Source: Myxococcales bacterium (lineage in GTDB: Bacteria; Myxococcota; B64-G9). Taken from it: a stretch of DNA of 50,085 nt. Both the position numbers and the translations under genes were made by a program. Where the stretch lies: assembly GCA_012798435.1 (NCBI GenBank), contig JAAZNF010000117.1, positions 1 to 50,085 of the forward strand, given 5' to 3'. The notes beneath the pieces were generated by a model. The model saw nothing but the letters and a program-made list of their open reading frames with translations. It was not told the origin of the DNA and did not search any database. Positions 1 through 50,085 of the stretch are shown in pieces (position 1 is the stretch's first letter; each line of letters opens with the position of its first letter).

Positions 1-4
1 AAAA

Positions 5-526
5 TCAGCAGACAATCTGTGAAAATTGGCCTTCTGTCCGGATTTCGAACACGGTGTCCGAAATCCGGACAGGTAAAACCGGGGTGGGTGGAACCGGTTG
101 GGGGTTGTGGAGAGAGTCGGGCAGCACGGTCTCGAAGCGGTTCCCGGCGGTGAAGGCGGCCCGGCTCTCCTCGGAGAGGGGCCGGCAGGGAAGCTCGTTC
201 AGATCCAGCTCCCACTCGATGCGCGCCCGGCGGGTGTCGTTCTGGCAGGGCACCGAGAAGGCGTACTTGGCGCCGTAGGTCAGCGAGCGGATCTTGAGCA
301 GGGCGAATAAGCGGTCACCCTGGAGCACCTTGCCCCAGTCGATGACCTTATCCCCGAAGTCGTAGGGCCCGGCCTCGAGCGTCTCCTCCCAGCAGGCGAC
401 GAGCAACTCGTCGACCTGGCCGCCGGCCTTGGCCAGCTTGCGGTCGCCCAGGACGCGCTCCTCGCGCACCAGCATGGCGCGGATGCGCCCGGTGAGCCCC
501 GACGGGCAACTGATGGTCTCGGACAT
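5..526 (-). CDS. Phage T4-type baseplate-like protein, 3' end probably replaced (truncated)
   Basis: Residues 1 to about 137 read like the T4-type baseplate/tail-assembly family: a short start, an [11 protein letters not shown] stretch, then [20 protein letters not shown] and a region that in relatives carries a metal-binding patch. The start at 526 is chosen for a strong AGGAGGTG eight bases upstream. The match stops near base 115, after FETVLPD. The last ~36 residues are Pro-rich and unlike the family, and they are encoded by a 39-bp palindrome and a 19-bp repeat shared with position 17966. I infer a truncated or recombined remnant of a prophage or phage-tail-like locus lying to the left. 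A natural divergent C-terminus is possible. Confidence 0.5.
34..72. repeat. 39-bp inverted repeat with 14-bp perfect arms
   Basis: The arms CTGTCCGGATTTCG (34-47) and CGAAATCCGGACAG (59-72) are exact reverse complements around an 11-base spacer. It lies inside the non-homologous 3' end of the phage-like gene and next to the 19-bp direct repeat. It could be a regulator site, a transcription stop or a mobile-element end; no T-tract follows it on either strand. Confidence 0.75.
76..94 (+). repeat. Left copy of a 19-bp direct repeat
   Basis: AAACCGGGGTGGGTGGAAC occurs here and, identically and in the same orientation, at 17966-17984. The two copies bracket the whole metal-cluster locus. The bases on either side of the copies do not match each other. 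Confidence 0.85.
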
Positions 527-728
527 GACGTGCACCTCCTCGGGAGTTGGGTCTCCCAGGATGGCAAAGCCCGAGGGGCGCCTGGCGGGGACAGGGGGGA
601 AGTGAAGATTCCCAGCGTCTCCTCCACGACCTCGACCACGCGAGAGCAGATGGTCATGCAGCAGGCCCGGCCCCAACCCCGGCGGCGGCAGTTTCCCGTC
701 GACGTACTCGCTTGAATTGCAAAGCCGC
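527..728. other. Gap between phage-like gene and DUF134 operon, no supported gene
   Basis: This stretch lies upstream of the divergent phage-like gene and the DUF134 operon. Open frames cross it on the minus strand, but none has a convincing start, stop or family resemblance. It may hold decayed phage sequence. Confidence 0.4.
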
Positions 729-756
729 TTGACAGTTGTGGGCATATGCCCATAAT
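729..756 (+). promoter_or_regulatory. Sigma70-type promoter of the DUF134 operon
   Basis: TTGACA (729-734) and CATAAT (751-756) are separated by 16 bases. The predicted start falls near 763, just before the GGAGG ribosome site at 763-767, so the leader is very short. The spacer holds the palindrome at 739-752. Confidence 0.7.
739..752. promoter_or_regulatory. Perfect 14-bp palindrome between -35 and -10, putative operator
   Basis: TGGGCATATGCCCA is a perfect palindrome placed between the promoter hexamers, where a bound protein would block RNA polymerase. The first gene downstream is a DUF134 DNA-binding protein, so autoregulation is the simplest inference. Confidence 0.6.
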
Positions 757-776
757 GTCTGCGGAGGTGTTTGAAA

Positions 777-1121
777 GTGCCACGACCGTTCTGCTGCCGC
801 CGGATCGCTGGTCGACCGGCCGCGTCGATCTTCAAACCGATCGGTATTCCGGTGCTGGAGCTCGATGAGGTCGTGATGAGCTTTGACGAGTTCGAGGCTG
901 TTCGTCTCGCGGACCTCGATGGGCTCTACCAAGAGCAGGCGGCCGAGCAGATGAACGTATCGCGCACGACCTTCAGCCGGATCATCGACGCGGCACACCG
1001 GAAGATGGCGGACGCCATCGTGTATGGGAAGGCGTTGTGCATCGAGGGCGGCCCGGTGCAGGTGTCGGGACGCCGGTGCTGCCGCATGCACGACGAGGAC
1101 AAACCCAAGGAGGAGAAGTGA
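777..1121 (+). CDS. DUF134 family DNA-binding regulator
   Basis: The 114-residue protein begins MPRPFCCRR, the usual DUF134 opening (MPRP followed by basic residues), which fixes the GTG at 777. GGAGG ends nine bases upstream. Residues ~38-85 form a helix-turn-helix of the sigma-region-4 kind ([32 protein letters not shown], given here as consecutive helices at about 38-52 and 55-69). Several Cys residues at both ends could bind metal. DUF134 genes often sit next to NifX-like genes in anaerobes, as here, three bases before the next start. I infer a local transcription factor, perhaps acting at the palindrome 739-752; ligand and target are unknown. Confidence 0.85.
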
Positions 1122-1123
1122 CC

Positions 1124-1504
1124 ATGAATATCTGTGTTCCAGTCGAGGCGGACAACGGCCTCAAGAGCGCGGTCTGCGCCCATTTCGGATCGGCGCCGGC
1201 CTTCATGATCGTAGACACCGATACCGGGGCGTGCCGCGCGATCGTCAACGGCAACCAGCATCACGGACACGGGATGTGCATGCCGCTCCAGTCGCTCCAA
1301 GGCGAGCGGATCGACGGGATGGTCGTCGGCGGCATCGGCATGGGGGCGCTGAACAAGCTCAACGCCTCGAACATCAGGGTCTACGTATCCGAACACGCGA
1401 CCGTCGGGGAGGTGGTGGCCGCGTTCGAGGCGGGGAGCCTCAAGCTCATGCAGCCGAACATGGCCTGCGCCCAACACGGCCAACATGGCCATGGCCATCC
1501 CTGA
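1124..1504 (+). CDS. NifX/NafY-type dinitrogenase iron-molybdenum cofactor domain protein (copy 1)
   Basis: The 126-residue protein is a single NifX/ORP-like domain: MNICVPVEADNGL at the start, then AHFGSAPAFMIVD, and a GGIGMGALNKL turn. These small proteins bind or carry metal clusters; the orange protein of Desulfovibrio binds a Mo-Cu-sulfide cluster. The C-terminal tail from ~115 is rich in His and Cys and could bind metal. AGGAG stands nine bases before the ATG, inside the end of the DUF134 gene. It is one of four NifX-like domains in the locus. Confidence 0.85.
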   Translation: MNICVPVEADNGLKSAVCAHFGSAPAFMIVDTDTGACRAIVNGNQHHGHGMCMPLQSLQGERIDGMVVGGIGMGALNKLNASNIRVYVSEHATVGEVVAAFEAGSLKLMQPNMACAQHGQHGHGHP

Positions 1505-1522
1505 ACCCAGGAAGGCGCAACG

Positions 1523-2062
1523 GTGACGATGGCCAATGGCGCGGAGGAAAGACGAGCCGGCATCAACCTGCGGGTGATTGGCCGGATCCGTACGCCCTTC
1601 ATTGAGGCGCCGGGGACACCTATCCAATCTGCCTACGCCGAAGGCTCCGAAGGGAACGTCATCGTCGACGATGTCTTCGCGGAAGCCCTGGACGACATCG
1701 AGGGCTTCGATCGCGTGTGGTTGGTCTACTGGATGGATCGGATTTCCAGCTTCAAGCCACACGTGGTGCCGTATCGCGACACGCAGGAACGTGGGCTGTT
1801 CGCGACGCGCTCCCCGTGCCGACCGAACCCCATTGGCATGTCGGTGGTGCGCCTCCTCGGCCGTGAGGGAGGCTCCCTTCGTGTGGCGGACGTGGACATT
1901 CTCGACGACACCCCGCTCCTCGATATCAAGCCCTACGTGCCCGAGTTCGATGCGCATCCGTCGGCGAAGGCCGGCTGGTTTGAGGAATGCGGCGTGGACC
2001 GCCGGGTCGCCGATGGGCGGTTCCACGCGCCGGAAGGGTCCAAGCGCGGAGGTCACCGGTGA
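1523..2062 (+). CDS. TrmO/TsaA (YaeB) family tRNA methyltransferase-like protein
   Basis: The 179-residue protein is a TsaA/TrmO beta-barrel domain: IGRIRTPF near residue 17, DIEGFDRVWLVYWMD near 60, then RSPCRPNPIGMS and a closing DIKPYVPEFD. The family uses S-adenosylmethionine to N-methylate t6A37 of certain tRNAs in E. coli; TsaA-like proteins in metal loci may have other roles. AGGAAGG precedes the GTG at 1523. The gene ends in a GTGA overlap with the ZIP gene, so the two are translationally coupled, an unusual partnership worth noting. Confidence 0.85.
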   Translation: MTMANGAEERRAGINLRVIGRIRTPFIEAPGTPIQSAYAEGSEGNVIVDDVFAEALDDIEGFDRVWLVYWMDRISSFKPHVVPYRDTQERGLFATRSPCRPNPIGMSVVRLLGREGGSLRVADVDILDDTPLLDIKPYVPEFDAHPSAKAGWFEECGVDRRVADGRFHAPEGSKRGGHR

Positions 2063-2799
2063 CCTTCCTGCTGATCGTCGTGTCCTCTCTGGTGGGAGGG
2101 GTGCTCTCGGTGCTCCTCGCTGGCACCGTTCTGGCCGTGCGTCCAGCGCTGCTCGAGAGCGCGCTGCCTCGTCTGATCAGCTTCTCGACCGGCACCCTAC
2201 TTGGAGCGGCACTGCTCGGGATGATCCCCCACGCGGCCAAGACGCTCCCGGTGGCGACGGTGGCTCCCGTGCTCCTCGCGGGCCTGCTCTCGTTCTTCGT
2301 CCTCGAGAAGCTGCTCGTCTGGCGCCATTGCCACAAGCACGACTGCGACGTCCACGCCAGTTCCGGTCCGCTTCTGCTCATCGGCGATGCCTTCCACAAC
2401 TTTGTCGACGGCGTCGTCATCGCAGGTGCCTTCCTCGACTCCACGGCTCTCGGGCTCACCGTGGCGCTCTCGACCATCGCCCACGAGGTGCCACAGGAAG
2501 TCGGCGAGTTCATGGTCTATCTGCACGGCGGCTACGCGCGGCGACGCGCTCTTCTGCTCAACGCGTTGACGAGCTTGACCTCGGTGGTCGGCGCCGTCCT
2601 GGGCTACTTCTTCCTCTCCCAGATGCACGGCGTAGGCCCATACCTGCTGGCCTTTGCGGCCGCGGGTTTCCTCTACGTCGCGCTCGCGGACCTGGTCCCC
2701 GTTCAACGCGGTCGGATGAGCCTCAAGCTCACCATCCTCGATCTACTCCTCGTCGCCGCAGGGATCGGCGTGATCGCGCTGTTTGCGCATGGTCATTGA
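2059..2799 (+). CDS. ZIP family divalent metal transporter
   Basis: The 246-residue membrane protein has about seven to eight hydrophobic segments and both ZIP signatures: HNFVDGVVIAGAF (TM4) and HEVPQEVGEFMVY (TM5), whose His and Glu residues form the metal site. A His-rich loop (WRHCHKHDCDVHA) lies between TM3 and TM4. The start is the GTG at 2059 that overlaps the TrmO stop, with GCGGAGG upstream. It likely imports Zn2+, Fe2+ or another divalent metal across the inner membrane, which fits a locus for metal-cluster assembly. Confidence 0.9.
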   Translation: MTFLLIVVSSLVGGVLSVLLAGTVLAVRPALLESALPRLISFSTGTLLGAALLGMIPHAAKTLPVATVAPVLLAGLLSFFVLEKLLVWRHCHKHDCDVHASSGPLLLIGDAFHNFVDGVVIAGAFLDSTALGLTVALSTIAHEVPQEVGEFMVYLHGGYARRRALLLNALTSLTSVVGAVLGYFFLSQMHGVGPYLLAFAAAGFLYVALADLVPVQRGRMSLKLTILDLLLVAAGIGVIALFAHGH

Positions 2800-2802
2800 G
2801 GG

Positions 2803-3117
2803 ATGGCGACGATGACCAGAGCCTTCTCCTTCGACGTACTCTCCGACGGCAGCCTGGTCCTGACGGTGGGCGAATGCTGCATCCAAACGGCGGCCAAGCG
2901 GGCGCACTGCGAGGTGACCGCCGCTCTGCTCGAAGGGCACACGGCGACCGCCACGCTGGGAGCCCTCGCTGACACGCTCGAGCGGTTTCTAAGTGCCACC
3001 GACTTCTCGGCGCTGCGTGCCGACCATCCAGAGATGGCCGGGGGAAGCTCATGCCAGGTCAGGCTTCGCCGGCGCGAGGACGGTAGCGTCGCCTGGAGCG
3101 TGGTGGAGCCGAGATGA
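2803..3117 (+). CDS. Small protein of unknown function in the metal-cluster operon
   Basis: The 104-residue protein is soluble and I do not recognise it. It has an adjacent Cys pair (GECC) near residue 25, a third Cys near 36, an alpha-helical middle and a C-terminal beta hairpin. It starts three bases after the ZIP stop and its stop overlaps the sigma54 activator start (ATGA), so it is made together with both. A role linked to the regulator or to metal handling is a guess from position only. Confidence 0.65.
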   Translation: MATMTRAFSFDVLSDGSLVLTVGECCIQTAAKRAHCEVTAALLEGHTATATLGALADTLERFLSATDFSALRADHPEMAGGSSCQVRLRRREDGSVAWSVVEPR

Positions 3118-4544
3118 CCAGGCGAAGCAACACAGAGAAGCCGACTTGCACGCGCGACCCCATCAACGTCGTCACCGACGCGATCCTCGAGAGCATCTCC
3201 GACGGCGTGTTCACCGTGGACCAGGACTGGCATGTCCGGTCCTTCAACCGTGCCGCCGAGCTCATCACGGGCATCCCGCGCGAGGAGGCCATCGGCCGCC
3301 GCTGCTCCGACGTGTTCCGCGCCAGCATGTGCGAGAGCGAGTGCGCGCTCAAGCACACGATGGAGAGCGGTGCGCCCGTTATCAACAAGGCCACGTTCAT
3401 CGTCAACTCGAACGGCAAGCGGCTTCCGATCAGCGTCTCGACCGCCCTGCTACGCGACGAACACGGCGCCGTCGTGGGTGGCGCCGAGACCTTCCGCGAC
3501 CTCAGCGTCATCGAGGAGCTGCGCACCCAGGTGAAGGGTCGCTTCCAGGTTGGGGACATCGTTAGTCGCAGTGCCTCGATGCGCCGCCTGCTCGAAGTGC
3601 TCCCGCGGATCGCCGACAGCGAGAGCACGATCTTGCTCCAGGGCGAGACCGGCACCGGCAAGGAGCTGATGGCTCGGGCGATTCACGGCCTGAGCGGCCG
3701 GCGCGATGGCCCGTTCGTGGCCGTCAACTGCGGCGCGCTCCCCGACACGCTCCTGGAGTCGGAGCTCTTCGGGTACAAGGCCGGCGCCTTCACGGGCGCC
3801 ACCAAGGACAAGCCCGGTCGTTTCGCCCTGGCGCGCGGCGGCACGCTGCTGCTCGACGAGATCGGCGAGATAAGCCAGGCCTTGCAAGTCCGCCTCCTGC
3901 GCGTGCTCCAGGAAAGGCAGTACGAGCCGCTCGGGGCCGTCCGCACCGAGGAAGCCGACGTGCGGGTGATCGCCGCGACCAACCGTGATCTCGCCGACCG
4001 GGTGGAGGAGGGAGCCTTCCGGCAGGACCTCTACTACCGCATCAAGGTGATGAAACTGGACCTGCCACCTCTGCGACGGCGCCGAGAGGACATCCCCTTG
4101 CTCATCCAGCACTTCGTCGATTCCTTCAACGCCATCCAGAACAAGCGCGTGACCGGGGTGAGCGCCGACGTGCTCGGGGTGCTGACCGCGCACGACTACC
4201 CGGGCAACGTGCGTGAGCTGCAGAATATCATCGAGCACGCGTTCATGTTGGTACGCGACGGCCAGATCGAGCTCGAGCACCTGCCCGTCGAGATCGTGCC
4301 CGTCACGGTAGCGCGCCTGGAGGGTCGCAAGCTCGTCGAGACGATGAACGCGATCGAGGCGCGCGCCATTCGCGAGGCCATCGAGCGCAACGGCGGTAAC
4401 CGGCTGGCCGCCGCGCGGGAGCTGGGCATGCACAAGAGCACCCTCTTCCGGAAGGTCAAGCTCCTCGGGATCGACCTGCCCGAGCAGGATGGGAGGTCTC
4501 ACGCTGAGAAACGAACGAAGACGTCAGGGAGGAAGCCTGGCTAG
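3114..4544 (+). CDS. Sigma54-dependent activator with PAS sensor domain (PAS-AAA+-Fis)
   Basis: The 476-residue protein has an N-terminal PAS domain (about 20-140), a central AAA+ domain (about 145-385) with GETGTGKE Walker A, an intact GAFTGA sigma54-contact loop and the R-finger region, and a C-terminal Fis-type helix-turn-helix (about 415-450). The PAS domain carries CESEC near residue 80, which could sense redox state or hold metal. In Desulfovibrio a sigma54 activator (DVU2106) controls the orp operons. Here a good -24/-12 promoter lies 1.2 kb downstream, before the second operon, and is the obvious target. ATGA overlap with the preceding gene. Confidence 0.92.
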   Translation: MTRRSNTEKPTCTRDPINVVTDAILESISDGVFTVDQDWHVRSFNRAAELITGIPREEAIGRRCSDVFRASMCESECALKHTMESGAPVINKATFIVNSNGKRLPISVSTALLRDEHGAVVGGAETFRDLSVIEELRTQVKGRFQVGDIVSRSASMRRLLEVLPRIADSESTILLQGETGTGKELMARAIHGLSGRRDGPFVAVNCGALPDTLLESELFGYKAGAFTGATKDKPGRFALARGGTLLLDEIGEISQALQVRLLRVLQERQYEPLGAVRTEEADVRVIAATNRDLADRVEEGAFRQDLYYRIKVMKLDLPPLRRRREDIPLLIQHFVDSFNAIQNKRVTGVSADVLGVLTAHDYPGNVRELQNIIEHAFMLVRDGQIELEHLPVEIVPVTVARLEGRKLVETMNAIEARAIREAIERNGGNRLAAARELGMHKSTLFRKVKLLGIDLPEQDGRSHAEKRTKTSGRKPG

Positions 4545-4559
4545 CGGAAGGAAACGAGC

Positions 4560-5120
4560 ATGCCCATTTACGCTTTCGAGGATCGCCGACCGGTAATTGC
4601 CGAATCTTCATACATCGCTCCCTCGGCGCAAGTCATTGGTGACGTGAGTATCGGCGCACGGTGCTACGTTGGCCACGGCGCCATTTTGCGCGGCGACTAC
4701 GGTGCCATCGTGATCGGAGATGAGACCGCCATCGAGGAAGGTGTCATCGTTCACGCTCGTCCAGAGGATCGCACGACTATAGGTCGTCGGGTCACGCTCG
4801 GGCACGGAGCCATGGTTCACAATGCGACCATCCTTGATGGAGCGGTGATCGGGATGCGGGCGGTGGTGAGTGACTTCGCCGAGGTCGGGGAAGGCGCCAT
4901 CGTGGGCGAAATGGGGCTTGTGAAGAGCAAACAGAAGATCCCGCCGCACAAGGTCGCCCTGGGGATCCCCGTGAAAGTGGTGGACGACGTGGGAGAGCGC
5001 CATGACATGATGACTCGCCGCGCCAAGCAGATCTATGTGGATCTCGCCGCGAGATACCTCGCAGGTGGCATGGTTGAGATTGGGCCACAGACTGCGAGCC
5101 AGCGGGAAGGTTGCAGATGA
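4560..5120 (+). CDS. Gamma-class carbonic anhydrase-like protein (PaaY/CaiE type hexapeptide repeat)
   Basis: The 186-residue protein is a left-handed beta-helix of hexapeptide repeats followed by C-terminal helices. The Arg-Gly-Asp turn (LRGDYG), the His of VIVHA and the two His of LGHGAMVHN match the zinc ligands and core of gamma carbonic anhydrases. The end IPPHKVALGIPVKVV is typical of PaaY/CaiE proteins. GGAAGG precedes the ATG by eight bases. CO2 hydration or an acyl-related role are both possible. The stop overlaps the rhodanese signal-peptide start (ATGA). Confidence 0.88.
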   Translation: MPIYAFEDRRPVIAESSYIAPSAQVIGDVSIGARCYVGHGAILRGDYGAIVIGDETAIEEGVIVHARPEDRTTIGRRVTLGHGAMVHNATILDGAVIGMRAVVSDFAEVGEGAIVGEMGLVKSKQKIPPHKVALGIPVKVVDDVGERHDMMTRRAKQIYVDLAARYLAGGMVEIGPQTASQREGCR

Positions 5121-5587
5121 GTAGTCGCGCCAGCCACGTTGGTGGCCGCAAGCCCACGGGCGGGCGCGTTTCGTGGATCGTCTGCCTCGTTCTGCTGGCT
5201 GTCGCTTCGCATTCGTGAGGCTACGACGGCCCCAGCCTTGACGTGGCTTCGTTGCACGCGAAGCTGAAGGCCGATCCGAACGCGTTCCTCGTCGTAGATG
5301 TTCGCCCGGTGCCCCTTTTCGACAAGGGGCACATTGAAGGTGCGAAGAACATCCCGATCGAGCAGATCGACGCACATATGGACGAGCTCATCGCGGCCCC
5401 CAAACCGGTGGCGGTCATCTGCACTTGCGGCAGGCGCTCACTCGAGGCGGTGAAGAAGCTGACGGTGCGTGGCGCCAAGCCAATGCTAGTCGTGGGTGGC
5501 ATGCTCGAGTGGGAGAAAGCCGGATATCCGACGGTGCGTTCGATGCGCAAAGAGCCAGACCACGGCTCCCTCCCCGACACGGATTGA
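5117..5587 (+). pseudogene. Exported rhodanese-like protein interrupted by in-frame TGA at 5216
   Basis: An ATG at 5117 overlaps the carbonic-anhydrase stop (ATGA) and begins a classic signal peptide: a basic start, then VSWIVCLVLLAVA. An in-frame TGA at 5216-5218 ends it after 33 residues. The same frame continues at once into a full rhodanese domain with the active-site loop CTCGRRS (Cys within the middle of the domain) and a WEKAGYP end. The only start downstream of the TGA, GTG at 5243, has no ribosome site. Either the gene has a nonsense mutation (Cys TGC/TGT to TGA would give a lipoprotein Cys), or TGA is read as selenocysteine, or there is a sequence error. Confidence 0.65.
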
Positions 5588-5632
5588 GATCGCCGGGATA
5601 GACAGTCTTCCTCGCCGATCTCGGATGGCATG

Positions 5633-5656
5633 CGGAGTCGCATTATTGCGACTCCG
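5633..5656. promoter_or_regulatory. 10-bp-arm inverted repeat, putative activator-binding site
   Basis: CGGAGTCGCA and TGCGACTCCG flank a TTAT loop. An outer pair, GGCATG (5627) and CATGCC (5668), encloses it. It lies about 75-95 bases upstream of the sigma54 promoter at 5729, a usual place for an enhancer site of an activator such as the one at 3114. It could instead end transcription of the first operon, but no T-tract follows. Confidence 0.55.
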
Positions 5657-5728
5657 GCAGAGCGCCACATGCCGTCTCGTTCCCGTATCACGCCGGAATC
5701 ACAGGTAAAAGATGAAGCGCCATACTTG

Positions 5729-5744
5729 CGGCACTGTTTCTGCT
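5729..5744 (+). promoter_or_regulatory. Sigma54 (-24/-12) promoter of the second metal-cluster operon
   Basis: CGGCACTGTTTCTGCT has the invariant GG (5730-5731) and GC (5742-5743) with exactly ten bases between, and matches TGGCAC..TTGC at most positions. The predicted start is near 5755, leaving a ~19-base leader with AAGGAG before the ATG at 5774. A sigma54 activator is encoded in the preceding operon. Confidence 0.7.
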
Positions 5745-5773
5745 TATAGCAAGCCCATGAAGGAGCGTACGCC

Positions 5774-6187
5774 ATGAAGGCGGCATTGACGGTTTGGGAT
5801 GGACGCATGGCCCCGGTGTTCGACGTGAGCCGGGAAGCGCTCGTCCTGACCATCGAGGACGGAGCCATCACTTCCCGCTCCATCGAGAGCATCGAGACGC
5901 CGATGGCCCAGCTCAAGCTCGAGCGGCTGACGGAGCTCGGAATCCAGACGCTGGTCTGTGGCGCCATCACGGAGCCCCTCCAGCACGAGCTCTCGGTGAG
6001 AGGGGTGAACGTGATCGGCTTCGTGGCGGGCGAGGTCGACGAGGTCGTGAAGAGCCTGCTCGACGGCACGCTGCCGACCCGAGCGCTCTCCATGCCGGGA
6101 TGCTGCGGCAGGCAGAACCGCTTCCGCGGTGGACGCGGGCGTGGTGGCAGGCGCGGCGGTGGTCGCGGGCGCAAGGAGCGCCCTTGA
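5774..6187 (+). CDS. NifX/ORP-like protein with Arg-Gly-rich tail (copy 2)
   Basis: The 137-residue protein has a NifX/ORP-like domain (1-105; MAPVFDVSREALVLTI, then a conserved VCGAITEPL turn) and a tail starting MPGCCGRQNRF that is almost entirely Arg and Gly. Such tails recur on ORP-type proteins in anaerobes. AAGGAG lies nine bases before the ATG. As the first gene after the sigma54 promoter it is a candidate for the cluster-carrying orange-protein counterpart. The tail may bind nucleic acid, a partner or an anionic metal-sulfide cluster. Confidence 0.82.
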   Translation: MKAALTVWDGRMAPVFDVSREALVLTIEDGAITSRSIESIETPMAQLKLERLTELGIQTLVCGAITEPLQHELSVRGVNVIGFVAGEVDEVVKSLLDGTLPTRALSMPGCCGRQNRFRGGRGRGGRRGGGRGRKERP

Positions 6188-6212
6188 AAAAGGACACGAA
6201 AGGAGAACCGAT

Positions 6213-6593
6213 ATGCCAGGAAGAAACGGAATGGGACCGATGGGTCAAGGCCCGATGACGGGCGGCGGCAGGGGATGGTGTAGCGGCGTGGCTCCACGCT
6301 TTGACACAACCGCGTGGTGGCCAGGTTTTGGAATGGGAAGAAGTTACGGCCGTGGTGGCGGTTGGCGCCACCGGCACTGGTTTCACGCGACCGGCCTGAC
6401 GGGTTGGCAGCGCGCGCAGATGGGCTGGCCGGGCCTGGGCGCCGCGTTCCCGACGGCGGTTTCGAAGGAGCAGGAGCTGGCCGCGCTGAAGCAGCAAGCT
6501 GCCGGCCTCGAGCAGGCCCTTGGCGCGCTGAAGTCGAGGATCCAGGAGCTCGACAAGCCCGCGCCCGACACCTCGAACAAGGAGCACGAATGA
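6213..6593 (+). CDS. DUF5320 family small protein
   Basis: The 126-residue protein starts MPGRNGMGPMGQGPMTGGG, the hallmark opening of DUF5320, followed by Gly, Trp and His-rich sequence (about 25-70) and a C-terminal coiled coil (about 85-115, ELAALKQQAAGLEQALGAL). The ATG at 6213 follows AGGAG by seven bases. DUF5320 genes commonly accompany NifX-like and Mrp-like genes in anaerobes; no activity is established. The stop overlaps the next start (ATGA). Confidence 0.82.
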   Translation: MPGRNGMGPMGQGPMTGGGRGWCSGVAPRFDTTAWWPGFGMGRSYGRGGGWRHRHWFHATGLTGWQRAQMGWPGLGAAFPTAVSKEQELAALKQQAAGLEQALGALKSRIQELDKPAPDTSNKEHE

Positions 6594-6967
6594 AAGTCGC
6601 CATCAGTGCCACGGGCAGAACACTCGACGACGCCGTCGATCCTCGCTTCGGTCGCTGCTCGACCTTCTTGCTCGTCGAGACCGACGACATGACCTTCGAG
6701 GCTATCGAGAATGGCAACAGCTCGCTCGGCGGCGGCGCGGGGATCCAGGCGGCCCAGTTGGTGGCGCACAAGGGCGTCAAGGCCGTCCTGACGGGCAACT
6801 GCGGCCCGAACGCGCACCAGACGCTGAGCGCGGCCGGCATCGACGTGATCGTGGGGTGTAGCGGGACCGTCTCCGAGGTGGTCGCGCGGTTCAAGGCAGG
6901 CCAGCTCCAGCCCACCACCGCTCCCAACGTCGCCAGCCATTCTGGCATGGGAGGTGGCGGGCGATGA
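6590..6967 (+). CDS. NifX/ORP-like protein (copy 3)
   Basis: The 125-residue protein is a NifX/ORP-like domain: MKVAISATGRTLDDAVDPRFGRC, shown here only as the usual start and PRFGRC turn, then NGNSSLGGGAGIQAAQLVA and LTGNCGPNAHQTL. These are the motifs of orange-protein and MTH1175-like families. It starts in an ATGA overlap with DUF5320 and ends in another with the mini-ferredoxin. It is a probable carrier or scaffold for a metal cluster delivered by the ATPases downstream. Confidence 0.87.
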   Translation: MKVAISATGRTLDDAVDPRFGRCSTFLLVETDDMTFEAIENGNSSLGGGAGIQAAQLVAHKGVKAVLTGNCGPNAHQTLSAAGIDVIVGCSGTVSEVVARFKAGQLQPTTAPNVASHSGMGGGGR

Positions 6968-7068
6968 GCATGGGACGTGGACCCGGTTGCGGCGCCTGTG
7001 TCCCCGAGTGCCCGAATGAGGCGCTCGCGCTCGGCCGCGTGCGGCGCGAGCGAGGTGCCACCGGATGA
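6964..7068 (+). CDS. 34-residue mini-ferredoxin-like protein
   Basis: A short frame with ATGA overlaps at both ends encodes 34 residues containing CGACVPECPNEAL. This is half of a bacterial ferredoxin motif (Cys9, Cys12, Cys16 followed by Pro). The fourth Cys for a 4Fe-4S cluster is missing, so a cluster would need a partner residue, a dimer or another protein. The tight coupling on both sides argues for real translation. It may alternatively be the remnant of a larger ferredoxin gene. Confidence 0.6.
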   Translation: MSMGRGPGCGACVPECPNEALALGRVRRERGATG

Positions 7069-8912
7069 GCGGAGCGCTGCGCATCGCCGTGGCCAGCGGC
7101 AAGGGAGGAACCGGCAAGACGACCATCGCCACCAACCTGGCGGTGGTCCTGGCCGAGACCGGCGCGCGCACGGCGTACGTCGATTGCGACGTCGAGGAGC
7201 CCAACGGTCACCTCTTCCTTCGGCCGGCCATTCACGCGACACGCGAGGTGTCGATCCCCGTTCCCGAGGTCGACGAGGCCCGCTGCACCCTCTGCGGTGC
7301 CTGCGGCAAGGCTTGCCGCTACTCGGCGATCCTGGCGTTGCCGAAGAAGGTGCTGACCTTCGCCAAGCTTTGCCACGGCTGCGGAGGATGCATGCTCGCT
7401 TGTCCCGAGGGTGCCATCCGCGAGGTGCCGCGACTCACCGGTCTCGTGGAGGAAGGCGCTGCGGGCCAGGTGAGCTTCCTGCAAGGCAAGCTCAACGTTG
7501 GAGAGGCCATGGCGCCGCCGGTGATCCGCGCGGTGCTGGCTGCGGCACCGACCGAGGGCACGACCATCATCGACGCGCCACCGGGGACGTCGTGCCCGGT
7601 GATCGCCTCGGTGAAGACCGCGGATGTCGTCCTCCTGGTCACCGAGCCCACTCCCTTCGGCTTGAACGACCTGAAGCTGGCCGTGGAGATGGTGCGGGAG
7701 CTCGGCGTGCCGTTCGGGGTGGCCGTCAATCGAGCAGGGATGGGCGACCGCGCCGTGTTCGAGTACTGCGCGAGCGAGGACATTCCTATCCTGATCGAGA
7801 TCCCGAACGACCGACGGATCGCACATGCCTACTCGCGGGGCGAGCTTTGCGTAACCGCGCTGCCCGAGCTGAAACCGCGCTTCCTTGCGCTGTACGAGAA
7901 GCTTCGCGCGCTGGCGCGGACGGACCGGCCGAAGAGCGCTGCGAAGACAGCCATCCATCTCGCCGAGGTCCCGGGGCAAGACAGGCTCCCCTCGGAGCTG
8001 GTGCGGCTTGGAAGGAAGCCGAACGTCGACGAGCTCGTGGTCATCAGCGGCAAAGGCGGTACGGGCAAGACCAGCATCGTCGCGTCGTTCATCGCCCTCG
8101 CCGAACGTACGGCCATGGCCGATTGCGATGTCGACGCCGCCGACCTGCACCTGGTGCTCGGCCCGACGGTGCGAGAGCGCCGTCCGTTCTCCGGCGGCAG
8201 GATGGCGGTGATCGATGCCGCGCTCTGTACGGCTTGCGGCGAGTGCGCCCCGCGCTGTCGGTTCGACGCCATCCGTGCCCCTTCCGACGGAACGAGCGCC
8301 AGCTACGAGATCGACGCGATCTCCTGCGAGGGATGTGGCGTGTGCGTCGACGTCTGCCCCGCGCACTCCGCCACCGTCGTACCCACCACGAACGGGGAAT
8401 GGTTCATCTCGGACACCCGCCACGGACCCATGGTCCACGCGCGCCTGGGCATCGCCCAGGAGAACAGCGGCAAGCTCGTGTCGCTCGTGCGCCGCGAGGC
8501 CAAGGCGGTTGCCGAAGCGGGACAGCGCGAGCTCCTCATCTGCGATGGCTCCCCGGGCATCGGCTGCCCGGTCATCGCCTCGATCTCCGGGGCACGCTTG
8601 GTCCTCGTGGTCACCGAGCCGACGTTGTCGGGCCTGCACGATCTCCAGCGGGTTGCCGAGCTCTGCCGGCAGCTCAATGTCAAGGCCGCAGTCTGCGTCA
8701 ACAAAGCAGACATCAATCCAGAGGTCACTGGCAAGATCGAGGCCGAGGCCGCCCGCTGGAACATGCCGGTCCTCGGAACGATCCGGTACGACGAATCGGT
8801 CACGGCCGCGCAGATCAAGCAGCTCGCCGTGGTGGAGAACGGCGACGGCCTGGCAGCCGGGGACATTCGCGCTCTCTGGACGCGGGTTCAAGCCGCCATG
8901 AGAGGGACGTGA
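7065..8912 (+). CDS. Fused dual MinD-type ATPase, each half with an inserted 2x[4Fe-4S] ferredoxin domain
   Basis: The 615-residue protein contains two complete MinD/ParA-like ATPases in tandem. Half 1 (about 1-285) has Walker A KGGTGKT at 13-19 and inserted ferredoxin motifs CTLCGACGKAC and CHGCGGCMLACP. Half 2 (about 322-615) has KGGTGKT at 330-336 and CTACGECAPRC and CEGCGVCVDVCP. All eight Cys per half are present, and the halves are joined by a ~35-residue linker. In Desulfovibrio orp loci the equivalents (DVU2103, DVU2104) are separate genes. It probably inserts or transfers clusters using ATP. ATGA overlap with the mini-ferredoxin. Confidence 0.93.
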   Translation: MSGALRIAVASGKGGTGKTTIATNLAVVLAETGARTAYVDCDVEEPNGHLFLRPAIHATREVSIPVPEVDEARCTLCGACGKACRYSAILALPKKVLTFAKLCHGCGGCMLACPEGAIREVPRLTGLVEEGAAGQVSFLQGKLNVGEAMAPPVIRAVLAAAPTEGTTIIDAPPGTSCPVIASVKTADVVLLVTEPTPFGLNDLKLAVEMVRELGVPFGVAVNRAGMGDRAVFEYCASEDIPILIEIPNDRRIAHAYSRGELCVTALPELKPRFLALYEKLRALARTDRPKSAAKTAIHLAEVPGQDRLPSELVRLGRKPNVDELVVISGKGGTGKTSIVASFIALAERTAMADCDVDAADLHLVLGPTVRERRPFSGGRMAVIDAALCTACGECAPRCRFDAIRAPSDGTSASYEIDAISCEGCGVCVDVCPAHSATVVPTTNGEWFISDTRHGPMVHARLGIAQENSGKLVSLVRREAKAVAEAGQRELLICDGSPGIGCPVIASISGARLVLVVTEPTLSGLHDLQRVAELCRQLNVKAAVCVNKADINPEVTGKIEAEAARWNMPVLGTIRYDESVTAAQIKQLAVVENGDGLAAGDIRALWTRVQAAMRGT

Positions 8913-8916
8913 GCGC

Positions 8917-9726
8917 ATGAACGACCAAGGACTACTCGAGTCGCGAAGCACGGCCCATCGGCTCGTGGCCCATCTGGCCGACGCCGCGCGGGAGGCCACG
9001 GTTGCGGACGTTCGCATCGGCCTCGGCTATACCGCGGTCAAGCTCGCGGACGGACGAACCGGCGTGGCGTACACCTTCCGCGACCAGGCGCGAGGCGGCT
9101 GCTCGGTCTTCAACGGCATCCGGCCGCTGTCGGGCAGAGCCGCCGCTGACCTCCTGGCGCTGCTCGAGTCGCACGACGTCATCGAGGCCGGTGTCGGCTT
9201 GGCCTGCGCCAACGCGCTGGCGAACCGAAACGAGCCTGGCCATCTCACCGGAGACATCCTGGAGCACCTCGAGGTCCGCCCCGACGACGACGTCGGCATG
9301 GTCGGGAACTTCGGTCCGTTGGTCGAAGCGCTTCGAGCTTGCGCTCGGTCTTTGACCATCTTCGAGCGGGTGGCCACGCCGACGGGATTGCTGCGGCCTC
9401 AGGAGGAAGCCGTGGCCGCGCTCCCTCGATGTCAGATCGCGCTCATCACCGCGACCTCGGTCATCAACCACAGCATCGATCGTCTGCTCCAGGCCGCACG
9501 GGAATGCCGCGAGGTGGTGCTCCTCGGGGCCTCGACACCCCTGATCCCCGAGGTCTTCGATGCCGTGAGGGTAACGATGCTCTCCGGGGTGGTGGTTACC
9601 GCCGCCGAGGAGGTTCTACGAGTTGTTTCCGAGGGTGGGGGCATGCGGCAGTTCAGCCCGCACGTCCGCAAGGTCACCACGAAGGTGGGCACCCTCGCGC
9701 CCCTTTCAGAAAGGCTTTCGACATGA
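8917..9726 (+). CDS. DUF4213 / DUF364 putative heavy-metal-chelation protein
   Basis: The 269-residue protein has an enolase-N-like DUF4213 part (about 1-95; GYTAVKLADGRTGVAYTF) and a DUF364 Rossmann-like part (about 105-255; DDDVGMVGNFGPLVEAL and ITATSVINHSIDRLL). The family is described as putative heavy-metal chelation proteins and is found beside molybdenum or iron cofactor genes. The start four bases after the ATPase stop and the ATGA overlap with the Mrp-NifX gene place it firmly in the operon. Exact metal and reaction are unknown. Confidence 0.83.
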   Translation: MNDQGLLESRSTAHRLVAHLADAAREATVADVRIGLGYTAVKLADGRTGVAYTFRDQARGGCSVFNGIRPLSGRAAADLLALLESHDVIEAGVGLACANALANRNEPGHLTGDILEHLEVRPDDDVGMVGNFGPLVEALRACARSLTIFERVATPTGLLRPQEEAVAALPRCQIALITATSVINHSIDRLLQAARECREVVLLGASTPLIPEVFDAVRVTMLSGVVVTAAEEVLRVVSEGGGMRQFSPHVRKVTTKVGTLAPLSERLST

Positions 9727-10994
9727 CGACCGAGAAGACCTGCAAGACCTGCAACGACTCACAATGCGCGGCGCAGGAGAAGCGCCCTGGCGAGCGCGAG
9801 GAGGACTACCTCGAGCGGCAGGTGCTGCTGTCTCGAATGTGCCGCATCAAGCACAAGATCATGGTGCTCTCCGGAAAGGGCGGTGTGGGCAAGAGCACCG
9901 TCGCGGTCAACCTCGCGACGGCCCTCGCCCTGGCGGGGAAGCGGGTCGGCATTCTCGACGTCGACATTCACGGGCCGAGCGTTCCGAAGTTGCTCCACCT
10001 CGACGGACGCCAGATCTCGGCACACGGCGACGCCATGCTCCCGGTGAACGTGAGCTGTGGCGCCGGCACGCTCAGCGTGATGTCCATCGGTTTCCTGCTG
10101 CGCGAACGCGACGATGCGGTCATCTGGCGCGGCCCGAGGAAGTTCGGGGTCATCAAGCAGTTCCTGAAGGATGTCGAATGGGGCGAGCTCGACTACCTGG
10201 TGGTCGACTCCCCGCCCGGCACGGGCGACGAGCCGCTGGCCGTGGCCCAGCTCATCGAGAAGGCGGACGGCGCGGTGGTGGTGACGACGCCGCAGGAGGT
10301 GGCGGTGCAGGACGTCCGCCGCTGCATCGTCTTCTGCCGGCAGCTCGAGCTCCCCGTGCTGGGGGTGGTCGAGAACATGAGCGGGTTCACTTGCCCCAAG
10401 TGCGGCGAGCTGGTGCGGATCTTCGGCGCGGACGGCGGGCGGGCCATGGCCGAGGAGATGGGCGTCCCCTATCTGGGCTCGATCCCCATCGAGCCCGAGA
10501 TCGTCGTGTCCGGCGACAGCGGCACGCCGATGGTTCAGGCGAAGCCCCACTCCGAAACGGCCAAGGCCTTCGGAAGAATCGTCCGTACGCTGCTCGAGCC
10601 GGAATTCCGCGCAGCGAGCGCGGCGGCCGCTTCGCCCGCACGCGACGGCCAACGGCTGAGGATCGCCGTGCCCGTAACCAGGGGGCTCCTGTCCTCGCAC
10701 TTCGGTCACTGCGAGCAGTTCGTCCTGTTCGATGTGGAGACGGATGGGAAGACCATCCGCAACCGGCAGGTGCTGACGCCCCCTCCCCACGAGCCCGGGA
10801 CCTTCCCCAAGTGGCTCCACGAGCAGGGCGCGACGATCATCATCGCAGGCGGGATGGGGTCTCGCGCGCAGAGCCTGTTCGACCAGAACGCTATTCGAGT
10901 GGTGGTCGGCGCCTCGAGCAATGAGCCCGATGTGCTCGTCCGCGACTTCCTCGAGGGCCGCCTGACGACGGGCGCCAACATCTGCGACCACTAG
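9723..10994 (+). CDS. Mrp/NBP35 P-loop ATPase fused to a C-terminal NifX-like domain (MrpORP-like)
   Basis: The 423-residue protein has an N-terminal Cys motif (CKTCNDSQC, residues ~6-14), an Mrp/NBP35 ATPase (about 38-300) with Walker A SGKGGVGKST, SPPGTGDEPL and the cluster-binding CPKCG, then an Ala-rich linker and a NifX-like domain (about 315-423; SSHFGHCEQFVLFDVE). The same chimeric layout is known as MrpORP (DVU2109) of Desulfovibrio vulgaris, which binds Fe-S and interacts with the orange protein. It likely carries [4Fe-4S] or mixed clusters between scaffold and target. It starts in an ATGA overlap. Confidence 0.93.
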   Translation: MTTEKTCKTCNDSQCAAQEKRPGEREEDYLERQVLLSRMCRIKHKIMVLSGKGGVGKSTVAVNLATALALAGKRVGILDVDIHGPSVPKLLHLDGRQISAHGDAMLPVNVSCGAGTLSVMSIGFLLRERDDAVIWRGPRKFGVIKQFLKDVEWGELDYLVVDSPPGTGDEPLAVAQLIEKADGAVVVTTPQEVAVQDVRRCIVFCRQLELPVLGVVENMSGFTCPKCGELVRIFGADGGRAMAEEMGVPYLGSIPIEPEIVVSGDSGTPMVQAKPHSETAKAFGRIVRTLLEPEFRAASAAAASPARDGQRLRIAVPVTRGLLSSHFGHCEQFVLFDVETDGKTIRNRQVLTPPPHEPGTFPKWLHEQGATIIIAGGMGSRAQSLFDQNAIRVVVGASSNEPDVLVRDFLEGRLTTGANICDH

Positions 10995-11002
10995 GAGCGC
11001 TC

Positions 11003-11233
11003 ATGCCGACGTATGTCTACGAATGCAAACGATGTGGTGAGTTCGAGGAGCAGCAATCGATCACGGTGCCCGCGCTCGGCCGCTGCCCGACCTGCGGAGG
11101 AGAAGTCCAGCGGCTCATCGCCGGCGGAACGAGCGTCATCATGAAGGGCCGAGGAGCCTCGGCCCATTGCGAGCGAGAGACCCCTTGCTGCGGGCGGGAG
11201 ACTCGCTGTGACAAGCCACCATGCGGGAAGTGA
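11003..11233 (+). CDS. FmdB-type zinc-ribbon regulatory protein
   Basis: The 76-residue protein opens MPTYVYECKRCGEFEE and has a second pair in RCPTCGGEV, the four-Cys zinc ribbon of the FmdB family. The C-terminus carries five more Cys, more than is usual, and might bind additional metal. FmdB-like proteins are associated with molybdenum/tungsten formylmethanofuran dehydrogenase and formamidase operons. It lies eight bases after the MrpORP-like gene and overlaps the next frame by 13 bases. Confidence 0.85.
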   Translation: MPTYVYECKRCGEFEEQQSITVPALGRCPTCGGEVQRLIAGGTSVIMKGRGASAHCERETPCCGRETRCDKPPCGK

Positions 11234-12471
11234 CGTCGTCGGTCATGGATCCCCCTGCTCTTGGAAGCGCCGACAGCCTCGGGGACAATAGCGGGGCTTC
11301 ACGTACGGTGCCGGCCACGCCCTCGCGGAGGCTGATGCTCTCCTTCGCGTTGCTTAGCCTTCTGGGCGTTGCCGTGGCGATCGAGTTGACGCGCATTCAC
11401 GTCTTCGTGCACACCGATCCCAGCTACCACTCGGTCTGCGCGATGAGCGAGGGGGTCAACTGCGAGACGGTCGCCGTCTCCCCGTACTCGGTGTTCGCCG
11501 GACTGCCGATCTCCGTTTGGGGACTCGTCGGCTACCTGGTCATGGGCGGCCTCGCGTTCTGGTCCCTGAGCAAGAGACGCCTTCATCCGACGTGGCCCCT
11601 CGGGCTGCTGTTGGTACTGAGCGCGTTCTCGGTCGCCACCTCCGCGGTCCTGGCCTTCATCTCGGCGACCCGGATCGACTCGTTCTGCCTCTTCTGCATG
11701 GGGTCCTACGCGATCAACACGGGGCTGTTCATCGTCAGTCTCATCGCCTGGAGGCAGACGCGAGCTCACGCCTGGAGCTTGGTGCTGAGCGACGTGAAGG
11801 GGCTCGTCGAGCAACCCGTGGTTTTCGCTGCCTTGACCCTGGCCGGTGTCGTGACACTCGGTGCTCTCCTTACGTTCATACCCTCCTACTGGAGAACGCC
11901 CGGGTGGACGGACCTTCCCAAGCTCGCATCCGGAACCGACGAGAGCGGGCATCACTGGATCGGCGCGCGCAACCCGAGGCTGACGATCGTCGAGTTCTCG
12001 GACTACGAGTGCCCGCACTGCCGAGCGGCCCACAAGGGAATGCGGCTCCTCGCGGCCAAGCACCCCGAGCAGATCCGTCTGGTCCACCGGCATCTGCCGC
12101 TCGACATGGCATGCCACCCGGGGCTTCACCGGCCGTTCCACGCGCGGGCCTGCCTCTTCGCCGAGGCGGCCGAGTGCGCGGGCGTCCAGGGCCGCTTCTG
12201 GGAGATGAACGACGCGCTCTTCTCCATCCAGGAGACCGTGAAGACCGATGATGTCGATCCGGTGGAGCTCGCCGTCCGGCTCGGTCTGAATCGCTCCGAC
12301 TTCAAGCGCTGCCTCGAAGACCACGCGACAGCCGAACGGATCGCGGCCGACGTGAGGGAAAGCATGCAGAGGAGGCTCACCGGCACGCCGAGCTTCCTCG
12401 TCGGCGAGCGACTGTTCATGGGAAGGATCCCCGAGGCAGAACTCGAGCAACTGCTGGTGGAGACGCCATGA
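11221..12471 (+). CDS. Vitamin K epoxide reductase (VKOR) - DsbA-type thioredoxin fusion
   Basis: The 416-residue membrane protein has a VKOR domain (about 35-210) with five predicted helices, the loop Cys pair (VCAMSEGVNC) and the CLFC active site. It continues into a periplasmic DsbA-like thioredoxin (about 250-416) with CPHC. It re-oxidises and catalyses disulfide formation in exported proteins, using quinone. ATG 11221 lies inside the FmdB gene; ATG 11245 is an alternative. Its presence in a metal-cluster operon suggests an exported disulfide-bonded client. The stop overlaps the methyltransferase start (ATGA). Confidence 0.9.
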   Translation: MREVTSSVMDPPALGSADSLGDNSGASRTVPATPSRRLMLSFALLSLLGVAVAIELTRIHVFVHTDPSYHSVCAMSEGVNCETVAVSPYSVFAGLPISVWGLVGYLVMGGLAFWSLSKRRLHPTWPLGLLLVLSAFSVATSAVLAFISATRIDSFCLFCMGSYAINTGLFIVSLIAWRQTRAHAWSLVLSDVKGLVEQPVVFAALTLAGVVTLGALLTFIPSYWRTPGWTDLPKLASGTDESGHHWIGARNPRLTIVEFSDYECPHCRAAHKGMRLLAAKHPEQIRLVHRHLPLDMACHPGLHRPFHARACLFAEAAECAGVQGRFWEMNDALFSIQETVKTDDVDPVELAVRLGLNRSDFKRCLEDHATAERIAADVRESMQRRLTGTPSFLVGERLFMGRIPEAELEQLLVETP

Positions 12472-13013
12472 CGATGACTCCTGAGGAGCTGCTGCGCGCC
12501 TTTCACGCGAGGAACGTCGAGTACCTTCGTCTCGGCCACGACCGCCTGGCCGCGGCCCGCTTCGTGGTCGATGCCGCTATTGAGCTTCGCGGCCCGGCTC
12601 TCGACGTCGGGACCGGCAAGGGACTCCTGGCCATCGAACTCGCCAGACGAGGTTTGGAGGTCGTGTCCATCGACGTGGACGACCAGGAACGCGGGCTGGC
12701 CAGGTTGCTCGCCGATGATGCGGGGCTCGCGAGCCGGATCACCTTCGAAGACGGAAACGCCGCCAAGCTGCCGTACGCGGACGGACGATTCGGCTGTGTC
12801 GCCATGACGGACGTGCTGCACCACCTCGCCGATCCCCATCCAGTGCTGCGCGAGATGGCTCGGGTCGTCAATGTGGGCGGTATCCTGCTCATCGCAGAAT
12901 TCGACGAGCAGGGCTTCGAGCTCGTGTCTCGCGTTCATCGTGCGGAGCTCGAGCAGGACCGCAAGCTCATGGCGCGAGCCACGGCCAAGTTCCTGGTCAA
13001 GGGCTGCATGTAG
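12468..13013 (+). CDS. SAM-dependent class I methyltransferase
   Basis: The 181-residue protein has the class I Rossmann motifs: ALDVGTGKGLLAIELA (motif I, residues ~45-60), an acidic SIDVDD, VAMTDVLHHLADP and a VVNVGGILLIAEFD strand. It resembles the UbiE/Methyltransf_11 group. The ATGA overlap shows coupling with VKOR-DsbA. The substrate cannot be read from sequence; a cofactor precursor or arsenic/mercury-type metal ion are possibilities for this class. Confidence 0.85.
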   Translation: MTMTPEELLRAFHARNVEYLRLGHDRLAAARFVVDAAIELRGPALDVGTGKGLLAIELARRGLEVVSIDVDDQERGLARLLADDAGLASRITFEDGNAAKLPYADGRFGCVAMTDVLHHLADPHPVLREMARVVNVGGILLIAEFDEQGFELVSRVHRAELEQDRKLMARATAKFLVKGCM

Positions 13014-13020
13014 GAGACCC

Positions 13021-13461
13021 ATGGAAGACGAAAGCGACAACAGCAACCGCGAGCCCGAGGTGCTGCCTGGTCCGGTGCTGTTCTACAACGAGGTCGTGAT
13101 CGACCACTTCATGAACCCGCGCAACGTGGGTGAGTTGCCCGAGGCGGAAACGGACGGCTTCGGGCTGGTGGGCGATCCGTCCTGCGGCGACCAGATGAAG
13201 CTCTGGATCGCGGTACGCGACGACCGAATCGCCAGAGTCGCCTTCAAGTCCTTCGGCTGTCCCGGGGCCATCGCGACGAGCAGCATGCTGACCGCTCTCG
13301 CCGAGGGCAAGAGCATCGAGGATGCTCGACGTATCACGGACGACGACGTGATCGAGGCACTGGGCGGCATTCCGGAGAAGAAGCGACACTGCTCGCTGCT
13401 CGGCGTGCGGGCGCTACAGGCCGCCATCGAGGACTGGGAGAAGCGGCGGGCCCGATCATGA
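13021..13461 (+). CDS. IscU/NifU-N type Fe-S cluster scaffold
   Basis: The 146-residue protein matches IscU. The cluster ligands are Cys55 in GDPSCGDQM with Asp57, Cys80 in FGCPGAIATSS and Cys124 in KKRHCSLLG. It assembles nascent 2Fe-2S or 4Fe-4S clusters from sulfur given by the cysteine desulfurase encoded just downstream (ATGA overlap). The ~15-residue acidic N-terminal extension is longer than in E. coli IscU, and the LPPVK chaperone motif is not seen, so HscA-type chaperone use is doubtful. Confidence 0.93.
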   Translation: MEDESDNSNREPEVLPGPVLFYNEVVIDHFMNPRNVGELPEAETDGFGLVGDPSCGDQMKLWIAVRDDRIARVAFKSFGCPGAIATSSMLTALAEGKSIEDARRITDDDVIEALGGIPEKKRHCSLLGVRALQAAIEDWEKRRARS

Positions 13462-14618
13462 TCTACCTCGACCACAACGCCACCACGCCGGTCGACCGGC
13501 GGGTCTTCGAGGCGATGGTGCCCTTTTTTCAAGAGCGCTGGGGGAACCCCTCGAGTCCCTATCGCTTCGGCAACCAGGCCAGGGCAGCGGTCGAGCTGGC
13601 GCGGAAGCGGATCGCGGACGGCTTCGGCTGCAAGCCGACTGAGCTCGTCTTCTGCTCGAGCGGAACCGAGTCAGACAACCTGGCGCTGCGCGGCGTGGCC
13701 CGCGCGCTGCGGTCCAAGGGAAACCACATCGTCACCTCGGCGATCGAGCATCACGCCGTGCTCCACACCTGCAAGGCGCTGGAGGGCGAGGGTTTCCAGG
13801 TGACCTACGTGCCAGTGACCTCGGACGGGGTCGTGGACGTCGAGTCGCTGGCCGGGAGCCTGCGCAACGACACCGTCCTCGTAAGCGTGATGCATGCCAA
13901 CAACGAAACCGGCGTCGTTCAGCCGGTGGAGGAGCTCGCCGCGCTCGCGCACCGGCGCGGCGTCCTGTTCCACACCGATGCGGTGCAGTCCGCTGGCAAG
14001 CTACCTCGCCGGCTTGCCGACCTCGGCGCGGATCTCGTCACCTTCTCGGCGCACAAGCTCTACGGACCCAAGGGCGCGGCAGCCCTCTACGTTCGCGAGG
14101 GGACCCCGCTCGCGTCGGTCACGACCGGGGGCGCACAGGAGCACGGGATCCGCGCCGGCACGGAGAACGTCGCCGGCATCGTCGGATTCGCGGAGGCGGT
14201 GGCGCTGGCCTTCGAGAAGGTCGAGAGCGAGGGCGGTCGCCTGCGGGCTCTACGGGATCGTCTCGAACGCGGGGTGACATCGGCGGTGCGCGGGGTGCGG
14301 ATCAACGGCGCGACGGCGCTGCGCGTGCCCAACACCTCGAGCCTGAGCTTCGAGGACATCGACGGCGAATCGATCGTCCTCGGGCTCGACGTCCAGGGCA
14401 TCTGCGTCTCAACGGGCTCCGCTTGCTCCACCGGCGAGCCCGAGCCGTCCCACGTGCTGCGGGCGATGGGGCTTTCGCCCCGCGACGCGCAGGGGACCAT
14501 CCGGGTGTCGCTCGGCCACGAGACGCGCGAAGAGCACATCGACACCACGGTGCGAGCCCTGAAGGAAACCGTCGCCCGGTTGCGGAAGATCTCGAGCGTG
14601 CGGGGCGCGGCCGAATGA
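13458..14618 (+). CDS. Cysteine desulfurase, NifS/IscS family
   Basis: The 386-residue PLP enzyme starts MIYLDHNATTPVD. It has the cofactor Lys200 in SAHKLYGPKG, His in AIEHHAV and the catalytic Cys323 in STGSACSTGEPEPSHVL, on the long-loop (class I) side. It makes alanine from cysteine and holds a persulfide for the IscU-like protein upstream. ATGA overlaps on both sides fix the start and couple it to IscU and DUF89. The pair would make the locus self-sufficient in Fe-S assembly. Confidence 0.95.
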   Translation: MIYLDHNATTPVDRRVFEAMVPFFQERWGNPSSPYRFGNQARAAVELARKRIADGFGCKPTELVFCSSGTESDNLALRGVARALRSKGNHIVTSAIEHHAVLHTCKALEGEGFQVTYVPVTSDGVVDVESLAGSLRNDTVLVSVMHANNETGVVQPVEELAALAHRRGVLFHTDAVQSAGKLPRRLADLGADLVTFSAHKLYGPKGAAALYVREGTPLASVTTGGAQEHGIRAGTENVAGIVGFAEAVALAFEKVESEGGRLRALRDRLERGVTSAVRGVRINGATALRVPNTSSLSFEDIDGESIVLGLDVQGICVSTGSACSTGEPEPSHVLRAMGLSPRDAQGTIRVSLGHETREEHIDTTVRALKETVARLRKISSVRGAAE

Positions 14619-15514
14619 ATACCTGCCTCGACTGCGTGCCGTGCTTTCTGCGCCAGAGCCTCGAAGCGGCCCGCGGCATCACCGAGGATGTCCACATCCA
14701 CGAACGGATCGTCAGGGACGTGCTGCGCATGACGGCCGAGCTGGACCTCGATCGACCACCACCCTTTGTCGGGCAGGCGATTCATCGGAGGCTGCGCGAG
14801 CTGACGGGGGTGAAGGACCCTTACCTCGCGGCCAAGAGGCGCTTCAACAGTCTGGCCATGGAGGCCCTGCCCGAGCTGGCTGAGCAGGTGCGAAGAGACG
14901 AAGATCCGCTGCTCGCCGCCGCCCGATTGGCGGTGGCGGCCAACGCCATCGACATGGGCGTCGCGTCGGCTATCTCCGAGGCCGACGTCCGAACGGCCCT
15001 CCGTGGGCTTTCGGGAGAGGCGACTCACGGTGACTGGGAGGCGTTCCTGGGGGCGGCGGCCGACGCGACCGACATCCTATACCTCGCCGACAATGCGGGG
15101 GAGATTGCGGTCGATCGCCTGGTCATCGAAGCGCTCGGCCCGGCGCGGGTGATCGTCGCCGTCCGCGGGGCTCCCGTGCTCAACGACGCCACGATGGCCG
15201 ATGCGCGAGAGGTCGGCATGGACCAGCTCGTCCGCGTGATCGACAACGGCTCGGACGCGCCAGGCACCATCCTCGATGACTGCAGCACCTCCTTCCGCAG
15301 GCGCTTCGAACAAGCCGACCTGATCATCGCCAAGGGCCAGGGCAACTTCGAGACGCTGAGCGGCGCCAGGGATAACATCGCCTTCTGGTTCAAGGTGAAG
15401 TGCCCCGTCGTCGCCCGCCAGGTCGGGTTGCAGGTGGGCACCCATGCCCTGCTGCCGCCAACCGGTCAATCCTCGGTACGAGCTAGCGCGCTCGGTGGAG
15501 GGCGGTACCCATGA
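14615..15514 (+). CDS. DUF89 family metal-dependent phosphatase-like protein
   Basis: The 299-residue protein begins MNTCLDCVPCF, the Cys motif of prokaryotic DUF89 proteins. It has the metal-site signatures LYLADNAGEIAVDRLVI (about 151-167), a PVLNDAT turn and KGQGNFETLSG (about 235-245). DUF89 proteins are metal-dependent damage-control phosphatases acting on sugar or cofactor phosphates. Overlaps with NifS upstream and radical SAM downstream (ATGA both) tie it to the cluster. Its substrate here is unknown. Confidence 0.88.
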   Translation: MNTCLDCVPCFLRQSLEAARGITEDVHIHERIVRDVLRMTAELDLDRPPPFVGQAIHRRLRELTGVKDPYLAAKRRFNSLAMEALPELAEQVRRDEDPLLAAARLAVAANAIDMGVASAISEADVRTALRGLSGEATHGDWEAFLGAAADATDILYLADNAGEIAVDRLVIEALGPARVIVAVRGAPVLNDATMADAREVGMDQLVRVIDNGSDAPGTILDDCSTSFRRRFEQADLIIAKGQGNFETLSGARDNIAFWFKVKCPVVARQVGLQVGTHALLPPTGQSSVRASALGGGRYP

Positions 15515-16452
15515 AGAGCAGGTTCGTGTATGGCCCCGTGCCCTCCCGACGCCTCGGTCGGTCGCTGGGAATCGACCTAGTTCCCTTCAAGACCTGCTCC
15601 TACGACTGCATTTACTGCCAGCTCGGACGCACCACAAACAAGACCACGGACCTCCGCGAGTACGTCTCGGTGGACGGTCTGCTCGACGAGGTCGCAGAGA
15701 AGCTGCGCTGGGCACCGCGTCCGGACTTCATCGGGCTTGCCGGCTCCGGGGAGCCGACGCTGCACTCGCGAATCGGGGATATTGTTGCTGGGGTCAAGGC
15801 GCTCACCAGCGTCCCCGTGGCCGTCCTCACCAACGGCTCGTTGCTGTGGAAACCCGAGGTTCGTGCTGGCCTCGCGGAGGCCGATCTGGTCATGCCGTCG
15901 CTCGACGCGGGCGATCAGTCGAGCTTCGAACGCGTGAATCGGCCCCACCCCGAGATCTCGTTCGAGCGGATGGTCGACGGTCTTGTGACGTTCGCGCAGG
16001 GCTACAAGGGGAAGATCTGGCTGGAGGTGTTCGTCCTTGGAGGCATCACCGATCGGCCGGAGGAGCTCAAGCGAGTTGCCGCCATCGTCGACAGAATCCG
16101 ACCAACCCGAGTTCAGTTGAACACGGTGTCACGGCCTCCCGCGGAGGCATGCGCGCTCGCTACCCCGAGAGAAGTCCTCGAGCGCCTGCTCCAGCTCTTC
16201 TCGGTTCCCTGCGAGGTCATCGCCGAACACCCTTCGATGCCACCGGCCGGAGCGGCCGAGAGCAGCGATATCGAGGACGAGATCGTGGCCTTGTTGAAAA
16301 GGAGGCCCTGCACGGTCGAGGGCATCGCCGCCGGGCTCGGCCTGCGTCCGAATGAGGTGCTGAAGCACCTGGAGGCGCTCTGCGCCAGGGGCAGCATCCG
16401 GTCCGAGCGAAGGGGTGAGGACATGTTCTACGAGGGAGCATGCAACCGATGA
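15511..16452 (+). CDS. Radical SAM protein with C-terminal winged-helix-like domain
   Basis: The 313-residue protein has the radical-SAM motif CSYDCIYCQ (Cys29, Cys33, Cys36), a GSGEPTLHS glycine-rich motif near 77 and a TIM-barrel body to about 215. A C-terminal domain (about 245-313; VEGIAAGLGLRPNEVLKHLEAL) resembles a winged helix. Relatives of this type occur with NifB-like and ORP-like genes. A Cys- or cluster-modifying role is inferred, but no NifB-type NifX domain is present. ATGA overlap with DUF89. Confidence 0.88.
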   Translation: MKSRFVYGPVPSRRLGRSLGIDLVPFKTCSYDCIYCQLGRTTNKTTDLREYVSVDGLLDEVAEKLRWAPRPDFIGLAGSGEPTLHSRIGDIVAGVKALTSVPVAVLTNGSLLWKPEVRAGLAEADLVMPSLDAGDQSSFERVNRPHPEISFERMVDGLVTFAQGYKGKIWLEVFVLGGITDRPEELKRVAAIVDRIRPTRVQLNTVSRPPAEACALATPREVLERLLQLFSVPCEVIAEHPSMPPAGAAESSDIEDEIVALLKRRPCTVEGIAAGLGLRPNEVLKHLEALCARGSIRSERRGEDMFYEGACNR

Positions 16453-17324
16453 GCAAGGGAACCAGTGCTGCCAAGCTCACCATCATCGTCGACAACAAGG
16501 CCGCTGAGGGGTTGCTCTGCGAGCACGGCTTCTCGGCCTGGATCGAGGTCGCCGGCCGACGGCTGCTCTTCGACACGGGGCAGGGAGAGGCGCTTGCGGG
16601 CAACGCGGACAAGCTCGGCATCGACCTGCGTACCGCCGACACCCTCGTCCTCAGCCATGGGCACTACGACCACACTGGCGGCGTCCCCCTCCTCATCGCA
16701 CGAGCTCCGACCGCGGAGATCTACGCCCATCCAGCGGCGGCCGGTCCCCGGTACTCGCTCCGCGACGGTATCGCGAAGCCGATAGCCATGCCCGCGGCCG
16801 CACGCACCGCGATCGAGGTCCATCCGGTTGGCGTGCGGTGGACCACACGGTCGCAGCAGCTCGCGATCGATCTTGGGCTCACCGGTCCTATCCCCCGGCT
16901 CACCGACTTCGAGGACACCGGCGGCCCCTTCTTCGTCGACGCCGACGGCGCGCAGCCCGATCCGATCGCGGACGACCTGGCGTTGTGGATGCGCACGGAT
17001 CGGGGGCTGGTCGTGGTCGTGGGTTGCAGCCACGCTGGCCTGGTGAACACGTTGCGCCATGCGCTGAAGCTGAGCGGGGAGCCTCGACTGCACGCGGTGC
17101 TCGGTGGCTTTCACCTGGGCGAGGCGAGCGAGGTTCGTCTCGCTCGCACGATGGTCGAGCTGCAGGAACTTGGCCCCGACCTGATCGTCCCGTGCCATTG
17201 CACCGGGGACGCTCCGGTGGAAAGGCTCCGGCAGAGCTTCGGCGAGCGTGTCGTGCCGGGATCCGCGGGCGCGGTGTTTCGCTTTGGCGGCGCATCGGCA
17301 TCGACGACGAAGGAGTGGACCTGA
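16449..17324 (+). CDS. Metallo-beta-lactamase fold hydrolase (dihydropteridine-type)
   Basis: The 291-residue protein has the metal motif HGHYDHTGG (His70, His72, Asp74, His75), GCSHAGLVNT near 195, and GGFHLGEAS and CHCTGD near the end. This pattern fits the MBL group that includes the 7,8-dihydropterin-6-yl-methyl aminobenzene phosphate synthase of methanogens. Start 16449 is preferred over 16440 because GGGAG is then about ten bases upstream and the start overlaps the radical-SAM stop. It probably hydrolyses a small phosphate or ester. Confidence 0.88.
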   Translation: MSKGTSAAKLTIIVDNKAAEGLLCEHGFSAWIEVAGRRLLFDTGQGEALAGNADKLGIDLRTADTLVLSHGHYDHTGGVPLLIARAPTAEIYAHPAAAGPRYSLRDGIAKPIAMPAAARTAIEVHPVGVRWTTRSQQLAIDLGLTGPIPRLTDFEDTGGPFFVDADGAQPDPIADDLALWMRTDRGLVVVVGCSHAGLVNTLRHALKLSGEPRLHAVLGGFHLGEASEVRLARTMVELQELGPDLIVPCHCTGDAPVERLRQSFGERVVPGSAGAVFRFGGASASTTKEWT

Positions 17325-17347
17325 TGCTTGCGGACAGGACGTGACCC

Positions 17348-18003
17348 ATGACGACCCGGACCTCCACCAACTTCTGGCTCGACGTGATCTCTCTGGTGGT
17401 GATGGTTGGCCTGGCAGCGACCGGAGGCCTGATCCACTTCGTGCTGCCCGCGGGGACGGGCACTTCTACGAGCTGTTTGGCTGGAACAGGCACGACATTG
17501 GGCAGGTGCACTTCTATCTCGCGGTAGCCGCTGTTGGGCTACTGGCGCTGCACGTGCTGTTGCATTGGAGCTGGGTCTGCTGCGTCGTCGGGAAAGCCGT
17601 TGGGAGAGAGACCCCATCTCGGAGAGCGCAGACGACCTGGGGGCTCGTCCTGCTGCTCGGCATCGCGCTCTTCCTCATTGGCGGACTCTGGTGGGCCTCC
17701 ATCATGGTCCAGAAAACGGCACCGGAAGAGAGAGGACGAGGCCGCAGGGCTAATCTCGAGAACATGGCATCTGGCGAGCCGGCGACCACCGCGCGAAAGT
17801 CAGAGGAACCTGTTGCACCACTCGCAGCGTCTCCACCGTCGTCCGCGACTTCGATCAGTAGAAGCGTCGATGGCGAGGGCACCAGCGTCCGCGAGCAGCA
17901 TGCCGATGAATGCCCCGCCGGCTCGGCGATCGACGGCCGCACCTCACTGAGGGAAGCAGCGTCGGAAACCGGGGTGGGTGGAACTGAACTGAGAGAGAAT
18001 TGA
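17348..18003 (+). pseudogene. DUF4405 cytochrome b-like membrane protein, frameshifted near 17458
   Basis: From ATG 17348 the frame encodes a DUF4405 start: a first helix ending GGLIHFVLPAGTG. The rest of the family (HFYELFGWNRHDIGQVHFYLAV, two further helices ending ALHVLLHWSW and LFLIGGLWWAS) continues in the next frame after a GGGGACGGG stretch at 17452-17460. One missing base would join them. The tail (ECPAGSAIDGRTSL.EAASETGV) matches the conserved end of these proteins. It is either a sequence error or a recent frameshift. Conserved His residues suggest haem binding and a quinone/electron role. Confidence 0.7.
17966..17984 (+). repeat. Right copy of the 19-bp direct repeat
   Basis: AAACCGGGGTGGGTGGAAC is identical to 76-94. 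Here it lies in the last codons of the DUF4405 gene, just before degenerate GAGAGAGAA(C/T)T copies at 17990-18012. Confidence 0.85.
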
Positions 18004-18049
18004 GAGAGAACTGGGGAACTGGCAATATGAAGGTATCCCTACAGAAAAA

Positions 18050-20245
18050 CTAGTTTGCTACCCGAACCCGGCGCCGGGCGATGACCCGGCTGTTGCCGTC
18101 GGTGTCCCTGGCCACGATCTCCAGCAGATGCTCACAATTCGTCAACGCGCTGGTGTCGAGCTGACCCCCGAAGCCTACGCGGTTGCAGCTTGCGTATCCC
18201 GGCCACACAAGGCAGACGTCCGGCCGGTCGCCGCCATAGACAAGGGCCTGCCTCAGAGTGCCATCCACCACAAGTTCCACGGAGCCAACCCCCTTGTTGT
18301 CGAGCGCCCAGCCTGCCACGGCCACCGTTCCTGAGATCACGGCCTCCGGCGTCGGAGCGTCCAGACAGCCGAACGGCGGCAGCCGAGAGTCTAGCCAGGC
18401 CGCTACCGAGTTAATGGTAGCCAAAGAGCCGATCATCAGGTAGGACCGCGCCCGCACCGTTCCCCATGCTGGGATGGCAAAGGTGTTGAGCGGCCGGAAA
18501 TTGTTGAAGGGAAGCGTGCGCAATTGCCAGCCCTGGAAGTTGGGATTGCGGTTTTCGGAATACAGACCCACACCGTAGTCGAGCGAACTGCTCTGCATGC
18601 AGGCGAATCCGCCCGGGCTGGTGAAGTTTTTATAATAGAAGCCGTCGTTGGCCGGCTGGTCGATGGCGATCTCCCTGCCCTCGGAGTTGAAAAGACGCCA
18701 CAGGTCGGGACCGTTGTTGCCGTTCGCGGTGTACACCGTGGGCATCTCCTGCTGGGTGTAGCGGTGATCCAGGTCGGAAAGATTGAAGACCGTGTAGTCT
18801 AGCTCGACCACGTGGTAGTCAACGAAGCGCAGCCGCTGGACGACCCGCACATCGGAGCGCCGCTCGCGCAGGTTCGGATCGTCGCAGGCATCCGTGGAGC
18901 AGTCGGTGCGGTCCCAGTTGGGGTTCCAGAAGAGCGGATTGGTGGCGATGATCAGCAGGCCATCGGTGTTATTTACGCTCTCCACCCCCGAGCCACGGTT
19001 GCAGCGGTTGCCGCCTTGTACCGGGTTCCAGCCCAGATAGGTAATGGAGTTCTGGCACTGGGTGGGAACGGTGGCGCATGAAGCGTTCCAAGCACAGTTC
19101 TGCATGGCTCGGTCAGGGTCGTAAAAGGCCACCTGCACCTCCCGACCGGTGTCGTTTGCGTCGATGGTATTGAAGGAATTCATGCCCGGAAGCCCCGAGC
19201 CCTTCACACCGAAGAAAATAATGCTGCCGCCCCATTCCCGCCGGGTGCCGATCTTTATCTCGCCGGCGCCGTTGTAGAGGTAGTCGTCGTGAAAGCCGTT
19301 CACGGTGGTGGACTCCGACCGGCCGATGATCGTCTCTCCGGGAAGCGGAGACTCGGAAACCGGCTCCGGGTCGGGCACTGCGGGACAGCCCGAGCATTCC
19401 GCGGCTGCACTACAGTCGGTATCGTCGCAATCCGTCGTCTGGTCGCCGTCGTTGTCACGACTATCCCCGCAACAAGATTCCTTACCGACGCACGCTCCGC
19501 CCGAGCATGTGTCCGTTGAGGTGCAGGAATTCTGATCGTTGCAGCTATCGCTGTTGTTCGTATGGACACAACCCTGCATCGGGTGACAGTCATCGTTAGT
19601 GCAGGGGTTCGAATCGCTGCAATCGATCATCCTTCCGACGCAGATGCCGCCCTGACAGCGGTCTCGGTCTGTGCACAGATTGCCATCGTCACACACAGTG
19701 CCGTCCTGAAGGTTTTCCATCTGGCAGGTGCCTGTGGTCGGCTGGCAGGTGTTCTTGCGACAGTCGTTGTCCCCGGAAGTGTCGCAGGTGATGACGGTGG
19801 CGGGGTCCAGCTTGCACGCGGTCTCCTGACAGGCCAGCCTGCCGTTGCAGGCATCACCGTCCTCGAAGGGTTCGCAGTCCGCATCCTGCTGACAGGCGCA
19901 GACGTTCTCACCGCGGCAGACGCCCTGCTGGCAGGTGTCGCCGGTGGTGCAGGGGTCTTGATCGTCGCAAGCAGCGGTGTTGAACACACTGCCGCAGCCG
20001 TCGGTGGGATGACAGGTGTCATCGGTGCAGGGATTTCCGTCGTCACAGGGGCCGAGCTGCGGCGTGTGAAGACAACCTGTCTCCGGGTCACAGCCGTCCC
20101 AGGTGCAAGGGTTCTTGTCGTCGCAGTCGACGTCCGCACACCTGTTTCCCGTGTTCCCGCAGGCCGCTGCCAGCACCAGCACAGATGGCACCAGCCACAA
20201 CACCTGCCGGTGCCGGCCGAAAAAAGACATGCATTGCGTCATCAT
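18050..20245 (-). CDS. Large Cys-rich surface lipoprotein with repeated Asp/Cys motifs
   Basis: The 731-residue protein has a signal peptide with lipobox LAAAC at about residue 29. Residues ~35-285 hold at least eight disulfide-rich repeats of the type CDDxxPCTxDxCxxxxGC. This is the pattern of Myxococcota and Bradymonadales surface lipoproteins; each repeat is Asp-rich and may bind Ca2+. The C-terminal ~440 residues are beta-rich and end in an Ig-like domain (GTVAVAGWALDNKGVGSVELVVDG). The start is not firmly fixed because ATG codons occur at residues 1, 2 and 6. GC looks lower than in the genes to its right. Function is likely adhesion or surface binding. Confidence 0.82.
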   Translation of the reverse strand: MMTQCMSFFGRHRQVLWLVPSVLVLAAACGNTGNRCADVDCDDKNPCTWDGCDPETGCLHTPQLGPCDDGNPCTDDTCHPTDGCGSVFNTAACDDQDPCTTGDTCQQGVCRGENVCACQQDADCEPFEDGDACNGRLACQETACKLDPATVITCDTSGDNDCRKNTCQPTTGTCQMENLQDGTVCDDGNLCTDRDRCQGGICVGRMIDCSDSNPCTNDDCHPMQGCVHTNNSDSCNDQNSCTSTDTCSGGACVGKESCCGDSRDNDGDQTTDCDDTDCSAAAECSGCPAVPDPEPVSESPLPGETIIGRSESTTVNGFHDDYLYNGAGEIKIGTRREWGGSIIFFGVKGSGLPGMNSFNTIDANDTGREVQVAFYDPDRAMQNCAWNASCATVPTQCQNSITYLGWNPVQGGNRCNRGSGVESVNNTDGLLIIATNPLFWNPNWDRTDCSTDACDDPNLRERRSDVRVVQRLRFVDYHVVELDYTVFNLSDLDHRYTQQEMPTVYTANGNNGPDLWRLFNSEGREIAIDQPANDGFYYKNFTSPGGFACMQSSSLDYGVGLYSENRNPNFQGWQLRTLPFNNFRPLNTFAIPAWGTVRARSYLMIGSLATINSVAAWLDSRLPPFGCLDAPTPEAVISGTVAVAGWALDNKGVGSVELVVDGTLRQALVYGGDRPDVCLVWPGYASCNRVGFGGQLDTSALTNCEHLLEIVARDTDGNSRVIARRRVRVAN

Positions 20246-20708
20246 GAAGGAATCATAACCCAGACCAGCCGTTTTATAAGCATCAAACGGGTCGTCGCGT
20301 CACGAGCGGTTGACCGGTGAATTGGCGAGCGTATCTCTACCAACCTCCTCTGGGGATGCTTCCTGGAACTCCCCGGTTCCCAAGGGTTCCGGCTCCGAGT
20401 TCTGTTCATTGCCCAACTTGATCCATGACGAACTTCGTGACGAATGTTGCATTGTGAACGACAGACTTGCACCGCAGACCCTCCGCTTGGAAGCATTATA
20501 GTATGGTCCTTAGGAAAACGAATCGAGGCCGGCGAGGAAGAGGAGGATCCACCCCGGTTTGATCCCGGTCTGCCCTGGTTCCCTCACTGCAGGTTCTCTC
20601 CGGCTTCTCCGGCTGGACCATCAGTTCGGCACGACGGGTTTTCTGACGGAGATCGGCAGGTGGACGGCAAACTTGCCTCGACAAACCTCCGTGTGGAAGC
20701 ATGACACC
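20246..20708. other. 463-bp intergenic gap with a degenerate repeated segment
   Basis: No supported gene lies between the divergent lipoprotein and the DUF523 gene. Two 32-base segments, 20465-20496 and 20671-20702, match at about 24 of 32 positions, beginning ACTTGC and ending TGGAAGCAT in both. The second ends just before the DUF523 start. They could be binding sites or old duplication scars. Confidence 0.4.
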
Positions 20709-21248
20709 ATGATCGCGAAGGCCATGAAGGGCGTCTGGCGGGTGCGGCTCGCCCGGGGCGACCGCCTGGCGTGTTCGGCTTGTCTCTTGGGAGAGCTCTG
20801 CCGCTACGACGGCGTCTCCAAGCCCTGCCCGGCCGCGCTGACATTGGCCGCGCGCTGCCGCCGGGCCGGCGTCGAGGTGGTGGCCGTCTGTCCGGAGGTG
20901 CTGGGCGGCCTGGCCTGCCCGCGGCCGGGGGCGTACCTGGCCGGCGGCGATGGACACGCCGCCCACGCGGGGCTCGCGCGGGTGCGGACCGCCGAGCAGG
21001 GGAGGGATGTCACAGCGGCTTTTCTGCGAGGGGCGAGGCGAGCCTTCGAGCGAGCAACGGGCGCGCGGTTCTTTCTGCTCAAGGCCCGTTCTCCCTCGTG
21101 CGGCCTGGGCCGGACCGAGATCGACGGCGCGCTCGCACCCGGAGACGGTGTGCTCGCCGCGCTGCTGGTGCAGGCGGGTATCGCCTGCATGACCGATGAG
21201 GACCTAAGCGCCGGCCGGCTGCGGATCGTCATCTCCCGACCTCGCTGA
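20709..21248 (+). CDS. DUF523 family protein (YbbK-like)
   Basis: The 179-residue protein has the DUF523 signatures CSACLLGELCRYDGVSK (about residues 21-37), VVAVCPEVLGGLACPRP (about 60-76), RTAEQGRDVTAAFL and LKARSPSCGLG. Its conserved Cys residues suggest binding of metal or a cluster. No activity is established for the family. ATG 20709 has GGAAG nine bases upstream; ATG 20724 is an alternative. It stands alone between two genes on the minus strand. Confidence 0.85.
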   Translation: MIAKAMKGVWRVRLARGDRLACSACLLGELCRYDGVSKPCPAALTLAARCRRAGVEVVAVCPEVLGGLACPRPGAYLAGGDGHAAHAGLARVRTAEQGRDVTAAFLRGARRAFERATGARFFLLKARSPSCGLGRTEIDGALAPGDGVLAALLVQAGIACMTDEDLSAGRLRIVISRPR

Positions 21249-21346
21249 GAAAGCGACCCCGGCTGGTTCGGCGTGAAAGACCCGCTCGGCGCTGCGCGAG
21301 CTCACTGTGCGCCACGGTGTGCCGAGCAAGGATTCCCGAACGGGTC

Positions 21347-22770
21347 TCAACGGCGCCGGCGCTTGGCGAGGTGTGCCCGCGCCGTCGCGAGATACCGCCG
21401 GCGTGCCTCTGAGTGCTCGACGATGGGCCGCGGGCAGTCGCGGCCGAGGCGCACGCCGGCGCGCTGGAGGACGTCCTCCGGGGCCTCCCAAGGACTGTGG
21501 ATGAACCTCGCGGGGAGCCTGGCGAGCTTGGGAGGGTACTGCCGGACGTAGCTTCCTTCGGGGTCGAAGCACCGCCCCTGCGCGACCGGGTTCATGACCC
21601 GGAAGTACGGCTGGGCATCACAGCCGCAGCCGGCGCACCACTGCCATCCCATGTTGTTCTGGGCCCAATCGCCGTCGGTGAGCCACTCCAGGTAGTGCAC
21701 CTCGCCGCGCTTGTAGTCGATCATCAGATGCTTGGCGAGGAAGCTCGCCGAAATCATGCGGGCCCGGTTGTGCACGAACCCCTCAGCAAGGAGCTGGCGC
21801 GCCGCGGCATCGACGACGGGATACCCCGTGGCCCCCTCGACCCAGGCCTGCCAGCCCGCCTCGTCGGTTCGCCATGGAAAGTCCGCGAACTCGGCTCGGA
21901 AAGGCTGGTGGAGCACGTCGGGCCGATCCCACAGGATGGAGTGGGCGAACTCGCGCCAGAGCAGCTCGTTCTCGAAGGCGCGTCCCGATTCGGTGCCCCC
22001 GAGGGCTTTACGGATCGCCGAGAAGACCTGTCGGATCGAGAGCGTCCCGAACTTGAGATCGGCCGAGAGGCGGCTCGTTCCAGCCAGGTCCAGACGGTCC
22101 CGCTGCTTGGCATACCTCGGCCCAGGCCCGCGAAGAAATGCCAGCAGCCGGCCCTGCGCCGCCCGCTCGCCTCCGGGCTGCACCTTGGGATTCGGCACGA
22201 GGCTGAGGTCGACGAGCCGGGGGATCGGCACCGACTCTTCGAGAAAGGCGTGCGAGACCCGAGGTAGCACCGGAGGCACAGGATGTGGCGCTGCCGGGGA
22301 CACGTCGCGGCGCCACGCGCGCGCGAAGGCGGAGAACACGGCGTAGGGCTTGCCGGTGCCGCTGCGGATCGAGCCGGGGGGCTGAGCGTCTCCCCGTCGT
22401 ACAGCCGGAAACGTTCTCCCAGAGCCGCGGCGATCCTCCGGTCGCGTTCGCGGCCGACGGGCGCGGCCCAGGGGTGCGCAACCACGCGGTCGGCCTTCCA
22501 GAGCGCTGCTAGCCTGGGCACGACATCGACGCTTCGGCCCGGGACGACGATGAGGCGCGAGCCACGGGAGCGCAGATTCTCGGAAAGCTCCGAGAGCGAT
22601 TCGAGCAGGAACTGGATTCGGTGCGCGAGCCGCTGCGCACGTTCTGGCGCGAAGAAGTACGGATCGAGCACGAAGAGCGGGATGGTTTCGCCCGCCATGG
22701 CGGCCTCCGCGAGGGGCGCATGGTCGGCGATGCGCAGATCCTTGCCGCGAAACCAGACGATGGTCCTCAT
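21347..22770 (-). pseudogene. Cryptochrome/photolyase family gene with a frameshift in a G6 tract
   Basis: From ATG 22770 (MRTIVWFRGKDLRIAD) the antenna-binding domain reads intact to LYDGETLSPP. The frame is then lost at a run of six G (22376-22381, + strand). One extra base there would join it to the rest: the FAD-binding part with FENELLWREF, FVHNRARMISASFLAKHL, NNMGWQWCAGCGCDAQPYFR and a C-terminal FIHSPWEAP. The body is complete otherwise, at about 474 residues. This is a typical homopolymer error or a phase-variable/decayed gene. The product would repair UV pyrimidine dimers or act as a blue-light receptor. Confidence 0.8.
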
Positions 22771-22855
22771 ACCAGCGCCTGATGTTCCCCTCGGACTCCG
22801 GTCGTGTAAAGCCAATTCGTCAACCGCATCCCTCGCGAACGGTGCATCCGGTTTT

Positions 22856-22883
22856 TTGACTCGCCGCGCGCCGGCCGTATGCT
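22856..22883 (+). promoter_or_regulatory. Sigma70-type promoter of the PQQ-propeller operon
   Basis: TTGACT (22856-22861) and TATGCT (22878-22883) are 16 bases apart. Transcription would start near 22890, leaving about 12 bases to the GTG at 22902 with GGAGAG within the leader. It lies in the divergent gap with the photolyase. Confidence 0.55.
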
Positions 22884-22901
22884 GGAGGACGGAGAGCCAG
22901 C

Positions 22902-24533
22902 GTGGCCAGCCGATCCCAGATGAAGCGCGTGGAGCCCAAGGGCCCCCTTTCGGCCTCCGAGCGCGAGGTGCTCGCCACCGCCCTGGAGCGGTTCCGCGCC
23001 CCCGCCGCGCGACTCGATCGCTACCGCTACGGCCTGCTGGTGGGGTTTCTCGGCGGCGTCATCCTGGGGCTCTCCGGCTTCTTGGTGGCCCACTCGCTCT
23101 CGCAGGCCCCGATAACGGACGCCTCGCTCGACAAGCCGCCCGTCTCGAAAGCGCCCGCCGAGAGCCTCGCGGCCGCGGCCAGCGAGGAAGAGGAGGACCC
23201 GCCGCTCGTTCCCATCCTGCGCCACCTCTTGCCTGAGCCCCGGGGGCTCCTGCAGTTTCGCGGCAACGCCGCGCGCAACTGGTACGGCGAGGGACCGTTC
23301 CCCAGGCACCCGCGCATCCTATGGCGCTACCCCAAAGAGCCGATGTGCGCCATCTCCTACGTGGGGCACGAGCCGGTGGAATGGTGCGGTACCGGCTGGA
23401 CCGGCCAGCCGGTGGTGTGGGAGCGCGACGATGGCGTCACCGAGGTGATCGTGGGCGCCTTCGACGGCCAGGTGCACTTCATCGACGCCGAGACGGGCCG
23501 CGACCTGCGGCCTGCGTTCCCCACCGGCGACATCATCAAGGGCTCGGTCACCCTGGATCCCGACGGCTACCCGTTGCTGTACTTCGGCAGCCGGGACAAC
23601 TACCTGCGCGTGCTGGCCCTGGATCGCGATCGGCCGGTCGAGCTGTGGCGCCTCGACGCCCACGACTTTCCGCTCATGGGCAACGACGACTGGGACGGCA
23701 ACCCGGTGGTGCAGGACGGCGTCCTGTACGAAGGGGGGGAGAACGGGACCTTCTTCGCCATCGAACTCAACCGCGACTTCGACCGCCGCGGCCGGGTGGT
23801 GGTGCAGCCCCGCCTGCTGCTCGCGGTGCCATCCTGGAACGACGAGTTCATGGCCCTGCTCGGTCACCGTGACTTCAGCATCGAGAGCTCGGTCGCCCTC
23901 TTCGGCGAGCGGGCCTACTTCGCCAACTCGGCGGGCCGGGTGATGGGGCTGGACGTCTCGCGGGCACGGCAGGGGCGCGCGCCACTGGTTTTCGACTTTC
24001 TGGCCTTTGACGACATCGACGCCACCGTGGTGGCGGACGGGGAGGGGCGGTTGATCGTGGCCGCGGAGCTGGAGCGCTTTCACCCGGTGGCGCACGCGCT
24101 CGGCCAGCTCATGCTGCTGGACCCGTCGCGGCCGGAGGACCCGGTGGTGTGGAGCCTGTCGGCGCCGCCAGGTCCCAAGGAGCCCGACAAGGGGGGCATC
24201 TGGTCCACCCCGGCCATCTACGACGAGATGATCTACGCCACCACCCACGCGGGCGAAGTGTGGGCGGTGGATCGGGAGACCGGACGGGTGGACTTCGTGG
24301 ATGCGTTGGGCTGGCACGCCTGGTCGTCGCCGGTGGTGGTGGACGGGCACCTGCTGGTGGCGAGCTGCACGGGCGAACTGCGCGCCTATTCCCTGGAGAA
24401 CCCGCGCGCACCCCGGCGCGCCTGGTCCCTCACCATCCCCTCGGGCTCTTGCATCGAGAGCACCCCGGCGGTATGGAAGGGCCAGATCTTCGTGGGAGCG
24501 CGCGACGGCTACCTCTACGCACTTGGAGAGTGA
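22902..24533 (+). CDS. Membrane-anchored PQQ-like beta-propeller protein
   Basis: The 543-residue protein has an N-terminal cytoplasmic stretch, one membrane helix (about 43-66, YGLLVGFLGGVILGLSGFLVA), an acidic linker, and an exported domain from ~110. That domain has PQQ-type repeats with Trp-docking patterns such as GAFDGQVHFIDAETGRDL, YATTHAGEVWAVDRETGRVDF and GARDGYLYALG. The seven to eight blades suggest a scaffold or sensor, not a dehydrogenase, because quinoprotein active-site residues are not seen. The GTG start has a purine-rich site upstream. It is followed without a gap by the FGE-like gene. Confidence 0.85.
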   Translation: MASRSQMKRVEPKGPLSASEREVLATALERFRAPAARLDRYRYGLLVGFLGGVILGLSGFLVAHSLSQAPITDASLDKPPVSKAPAESLAAAASEEEEDPPLVPILRHLLPEPRGLLQFRGNAARNWYGEGPFPRHPRILWRYPKEPMCAISYVGHEPVEWCGTGWTGQPVVWERDDGVTEVIVGAFDGQVHFIDAETGRDLRPAFPTGDIIKGSVTLDPDGYPLLYFGSRDNYLRVLALDRDRPVELWRLDAHDFPLMGNDDWDGNPVVQDGVLYEGGENGTFFAIELNRDFDRRGRVVVQPRLLLAVPSWNDEFMALLGHRDFSIESSVALFGERAYFANSAGRVMGLDVSRARQGRAPLVFDFLAFDDIDATVVADGEGRLIVAAELERFHPVAHALGQLMLLDPSRPEDPVVWSLSAPPGPKEPDKGGIWSTPAIYDEMIYATTHAGEVWAVDRETGRVDFVDALGWHAWSSPVVVDGHLLVASCTGELRAYSLENPRAPRRAWSLTIPSGSCIESTPAVWKGQIFVGARDGYLYALGE

Positions 24534-25409
24534 ATGCGGCTTTTTCCTGGTGGCATCGCCTCGTTGAGTGGGGGCCTCTTGCTTTCGATGCTCGCCGGCG
24601 CCTGGGAGGGAGCGCCCGCGGGCGAGCCGACGCCGTGCGGGCCAACGGTGGCCGGCATGGCCTGCATCCCGGCGGGGGAGTTCATCCGCGGCGCGGATCG
24701 TGGGCCGCGCGATCAGCGCCCGCGCGAGCGCGTCTTCGTGAGCGCCTTCTGGATGGACCTTTACGAGGTCACTGCCGCCGAGTTCCAGGAGTGCGTGCAG
24801 GCCCGCGCCTGCCGGCCGGATCACCCCAACTACAAGAACTTCTCCGCGCCGCGCCAGCCCATGTCGGGGGTGAGCTGGTTCGGAGCCGCGGAGTACTGCC
24901 GCTTCCGCGGCAAGCGCCTTCCCACCGAGGCCGAGTGGGAGAAGGCCGCCCGCACCACCGACGGCCGCCGCTACCCCTGGGGCAACGAGCCGGCCACCTG
25001 TGAGCGGGCGGTGATCAAGGAGGGCGAGCCCAACGGCTGCGGCCGGGGCACGCCCTGGGAGGTGGGGAGCCGCCCGCCCAACCCCTACGGCCTGTTCGAC
25101 ATGGCCGGCAACCAGTGGGAGTGGGTGGCCGACTGGTACAGCGAAAGCTACGCCGCGTGCGGCGAGGCCTGCCGCGGGCGAGATCCGCGCGGGCCGTGCG
25201 GCGGCAAGAGTCCGTGCCCGGGACATCACGAGCGGGTGGTGCGCGGCGGCTCGTGGTACTGGGAAGGCGACCAGTGCACCACCACCACGCGCCGGGCGCA
25301 CACGCCGCAGAACCGGCCGTTCCACCACTTCGGTTTCCGCTGCGCCAAGGACGCCACGCCGGCGGTGCGAGGTCCGGGGCAGGACGGCGGCCCCCGGGAA
25401 AACGATTGA
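24534..25409 (+). CDS. Secreted formylglycine-generating-enzyme-like (SUMF1/FGE-sulfatase domain) protein
   Basis: The 291-residue protein has a signal peptide (cleavage near residue 30), then an FGE-sulfatase domain: IPAGEFIRGADRGPRDQRP, WMDLYEVTAAEF, GVSWFGAAEYCRFRGKRLPTEAEWEKAAR and NPYGLFDMAGNQWEWVADWY, ending in VVRGGSWYWEG and GFRCAKD. These are given as sites in order. True FGE copper-binding Cys cannot be confirmed by eye. Many bacterial relatives bind ligands or modify other substrates. It begins at the first base after the PQQ-propeller stop, so the two form an operon. Confidence 0.88.
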   Translation: MRLFPGGIASLSGGLLLSMLAGAWEGAPAGEPTPCGPTVAGMACIPAGEFIRGADRGPRDQRPRERVFVSAFWMDLYEVTAAEFQECVQARACRPDHPNYKNFSAPRQPMSGVSWFGAAEYCRFRGKRLPTEAEWEKAARTTDGRRYPWGNEPATCERAVIKEGEPNGCGRGTPWEVGSRPPNPYGLFDMAGNQWEWVADWYSESYAACGEACRGRDPRGPCGGKSPCPGHHERVVRGGSWYWEGDQCTTTTRRAHTPQNRPFHHFGFRCAKDATPAVRGPGQDGGPREND

Positions 25410-25472
25410 AATGGATCGGGTGCTGAGATATAGACCGGACTGCCGGGAGGGCCGGCATTTTGGGAGCGTCGC

Positions 25473-27113
25473 GTGAGGTTCTGTCCCCAGTGTGGTGCTG
25501 ATGTCGTAGACGGGGCGCGCTTCTGTCCCGCCTGCGGCAACGTCATGCCCACGGCCGCGCCTAGCCGGGCCCCGGTCGATCCCCTCATCAACCGCACCCT
25601 GGACGCGAAGTTCCTGATCCAGGAGCTCCTCGGTGTCGGGGGCATGGGGCGGGTGTACAAGGCGGTGCAGCTCAGCCTGGACAAGGTGGTGTGCGTCAAG
25701 GTGCTGCGCCCCGGCATGACCCAGGACGAGACGCTGGTGCGGCGCTTCCAGCGCGAGGCGCGCGCCGCCAGCCGGCTGAACCACCCCAACTCCATCACCG
25801 TGATCGACTTCGGTCAGGCCAAGGAGGACGGCTCGCTGTACCTGGCCATGGAGTTCGTGCCCGGCAAGGACCTCAACAAGGTCATCGCCACCGAACGGCC
25901 GCTGGCCGAGAAGCGCATCGTGCACATCATGGACCAGGTGCTGTCGGCTCTGGCGGACGCGCATGCCGCCGGCATCATCCACCGTGACCTCAAGCCCGAG
26001 AACATCATGGTGGCCGAGCTGCGCGGCACGCGTGACTTCGTCAAGGTGCTCGACTTCGGGATCGCCAAGATCCAGGAGAGCGCCGTGCCCGAGCCGGGGC
26101 TCACCCAGGCCGGCATGGTGTGCGGAACGCCCGAGTACATGTCTCCGGAGCAGGCCCGCGGTGAAGAACTGGACGCCCGCTCCGACATCTACGCCGCCGG
26201 GGTCATCCTGTACCAGATGGTGACCGGGCAGCTCCCGTTCACCGCGCCCACCGCCATGGGCATCGTCACCAAGCACCTGATGGAGCCGCCGGTGCCGCCC
26301 AGCCAGCTTGCGGGCATCCGGGTCTCGCCGGCGCTGGAGGCGGTGATCCTCAAGGCCATGAGCAAGGACCGCTCCGGGCGGCAGCCCACGGCCATCGCCT
26401 TGCAGCAGGAGCTGGCGGCGGTGCTCTCGCCAGTGGTGGCCCCGGCCCAGGAAGAGCCGCTGCCCAAGGACCTCTTCGCCCCCGCGCCGGCCAGCCGGGC
26501 CGCCCAGCCCATCTCGGCTCAGCCCACCCAGCAACGGCCGGCCAGCCCACCGGTTCCCGAGCGGCCGCCAGCGCAGCCGGCCACGCCCCAGAAGAGCAGC
26601 CGCTTGCCGCTCTTTGTGATCCTGATCCTCCTGATGCTCGGCGGGGGCGGGGCGGCGGCGTACTTCTTGTTCCTGCGCCCGCCCCCGGAGCCGCCGAAGA
26701 TTCCGGACGCGGGGCCGGTGATCGCGCCCGACGCGGGGACGATCCCGTTGGCCGAGCCCGTGGCCGAGGACGGCGGACCGCCGCCGGTCGAAGAGCCGGC
26801 AGCGAGCGCAGACGCCGGGGCGGAAGCGGCCGCGGCCGACGCCGGCAGCGAGGCGATCTCGGAGCAGGCCCAGGCCTTCTACAACCTGGGCAAGGAGCTC
26901 ATGGCCCGCCAGGAAGTGGACAAGGCCTGCAAGACCTTCGAGAAGGCCATCCGCGCCGCCCCCTCGTTCGCCGCCGCCTACAAGGCCGCGGGCTCGTGCT
27001 ACGTCCAGCTCGGCGACACCGAGCGCGCCAAGAAGCACTACCAGAGCTACCTCGACAAGGCCCCCGACGCCCCGGACCGCGACGCCATCCAGCAGATGAT
27101 CGATGCCTTGTGA
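25473..27113 (+). CDS. Ser/Thr protein kinase with N-terminal zinc ribbon, TM helix and TPR tail
   Basis: The 546-residue protein has a zinc ribbon (CPQCGADVVDGARFCPACG, residues 4-22), a Pkn2-type kinase domain (about 42-310) with GVGGMGRVYKA, VCVKVL Lys, HRDLKPENIM and DFGIAK motifs, a Pro-rich linker, one TM helix (about 380-405), an Asp/Ala-rich linker and a TPR-like domain (about 465-546). The layout is common in Myxococcota. The GTG start has GGGAG upstream. It likely phosphorylates cytosolic targets and reports on an extracytoplasmic signal through the TPR region. Confidence 0.92.
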   Translation: MRFCPQCGADVVDGARFCPACGNVMPTAAPSRAPVDPLINRTLDAKFLIQELLGVGGMGRVYKAVQLSLDKVVCVKVLRPGMTQDETLVRRFQREARAASRLNHPNSITVIDFGQAKEDGSLYLAMEFVPGKDLNKVIATERPLAEKRIVHIMDQVLSALADAHAAGIIHRDLKPENIMVAELRGTRDFVKVLDFGIAKIQESAVPEPGLTQAGMVCGTPEYMSPEQARGEELDARSDIYAAGVILYQMVTGQLPFTAPTAMGIVTKHLMEPPVPPSQLAGIRVSPALEAVILKAMSKDRSGRQPTAIALQQELAAVLSPVVAPAQEEPLPKDLFAPAPASRAAQPISAQPTQQRPASPPVPERPPAQPATPQKSSRLPLFVILILLMLGGGGAAAYFLFLRPPPEPPKIPDAGPVIAPDAGTIPLAEPVAEDGGPPPVEEPAASADAGAEAAAADAGSEAISEQAQAFYNLGKELMARQEVDKACKTFEKAIRAAPSFAAAYKAAGSCYVQLGDTERAKKHYQSYLDKAPDAPDRDAIQQMIDAL

Positions 27114-27413
27114 GCAGGCGCTCCCGGCCAGACGGCAGACCAGCAGAACACCGAACATCACGGGTAGCGGCCCTCTCAACCCAAGGGCGGCTGCGAGCTG
27201 GCTCATCATGAAGCGAGTTTTTCATTGCCGAGGCCGCGGGTGGTGGCGGGCTGTTGTATCTTCCTTGTCTCCCACCCGGCATTTGTTGACATTTCCTGGC
27301 GCGACCGGACGCGGGGCCGAAAGAGCCAGCGCGGACGGTCGCACTTTGGCAAGTTGCGGAGTCAGGGACCCGCCGGCTTGACCGTGCCGCGCCGAGGGCC
27401 CTATGCTGCCCGC
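27114..27413. other. 300-bp gap before the TPR kinase gene
   Basis: An open frame of the TPR kinase runs back through this gap, but its residues are unlike the rest and it has no ribosome site. TTGACA at 27286-27291 lacks a clear -10 partner. I see no other feature. Confidence 0.35.
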
Positions 27414-29240
27414 GTGTCCACTCGACACGCTTACCGGCGGCCCCGGCTGGACTCGTTGCACGGCCGGTGCCTGGACGCGAAGCGCGCCGCGCGCCTGCGC
27501 GAGCTGGCCTCCGCCTACCTGGAGCTGGGTCAGCCGGCGGCGGCGGCGGAGATCCTCAAGGGGGCGCTGGTGCTGGACAACACCCGCGCGGTGGCCCGGG
27601 TGTGGCTGGCGCTCTCTTTGTACCGGCAAGGAGACTTCGCGCAGGCCCTGGCCTGGCTCGAGGGCCCGCCGGCAGGGGAGGGGCCCGAACGCTGGTTTTT
27701 GTCGGGGTTGGTGCTGCGGGATCTCGGTCGCCTTCCCGAGTCCCTGGCGGCGCTGGGCCGGGCGCTGGCCGCCGACCCGGCGTTTCCGGATGCATACCTC
27801 GAGCGGGGGCGGATCCTGCTGCGCCTTGGCCGGGCGGCGGAGGCGCTGGCGGAGGCCGGGCGGCTGCTCGAGGCACGCCCCGGCGCAAGCACGGGGCTGC
27901 TGCTGCGCGCCCGCGCCTTGCTGGCCCTGGGCCACGCAACCGAGGCGGCCGCGGTGGTGCGGGAACTCCCGACGGCGCAGCGCTCCTTCGAGGCGCTGGA
28001 GCTCCTGATCCGCGCCCTGCGGATCGGCGGCGCACCGGACGGCGAGGTCGACGCGGAGTTCTCCACCGCCCGGGAGCGGCTTTCCGCCGACGCCCGGGTG
28101 GAGCTTCTGTACGCTCGAGATCTGATGCTGCGTTCGCTCGCCGATCCGGGGGCGGCCGAGCGCGCCGAGGGGGTGTTGCGGCGACTGCTGGAGAGGCCCG
28201 CGCTGAGCGATGCCACGCGCGCCACGGTGTGCTTTTCGCTCTCGGAGCTGCTCGCCCAGGAGAACCGCGATCCCGAAGGGGCCCGGCGCATGCTGGAGCA
28301 GGGCCTGTCGCTTGCGCCGGATCACCCCCAGGGGTTGCTGGCCCGGGCCAGCCTGGAGCTCGGGCGCCGCCGGCCGAGCCGCGCTCTGCGAGACTTGCTG
28401 CGTGTGCTGCTGGTCGATCCACAGGAGCCCCGCCTGCCGCTGCTGCTCGCCCGCGCGCTGGTAATCATCTCGGACGACGAGGCGGTGTCCGGTTTCTTGG
28501 GGCTATTGCTCCACGCCGTGCCCGCCGAGGCGCCGGCCTTGCTGACCCGCGTGCTGCGCCTGACGGAAGAAGAGGGCCGGGCCGCGGCCCTGGAGGACGT
28601 GCGCCGCGAGGCCCACCGCATGAAGAACCGCCTGGCGGTGCTCGCCGCGAATCTTACCGACGATCGGCAAGGCGAGGTGCGGGAGCGGGCGCAGGAGCTG
28701 TATCGAGATTGGGCGGCCTTCCTCAAGACCCTGCGCGCGGCTCCGGAGCGCGTGCAACCGCTGGACCCGGCCGACGTGCTGCGGCGGGCCGTGCAGGAGG
28801 CGGCGGGAGACGCCGGGCGCATCGCCTGCTCGCTCCCCGGGGACCTCCCGCTCGTCCAGGGGGATGTCGCGGCGTTGGCCAGCGCGCTGGCCAACGTCCT
28901 TCGCAACGCGCTGGAGGCCTCGCCGCCCGGACAGGCGATCGAGGTGCGGGTCCGATCGCGGGACGAGGGGCGGCGGGTGGAGTTCTGCGTCATCGACTTC
29001 GGTCCCGGGATCGCGCTTGCCGATCAACCCCTGGTATTCGAGCCGGGGTTCAGCCGCAAGCCGTCCGGCAGCGGCCTGGGCCTCTCCGTCGCCCGCGCGG
29101 TCGTGCTGGGACACGGGGGCCGGCTGCGTCTGGCCAGCGCTCCGGGAGGCCCGACCACGGTGACCATCGAGCTTCCGGCCCTGGGCGACATCCTTGGCCG
29201 GGGAGAGGAGCCTCATGGGCGGACGGGTGTGGCTGGTTGA
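27414..29240 (+). CDS. TPR-histidine kinase (soluble), probable partner of the next gene
   Basis: The ~608-residue protein has TPR-type repeats (about 15-420; repeated LxxxxAAxxxLxxAL patterns), then a kinase core. The H-box is in EAHRMKNRLAVLAANL, the N-box in LANVLRNALEASPPG, and the G boxes in FGPGI and SGSGLGLSVARAVVLGHGG. No membrane helix is seen, so it senses inside the cell or by partner binding through TPRs. The start is uncertain because GTG 27414 has no good ribosome site. The gene overlaps the next start by 26 bases, which pairs it with that NtrC-type regulator. Confidence 0.85.
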   Translation: MSTRHAYRRPRLDSLHGRCLDAKRAARLRELASAYLELGQPAAAAEILKGALVLDNTRAVARVWLALSLYRQGDFAQALAWLEGPPAGEGPERWFLSGLVLRDLGRLPESLAALGRALAADPAFPDAYLERGRILLRLGRAAEALAEAGRLLEARPGASTGLLLRARALLALGHATEAAAVVRELPTAQRSFEALELLIRALRIGGAPDGEVDAEFSTARERLSADARVELLYARDLMLRSLADPGAAERAEGVLRRLLERPALSDATRATVCFSLSELLAQENRDPEGARRMLEQGLSLAPDHPQGLLARASLELGRRRPSRALRDLLRVLLVDPQEPRLPLLLARALVIISDDEAVSGFLGLLLHAVPAEAPALLTRVLRLTEEEGRAAALEDVRREAHRMKNRLAVLAANLTDDRQGEVRERAQELYRDWAAFLKTLRAAPERVQPLDPADVLRRAVQEAAGDAGRIACSLPGDLPLVQGDVAALASALANVLRNALEASPPGQAIEVRVRSRDEGRRVEFCVIDFGPGIALADQPLVFEPGFSRKPSGSGLGLSVARAVVLGHGGRLRLASAPGGPTTVTIELPALGDILGRGEEPHGRTGVAG

Positions 29241-30591
29241 CGATCAGGCCGAGGTGCGCGAGCTGCTCCAGCGCCTCTTTTCCGCGCGGGGATGGGAGGT
29301 GGCGGCCTTTCCCGGGGCGGAGGAGCTGCTGGATGCGCTCCCGGCCCAGGAGCGCGCCGACCTGGCGGTGCTGGATCTGGACCTGGGCCCGAATCGCATG
29401 GACGGGCTGGCCCTGCTGCAACGCCTGCGGCAGGCGCTGCCCGACCTGCTGTCGGTGATCCTGACCGGCAAGGGCGGAACGGACGACGCGGTGCGGGCCA
29501 TGCGCGCCGGAGCCGCCGACTTCATCGAGAAGGATCCGAGCCTCGGGCAGCGACTCGACGTGCAGATGGCCAAGCTGGACCGAATCCTGGCCGTCATCGA
29601 GGACAACCGGCGGCTGCGCGAGCAGAACGAGGAGCTACGCCGGCGTGGCGCCTGCCTGGAGATGATCGGCGAGAGCCGGGCCATGCGAGCGGTGCGGGAC
29701 AAGGTGCGGCGCCTGGCCGACATCCCGCGGCCGGTGCTCATCCTGGGCGAACGGGGCACCGGCAAGGAGCTGGTGGCGCTCCACCTGCACCGCGAGGGCG
29801 CCCGGCGGGCGCGGCCCTTCGTGACGGTGAACTGCGCCGCCCTGCCGGACACGCTGGCCGAGGCGGAGCTCTTCGGCTGCGAGCCGGGAGCCTTCACCGA
29901 CGCGCGCCGCACGCGGGCCGGGCGTTTCGCGCAGGCCGACGGCGGCACCCTGTTCCTGGACGAGATCGGCAACATGTCGTTGAGCACGCAGCAGAAGGTG
30001 CTGCGGGCCATCGAGTACCAGACCTTCGAGCGGGTGGGCGGCGGCAGCCCGCTGCGGGTGGACGTGCGGGTGTGCGCCGCCACCAACGCCGACCTTCCGG
30101 TCCGGGTGCGCGAGGGGACGTTTCGGGCCGACCTCTTCGACCGGCTGGCCTTCGACACCATCCGCTTGCCGCCGCTGCGGGAGCGGCGCGAGGACATCCC
30201 CCTGCTGGCCCGCTTCTTCTTGCAGCGTTTCCGCGAGGAGGTGGCCGGGGTGCGCTGCCGCTCCATCTCCGATTCGGCGCTCGCATCGCTTTCGCGCGCC
30301 GACTTTCCAGGCAACGTGCGCGAGCTCAAGAACCTCGTCGAGCGGGCCGCCTACCGCTGCGACGAAGAGATTCTCCAGGATGGGCACTTCGATCTATCGC
30401 CGCCGGCGGTGCGGGAGGCGGGGAGCGGGGGAGCGTTCGCTGAACGGGTGGCGGCCTTCGAATCGCAGCTGCTCCGGCAAGCCCTGGAAGCGGAGGGCGG
30501 ACACCTGGGCCGGGCAGCGAAGCGGCTCTCCCTCAGCTACGACCAGATGCGCCGGCTCTTGCGCAAACACAAACTTCGCGTCGGTTCATAG
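29215..30591 (+). CDS. NtrC-type sigma54 response regulator with GAFTDA motif
   Basis: The 458-residue protein has a receiver domain (1-120; VLDLDLG phosphoacceptor region, ILTGKG), an AAA+ domain (about 140-370) with GERGTGKE Walker A, and a C-terminal helix-turn-helix (about 415-455). The sigma54-contact loop reads GAFTDA (225-230) where GAFTGA is nearly universal. GAGGAG precedes ATG 29215. A near-consensus sigma54 promoter sits just downstream at 30696, before pspA-like genes, and is the probable target. Paired with the TPR kinase. Confidence 0.92.
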   Translation: MGGRVWLVDDQAEVRELLQRLFSARGWEVAAFPGAEELLDALPAQERADLAVLDLDLGPNRMDGLALLQRLRQALPDLLSVILTGKGGTDDAVRAMRAGAADFIEKDPSLGQRLDVQMAKLDRILAVIEDNRRLREQNEELRRRGACLEMIGESRAMRAVRDKVRRLADIPRPVLILGERGTGKELVALHLHREGARRARPFVTVNCAALPDTLAEAELFGCEPGAFTDARRTRAGRFAQADGGTLFLDEIGNMSLSTQQKVLRAIEYQTFERVGGGSPLRVDVRVCAATNADLPVRVREGTFRADLFDRLAFDTIRLPPLRERREDIPLLARFFLQRFREEVAGVRCRSISDSALASLSRADFPGNVRELKNLVERAAYRCDEEILQDGHFDLSPPAVREAGSGGAFAERVAAFESQLLRQALEAEGGHLGRAAKRLSLSYDQMRRLLRKHKLRVGS

Positions 30592-30616
30592 GAAGCGGCG
30601 CTTTTCGCCAGCGGCG

Positions 30617-30631
30617 CGGCGGAATCCGCCG
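30617..30631. promoter_or_regulatory. 15-bp palindrome upstream of the sigma54 promoter, putative activator site
   Basis: CGGCGGA and TCCGCCG flank one central base. It ends 65 bases before the -24 element, a workable distance for an enhancer site of the regulator at 29215. Confidence 0.45.
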
Positions 30632-30695
30632 GATGGCCGTGCGTCCGCGCTCGAAAAACACAAAGTAATTCGAGGTCGCGGGCGATGGAAGGCGT

Positions 30696-30711
30696 CGGCA
30701 CGACGCTTGCA
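30696..30711 (+). promoter_or_regulatory. Sigma54 (-24/-12) promoter of the psp/flotillin operon
   Basis: CGGCACGACGCTTGCA matches the consensus TGGCACG-N4-TTGCA at all but the first base, with GG and GC ten bases apart. The predicted start is near 30722, before the AAAGGAGAAG site and ATG 30773. Confidence 0.85.
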
Positions 30712-30772
30712 AACGAGCCTTGTGAAAACAAACTCCGCCGGGGCGCACGGCCCCGGGGAAAGGAGAAGTTCC

Positions 30773-31498
30773 ATGGGAATCCTATCGCGCATCAACGACA
30801 TCATCCGCTCCAACCTCAACGATCTGGTGAGCAAGGCGGAGAACCCGGAGAAGCTGCTGTCCCAGGCCATCCTGGACATGGAGCGCCACCTGCAGAAGGC
30901 ACGGGAGCAGGTGACCGACACGGTGGCCTCCGAGAAACTGCTTCAGAAGAAGCGCGACGGCGCCCGCGAGAAGGGCCTGCGCTGGGAGCGGCGCGCCGAG
31001 CTGGCTCTACGCGCCGGCGACGAGGAGCTGGCCCGCCTGGCGCTGCAACGCCGCCTGGAGCAGGAGGAGCTGGAGCACAGCCTGGAGGAGCAGGTGAAGG
31101 TGCAGCGGGAGTACGTGGGCGCGCTGCGCCAGAGCCTGCTGTCTCTGGAGGAGAGGTTGCGGGACGCCCGCACCCGGCGCGACGGGCTCATCGCCAGGGC
31201 GCGCTCGGCGAGACTCCGCCGCCGCATCGGCGACACCCTGTCGTCCACCGGCAAGCGGCGCGGCCCCGGCGAGCGGGCCTTCGAGACCTTCGAGCGCATG
31301 GAGGAGCGCATCCTGGCGCTGGAGGCCCGGGCGGAGGCGCTCGGTGAGGCCGGCGCCCCGGCCCCGCGCGTCTCGGCAGAGCCCGACTTGGAGGCGCGCT
31401 TCGTGGCCATCGAGCGGGGCCAGAGCGTGGAGGCGGCGCTGAAACGGCTGCGAGCCCAGATGGCCGCGCCGCCCGCACGCAAGCGCGCCGCGGATTGA
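30773..31498 (+). CDS. PspA/IM30 family membrane-stress protein
   Basis: The 241-residue protein begins MGILSRINDIIRSNLNDLVS, the amphipathic helix of PspA/IM30. It is then almost entirely coiled coil (about 25-190), with a variable Pro/Ala linker and a final helix. PspA binds stressed inner membrane, forms ESCRT-III-like assemblies and can restrain its activator. It lies directly behind a sigma54 promoter, as in E. coli, though its regulator here is a two-component NtrC type. AAAGGAGAAG gives a strong ribosome site. Confidence 0.93.
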   Translation: MGILSRINDIIRSNLNDLVSKAENPEKLLSQAILDMERHLQKAREQVTDTVASEKLLQKKRDGAREKGLRWERRAELALRAGDEELARLALQRRLEQEELEHSLEEQVKVQREYVGALRQSLLSLEERLRDARTRRDGLIARARSARLRRRIGDTLSSTGKRRGPGERAFETFERMEERILALEARAEALGEAGAPAPRVSAEPDLEARFVAIERGQSVEAALKRLRAQMAAPPARKRAAD

Positions 31499-31552
31499 CA
31501 GGTAGCGACAAAGCCCGTACGGTGGGCGTGGCCCGATGCCCTGGAGCACGTC

Positions 31553-32248
31553 ATGGGGATCCTGGAGCGAGCGCGGTATCTGATGCAGGCCGATCTGAGC
31601 GACCTGCTGCGCCGGGCCGCCGACCCGGAGGCGGTACTCGAGGGCTACCTGGACGATCTCGATCTGCTGATCGCGGAGGCCCGGCGGCTGCGGGCCGCCG
31701 AACAGGCGCAGCGAGATCGAGAGGATGCCCGGGTGCGGGATCTTCAACAGGCCCAGCGCACCTGGGAGGCCAAGGCGCGTTTGTGCCTCGAGCGCGGCGA
31801 CGAGGATCTGGCGCGCTCGGCGTTGGAGCACAAGCTGGACATGGCCGAGGAGGCCGCCGAGGCGCGTGAGGAGCGGGAGCGGCTGGACCAGGGGCTCAGG
31901 GTGTTCGACGATCAGCTGCTCGCGCTCGAGGCGCGGCGCGAGGAGGTCGTCAAGCTGCGGCGGGAGATCGCCCGTCGCAAACAGCGAGCCCGGGCGCGCC
32001 TGGAGCTGCAGCAGGCGCTCCAGCGATTGGGTTCGGCCGATGAGGCGACCCCGGCCAAGGAAGCCCGCGACGAGTTGGACGAACTGCAGAGCCGGCTCGA
32101 GGCCAGCGAGGAGATGCGAGGCGAGGAGCTGTCCGAGCGGATGCTGCGCCTGGAGGCCGCCGATCGGCGGCGGCGGCGCAAGGCGGCGGTCGAGGCCGAG
32201 TTGTCTTCGTTGCGACGCGCCGTGTCCGGCGGGAGGAAGCCCCGGTGA
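31553..32248 (+). CDS. Second PspA/IM30-like coiled-coil protein
   Basis: The 231-residue protein starts MGILERARYLMQADLSDLL, again PspA-like. It is helical throughout (about 20-215) with Glu/Arg-rich heptads and a basic C-terminus. It is more diverged than the first copy. It could co-assemble with it or act as an adaptor. It ends in a GTGA overlap with the next gene, so the unknown downstream protein is made with it. Confidence 0.85.
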   Translation: MGILERARYLMQADLSDLLRRAADPEAVLEGYLDDLDLLIAEARRLRAAEQAQRDREDARVRDLQQAQRTWEAKARLCLERGDEDLARSALEHKLDMAEEAAEAREERERLDQGLRVFDDQLLALEARREEVVKLRREIARRKQRARARLELQQALQRLGSADEATPAKEARDELDELQSRLEASEEMRGEELSERMLRLEAADRRRRRKAAVEAELSSLRRAVSGGRKPR

Positions 32249-33024
32249 TCGATGCGCTGAAGATGCAGGAGGCGCTGGTGCGGGCCACCGGCTTCACGGC
32301 CGAGCAGGTCCTGGAGGCCGCGGGCCGCCACCCAGGCGAGCTGGCGGCGTCGTACCGACACGCGCTCGGACGCCACCGCACACTGGTCGGAGACAAGCAG
32401 GAGGCGCATCAGGTGGAGCGCGACCGACTGGACTCCTGGCTGGGCGCGCTGCTCGGGGAAGGAGGGCTGTTGTTCTTTGGCGGCCACCTGCTGCGCATCC
32501 TGACGCCGTGCCTGCGCGCGGCGGTGATGTTCCGGTCGAAGCACACCCACCCCGCCGGCTGGCTCCAACTCCGGCTGGAGTTGGCCGCGGCGGCCGACGG
32601 TTGCTACTGGAACCTGCAAAAGACCCCGATCCCGTTCGACGGCTTCGACCTCGGCGAGAGGTTGCAGCGCCTGGGGCGCATCGCCGGCGCGCGCCAGGAG
32701 ATGGACCAGCAGGCCCGCGGCCTGATGTGGCTGGACGTGGAGGCGCGGGCGGCTTCTGGCGCCGGCAGGGTGCTCGAGCTGTTGTCCGGAAGGGAAGCCG
32801 GCCACCACATCTTCGAGCAGGCGCGCTGTCTGCTGGATCCGTCCCGGCGCTCGGCGCGGGAACGCCTGGCCTGCGCCCGCGGCGTACTGGACCTGGCGGG
32901 CCAGGCCGGCAGCCTGGAGGTGGCGCGCCGTTGTCAAGTGGCCCTGTACCAGATCGGCGAGGTGGCGGCGGTCGATCCCAGCCCGGATCGAGCCGGACGA
33001 AGCCCAAGGAGGAGCCCATGTTGA
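32245..33024 (+). CDS. Unknown protein of the psp/flotillin operon
   Basis: I do not recognise this 259-residue protein. It is mostly helical and soluble, with one hydrophobic patch (LLFFGGHLLRIL, about 74-85) that could lie on a membrane. It carries conserved-looking aromatic and Cys positions (ADGCYWNLQKTPIPFDGFDLG, spread over ~118-138). The start is the GTG overlapping the PspA-like stop, and its end overlaps the NfeD/YqiJ-like start by seven bases. That position implies a role in membrane stress. Confidence 0.75.
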   Translation: MIDALKMQEALVRATGFTAEQVLEAAGRHPGELAASYRHALGRHRTLVGDKQEAHQVERDRLDSWLGALLGEGGLLFFGGHLLRILTPCLRAAVMFRSKHTHPAGWLQLRLELAAAADGCYWNLQKTPIPFDGFDLGERLQRLGRIAGARQEMDQQARGLMWLDVEARAASGAGRVLELLSGREAGHHIFEQARCLLDPSRRSARERLACARGVLDLAGQAGSLEVARRCQVALYQIGEVAAVDPSPDRAGRSPRRSPC

Positions 33025-33656
33025 CCCTGTATGTAATCTGCCTTCTGGTGGGCGTGGTGTTCGCGGTGCTGTCGTTCGTGTTCTCGGGGTTCTTCGAGTC
33101 TCACGTGAGCGCGGACGCGGACGTGGGCGGCGCCGAGATCGGGGGCGACGCGGGCGGGGACGCCGGGATAGGGGACGTGCACTTCCCCTTCATGAGCCCG
33201 GTAGTGCTGGCCACCTTCGTCACCTTCTTCGGCGCGGGCGGGCTGATCGGCCTCAAGGCCTTCGGCTTCATGCCGGGCCTGAGCGTGCTGGTGGCCCTGG
33301 GCGTGGCCACCGGGGTGGCCTTCCTGGCGGGCGTGGGGATGGTCAAGCTGCAGCGCTCGCTAGAGACCAACGCCGTCACCACCGCCCAGAGCCTGATCGG
33401 CACGCAGGCGGAGGTCACCGAGAACATCCCCGGCAACGGCGTGGGCGAGATCTCCTTCTCGGGCAAGGGCACCCGCATCACCGGCCCGGCCCGCAGCGAG
33501 GAGAACCGCGACATCGCGCGCCACGCGCTGGTGACCATCACTCGGGTGGTGGGCGGCCTGTACTACGTGCGCGAGCACGTGGACGAGAAGCTGCGCAACG
33601 TCCAGGTCCCCACGGACGACGGCGCGGCCGCGGGCGGCGGCGAGGAGAAGAAATAG
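33018..33656 (+). CDS. YqiJ/NfeD-like membrane protein with OB-fold domain
   Basis: The 212-residue protein has an N-terminal TM helix (about 3-25), an acidic Gly/Asp loop (about 30-52), two further helices (about 57-112) and a C-terminal OB-fold (about 120-195; IGTQAEVTENIPGNGVGEISFSGKGTR region). YqiJ and NfeD proteins are the usual partners of flotillins. The ATG follows GGAGGAG by five bases. Directly upstream of a flotillin gene, it probably anchors or shapes the flotillin assembly. Confidence 0.87.
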   Translation: MLTLYVICLLVGVVFAVLSFVFSGFFESHVSADADVGGAEIGGDAGGDAGIGDVHFPFMSPVVLATFVTFFGAGGLIGLKAFGFMPGLSVLVALGVATGVAFLAGVGMVKLQRSLETNAVTTAQSLIGTQAEVTENIPGNGVGEISFSGKGTRITGPARSEENRDIARHALVTITRVVGGLYYVREHVDEKLRNVQVPTDDGAAAGGGEEKK

Positions 33657-33661
33657 CTGGT

Positions 33662-33678
33662 CCGGGGCGGGACCCCGG
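33662..33678 (+). other. Short GC hairpin between the YqiJ-like and flotillin genes
   Basis: CCGGGG (33662-33667) and CCCCGG (33673-33678) form a 6-bp stem with a 5-base loop. With no T-tract it is not a proper terminator and may be an RNA-processing or stability element inside the operon. Confidence 0.4.
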
Positions 33679-33714
33679 AGTACCTTCGGCCATAAACTCT
33701 TGAGGAGGTGCCTC

Positions 33715-35244
33715 ATGTCGGGCGGATGGACAGCGGAAATCCTGCGCGGTGTGTCGGGGCAGAACTTGCAGGACGTCATCGGCAACTTCTGGATCTGGGG
33801 CGTGGTCCTGGCGGTCCTGGTCCTGTTCATCTTCCTGGTCATGCTGGTCAAGCGCTACCAGAAGGTCGGCCCCAACGAGGCGCTGATCATCTCGGGCAAG
33901 ACCCGCGGCGGCATTCCCAAGGTGGTGCACGGCGGGGGCGCTTTCGTGTGGCCGGTGATCCAGAAGGCCGAGGTGCTCAGCCTGGAGGTGATCACCATCG
34001 ACGTGCGCACCCCCGAGGTGTACACCGAAAAGGGCGTGCCCATCATCGTGGACGGCATCGCCCAGATCAAGGTGCACGCCACCGACGAGGCCATCCGCAC
34101 TGCCGGCGAGCAGTTCCTGGGGCGCGGCCGCAACGAGATCATGAACGTGGCCAAACAGACGCTGGAGGGCCACCTGCGCGCCATCCTGGGCCAGATGCAA
34201 GTCGAGGACATCTACAAGAACCGCGAGATGTTCGCCACCAAGGTGCAGGAGACCTCGGCCACCGACTTCGCCAAGATGGGCCTGGAGATCGTGTCGTTCA
34301 CCTTGCGCGACATCAAGGACAACGAGGGCTACCTCGAGGCGCTGGGCAAGCCGCGCCTGGCCCAGGTGAAACGCGACGCGGTGGTGGCCCAGGCCGAGGC
34401 CGACCGCGACTCGGTGATCAAGTCGGCTCAGGCCAAGCAGGCCGGCGAGACCGAGCGCTACAAGCAGGAAACCCAGATCGCCGAGGCCAACCGCAGCTAC
34501 AACGTGAAGCTGGCCGAGTACCAGATGACGGTCAATGAGAAGAAGGCCGAGGCCGACCTGGCCTACGATCTCTCCAAGTTCAAGAAGGCCCAGCAGGTGA
34601 AGAAGGAAGAGGTGCAGGTGGAGGTGATCGAGAAGGAGCAGCAGATCGTGGTGCAGGAGCGCGAGATCGCCCGCCGCGAGAAGGAGCTGGAGGCCACCGT
34701 GAACAAGCCGGCCGACGCCCGGCGCTACGCGGTGCAGGCCCAGGCCGAGGCCGAGCGCTTCCGGTTGGAGGCGGAGGCCAACGGTAAGGCAGCGGCCAAG
34801 AAGGCCCAGGGTTTCGCCGAGGCCGAGGTCATCGCGGCCACCGGCAACGCCGAGGCCGAGGCCACCAAGGCGCGCGGCCTGGCCAAGGCCGAGGTCATCC
34901 GGGCCCAGGGCTTCGCCGAGGCCGAAGCCATGGCCAAGAAGGCCGAGAGCTGGAAGCAGTACAACGAGGCGGCCATCACCCAGATGTTCATCGAGGTGCT
35001 GCCCGAGCTGGCGCGGGCCATCGCCGAGCCGCTCACCAAGACCGAGCGCATCGTGGTCGTCAACACCGGTGGCGAGGGCGGCGGCGTCAGCAAGATCACC
35101 GGCGACGTGGCCCAGATCATCGCCCAGCTTCCCCCGGTGGTGGAGGCGCTCTCCGGCGTCAACATCTCCGAGCTCATCAAGCGCCTGCCGGGGATCGGCG
35201 GCGGCAAGGGCAAGAGCGAACGGTCTCCAACCTCTCAGTCCTAG
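33715..35244 (+). CDS. Flotillin family protein (YqiK type)
   Basis: The 509-residue protein has an N-terminal membrane helix (about 26-48), an SPFH/band-7 domain (about 50-210; VGPNEALIISG, TEKGVPIIVDGIAQIKV) and a long Ala/Glu/Lys coiled coil (about 215-420) with repeated AEAEA patterns. A Gly-rich tail ends it. Flotillins organise membrane microdomains and often work with NfeD-type proteins. GAGGAGG lies six bases before ATG 33715. Confidence 0.94.
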   Translation: MSGGWTAEILRGVSGQNLQDVIGNFWIWGVVLAVLVLFIFLVMLVKRYQKVGPNEALIISGKTRGGIPKVVHGGGAFVWPVIQKAEVLSLEVITIDVRTPEVYTEKGVPIIVDGIAQIKVHATDEAIRTAGEQFLGRGRNEIMNVAKQTLEGHLRAILGQMQVEDIYKNREMFATKVQETSATDFAKMGLEIVSFTLRDIKDNEGYLEALGKPRLAQVKRDAVVAQAEADRDSVIKSAQAKQAGETERYKQETQIAEANRSYNVKLAEYQMTVNEKKAEADLAYDLSKFKKAQQVKKEEVQVEVIEKEQQIVVQEREIARREKELEATVNKPADARRYAVQAQAEAERFRLEAEANGKAAAKKAQGFAEAEVIAATGNAEAEATKARGLAKAEVIRAQGFAEAEAMAKKAESWKQYNEAAITQMFIEVLPELARAIAEPLTKTERIVVVNTGGEGGGVSKITGDVAQIIAQLPPVVEALSGVNISELIKRLPGIGGGKGKSERSPTSQS

Positions 35245-35268
35245 GCGCTGGCGGAAGGAGCGCCGCTC

Positions 35269-36498
35269 ATGCGGGAAGACATCCTGAGACGCAACCGGGA
35301 CTTTCTGGCGCGCGGCAAGGGCCCGCGGCTTCCCGAGCCCGGCACGCAGCCTCGCCTGCTGGTGGTCTCCTGCTCCTGTCCGGAGCTGAACGGCGTGCTC
35401 AACGCCGCGCTGGGGCTGATGCCGGGGGAGGCCTTCTTCGTCCGCCTGGCCGGGGCCTGGGGCGGCCGCCAGGCCAGAGAAATGCTGCGCTCGGTGGCGG
35501 TGGCGCTGGAGTACCTGGACTTCCCGTCGGTCCTGGTGGTGGGCCACGAGCCGTGCCGCTGTCTGGAGGCCTCCAGCGTGCAGGCGCGGCGCGTGCTCTC
35601 CCGCGTCGCGCGCGGTGACGCGGACGGGGACGAACCCCCGGTGGACGTGGAAGGTTGGCCCGCCACGCCTGCCGAGGCGGTGGTCGAGACGGTGCGGCGG
35701 CTGCGGCCGCTGCTGCCGGCCTCGCAGGGAGGGGAAGTCCTGGGCGCCATGCTGGAACTGCCCTCCGGGCGGATCCATTTCCTGTCGGATGACAGTCCGG
35801 ACGGCGGCGAGAATGCGCAGGAGGCCCGAGCCGAGGCCGACGCCGAGCAGGAATCCGAGTCGAAACCGATCGCGGAGGTGGATCTCCCGCCGCTGCCACC
35901 GTTACCGGACATTCCACTCCCGGAGATCCCGGAAGTGTCCGTCGAGGCGCCGGTGCCGGCCGAGGCCCCGGGCAAGCCGAAGAAACCGGTTTTCGCCTAC
36001 GGACAGGTCCCCGGCGCGGGGCCGGTGGCGATGGTTGCCTTCCAGGCCCCGGTGGCGGAGAAGGTCCTGGTCAAGAAGGCGCCGCCAGGCAAGGCGGCCC
36101 TGGAGGCCGCCCCGGCCGCGCGGGCCACGCAACCAGCGGCTCGGGTGCGGGTGGCGCCGCAATCCAAGCCGACATTCCCGCAGGCGAGCCCGGTGCCAAA
36201 GAGCACGAAGAGCGGCGAGACGTACGCCAGCGACCTCCTCTCCGCGCTACCCCAGATCAAGCGGGTGATGTGGCAGAACCTCCCCATGGAGCACATCCAG
36301 TCCATCCGGCGCGACGTGCGCTCGGCCATCGACGCGAACCGTTCCAGCGAAGAGATCGTGAAGACCTTCGTCTCCGGGCTCTCACCGCTCGGCCAGAAGC
36401 GCCAGCTCATCCGAAGTGAGCTGAATCTCCTCACCGACGTGCTGGCGGGAACCGAAGAGGAATTCGTGGCTTCGGTGATGGAGGGGCTGCTCGACTGA
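35269..36498 (+). CDS. Degenerate beta-carbonic-anhydrase-like domain fused to a disordered linker and helical C-terminal domain
   Basis: The 409-residue protein starts with a beta-carbonic-anhydrase-like domain (about 1-115). RLLVVSC, ALGLMPGEAFFVR, SVAVALEYLDFPSVLVVGHEPC fall in the family order. The zinc ligands Cys35, His93 and Cys96 are kept. The Asp-Arg pair that should follow Cys35 (C-x-D-x-R) reads C-x-C-x-E, so catalysis is doubtful. Residues ~180-320 are Pro/Ala/Glu-rich and disordered, and ~325-409 is a helical domain. As the last gene of the psp/flotillin operon it may be a structural or sensing partner. Confidence 0.7.
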   Translation: MREDILRRNRDFLARGKGPRLPEPGTQPRLLVVSCSCPELNGVLNAALGLMPGEAFFVRLAGAWGGRQAREMLRSVAVALEYLDFPSVLVVGHEPCRCLEASSVQARRVLSRVARGDADGDEPPVDVEGWPATPAEAVVETVRRLRPLLPASQGGEVLGAMLELPSGRIHFLSDDSPDGGENAQEARAEADAEQESESKPIAEVDLPPLPPLPDIPLPEIPEVSVEAPVPAEAPGKPKKPVFAYGQVPGAGPVAMVAFQAPVAEKVLVKKAPPGKAALEAAPAARATQPAARVRVAPQSKPTFPQASPVPKSTKSGETYASDLLSALPQIKRVMWQNLPMEHIQSIRRDVRSAIDANRSSEEIVKTFVSGLSPLGQKRQLIRSELNLLTDVLAGTEEEFVASVMEGLLD

Positions 36499-36502
36499 GC
36501 GG

Positions 36503-37294
36503 TCAGTCGGCGCGGTTCACATTGAAGCTGAAGGAGCGGCGCGGGCCGGAGATGGTGACCTGGATGGTGTCATCGTCGATGCGCTCGAAGGTCACCGTCA
36601 CGTCCTTGCCGAACGGGGTCGAAAGCTCGTAGCTGCCGGCCTGGGGCACCGGATCCTGCCAGCGCATCTGCACGCCCTTGATGTCGAGGTTCCATTCGCC
36701 GCGCTGCCCGGTCCAGGCCCGCTCGCCGTCGACCTGGAAGCCCACCGCGATGCCCTCGGGCAGGGCCTGCTGCAGCCGGTCGCCCGTCCCCTGGCCAGTG
36801 CGCCCGTCGCGCAGGCGGGTCCAGTTCAGGGTGTGGATGACGTGGCGGCTCCGGTCCTGCGCGCTCCAGGTGACGGTGGCGTTGCCGCTCACCTTGACCA
36901 CGCCGTTCGAGAAATCGGTCCACACGTGGTCGACCTGCACCACCCCGGGCTCGTTGGATGTGACGGTGATGCTGTGCGAGCCGGAGAAGGTGTGCCCGCG
37001 GTAGGTGCAGTTGCCGGGGTTTGCGCCGTAGGTGATGGTCAGGGTGTTGCCATTCAGGACCACCTCTGCGCACGGGAGCTGTCCGCGGATGAAGTCCCGC
37101 AATTCCTCGGCCGCCCGCTGCGCACCCTGGCCGATGGTGAAGTTGGTGGTGATCTCGACGCCGTTCGTCACCAGGGCTTCGGTTTGAGATGAGAGTTTGA
37201 CCTCGTCGAGCGTCTCCTGCGCCTCTTCCGCCGTGAGACCCAGACAACCCGCCGCCAGGATGCCCACCGCAAGCGCCATCAAAAACCGGTTCAT
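36503..37294 (-). CDS. Lipoprotein of unknown function
   Basis: ATG 37294 follows AAGGAGGAAAGCG. The 263-residue protein has a signal peptide with lipobox LAAGC (Cys at ~17). The rest is beta-rich, with one Cys pair (near 74 and 95) and Thr/Asn-rich strands of the kind seen in exported adhesin or cell-wall proteins. I recognise no family. It converges with the preceding operon with a gap of only four bases and is divergent from lexA. Confidence 0.75.
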   Translation of the reverse strand: MNRFLMALAVGILAAGCLGLTAEEAQETLDEVKLSSQTEALVTNGVEITTNFTIGQGAQRAAEELRDFIRGQLPCAEVVLNGNTLTITYGANPGNCTYRGHTFSGSHSITVTSNEPGVVQVDHVWTDFSNGVVKVSGNATVTWSAQDRSRHVIHTLNWTRLRDGRTGQGTGDRLQQALPEGIAVGFQVDGERAWTGQRGEWNLDIKGVQMRWQDPVPQAGSYELSTPFGKDVTVTFERIDDDTIQVTISGPRRSFSFNVNRAD

Positions 37295-37399
37295 CGCTTT
37301 CCTCCTTGGTTTGTCCACCGTTCGATCGCTTTAACTGACGCAGCGAGAAAAGTTGCGTTCAAAGATATCTTGTCTTTTTGCCTTTATAAAACAAGCAGC

Positions 37400-37432
37400 T
37401 TGACATCTGCACGCGTGTTCAGCATACTGAAC
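37400..37432 (+). promoter_or_regulatory. lexA promoter with overlapping LexA-box palindrome
   Basis: TTGACA (37400-37405) and CATACT (37423-37428) are 17 bases apart. GTTCAG-CATA-CTGAAC (37417-37432) is a perfect inverted repeat covering the -10. GTTCAG is the half-site of the Myxococcus-type LexA box, so the gene is probably autoregulated. Confidence 0.82.
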
Positions 37433-37455
37433 GCAATACCAGCTCCGGAGGCGTC

Positions 37456-38094
37456 ATGGACGGGCTCACGGAAAGGCAAGAACAGTTGCTCAGGTTCATC
37501 GAGGCCTACGGCGAGATGCACGGCTTTCCACCTTCCATCCGCGAGATGGCCGAGCACATGGGCATCCGCTCGACCAACGGGGTGAACGATCACCTCAAGG
37601 CCCTGCTACGGAAGGGCTTCATTCGCCGCGAAGGTCAGGCCAAGTCCCGCGCCCTGTCGCTCGCCAGGCGCCGCGGCGCGGCCTCGTTCCGGGAGGAGCC
37701 GGCGGTGTCCGTCCCCATCCTGGGGCGGGTCGCCGCGGGCCAGCCCATCCTGGCCGAGGAGAACCTCGAGGGCCGGTTGCCGGTGGGCCGGTCGCTCCTG
37801 CGCGGGGCCGGCGACGTCTTCGCCCTGAGGGTGCGCGGCGAGTCGATGATCGGAAAGGGCATCCTGGATGGCGATCTGGTCATCGTCCGCTCTCAGAACG
37901 CGGCCGATCCCGGCCAGGTGGTGGTGGCCATGCTGGAGGGCGAGGTCACGGTGAAGACCTTCCGCCCGGAGAAGGACCGCGTGGTGTTCGAGCCGGCCAA
38001 CCCGGCCATGCAACCCATCGTGGTGCGGCGCGAGGACTTTCGCCAGACCGACATCCTGGGGGTCGTGATCGGCGTCTATCGCGAGGTCCGCTGA
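37456..38094 (+). CDS. lexA: LexA SOS repressor
   Basis: The 212-residue protein has an N-terminal winged helix (1-70; TERQEQLLRFIEAYGEMHG, PPSIREMA) and a C-terminal S24 peptidase domain. The self-cleavage site is Ala94-Gly95 in RVAAGQPI, and the catalytic residues are Ser130 in GESMIGKG and Lys167 in EVTVKTF. RecA filaments trigger self-cleavage and derepress DNA-repair genes. CGGAGG lies six bases before ATG 37456. The promoter carries its own LexA box. Confidence 0.96.
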   Translation: MDGLTERQEQLLRFIEAYGEMHGFPPSIREMAEHMGIRSTNGVNDHLKALLRKGFIRREGQAKSRALSLARRRGAASFREEPAVSVPILGRVAAGQPILAEENLEGRLPVGRSLLRGAGDVFALRVRGESMIGKGILDGDLVIVRSQNAADPGQVVVAMLEGEVTVKTFRPEKDRVVFEPANPAMQPIVVRREDFRQTDILGVVIGVYREVR

Positions 38095-38186
38095 ACGCCT
38101 CAAGGCGCGGCGAGGATTGTTGCGACAGTTCATCATCAGGGGGCGTTGCAATCGAAAAGAGGAACCAGGCGCGGGGTCCGTGCGGG

Positions 38187-39695
38187 TTATGCGGCGGTGG
38201 CGCGCTTGAGCTTCTTGAGCATGAGCGCCATGGCCAGCGCGGCCAGCGCGGCCAGCCCGACCAGGAACAGGAAGGTCTGCCACAGCTCCCACTTGACGTA
38301 GAGTGTGCTCACCACCGAGGTGAGCTTGTTGCCTATCGCGATGCTGGCCATCCAGCCGCCCTGCATCAGCCCGCGCAGTTTCGGCGGACACACCTTGGCC
38401 ACGAAGCTCATCCCCATCGGCGACAAAAAAAGCTCCGCCACGGTGAAGGTGAAGTAGGTGGACACCAGCCAGTACGGCGAGACCAGGACGGAGGAGCGCG
38501 CCCCCTGGGTGGCCGCCACCGAGGGCAGGTGGAGCGAGGCCACCGCCATGATCCCGCCCGCCAGCGCGGTGATCACCAGCCCCCAGGCGATCTTGCCCGG
38601 CGCCGAGGGCTCCTTGCCCTTCTTGTTCATGAAGGCGAAGAAGCCCAGGATGAGCGGGGTGAAGAACACGATGAACAAGGGGTTGAAGGCCTGGAACAGC
38701 TCGGGGCTGATGGCCTCCGACTCCGGGAAGGAGAGCGCCCGGAACAGCACCAGCGCGAGCCCCCCGGCCGACACCACGGCCGAGAGCGCGCGCACTTGCG
38801 CCGGGCCCTTGCGGATGGCGAAGAAGGCGCCGAGCACCAGCGCGATGATGCCCAGCAGGCCCCACAGGTCGAAGAAGAGGTGGGTGATGGGTCCTACGCT
38901 GAGGTTGGTATAGTCCCGCGCGAACAGCGACAGCACCAGGCCGTTCTGCTGGAAGATCATCCAGAACACCACCACGATGAGGAACACCAAAAGCAGCGCC
39001 ACGATGCGGTCGCGGACCTCCTTGGGCGAGAGCTCGACCTGGGTGGCCGGGGCGTGCTTCTTGTCCGAGGCGCGGTAATCGGCGTGCGCATAATGCCGGC
39101 GCGCCAGCACGAAGACCACCAGCGAGAAGAGCAGCCCCACCACCGAGGCCGCGAAGGCGGCGTTGTACCCGGTGGCCAGGTCGTACCCCAGCTTGTCGTG
39201 GAACAGGAGGCGCATGGCCTCGGCGGCGTAGGGGGCGAAGAAGGCGCCCACGTTGATGCCCATGTAGTAGATGTTGTAGGCCGCGTCCCGAAGGTGCGTA
39301 AGCTCCGGTTTTTCGTAGAGATTGCCCACCAGCACCGCCAGGTTGCCCTTGAACAGCCCCGTCCCGACGCAGATCACCCCGAGGGCCAGCACTAGAAACC
39401 ACACCTCGTCGCGGGGCACCGCCATGAGCGCGTACCCCGCAGCCATGACGATGGTGCCGATGGCCACCGACTTGCCGTACCCCAGGAAACGGTCGGCCAG
39501 GAAGCCCCCCACGATGGGCATGAGGTAGATGACCATCATGAACAGCGAGTACACCTGGCCCGCCTCGTCGGCCGACCAGGCGAAGCGCTCCTGCAGGTAG
39601 TAGGTGAAGATGGCCATCATGGTGTACCAGCCGAAGCGCTCGCCCATGCTGGCCAGGAAGCAGACGATGATTCCCTTGGGGTGGCCTTTGAACAT
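38187..39695 (-). CDS. POT/PTR2 family proton-coupled peptide transporter
   Basis: From ATG 39695 (AAAGGAA upstream) the 502-residue protein has about 14 predicted TM helices. The POT signatures are present: an ERFGWYTMMAIF motif in TM1 (POT ExxER-like), GGFLADRFLGYGKS after TM2, a GTGLFKGNLAVLVG motif and FTVAELFLSPMGMSF near TM10. It imports di- and tripeptides with protons through the inner membrane. No partner gene is adjacent. Confidence 0.93.
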   Translation of the reverse strand: MFKGHPKGIIVCFLASMGERFGWYTMMAIFTYYLQERFAWSADEAGQVYSLFMMVIYLMPIVGGFLADRFLGYGKSVAIGTIVMAAGYALMAVPRDEVWFLVLALGVICVGTGLFKGNLAVLVGNLYEKPELTHLRDAAYNIYYMGINVGAFFAPYAAEAMRLLFHDKLGYDLATGYNAAFAASVVGLLFSLVVFVLARRHYAHADYRASDKKHAPATQVELSPKEVRDRIVALLLVFLIVVVFWMIFQQNGLVLSLFARDYTNLSVGPITHLFFDLWGLLGIIALVLGAFFAIRKGPAQVRALSAVVSAGGLALVLFRALSFPESEAISPELFQAFNPLFIVFFTPLILGFFAFMNKKGKEPSAPGKIAWGLVITALAGGIMAVASLHLPSVAATQGARSSVLVSPYWLVSTYFTFTVAELFLSPMGMSFVAKVCPPKLRGLMQGGWMASIAIGNKLTSVVSTLYVKWELWQTFLFLVGLAALAALAMALMLKKLKRATAA

Positions 39696-39739
39696 GCCGT
39701 TCCTTTCGCTAAAACCCGTGCCGTTGCCTATCATGTGTC

Positions 39740-39754
39740 TTGCACTCAATGCAA
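39740..39754. promoter_or_regulatory. Inverted repeat TTGCA-N5-TGCAA in the divergent gap
   Basis: TTGCACTCAATGCAA is a 5-bp-arm palindrome 45 bases upstream of the POT transporter start, in the 274-bp divergent spacer. It may be an operator; the evidence is symmetry and position only. Confidence 0.3.
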
Positions 39755-39766
39755 TCCATTTTGCCC

Positions 39767-39795
39767 TTGACCTGGGCGCAGGTATTGGTTATCAA
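39767..39795 (+). promoter_or_regulatory. Possible sigma70-type promoter for the Zn/HTH protein gene
   Basis: TTGACC (39767-39772) and TATCAA (39790-39795) are 17 bases apart, about 175 bases before ATG 39970. A weak match, but the best seen in this gap. Confidence 0.35.
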
Positions 39796-39969
39796 CATCA
39801 TGACCCGAGAGCCTGATGAGATGGTCCCGCGCAGGCTCGAGTGTCGCCGAAGGATAAGCGGCCGAGATCGTACGCTTTTTGGCCAGGAATACGGTTCAGC
39901 CGATTCATATCTTCGCGTTGCCGAACACGCCCGGTTCAACCGGGCCGGCTCATGTCGTGGAGGTCTGGT

Positions 39970-41391
39970 ATGGAAGGCGAAGGCAAGGATGAGGCGACGA
40001 TATCGGTAGAGACCGTCATCGAGCAATTCAAGCAACGGCTTCCCGGCATGCTCGGAGACGCCTTGCTCGAGGTGGACGGGTACTGCCAGCTCTTGGATCG
40101 ACTCGAGGAACTCGCCGAGCGCATCGACAAACTGGAGGTGACGGTGCGGGATCTGCGCGCCTCGCCACTTTCGGTCGCGGCCGCAGCGCCGGTGGCCGCG
40201 CCCACCCCGCCCCTCGCGCCGGTGCCGGCGGCAGCACCGGTAATCTCCGGGCCGGTCGGTTCGGGCCTGCTGCGGCGCCGCCCGATGCGTTCGCGCAACC
40301 CCATCGCGCCGACGGTTGTGACCATCCGCTCCGAGCCGCGCGCGCCGGTCCTGCCCGTCAACCCGCCCGGCTCGCCGCTGGCCCGCGCGGTGGTGGACAG
40401 CGTCTCCCAGGAGACGCCCGCGCCGGCGCCGGCTGTCCCGCCGGCCGCCTCTCCGGACATGGAGGAGGTCGAGGAGGTCAAGCCCGAGGAGGGCAAGGAC
40501 CCCAGGCTGTGCTCCGAACCGGGCTGCGATCGCCCCGCGCGCTCGCGGGGGTTGTGCTCGGCGCATTATCAGCGGTTACGCTACCGGGAGAAAAAGATCG
40601 GTGCCCGCATCGAGCCGCGCCCGGCCATGCCGCCCATCCCGGCGGGGGCCTTCGGCCTGCCGCCGCCGCCGAGCACCTCGCTGGGGACGGTGCCGTTGCC
40701 CAAGGTGGCGCCCCAGGGCACCGTGCGCCGCGAGGGCGGCACCAAGGGTATCTTCGCGGTTCTCTACGAGGAGCGGGGCCGGCGCACGCTGGCGGGGCTC
40801 ATCAACCAGATCCGCCAGGACCGGCACGAGCTGGTGGACCGGGTGAACCAGACCTTCGCCGGGTTGCCGGGCACGCCGCTGGAGGAGGAAGACGTGCTGC
40901 GTGCGGTGCACTACCACAAGCTCGGCGACGCGCTGCTGCGCCGCGAGTGCGACGTCATCCGGCGGGCCTTCCAGCGCAACCGGGGCAGCCTGGCCAAGGC
41001 CGCCCAGCAGCTCAAGAGCGATCCCGAGCGCCTGCGGGCCCGCATCCAGGAGCTCAAGATCTCCGAGGACATCACCCGCATCCGCGCCTCGTTCTCCGAG
41101 GCCATCCTGTCCCAGGCCACCTTCAAGGAGCGGCTCGACCTGGCGCTCACCCGGGAGAAATACCTCGAGGACCTGGGCATCGAGAACGAGGTGGACGCCT
41201 CGCTCAAGGCCGACCTTTCACGCGAGCGCGAGAAACTGGGGGAGGGTGCCACCCTGCTCCAGGCCGCCGAGAGCCTGAAGACCAACCTCGGCCTGGACGA
41301 GGAGCGCTACCGGCGCATGCTGCGGCGCTTCGGTCTGGCCCCGGAGGCCTCCATGGAGGCCCCGGCAGCCTCGACCCCGGAGAGCGCGTGA
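39970..41391 (+). CDS. Putative regulator with a Cys/His zinc site and Fis-like helix-turn-helix
   Basis: The 473-residue protein has an N-terminal helical part (about 1-60), a Pro/Ala-rich linker (about 65-175), a small zinc-finger-like motif (CSEPGCDRPARSRGLCSAHY, about 180-199: C-x4-C-x9-C-x2-H), another linker, and a helical C-terminal part with a Fis/HTH_8-like helix pair (IRRAFQRNRGSLAKAAQQL, about 328-346) and a long coiled coil. GGAGG lies eight bases before ATG 39970. I recognise no named family; myxobacteria have proteins with similar linkers. DNA or RNA binding is inferred. Confidence 0.7.
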   Translation: MEGEGKDEATISVETVIEQFKQRLPGMLGDALLEVDGYCQLLDRLEELAERIDKLEVTVRDLRASPLSVAAAAPVAAPTPPLAPVPAAAPVISGPVGSGLLRRRPMRSRNPIAPTVVTIRSEPRAPVLPVNPPGSPLARAVVDSVSQETPAPAPAVPPAASPDMEEVEEVKPEEGKDPRLCSEPGCDRPARSRGLCSAHYQRLRYREKKIGARIEPRPAMPPIPAGAFGLPPPPSTSLGTVPLPKVAPQGTVRREGGTKGIFAVLYEERGRRTLAGLINQIRQDRHELVDRVNQTFAGLPGTPLEEEDVLRAVHYHKLGDALLRRECDVIRRAFQRNRGSLAKAAQQLKSDPERLRARIQELKISEDITRIRASFSEAILSQATFKERLDLALTREKYLEDLGIENEVDASLKADLSREREKLGEGATLLQAAESLKTNLGLDEERYRRMLRRFGLAPEASMEAPAASTPESA

Positions 41392-41456
41392 GGCCGCCGC
41401 CCGAAACTCCCCGGCTTGTCTTCCTTCATCGCTTCAGCTCAATCTTTTCTTTTCTG

Positions 41457-41504
41457 CCAAGGGCCTGCGGTCCCTCCGGGATTCGCTTTCGCTCACCCTA
41501 CTTG
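41457..41504. repeat. Dispersed palindromic repeat, copy A
   Basis: This segment runs from CCAAGGG through CGGTCCCTCCGGGATTCGC to GCTCACCCTACTTG. It shares most of its length with 48931-48976, including CGGTCCCT, CGGGATTCGC and GCTCACCCT. It lies in the gap just before the CapA-MltB gene. Confidence 0.7.
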
Positions 41505-41519
41505 CCGGGAGCGACAACG

Positions 41520-43442
41520 ATGCGTGCCATGACCTGGGTGCTTTTTTCCCTTTTTGCGGTACACGCGGCGGGGGCGCAGGGCGAGGAGGCCTCGTCGCCC
41601 GCGGAGCGGATCGTGATCACCGCGGTGGGGGATGTCAACCTGGGCTCGGCCTATCCCGACGAGTCCGGCCTGCCGCCCGACGGCGGCGCCAGCCTGCTCG
41701 AGGGGGTGCGTGCGGAGCTTGCGGGGGACGTGGTCTTCGCCAATTTGGAGGGGCCGTTGGCCGACGGCGGCGTCTCGCAGAAGTGCGGTCCCCGCTCACG
41801 CCAGTGCTACGCCTTCCGCACCCCGACCGCCTACGTGCGCCACCTCAAGGAGGCGGGGTTCACCGTGGTCAGCCTGGCCAACAACCACGTCAACGACTTT
41901 GGCGAGGAGGGGCGGCAGAGCACCCTCCGGACCCTGGATGAAGCGGGCATCCGCCACTCCGGCCCGGTGGGCGACGTGGCCCGGCTCGTGGTGCGCGATC
42001 GTTCGCTGGTGCTCATCGCCTTCGCCGCGGGGACGCTGTCGCACAACCTGCTGGACATCGAGGACGCCGCGCGCCGGGTCAAGGAGCTTTCGGCCAGCGG
42101 GGATCTGGTGTTGGTGAGCTTTCACGGCGGCACCGAGGGCGCCAAGGCCGGCACGCTCCGAGACGAGCCGGAGTTCCTCGGTGGTGAGCCGCGCGGGCAC
42201 CTGGTCCAGTTCGCCCACGCCATGATCGACGCCGGAGCGTCCCTGGTGATCGGGCACGGTCCCCACGTGGTGCGCGGCCTGGAGGTGTACCGCGGGCGGC
42301 TCATCGCCTACTCGCTCGGCAACTTCTGCACCTACGGCGGTTTCAACCTCTCCGGCTCGCTGGGGCGCGCGGTCATCCTGAAGGCCGAGCTGGATCCACG
42401 GAGCGGCGCTTTCGTCACCGGGCGGCTCATCGCTACCCGCCAGGAAGGGCGCGGCATCGCCCGGCTGGATCCGGAGGGGATGGGGCTCCGCGAGGTGCGG
42501 GCGCTGTCGCTCGCGGATTTTCCCTACAGCCATCCCGAGATCGGCGAGGACGGCGCGCTGTGCCCGGGCGCGGGAGACGGGGAGGGGCTCTTCACCCTCG
42601 CTGACTCCGAGAAGCGAAAAAAGCTGCGCGAGCTCTTGGACGAGCTTTCGCGCCGCGGTTTATCCAAGGAGGCGCTGCGACGCGCCTTCGGCGATCGCCG
42701 GGCAGGGTTGCTCCCGGAGGTCCTTACCCGCTTCGCCAAGCCGGCCGAGGCGCTGCCGTGGGAGAAGTACCGGCCGCTGTTCATCGACGAGGCCGTGCTC
42801 GAATCCGCGCGCGCCTTCCTTGCCGAGCACGCCGAGCTGCTCTCCCGTGTCGAGGAGAAGTACCAGGTCGATCGCACGGTGGTGGCGGCCATCGTGGGGG
42901 TCGAGACCAAGTTCGGCAAGAAGCGCGGGAACTTTCCAGCCTTCAACGTCTTCGCCACGCTTTCGCTGCTCGATGCGCGCCGTGGCAATTGGGCCCGCAA
43001 CCAGCTCGCGGCGCTGCTGTCTGTCTTCGCCGCCGATCCGCTCGCGGTGGTCGGCTCCTACGCCGGAGCGGTGGGGCTGGTGCAGTTCATCCCCTCGAGC
43101 ATCCGCACCTACGGCGTGGACTTCGACGGCGACGGCCGCATCGATCTCGACACCCCGGACGACGCGCTGGCCTCGGCGGCGAACTACCTCAAGGGCGAGG
43201 GGTGGAAGCGCGCCAGACCCATCGTTCGCGGCGGCGTCAACTACCGTGCCATCTTCCGCTACAACCCGGCTCACCACTACGCGCGGGTGGTCAAGGAACT
43301 GGCCGAGGCGCTCGGCCATCCCGCCGAAGCGCCACCCGCGCCCAAGAAAACGCCGGCCCCGGTCCCGGCACCCGCGCCGGCCCCGACCCCGGCAGCGCCG
43401 TCCCCGGAACCCGCCCCGCCGTCCGCCCCGCCCGCGCCCTGA
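41520..43442 (+). CDS. CapA-like phosphoesterase fused to an MltB-type lytic transglycosylase
   Basis: The 640-residue exported protein (signal peptide to ~22) has a CapA/PgsA-type metallophosphatase domain (about 28-350; ITAVGDVNLGSAYP, FANLEGPLADGG, SLANNHVNDFG, GHGPHVVRGLEVYRG, AYSLGNFCTYGG). An SLT_2/MltB domain follows (about 360-600) with catalytic Glu462 in GVETKFGKKRGNFPAFNVFATL, then GAVGLVQFIPSS. A Pro/Ala tail ends it. It joins capsule-type polymer metabolism to peptidoglycan cutting in one periplasmic or surface protein. ATG 41520 follows GGGAGCGAC. The open frame upstream belongs to no gene. Confidence 0.9.
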   Translation: MRAMTWVLFSLFAVHAAGAQGEEASSPAERIVITAVGDVNLGSAYPDESGLPPDGGASLLEGVRAELAGDVVFANLEGPLADGGVSQKCGPRSRQCYAFRTPTAYVRHLKEAGFTVVSLANNHVNDFGEEGRQSTLRTLDEAGIRHSGPVGDVARLVVRDRSLVLIAFAAGTLSHNLLDIEDAARRVKELSASGDLVLVSFHGGTEGAKAGTLRDEPEFLGGEPRGHLVQFAHAMIDAGASLVIGHGPHVVRGLEVYRGRLIAYSLGNFCTYGGFNLSGSLGRAVILKAELDPRSGAFVTGRLIATRQEGRGIARLDPEGMGLREVRALSLADFPYSHPEIGEDGALCPGAGDGEGLFTLADSEKRKKLRELLDELSRRGLSKEALRRAFGDRRAGLLPEVLTRFAKPAEALPWEKYRPLFIDEAVLESARAFLAEHAELLSRVEEKYQVDRTVVAAIVGVETKFGKKRGNFPAFNVFATLSLLDARRGNWARNQLAALLSVFAADPLAVVGSYAGAVGLVQFIPSSIRTYGVDFDGDGRIDLDTPDDALASAANYLKGEGWKRARPIVRGGVNYRAIFRYNPAHHYARVVKELAEALGHPAEAPPAPKKTPAPVPAPAPAPTPAAPSPEPAPPSAPPAP

Positions 43443-43489
43443 TCTCTTCCTTGACGCCTCTCCAGCGTCAAATGTCGTAAGCACATTTA

Positions 43490-43727
43490 CGCGGCGCGCC
43501 AGGTGGGTTCTCCATGCAGCGGGACCGGCTCTGCGGCGAGCAGTAATAGTTTACAAAGCGAGCGGTGCGCGTAGGCGAAGCCCTCTACGCACCGCAGGCG
43601 CTCTGGCCGAGGAGCTGAGAGGGCGAGCCGTTAAACAGCGCCGCGAGCTTTTCCTAGCAAATGCAAGGCTCCAAAAGTGGGCTCGCTGTCAAGCAGCCGC
43701 GCCTCCGGCCACCCGTTCGCGGCGCGC
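43490..43727 (+). repeat. Expanded inverted copy of the 99-bp-unit repeat family
   Basis: 43500-43546 matches the reverse complement of the central hairpin at 49985-50041 (TCTCCATGCAGCGG, CCGGCTCTGCGGCGAGCAGT). 43686-43727 matches the reverse complement of the 42-bp unit at about 37-38 of 42 bases (AAGCAGCCGCGCCTCCGGC in both). A partial third match, CCGTTAAACAGC, lies at 43629-43640. Inserted sequence separates these blocks. Confidence 0.75.
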
Positions 43728-43765
43728 AATGCGGGTCATCCAACGAACGATGGCCTGCTCGGGTG

Positions 43766-43795
43766 TTGCGGGCGGTGGCCGCGCTGGGCTATAGA
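43766..43795 (+). promoter_or_regulatory. Promoter giving a leaderless mRNA for the DRG-type GTPase
   Basis: TTGCGG (43766-43771) and TATAGA (43790-43795) are 18 bases apart. The predicted start, six to seven bases after the -10, coincides with ATG 43802, and there is no ribosome site. Confidence 0.5.
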
Positions 43796-43801
43796 TGTGG
43801 C

Positions 43802-44788
43802 ATGCCGGCAAATCTGAGCCCGGAATACAAGGACGCCGACCGCGAGTACCGCGCCGCCCGGACGCCCGAGGAGCGCCTGCGCGCGCTCGAGAAGATGCTG
43901 GCCACCATCCCCAAGCACAAGGGTACCGAGAAGATGCAGGCCGACCTCAAGCGGCGCATCTCGCAGATGCGCGAGGGTCTGGAGGCGAGCCGCGGTAAGA
44001 AGGGCTTCTCGGTCACCGTCGAGCCCGAGGGCGCCGCCCAGGTGGCCGTCATCGGTGCGCCCAACGCGGGAAAGAGCGCGCTCGTGGAGGCCACCACCAA
44101 CGCCCGGGTGCAGGTGGCGGATTTCCCGTTCTCCACCCGCGAGCCGGCGCCGGGAATGCTGGCCTTCGAGGACGTGCAGTTCCAGCTCGTCGATTTGCCG
44201 CCGGTGTGCCGCGAGTACATGGAGAGCTGGGTGAGCGACATCATCCGCAACGCCGACTGTGGCCTCTGGGTGTGCGACGCCGCGGCGGAGGATCTTCCCC
44301 GCTGGCTCGACGAGGTGGAGCAAGTGCTTTCCGAGCGCAAGATCCGCCTGGTGGGCGAGGTCGAGGGCTGCCGCGAGCGCCACGATCCGGTGCGAAGGCT
44401 GCCGACTTTGGTGGTGGCGCAGAAGATGGACGAGCAGAGCGCGGCCCGGGGTCTTGCGATGCTCAAGGGCCGGTTCGAGCCGGCCATGCGCGTGCTGCCG
44501 CTCTCGGCCATGGCGGACCGGGATTTCGGCTCGCTGGGACGGGAGCTGTTTTCGCTCAACCGGCTCATCCGGGTGTACGCCAAGCCCCCCGGCAAGGAGC
44601 CCGACCGCTCGCGGCCCTTCGTGCTCCGCCGGGGAGACACGTTGCTCGACTTCGCCCGCCTGGTGCACAAGGAGCTGGCCGAGTCGCTGGACTACGCCCG
44701 GGTGTGGGGCCAGGGGAAGTTCGACGGCCAGCGCATCATGCGCGAGCAGGAACTTCAGGACGGCGACGTGATCGAGCTGCACGCCTGA
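43802..44788 (+). CDS. DRG/Obg-type GTPase with TGS domain
   Basis: The 328-residue protein has the DRG-type N-terminal helices (about 5-60; TIPKHKGTEKMQADLKRRIS), a GTPase domain with GAPNAGKSALV (G1), a switch region and VDLPP (G3), and a C-terminal TGS domain (about 258-328; FVLRRGDTLLDFARLVHKEL, ARVWGQGKFDGQRI). NKxD-type recognition reads AQKMD. DRG GTPases bind ribosomes or act in stress and translation control. Mostly archaeal and eukaryotic, they are found in some bacteria. Confidence 0.9.
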   Translation: MPANLSPEYKDADREYRAARTPEERLRALEKMLATIPKHKGTEKMQADLKRRISQMREGLEASRGKKGFSVTVEPEGAAQVAVIGAPNAGKSALVEATTNARVQVADFPFSTREPAPGMLAFEDVQFQLVDLPPVCREYMESWVSDIIRNADCGLWVCDAAAEDLPRWLDEVEQVLSERKIRLVGEVEGCRERHDPVRRLPTLVVAQKMDEQSAARGLAMLKGRFEPAMRVLPLSAMADRDFGSLGRELFSLNRLIRVYAKPPGKEPDRSRPFVLRRGDTLLDFARLVHKELAESLDYARVWGQGKFDGQRIMREQELQDGDVIELHA

Positions 44789-44813
44789 GCGGCCGGGAGG
44801 CCGGCGCAATCCG

Positions 44814-45467
44814 GTGAATCCAGCCGGGCCGGAGGCGTCGGATAGAGCCGTGACGCTGTTGCAACAGGACATTTCCTTGCGAGAGGCCTTCCGCCGGGCC
44901 GAGCCTGGCGCGCTGGAGCGGGTGTACCGCCACTACCTCGACGAGGTGGCCCGCCTGGTGCGGCTGGGTTTTTCGAGCACCCGCGAGCCGATCGTCACGG
45001 TGCCGGGCATCAAGAGTCCCGAGGGCCAGTGCGACCTCATCCAGGAGGCCTTCCTGCGCGCCTTCTCCAAGACCTCGCGCGAGAACTACGACGGCGCGCA
45101 GCCGTTTAGGCCGTACCTTCTGCGCATCGTCAAGAACCTGATGATCGACGAGCTGCGCCGGCAGAGCCGTGAAGCGCCCGCCGCGCTCGAGGACGAGGCG
45201 GCCTTCGATGACTTTGTCATCGCCGCCGAGGACCCGCGCGAGCAGGTCGAGGAGGAGCGTAGGCTCGAGGCCACCCGCCGCTTCGTATCCGGCCTGCCGC
45301 AGGCGCTGCGGGAGTTCTACGTGCTCCGCTACCAGCAGGGACTACCGCAGGAAGAGGTGGCCCGCCGGCTGGGTTCGAGCCGCCGCAAGGTCCGGAGGCA
45401 GGAGGAGACGCTTCGCGGTATGCTTGAAAAGTTCTTGATGGACGAGGGGTTGTGGGAAGCCGCGTGA
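44814..45467 (+). CDS. ECF-type RNA polymerase sigma factor
   Basis: The 217-residue protein has sigma region 2 (about 25-115; CDLIQEAFLRAFSK and FRPYLLRIVKNLMIDELRRQSRE) and region 4 (about 155-205; LPQALREFYVLRYQQGLPQEEVARRLGSS). It lacks region 3, as ECF sigmas do. The GTG at 44814 follows GGGAGG. It stands at the head of a run of a Cys-rich lipoprotein, a membrane protein and a caspase-like protein, a neighbourhood seen in Myxococcota. It probably transcribes those genes or is controlled by the membrane protein. Confidence 0.9.
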   Translation: MNPAGPEASDRAVTLLQQDISLREAFRRAEPGALERVYRHYLDEVARLVRLGFSSTREPIVTVPGIKSPEGQCDLIQEAFLRAFSKTSRENYDGAQPFRPYLLRIVKNLMIDELRRQSREAPAALEDEAAFDDFVIAAEDPREQVEEERRLEATRRFVSGLPQALREFYVLRYQQGLPQEEVARRLGSSRRKVRRQEETLRGMLEKFLMDEGLWEAA

Positions 45468-45543
45468 TTTTTTTATTTACGGGCGGCCAAAAACCACCCC
45501 TCGCCGTAGGAGCCGGTGAACCGCAACAGAAAAGGAGAAAAAG

Positions 45544-46470
45544 ATGAAGACGGTGAAATGGACGACGATGGCGATGGCGGTGGCAGCGGCTTTTGCTCTG
45601 GGCGCCTGCGGTGGCAACTCCGGCAAGGACAAGTGCTCGACCGACACCGACTGCAACGATGGCTTCGCCTGCAACAAGCAAGAGAACGCCTCCGTGGGCA
45701 AGTGCATGAAGGTGAGCGGCCGCGGCGACAACCAGGGGAGCTTCCTGTGCTCCAAGGAGGACCCCTGCCCGGCGGGGCAGTTCTGCTGGAACGGCATCTG
45801 CGCGCTCGGTTGCATGAGCGACAACGACTGTGCCTCCAACCAGTACTGCGACACCCTGGGCTCGCAGCTTTGCGTGAACCGCCAGGTGTCCAGTTGCAGC
45901 CAGGACACCGACTGCGCGGAGAACCAGGTGTGTCTGATGGGCATGTGCACCGCCGACGCCGAGCCAAAGCAGTGCACGCCCCGGGTGGACGGCCAGGACG
46001 GCTGCGATGAGTATTCCATCTGCCTGGACATCTCCGAGGATCCCGAGAAGGAGCAGAACGCCTGCGTGACCTTCCCACCCTGCCCTCAGGACGGCAACTG
46101 CCCGGTGGGCCAGGTGGGCTCGGTGTGCAACCAGGACGACATCCCCAACAAGGAGCGCATCTGCCTGACCGGCCTGTGCAAGGCGGCCGCCAACTGCCCC
46201 ACCTCATGGAAGTGCGTGATGCTCTCCGCCACCCTGGGCGCCTGCTCCGACGGGAGCATGGGCATGCCCTGCAAGACCGCCTCCGACTGCCAGGCCAACT
46301 TCACCTGCACCCAGGCCATGCCTGGCGGCATCGGCTTCTGCATGCCGGGCGGGACCGGCGGCTGCGAGAGCAGCGGCGGCGAGTGCGTGGATCCGATGAG
46401 CGGTTGCCCGTCCGGAAAGAGCATGACCGGCGACGCCTGCTCGGACTTCACCAAGATCTGCTGCAAGTGA
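45544..46470 (+). CDS. Cys-rich surface lipoprotein
   Basis: The 308-residue protein has a signal peptide with lipobox LGAC (Cys ~22). Many disulfide-type repeats follow (CSTDTDCNDGFACN, CSKEDPCPAGQFCWNGIC, CMSDNDCASNQYC, CSQDTDCAENQVC), ending in ...CSDFTKICCK. This is the small Cys-rich lipoprotein type of Myxococcota, unrelated in domain order to the larger one at 18050. AAAGGAG precedes ATG 45544. A strong terminator follows at 46487-46520. Confidence 0.87.
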   Translation: MKTVKWTTMAMAVAAAFALGACGGNSGKDKCSTDTDCNDGFACNKQENASVGKCMKVSGRGDNQGSFLCSKEDPCPAGQFCWNGICALGCMSDNDCASNQYCDTLGSQLCVNRQVSSCSQDTDCAENQVCLMGMCTADAEPKQCTPRVDGQDGCDEYSICLDISEDPEKEQNACVTFPPCPQDGNCPVGQVGSVCNQDDIPNKERICLTGLCKAAANCPTSWKCVMLSATLGACSDGSMGMPCKTASDCQANFTCTQAMPGGIGFCMPGGTGGCESSGGECVDPMSGCPSGKSMTGDACSDFTKICCK

Positions 46471-46486
46471 CGGTTGGATGAATGGG

Positions 46487-46520
46487 CCGGCGAGGCGCCC
46501 GCGGCCTCGCCGGTCTTTTT
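46487..46520 (+). terminator. Rho-independent terminator after the Cys-rich lipoprotein gene
   Basis: CCGGCGAGGC (46487-46496) and GCCTCGCCGG (46504-46513) form a 10-bp GC stem with a 7-base loop, followed at once by TCTTTTT (46514-46520). Confidence 0.92.
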
Positions 46521-46537
46521 CGGCCCGGAGGCCCGCC

Positions 46538-47197
46538 ATGAGATCCGACGAGGAGCGCAGGCTGGACCGGTTGCTCAGCGGCACGACGGGGCCCTCCGTC
46601 AACGAGCGCGAGGCGATGCAAGCGCGCATCCTGCCTCGCGCTTCTCTTTTGGGCGCGGCAGGGCTTTCGAGGTGGCTTCGCTTCGGCGTGCCGGCGCTGG
46701 CCGGCGCCGCGGCCTGCCTGCTGCTGCTTTTATACTGGAACCCCGATCGCGGCGGGTTCACCGCCCGGGGCGATGGGCGGGCCGCCTTCCGCCTGGTGTG
46801 CGTGCCGGCGGCGCAGCTTGCCGCCGGCGACGCCGAGGGGGAAGGCGCCGGCGCCGGGCCGGTGACCTGCCGGCGCGGCGACACGCTGGCCTTCGTGGCA
46901 GAGTCGCCGGAGCGGCGCCTGCGCTACCTCTCGGCGGCGGCGTTGGGGCCCGAGGGGACACTGGTGTGGTACTTCCCCTCCGACGAGCGCGGCAGCTTGC
47001 TCCTCGACGAGTCCTCGGTGGCGAAGCGGGGCATCGTGCTTGGCGCGGAGCACAACCCCGGCGCGTACCGTGTCTTTTCGGTGTTGACCGCCGCGCCTGT
47101 CGCGCGGCAGGATCTGAGGCGCTGGATCGAGGACCGGCTGGCCGGCAAGGCGAGCGAGGCGGACCTCATCGAATCGGAGTTCGTCGTGCGGCCATGA
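46538..47197 (+). CDS. Single-pass membrane protein, possible anti-sigma or caspase-partner
   Basis: The 219-residue protein has an N-terminal cytoplasmic part (about 1-45), one TM helix (about 50-66, VPALAGAAACLLLLLYW) and an exported beta-rich domain (about 75-219; a DUF4384-like FVAESPERRLRYLSAAALG run). Topology and position after an ECF sigma factor suit an anti-sigma-like sensor, but no zinc-binding anti-sigma motif is seen. CGGAGG lies five bases before ATG 46538. The stop overlaps the caspase-like start (ATGA). Confidence 0.7.
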   Translation: MRSDEERRLDRLLSGTTGPSVNEREAMQARILPRASLLGAAGLSRWLRFGVPALAGAAACLLLLLYWNPDRGGFTARGDGRAAFRLVCVPAAQLAAGDAEGEGAGAGPVTCRRGDTLAFVAESPERRLRYLSAAALGPEGTLVWYFPSDERGSLLLDESSVAKRGIVLGAEHNPGAYRVFSVLTAAPVARQDLRRWIEDRLAGKASEADLIESEFVVRP

Positions 47198-48768
47198 GAA
47201 CCGTGGCGCTCACCCTGCTGTGCGGCCTGCTGTGGTGCCTCCCGGCGCGCGGGGAGGAGCCGCGCACCTTCGTCTACGCCATCCACCTCGGCGTCAACCT
47301 GCCGCCGCCGGAGTCGGGCTTGCCCGCCCTGCAATACGCGGACGACGACGCGGCGCGCTTCTTTCTGTTTACGCGCATGTTCACCGAGGAGAGCTTGTTG
47401 TTTGCGGTGCTGGACGAGGACAGCCAGCGGCGCTTCCCGTCGCTGGCTCAGCACAGCCGCGTGCCCGAGCGAAAAGAGCTGGAGCGCGTACTGGATGAGC
47501 TGCGCGGCGCGCTGGAGCGCCACGCCGCGCGAAACGAGCACACGGTGGTGCTGCTCACCTACTCGGGGCACGGCCTGGCCTCTCCGGGCGGCACGCGGCT
47601 TTCGCTGCTCTCCGGCGAGATCGACCGGCGCTTTTTGGAGGAGCGCCTGCTGCAGCTTCCGGCGAGCGCCGTGCACCTGGTGGTGGACGCCTGCCACTCC
47701 GAGGATCTGCTCACCGCGCGCGGCGCCATCCAGCAGGAGGCGAGCGCCGCCGACCGCGAGATCCCGTTCGACGAGCGGCAGCGGCTCACCCGGGAGCTTT
47801 TGCTGCGCTTTCCCCGCGCGGGCGTGCTGCTGGCCTCGGGCCGGGACAAGGAGACCCACGAGTGGTCGCGGCTCTCGGCCGGAGTGTTCTCCCACGAGGT
47901 GCTGAGCGCGCTGGCTGGCGCGGCCGACGTGAACGGCGACGGGGAGATCGCCTACAGCGAGGTGGCGGCCTTCGTCTCCGCGGCCAACCAGGCGGTGGAG
48001 GACCCGCGCGCCCTGGTGCAGGTGATCGCCCACGCCCCCGGCATCGATCCGCGCACGCCCCTGATGTCGCGGCGCTGGGTGCGCCGGCCCACGCTGCTGC
48101 AGGGCGTGCCGCGCGCCCTGGGGCACTTCTTCATCGAGCTCGAGAACGGCGTGCGCTGGCTGGACGCCAACCCCGAGGAGGGCGCCTCCCTCAGCCTGCT
48201 GCTCCCGCCCGGCACCACGGTGTGGGTGCGAAGCTCGGATCTCGAGAGCGCCTTTTCGCCGCGGCCGGGCGAGGCACGCACCTTCCGGGATCTGGAGTTC
48301 TCCCGCGCCGAGACCGCCGCGCGCGGCGCTGCCACGGACTCGTTGCGGCGCGGCTTCTTCCGCTCCCGTTTCGGCCGCTCGTTCTACCAGGGCTGGGTGC
48401 AGGGGCGGGGCGAGATCCCGGTGCCCCTGGGCGAGCCCAGCGAGAGTGTGCGGGCGGAGAGCGCCGGCGGCCACGAGGGCTGGCGCGCCGCCCTGATGGT
48501 GTCCGGCGGAGGCGGCGTCCTGGGCAGCGTGATCTTCGGCATCCTGGCGGGACAGGCATGGAGCGATTACCAGAAGACCGACCTGCAACGGCCGGCCACC
48601 GAGGCCTACCGCCGCTGGGAAGTGTACACCAGCATCGCGGTGGGCTCGGCGGTGCTGGCGGCGGGCTCGGCCGTGGCCCTGTGGTGGCTGTGGCCCGAGA
48701 AGAACGTCCAGCTCGCGCCCCTGGCCGGCCCGGACGCGCTGGGGGTGTCTCTGTTCGGAAGGTGGTAG
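47194..48768 (+). CDS. Exported caspase-like (peptidase C14) protein
   Basis: The 524-residue protein has a signal peptide (to ~21). A p20-like caspase domain (about 25-250) follows with catalytic His in YSGHGLAS and Cys in VDACHSEDLL. A later exported part ends in two TM-like helices (about 430-450 and 475-500). Its active-site dyad is intact, so Arg/Lys-specific proteolysis is likely. A calcium-loop-like DVNGDGEIAYSE lies at ~250. The ATGA overlap ties it to the membrane protein upstream. Confidence 0.88.
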   Translation: MRTVALTLLCGLLWCLPARGEEPRTFVYAIHLGVNLPPPESGLPALQYADDDAARFFLFTRMFTEESLLFAVLDEDSQRRFPSLAQHSRVPERKELERVLDELRGALERHAARNEHTVVLLTYSGHGLASPGGTRLSLLSGEIDRRFLEERLLQLPASAVHLVVDACHSEDLLTARGAIQQEASAADREIPFDERQRLTRELLLRFPRAGVLLASGRDKETHEWSRLSAGVFSHEVLSALAGAADVNGDGEIAYSEVAAFVSAANQAVEDPRALVQVIAHAPGIDPRTPLMSRRWVRRPTLLQGVPRALGHFFIELENGVRWLDANPEEGASLSLLLPPGTTVWVRSSDLESAFSPRPGEARTFRDLEFSRAETAARGAATDSLRRGFFRSRFGRSFYQGWVQGRGEIPVPLGEPSESVRAESAGGHEGWRAALMVSGGGGVLGSVIFGILAGQAWSDYQKTDLQRPATEAYRRWEVYTSIAVGSAVLAAGSAVALWWLWPEKNVQLAPLAGPDALGVSLFGRW

Positions 48769-48838
48769 GACGCCTACCGTACAGTTCTCTCGTTCATTTA
48801 CCTCACCCCCAGAAAATTTGTCACAGGATGATCTGGTC

Positions 48839-48863
48839 CCCCCTCTCAACTGTGGAGAGGGGG
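48839..48863. other. Hairpin with 9-bp C/G-rich stem, possible transcription stop
   Basis: CCCCCTCTC (48839-48847) and GAGAGGGGG (48855-48863) pair around a 7-base loop. It lies 70 bases after the caspase-like stop; no T-tract follows on the + strand. Confidence 0.5.
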
Positions 48864-48919
48864 CTCGGGGGAAGTGCCGCGGTTGTCTCTTGGTCGCATT
48901 GCCAGGCGTTGCCTCCGCT

Positions 48920-48984
48920 CGGCTTGCGCTGTCAAGGGTTTTCGGTCCCTGCGGGATTCGCGTTGCTCACCCTTGACAGCAGCC
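48920..48984. repeat. Dispersed palindromic repeat, copy B
   Basis: CTGTCAAGGGT (48929-48939) and ACCCTTGACAG (48969-48979) are perfect 11-bp arms, extended outside by CGGCT/AGCCG. The loop contains CGGTCCCTGCGGGATTCGC, shared with 41457-41504. Confidence 0.75.
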
Positions 48985-49010
48985 GAGTTTCGGCAAAATC
49001 CGCTGATATG

Positions 49011-49032
49011 AAGAGCATGCAGGCATGCTCTT
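49011..49032. repeat. 22-bp palindrome with 10-bp arms
   Basis: AAGAGCATGC and GCATGCTCTT flank two bases. An eight-T run lies at about 49050-49057, after another GAAGCTCTT. It may be a terminator-like site or a protein-binding site. Confidence 0.5.
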
Positions 49033-49123
49033 TCTGCGCCTGGAAGCTCTTTTTTTTACTCGAACACTTGGTCGCGGGGCCCCTGGAGGTGAACAGGAGA
49101 GGAGTGGCGAAGCCGGAGACGGG

Positions 49124-49846
49124 CTACTTCTGCTGCAAATCCTCGACCGCCAGGGCGTCCTTCTTGGTGAAGCCCGGGGGCGGGGCGTACACGCCCGGGG
49201 GCGCGGCCTTGGGGGTGATCTCCACGATCTCGGTGGTGGAACGGATCTTGGCGCCCATGATCTCCCCGCTGGTCTCCGAGGCCACCTGGAAGCCGTCGAT
49301 CTTGTTAAGCTCGCCGATGGAGGCCTCGTCGAGGAATTGCCCCTTGAGCACCTGGGCGTACATCTCGCGGTACTTGCTCATGTCCACCGGCACGTCCTTG
49401 GTGACCCAGGCCTTGGTCTTGATGGGCATGCCCATCACGGTCATGGTGATGTCGTAGCCCTGGCAGTTCCACTTGCCGACGGTCTTCTTCTCTGCGGTGG
49501 GGTTCACCTTCATGCTCATCTTCATCATGCCCACCATGGAGGCCATCTGGGGCGGCAGGAGCTTGGTCATGTCGAAGGGCAGCGCCGCCTGCACGTAGGT
49601 CTTGCTCTGCGGGTTGATGAAGAAGATCTGCTTCTTCTCCAGGTCCACCACCACCCCGCGGCTGGCGCCGATGTGGGCCAGGCTCTTCTCGCCGATCCAC
49701 TGCTCGGTGATCTCGTCCTTGGCCGGCGTGTTCATGCCCTTCATGTTGATGGCGTCGGTGTGGTTCTTGGTCTTGACGTACACGTCGCCCGCCAGCGCGG
49801 GCAGGGCGAGCAGCAGCAAAAAGATCGAAATCAATCGGATCGTCAT
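49124..49846 (-). CDS. Secreted DUF4412-like protein
   Basis: ATG 49846 has GGGAGAA upstream. The 240-residue protein has a signal peptide (to about residue 19, LPALA) and a beta-rich exported domain with DVYVKTKNHTDAIN, IFFINPQSKTYVQ and MPIKTKAWVTKDVP. These fit the DUF4412 family of exported proteins that may bind lipids or metals, with a Met-rich stretch near 100-115. The start used is supported by a good promoter; the longer frame upstream runs through repeats and is not used. Confidence 0.78.
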   Translation of the reverse strand: MTIRLISIFLLLLALPALAGDVYVKTKNHTDAINMKGMNTPAKDEITEQWIGEKSLAHIGASRGVVVDLEKKQIFFINPQSKTYVQAALPFDMTKLLPPQMASMVGMMKMSMKVNPTAEKKTVGKWNCQGYDITMTVMGMPIKTKAWVTKDVPVDMSKYREMYAQVLKGQFLDEASIGELNKIDGFQVASETSGEIMGAKIRSTTEIVEITPKAAPPGVYAPPPGFTKKDALAVEDLQQK

Positions 49847-49863
49847 GAAGTTCTCCCGGTTAT

Positions 49864-49879
49864 TCTCGCAAATGCGAGA
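49864..49879 (-). promoter_or_regulatory. Palindrome in the 5' leader of the DUF4412-like gene
   Basis: TCTCGCA and TGCGAGA flank two bases, between the predicted transcript start (~49883) and the ribosome site. It could be an operator or a leader hairpin that limits translation. Confidence 0.45.
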
Positions 49880-49889
49880 GGTTTTTCGC

Positions 49890-49918
49890 ACTATACGCCC
49901 GGCGGATCGCGCCTGCAA
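49890..49918 (-). promoter_or_regulatory. Sigma70-type promoter of the DUF4412-like gene
   Basis: On the minus strand TTGCAG (49918-49913) and TATAGT (49895-49890) are 17 bases apart. Confidence 0.72.
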
Positions 49919-49944
49919 GGTCAAACGACTTCCAGCCTCACCAG

Positions 49945-49986
49945 GCGCGCCGCGAACAGGTAGCCGGAGGCGCGGCTGCTTAACGG
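49945..49986 (-). repeat. 42-bp direct repeat unit, first copy
   Basis: It starts GCGCGCCGCGAACAGG and ends GCGGCTGCTTAACGG. The copy at 50044-50085 is identical, 99 bases further on. GCCGCG and CGCGGC inside it can pair. Confidence 0.85.
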
Positions 49987-50041
49987 CGGGTCCTCCTAAC
50001 TGCTCGCCGCAGAGCCGGCTCCGCTGCATGGAGGACCCGCC
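49985..50041. repeat. Long hairpin between the two 42-bp units
   Basis: GGCGGGTCCTCC (49985-49996) and GGAGGACCCGCC (50030-50041) are perfect 12-bp arms. The loop holds a second stem, GCAG/CTGC, around the palindrome AGCCGGCT. A related sequence lies in inverse orientation at 43500. Confidence 0.85.
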
Positions 50042-50043
50042 TT

Positions 50044-50085
50044 GCGCGCCGCGAACAGGTAGCCGGAGGCGCGGCTGCTTAACGG
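50044..50085 (-). repeat. 42-bp direct repeat unit, second copy (at window end)
   Basis: Identical to 49945-49986. The window ends with its last base, so more units may follow. Confidence 0.85.

Follow-up and report, generated by a model that had tools for sequence, protein, structure and literature searches.

Why would a carbonic anhydrase domain be kept at the end of a flotillin operon after its catalytic residues have been replaced? This question is raised by a 409-residue open reading frame in a Myxococcales bacterium (GenBank assembly GCA_012798435.1, contig JAAZNF010000117.1), of which positions 1 to 50,085, here called the window, were analyzed. The features discussed are listed in Table 1.

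Table 1. Features of the window, with the intervening gene of four relatives in the last line.
Feature	Position	Strand	Basis or remark
Gamma-carbonic-anhydrase-like hexapeptide protein	4566-5099	+	PDB 8gpm E=2.5e-32; VHAR and GHGAMVH histidines
TPR-histidine kinase, just before the regulator	27420-29240	+	Pfam HATPase_c 1.2e-22, TPR; start codon uncertain
Sigma-54 activator response regulator (receiver, AAA+, Fis HTH)	29194-30591	+	Pfam
Candidate sigma-54 -24/-12 site CGGCACGACGCTTGCA	30696-30711	+	1 mismatch; about 65 nt before PspA1
PspA/IM30 family protein 1 (PspA1)	30776-31498	+	Pfam 3e-42
PspA/IM30 family protein 2 (PspA2)	31553-32248	+	Pfam 1.4e-15
Protein conserved in the operon, between PspA2 and NfeD	32245-33024	+	Homologues at the same place, 27-33% identity; no Pfam or NCBIfam match
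NfeD-like membrane protein	33018-33656	+	Weak Pfam NfeD match, E=0.016; syntenic homologues in the family
Flotillin (FloT type)	33700-35244	+	Pfam Band_7 6e-36, Flot 7e-10; NCBIfam FloT 1.6e-152, below its cut-off
Pseudo-carbonic-anhydrase fusion gene, 409 aa	35269-36498	+	Intact ORF; homologues in 11 other genomes
Beta-carbonic-anhydrase domain, residues 1-172	35269-35784	+	Pfam, PDB 1g5c, AlphaFold2 and Foldseek
C35-S-C37-P-E39	35371-35385	+	Zinc Cys kept; catalytic Asp to Cys, catalytic Arg to Glu (sequence, alignments)
H93-E-P-C96-R-C98	35545-35562	+	Zinc His and Cys kept, Cys98 extra (sequence)
Disordered Pro-rich linker, residues 173-314	35785-36210	+	pLDDT below 50 across most; disorder predicted for about 175-317
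Linker motif LPPLPPLPDIPLPEIPE	35884-35934	+	Conserved in alignments of the window's family, G005 included
Five-helix C-terminal domain, residues 315-409	36211-36495	+	pLDDT 77-91 in the window model
Protein matching the WRKY19 zinc finger model	39841-41391	+	E=1.1e-6, above cut-off; weak Fis-type helix-turn-helix match
Short TPR gene between flotillin and pseudo-carbonic anhydrase, four relatives	L012:7487-7978; L013:7500-7964; L016:7520-8020; L014:3-416		

Fold and former active site

The amino-terminal part of the protein matched Pfam family PF00484 (Pro_CA; E=1e-6, scoring 29.5 bits where 25.7 is the cut-off) and, over residues 3-171, the sequence of PDB entry 1g5c (E=7e-9). An AlphaFold2 model of the window protein found the same structure in Foldseek (E=3.7e-10, TM 0.73 by target length), and all of the top matches were beta-carbonic anhydrases and their COS/CS2-hydrolase relatives. 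The model was built on a seven-sequence alignment and reached a mean pLDDT of 63 and a pTM of 0.41, and trust in it is therefore limited to its domains, amongst which the carbonic anhydrase domain scored about 75-85. Homology of this domain to beta-carbonic anhydrases is far beyond chance. The preliminary description had proposed such a fold for residues 1-115, with a disordered linker and then a helical end attached; the layout was borne out and no fold of another kind appeared, but the domain, which is alpha/beta in the model, runs on to about residue 172.

The zinc ligands of the Cys-His-Cys type, C35, H93 and C96, are present in the sequence with the numbering first given to them. In the alignment with 1g5c, however, the C-x-D-x-R motif lies opposite C-x-C-x-E, and Cys37 and Glu39 stand in place of the catalytic Asp-Arg dyad, whose loss had been proposed from the beginning. 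Judged by these residues, the window protein shares the fold and zinc positions of Cab-type beta-carbonic anhydrases but lies outside the enzyme family because the dyad is absent; it differs from them additionally in its added linker and helical domain and in its flotillin operon. The only four cysteines of the whole protein (35, 37, 96 and 98) are all located at the former active site. Identity as a COS or CS2 hydrolase was considered and rejected, with E-values of 0.03 and 0.79 for 3vqj and 3ten where 1g5c gave 7e-9.

For the C-terminal domain, the best Pfam match had E=0.015 and came from one member, and no PDB sequence matched below E=0.02. A model of this domain from a relative was confident (pLDDT 90.6, pTM 0.82), and despite this the best Foldseek match had E=0.87, and its assignment to a known fold was rejected. 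The window copy is only 18-24% identical to those of its relatives, which share 48-63% among themselves, and the flotillin of the window is 77-85% identical to theirs. The C-terminal domain of the window has thus evolved far faster than that of any relative in the family, and its flotillin has not.

Operon and relatives

Upstream of the gene, PspA, PspA, the unassigned conserved protein, NfeD and flotillin follow one another on one strand, with the pseudo-carbonic anhydrase gene last and 24 nt after flotillin. Together with the sigma-54 regulator, this composition, supported by Pfam, NCBIfam and synteny, agrees with the membrane-stress operon that had been suggested. One -24/-12 match such as the candidate site before PspA1 is expected by chance in the window alone, so the evidence for it consists of its position and of its recurrence: five relatives carry a site with 0-2 mismatches in the corresponding region. 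Neither sigma-70 promoters nor terminators were detected above chance.

Homologues were sought in 195 genomes of the phylum and by scanning genome contigs, and the gene was identified in eleven further genomes, all of them draft or metagenome assemblies. In ten of these eleven the homologue is the next gene after flotillin or is separated from it by one TPR gene, and the fusion that the preliminary description suggested looking for beside flotillin genes is thus present in other genomes; in the eleventh, flotillin falls off the contig. The order from regulator to pseudo-carbonic anhydrase is kept in the window's family wherever the contig allows, and the gene likewise follows flotillin in G181, G182, G183 and G189. 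Orthologous flotillin loci carry the gene in 11 of 12 cases (the exception being G011), and among ten further flotillin loci nothing matched convincingly, the best hit reaching E=0.003 and 11 bits. A profile of the C-terminal domain found no convincing match outside the same 12 genomes. The scan of GTDB species contigs, which used a single C-terminal pattern that diverged members elsewhere may escape, returned six loci, all in Deltaproteobacteria/Myxococcota MAGs already covered by the phylum search. The short TPR gene that separates flotillin from the pseudo-carbonic anhydrase in G001, G003, G004 and G006 is lipoprotein-like in some of them and is absent from the window.

Operons combining PspA, flotillin and YuaF/YqiJ (NfeD-like) genes are known (PMC11237479, PMC9239133), and the PspA, NfeD-like and flotillin genes of the window are grouped in the same way. 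Carbonic anhydrase is absent from the main text of both Psp surveys, and our literature search found no paper linking carbonic anhydrase, flotillin and phage shock. The operon itself is of a known kind, and its new partner is the pseudo-carbonic anhydrase, which neither survey describes in its main text.

Stepwise decay of the active site

The former active site was compared across the relatives (Table 2). Two outgroups retain the full C-x-D-x-R/H-x-x-C site. The window and G003 have kept the zinc ligands, with Cys in place of Asp and an acidic residue in place of Arg. Apart from the window protein, eight members, G003 included, have a carbonic anhydrase domain in which the dyad or its Arg is missing, and six of these eight are without zinc ligands they once had. 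In G005 the domain itself is gone; the linker motif and C-terminal domain are kept, and an ATG stands behind AGGAG shortly after the flotillin stop codon.

Table 2. Motifs of the former active site in the window protein and in related proteins.
Genome	Motifs	Remark
G181	CVDPR/GHTDC	Outgroup, full C-x-D-x-R/H-x-x-C site
G182	CVDPR/AHSDC	Outgroup, full C-x-D-x-R/H-x-x-C site
G183	CSDPS/AHTAC	
Window	CSCPE/GHEPC	
G003	CCCAD/GHDGC	
G007	ASCPE/GADQA	
G008	GAGPD/GASGA	
G004	DSNPA/GFQAC	
G006	DSSPE/GHAGS	
G001	PSSPL/GLDGD	
G189	PAHPW	H-x-x-C absent

A profile of the zinc-less members still matched 1g5c (E=5e-21). Within the family, Pfam recognized Pro_CA in just three proteins, those of the window and G003 and the product of an unrelated second gene in G001; annotation therefore misses most members. 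The single-domain CVDPR-type carbonic anhydrases at L053 (G038) and L056 (G074) have no flotillin close by; they branch alongside the fusions whose site is intact and may represent the state before the fusion.

In the trees built from flotillin and from the concatenated operon, G003 is joined with G006 (99/98 and 100/99) and, more weakly, so are G001, G005, G007 and G008 (83/93). The carbonic anhydrase domain tree joins G004 with G006 (93/92), and trees from the C-terminal domain alone did not resolve. Since the window and G003 still have the triad, and on the assumption that a ligand once lost does not return, zinc ligands disappeared at least three times (in G004/G006, in G001-G007-G008 and in G189). 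The change from Asp to Cys probably preceded the loss of zinc, since the Cys is common to the window, G003 and G007; because several nodes did not resolve, this order of events is likely rather than proven.

Role of the retained domain

The conserved locus, together with the survival of the linker and C-terminal domain in G005, points to a flotillin/PspA role carried by the C-terminal part, for which the carbonic anhydrase core would be a dispensable scaffold. We give an even chance to the reading that the protein is a pseudoenzyme accessory of the PspA-NfeD-flotillin membrane-stress operon, acting as a cytosolic scaffold or adaptor. A carbonic anhydrase would have been joined to the linker and helical domain and fixed behind flotillin; the window's lineage would have exchanged the catalytic Asp for Cys and the Arg for an acidic residue while keeping the zinc ligands. 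Zinc that had become merely structural could then have been lost in several lineages, and the whole domain deleted in one. Beta-carbonic anhydrases are dimers, and a core that may likewise be dimeric would, once the stress regulator has turned the operon on, use the long linker to present the helical domain to assemblies of flotillin or PspA.

The state of the zinc can be anticipated from closed type II beta-carbonic anhydrases, in which the Asp serves as a fourth zinc ligand and blocks activity, as with Cys42, Asp44, His98 and Cys101 of E. coli CynT2 (PMC7321114). Because Cys37 aligns with this Asp, the simplest expectation is a permanently closed, inert Cys3His zinc site that would be structural and incapable of CO2 hydration. 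The likeness to CynT2, a fourth protein ligand closing the site at the C-x-D position, is drawn here from the alignment, and the two differ in that the Asp closure is reversible with pH whereas the Cys closure is predicted to be permanent. The nearest precedent for a beta-carbonic anhydrase domain that is kept but dead is the second, C-terminal domain of CsoSCA from alpha-carboxysomes, which has lost its zinc site and activity and is kept structurally (PMC12918739). CsoSCA, however, pairs its dead domain with an active one in the same chain; the window protein has no active domain, its zinc triad remains, and its partner system is flotillin/PspA.

One point speaks against the adaptor reading, namely that the C-terminal domain presumed to bind the partner has drifted in the window while flotillin was conserved, and the zinc-bearing core may therefore matter more in the window's lineage. 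For this reason a zinc/thiol switch has to be weighed, in which oxidation would make a Cys3-4/His zinc-thiolate center in the window protein release zinc or form disulfides, thereby signaling redox or metal stress to the flotillin-PspA system. The clustering of all cysteines at the former active site, the Cys37 substitution common to three genomes and the retention of the zinc-bearing domain during C-terminal drift are in its favor; six relatives at the same locus without zinc ligands, a seventh without the domain, and the absence of Cys98 even from G003 weigh against it, and overall we consider it unlikely. The more specific version, in which a Cys3His (possibly Cys4) zinc-thiolate site, created by the change at the catalytic Asp, would let flotillin/PspA assemblies be switched by redox state or zinc, with the window and G003 as living intermediates between enzyme and zinc-free scaffold, appears distinctly unlikely. 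Given the losses among the relatives, zinc holding or the sensing of CO2/bicarbonate or redox state, as the preliminary description considered possible, is not supported as a family trait, and a zinc/thiol role may apply to the window protein and to G003.

A domain that is still an active or altered enzyme, with some CO2 hydration left or a reaction like that of COS/CS2 hydrolases and in either case an altered proton path, would agree with the intact zinc triad, the full site of outgroups at the same locus and a genome search that found no other beta- and no alpha-carbonic anhydrase. It is nevertheless very improbable given that both dyad residues are replaced, that a Cys occupies the position of the closed-form Asp ligand, that COS and CS2 hydrolases fit worse than carbonic anhydrases and that close relatives have lost the zinc ligands. 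The genome also contains the gamma-carbonic-anhydrase-like gene, whose three histidines, as far as the motif shows, stand at the zinc-ligand places of that class; its product is a likely source of carbonic anhydrase activity in this genome. A relic under little or no selection, with only the linker and C-terminal domain mattering, would explain the repeated loss of active-site residues and the deletion in G005. Such a relic is unlikely in view of stop-free open frames in eleven genomes, 16 invariant columns in seven family sequences against 6.1 +/- 2.4 expected from a simple equal-rate simulation, and a Trp64 that is invariant across the window's family and absent from the outgroups; in the window lineage, moreover, the drift affected the C-terminal domain and not the carbonic anhydrase domain.

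Altogether, the pseudoenzyme family is real and recurrent, with an unusually complete record of decay, and an adaptor function would fit it. The death of an enzyme can be read in steps at one locus of related genomes, from full site to lost dyad, lost zinc and missing domain, and this series makes the purpose of keeping a dead enzyme directly testable. Bacterial flotillin/PspA operons gain an undescribed partner, bearing a helical domain without a Pfam or PDB relative.
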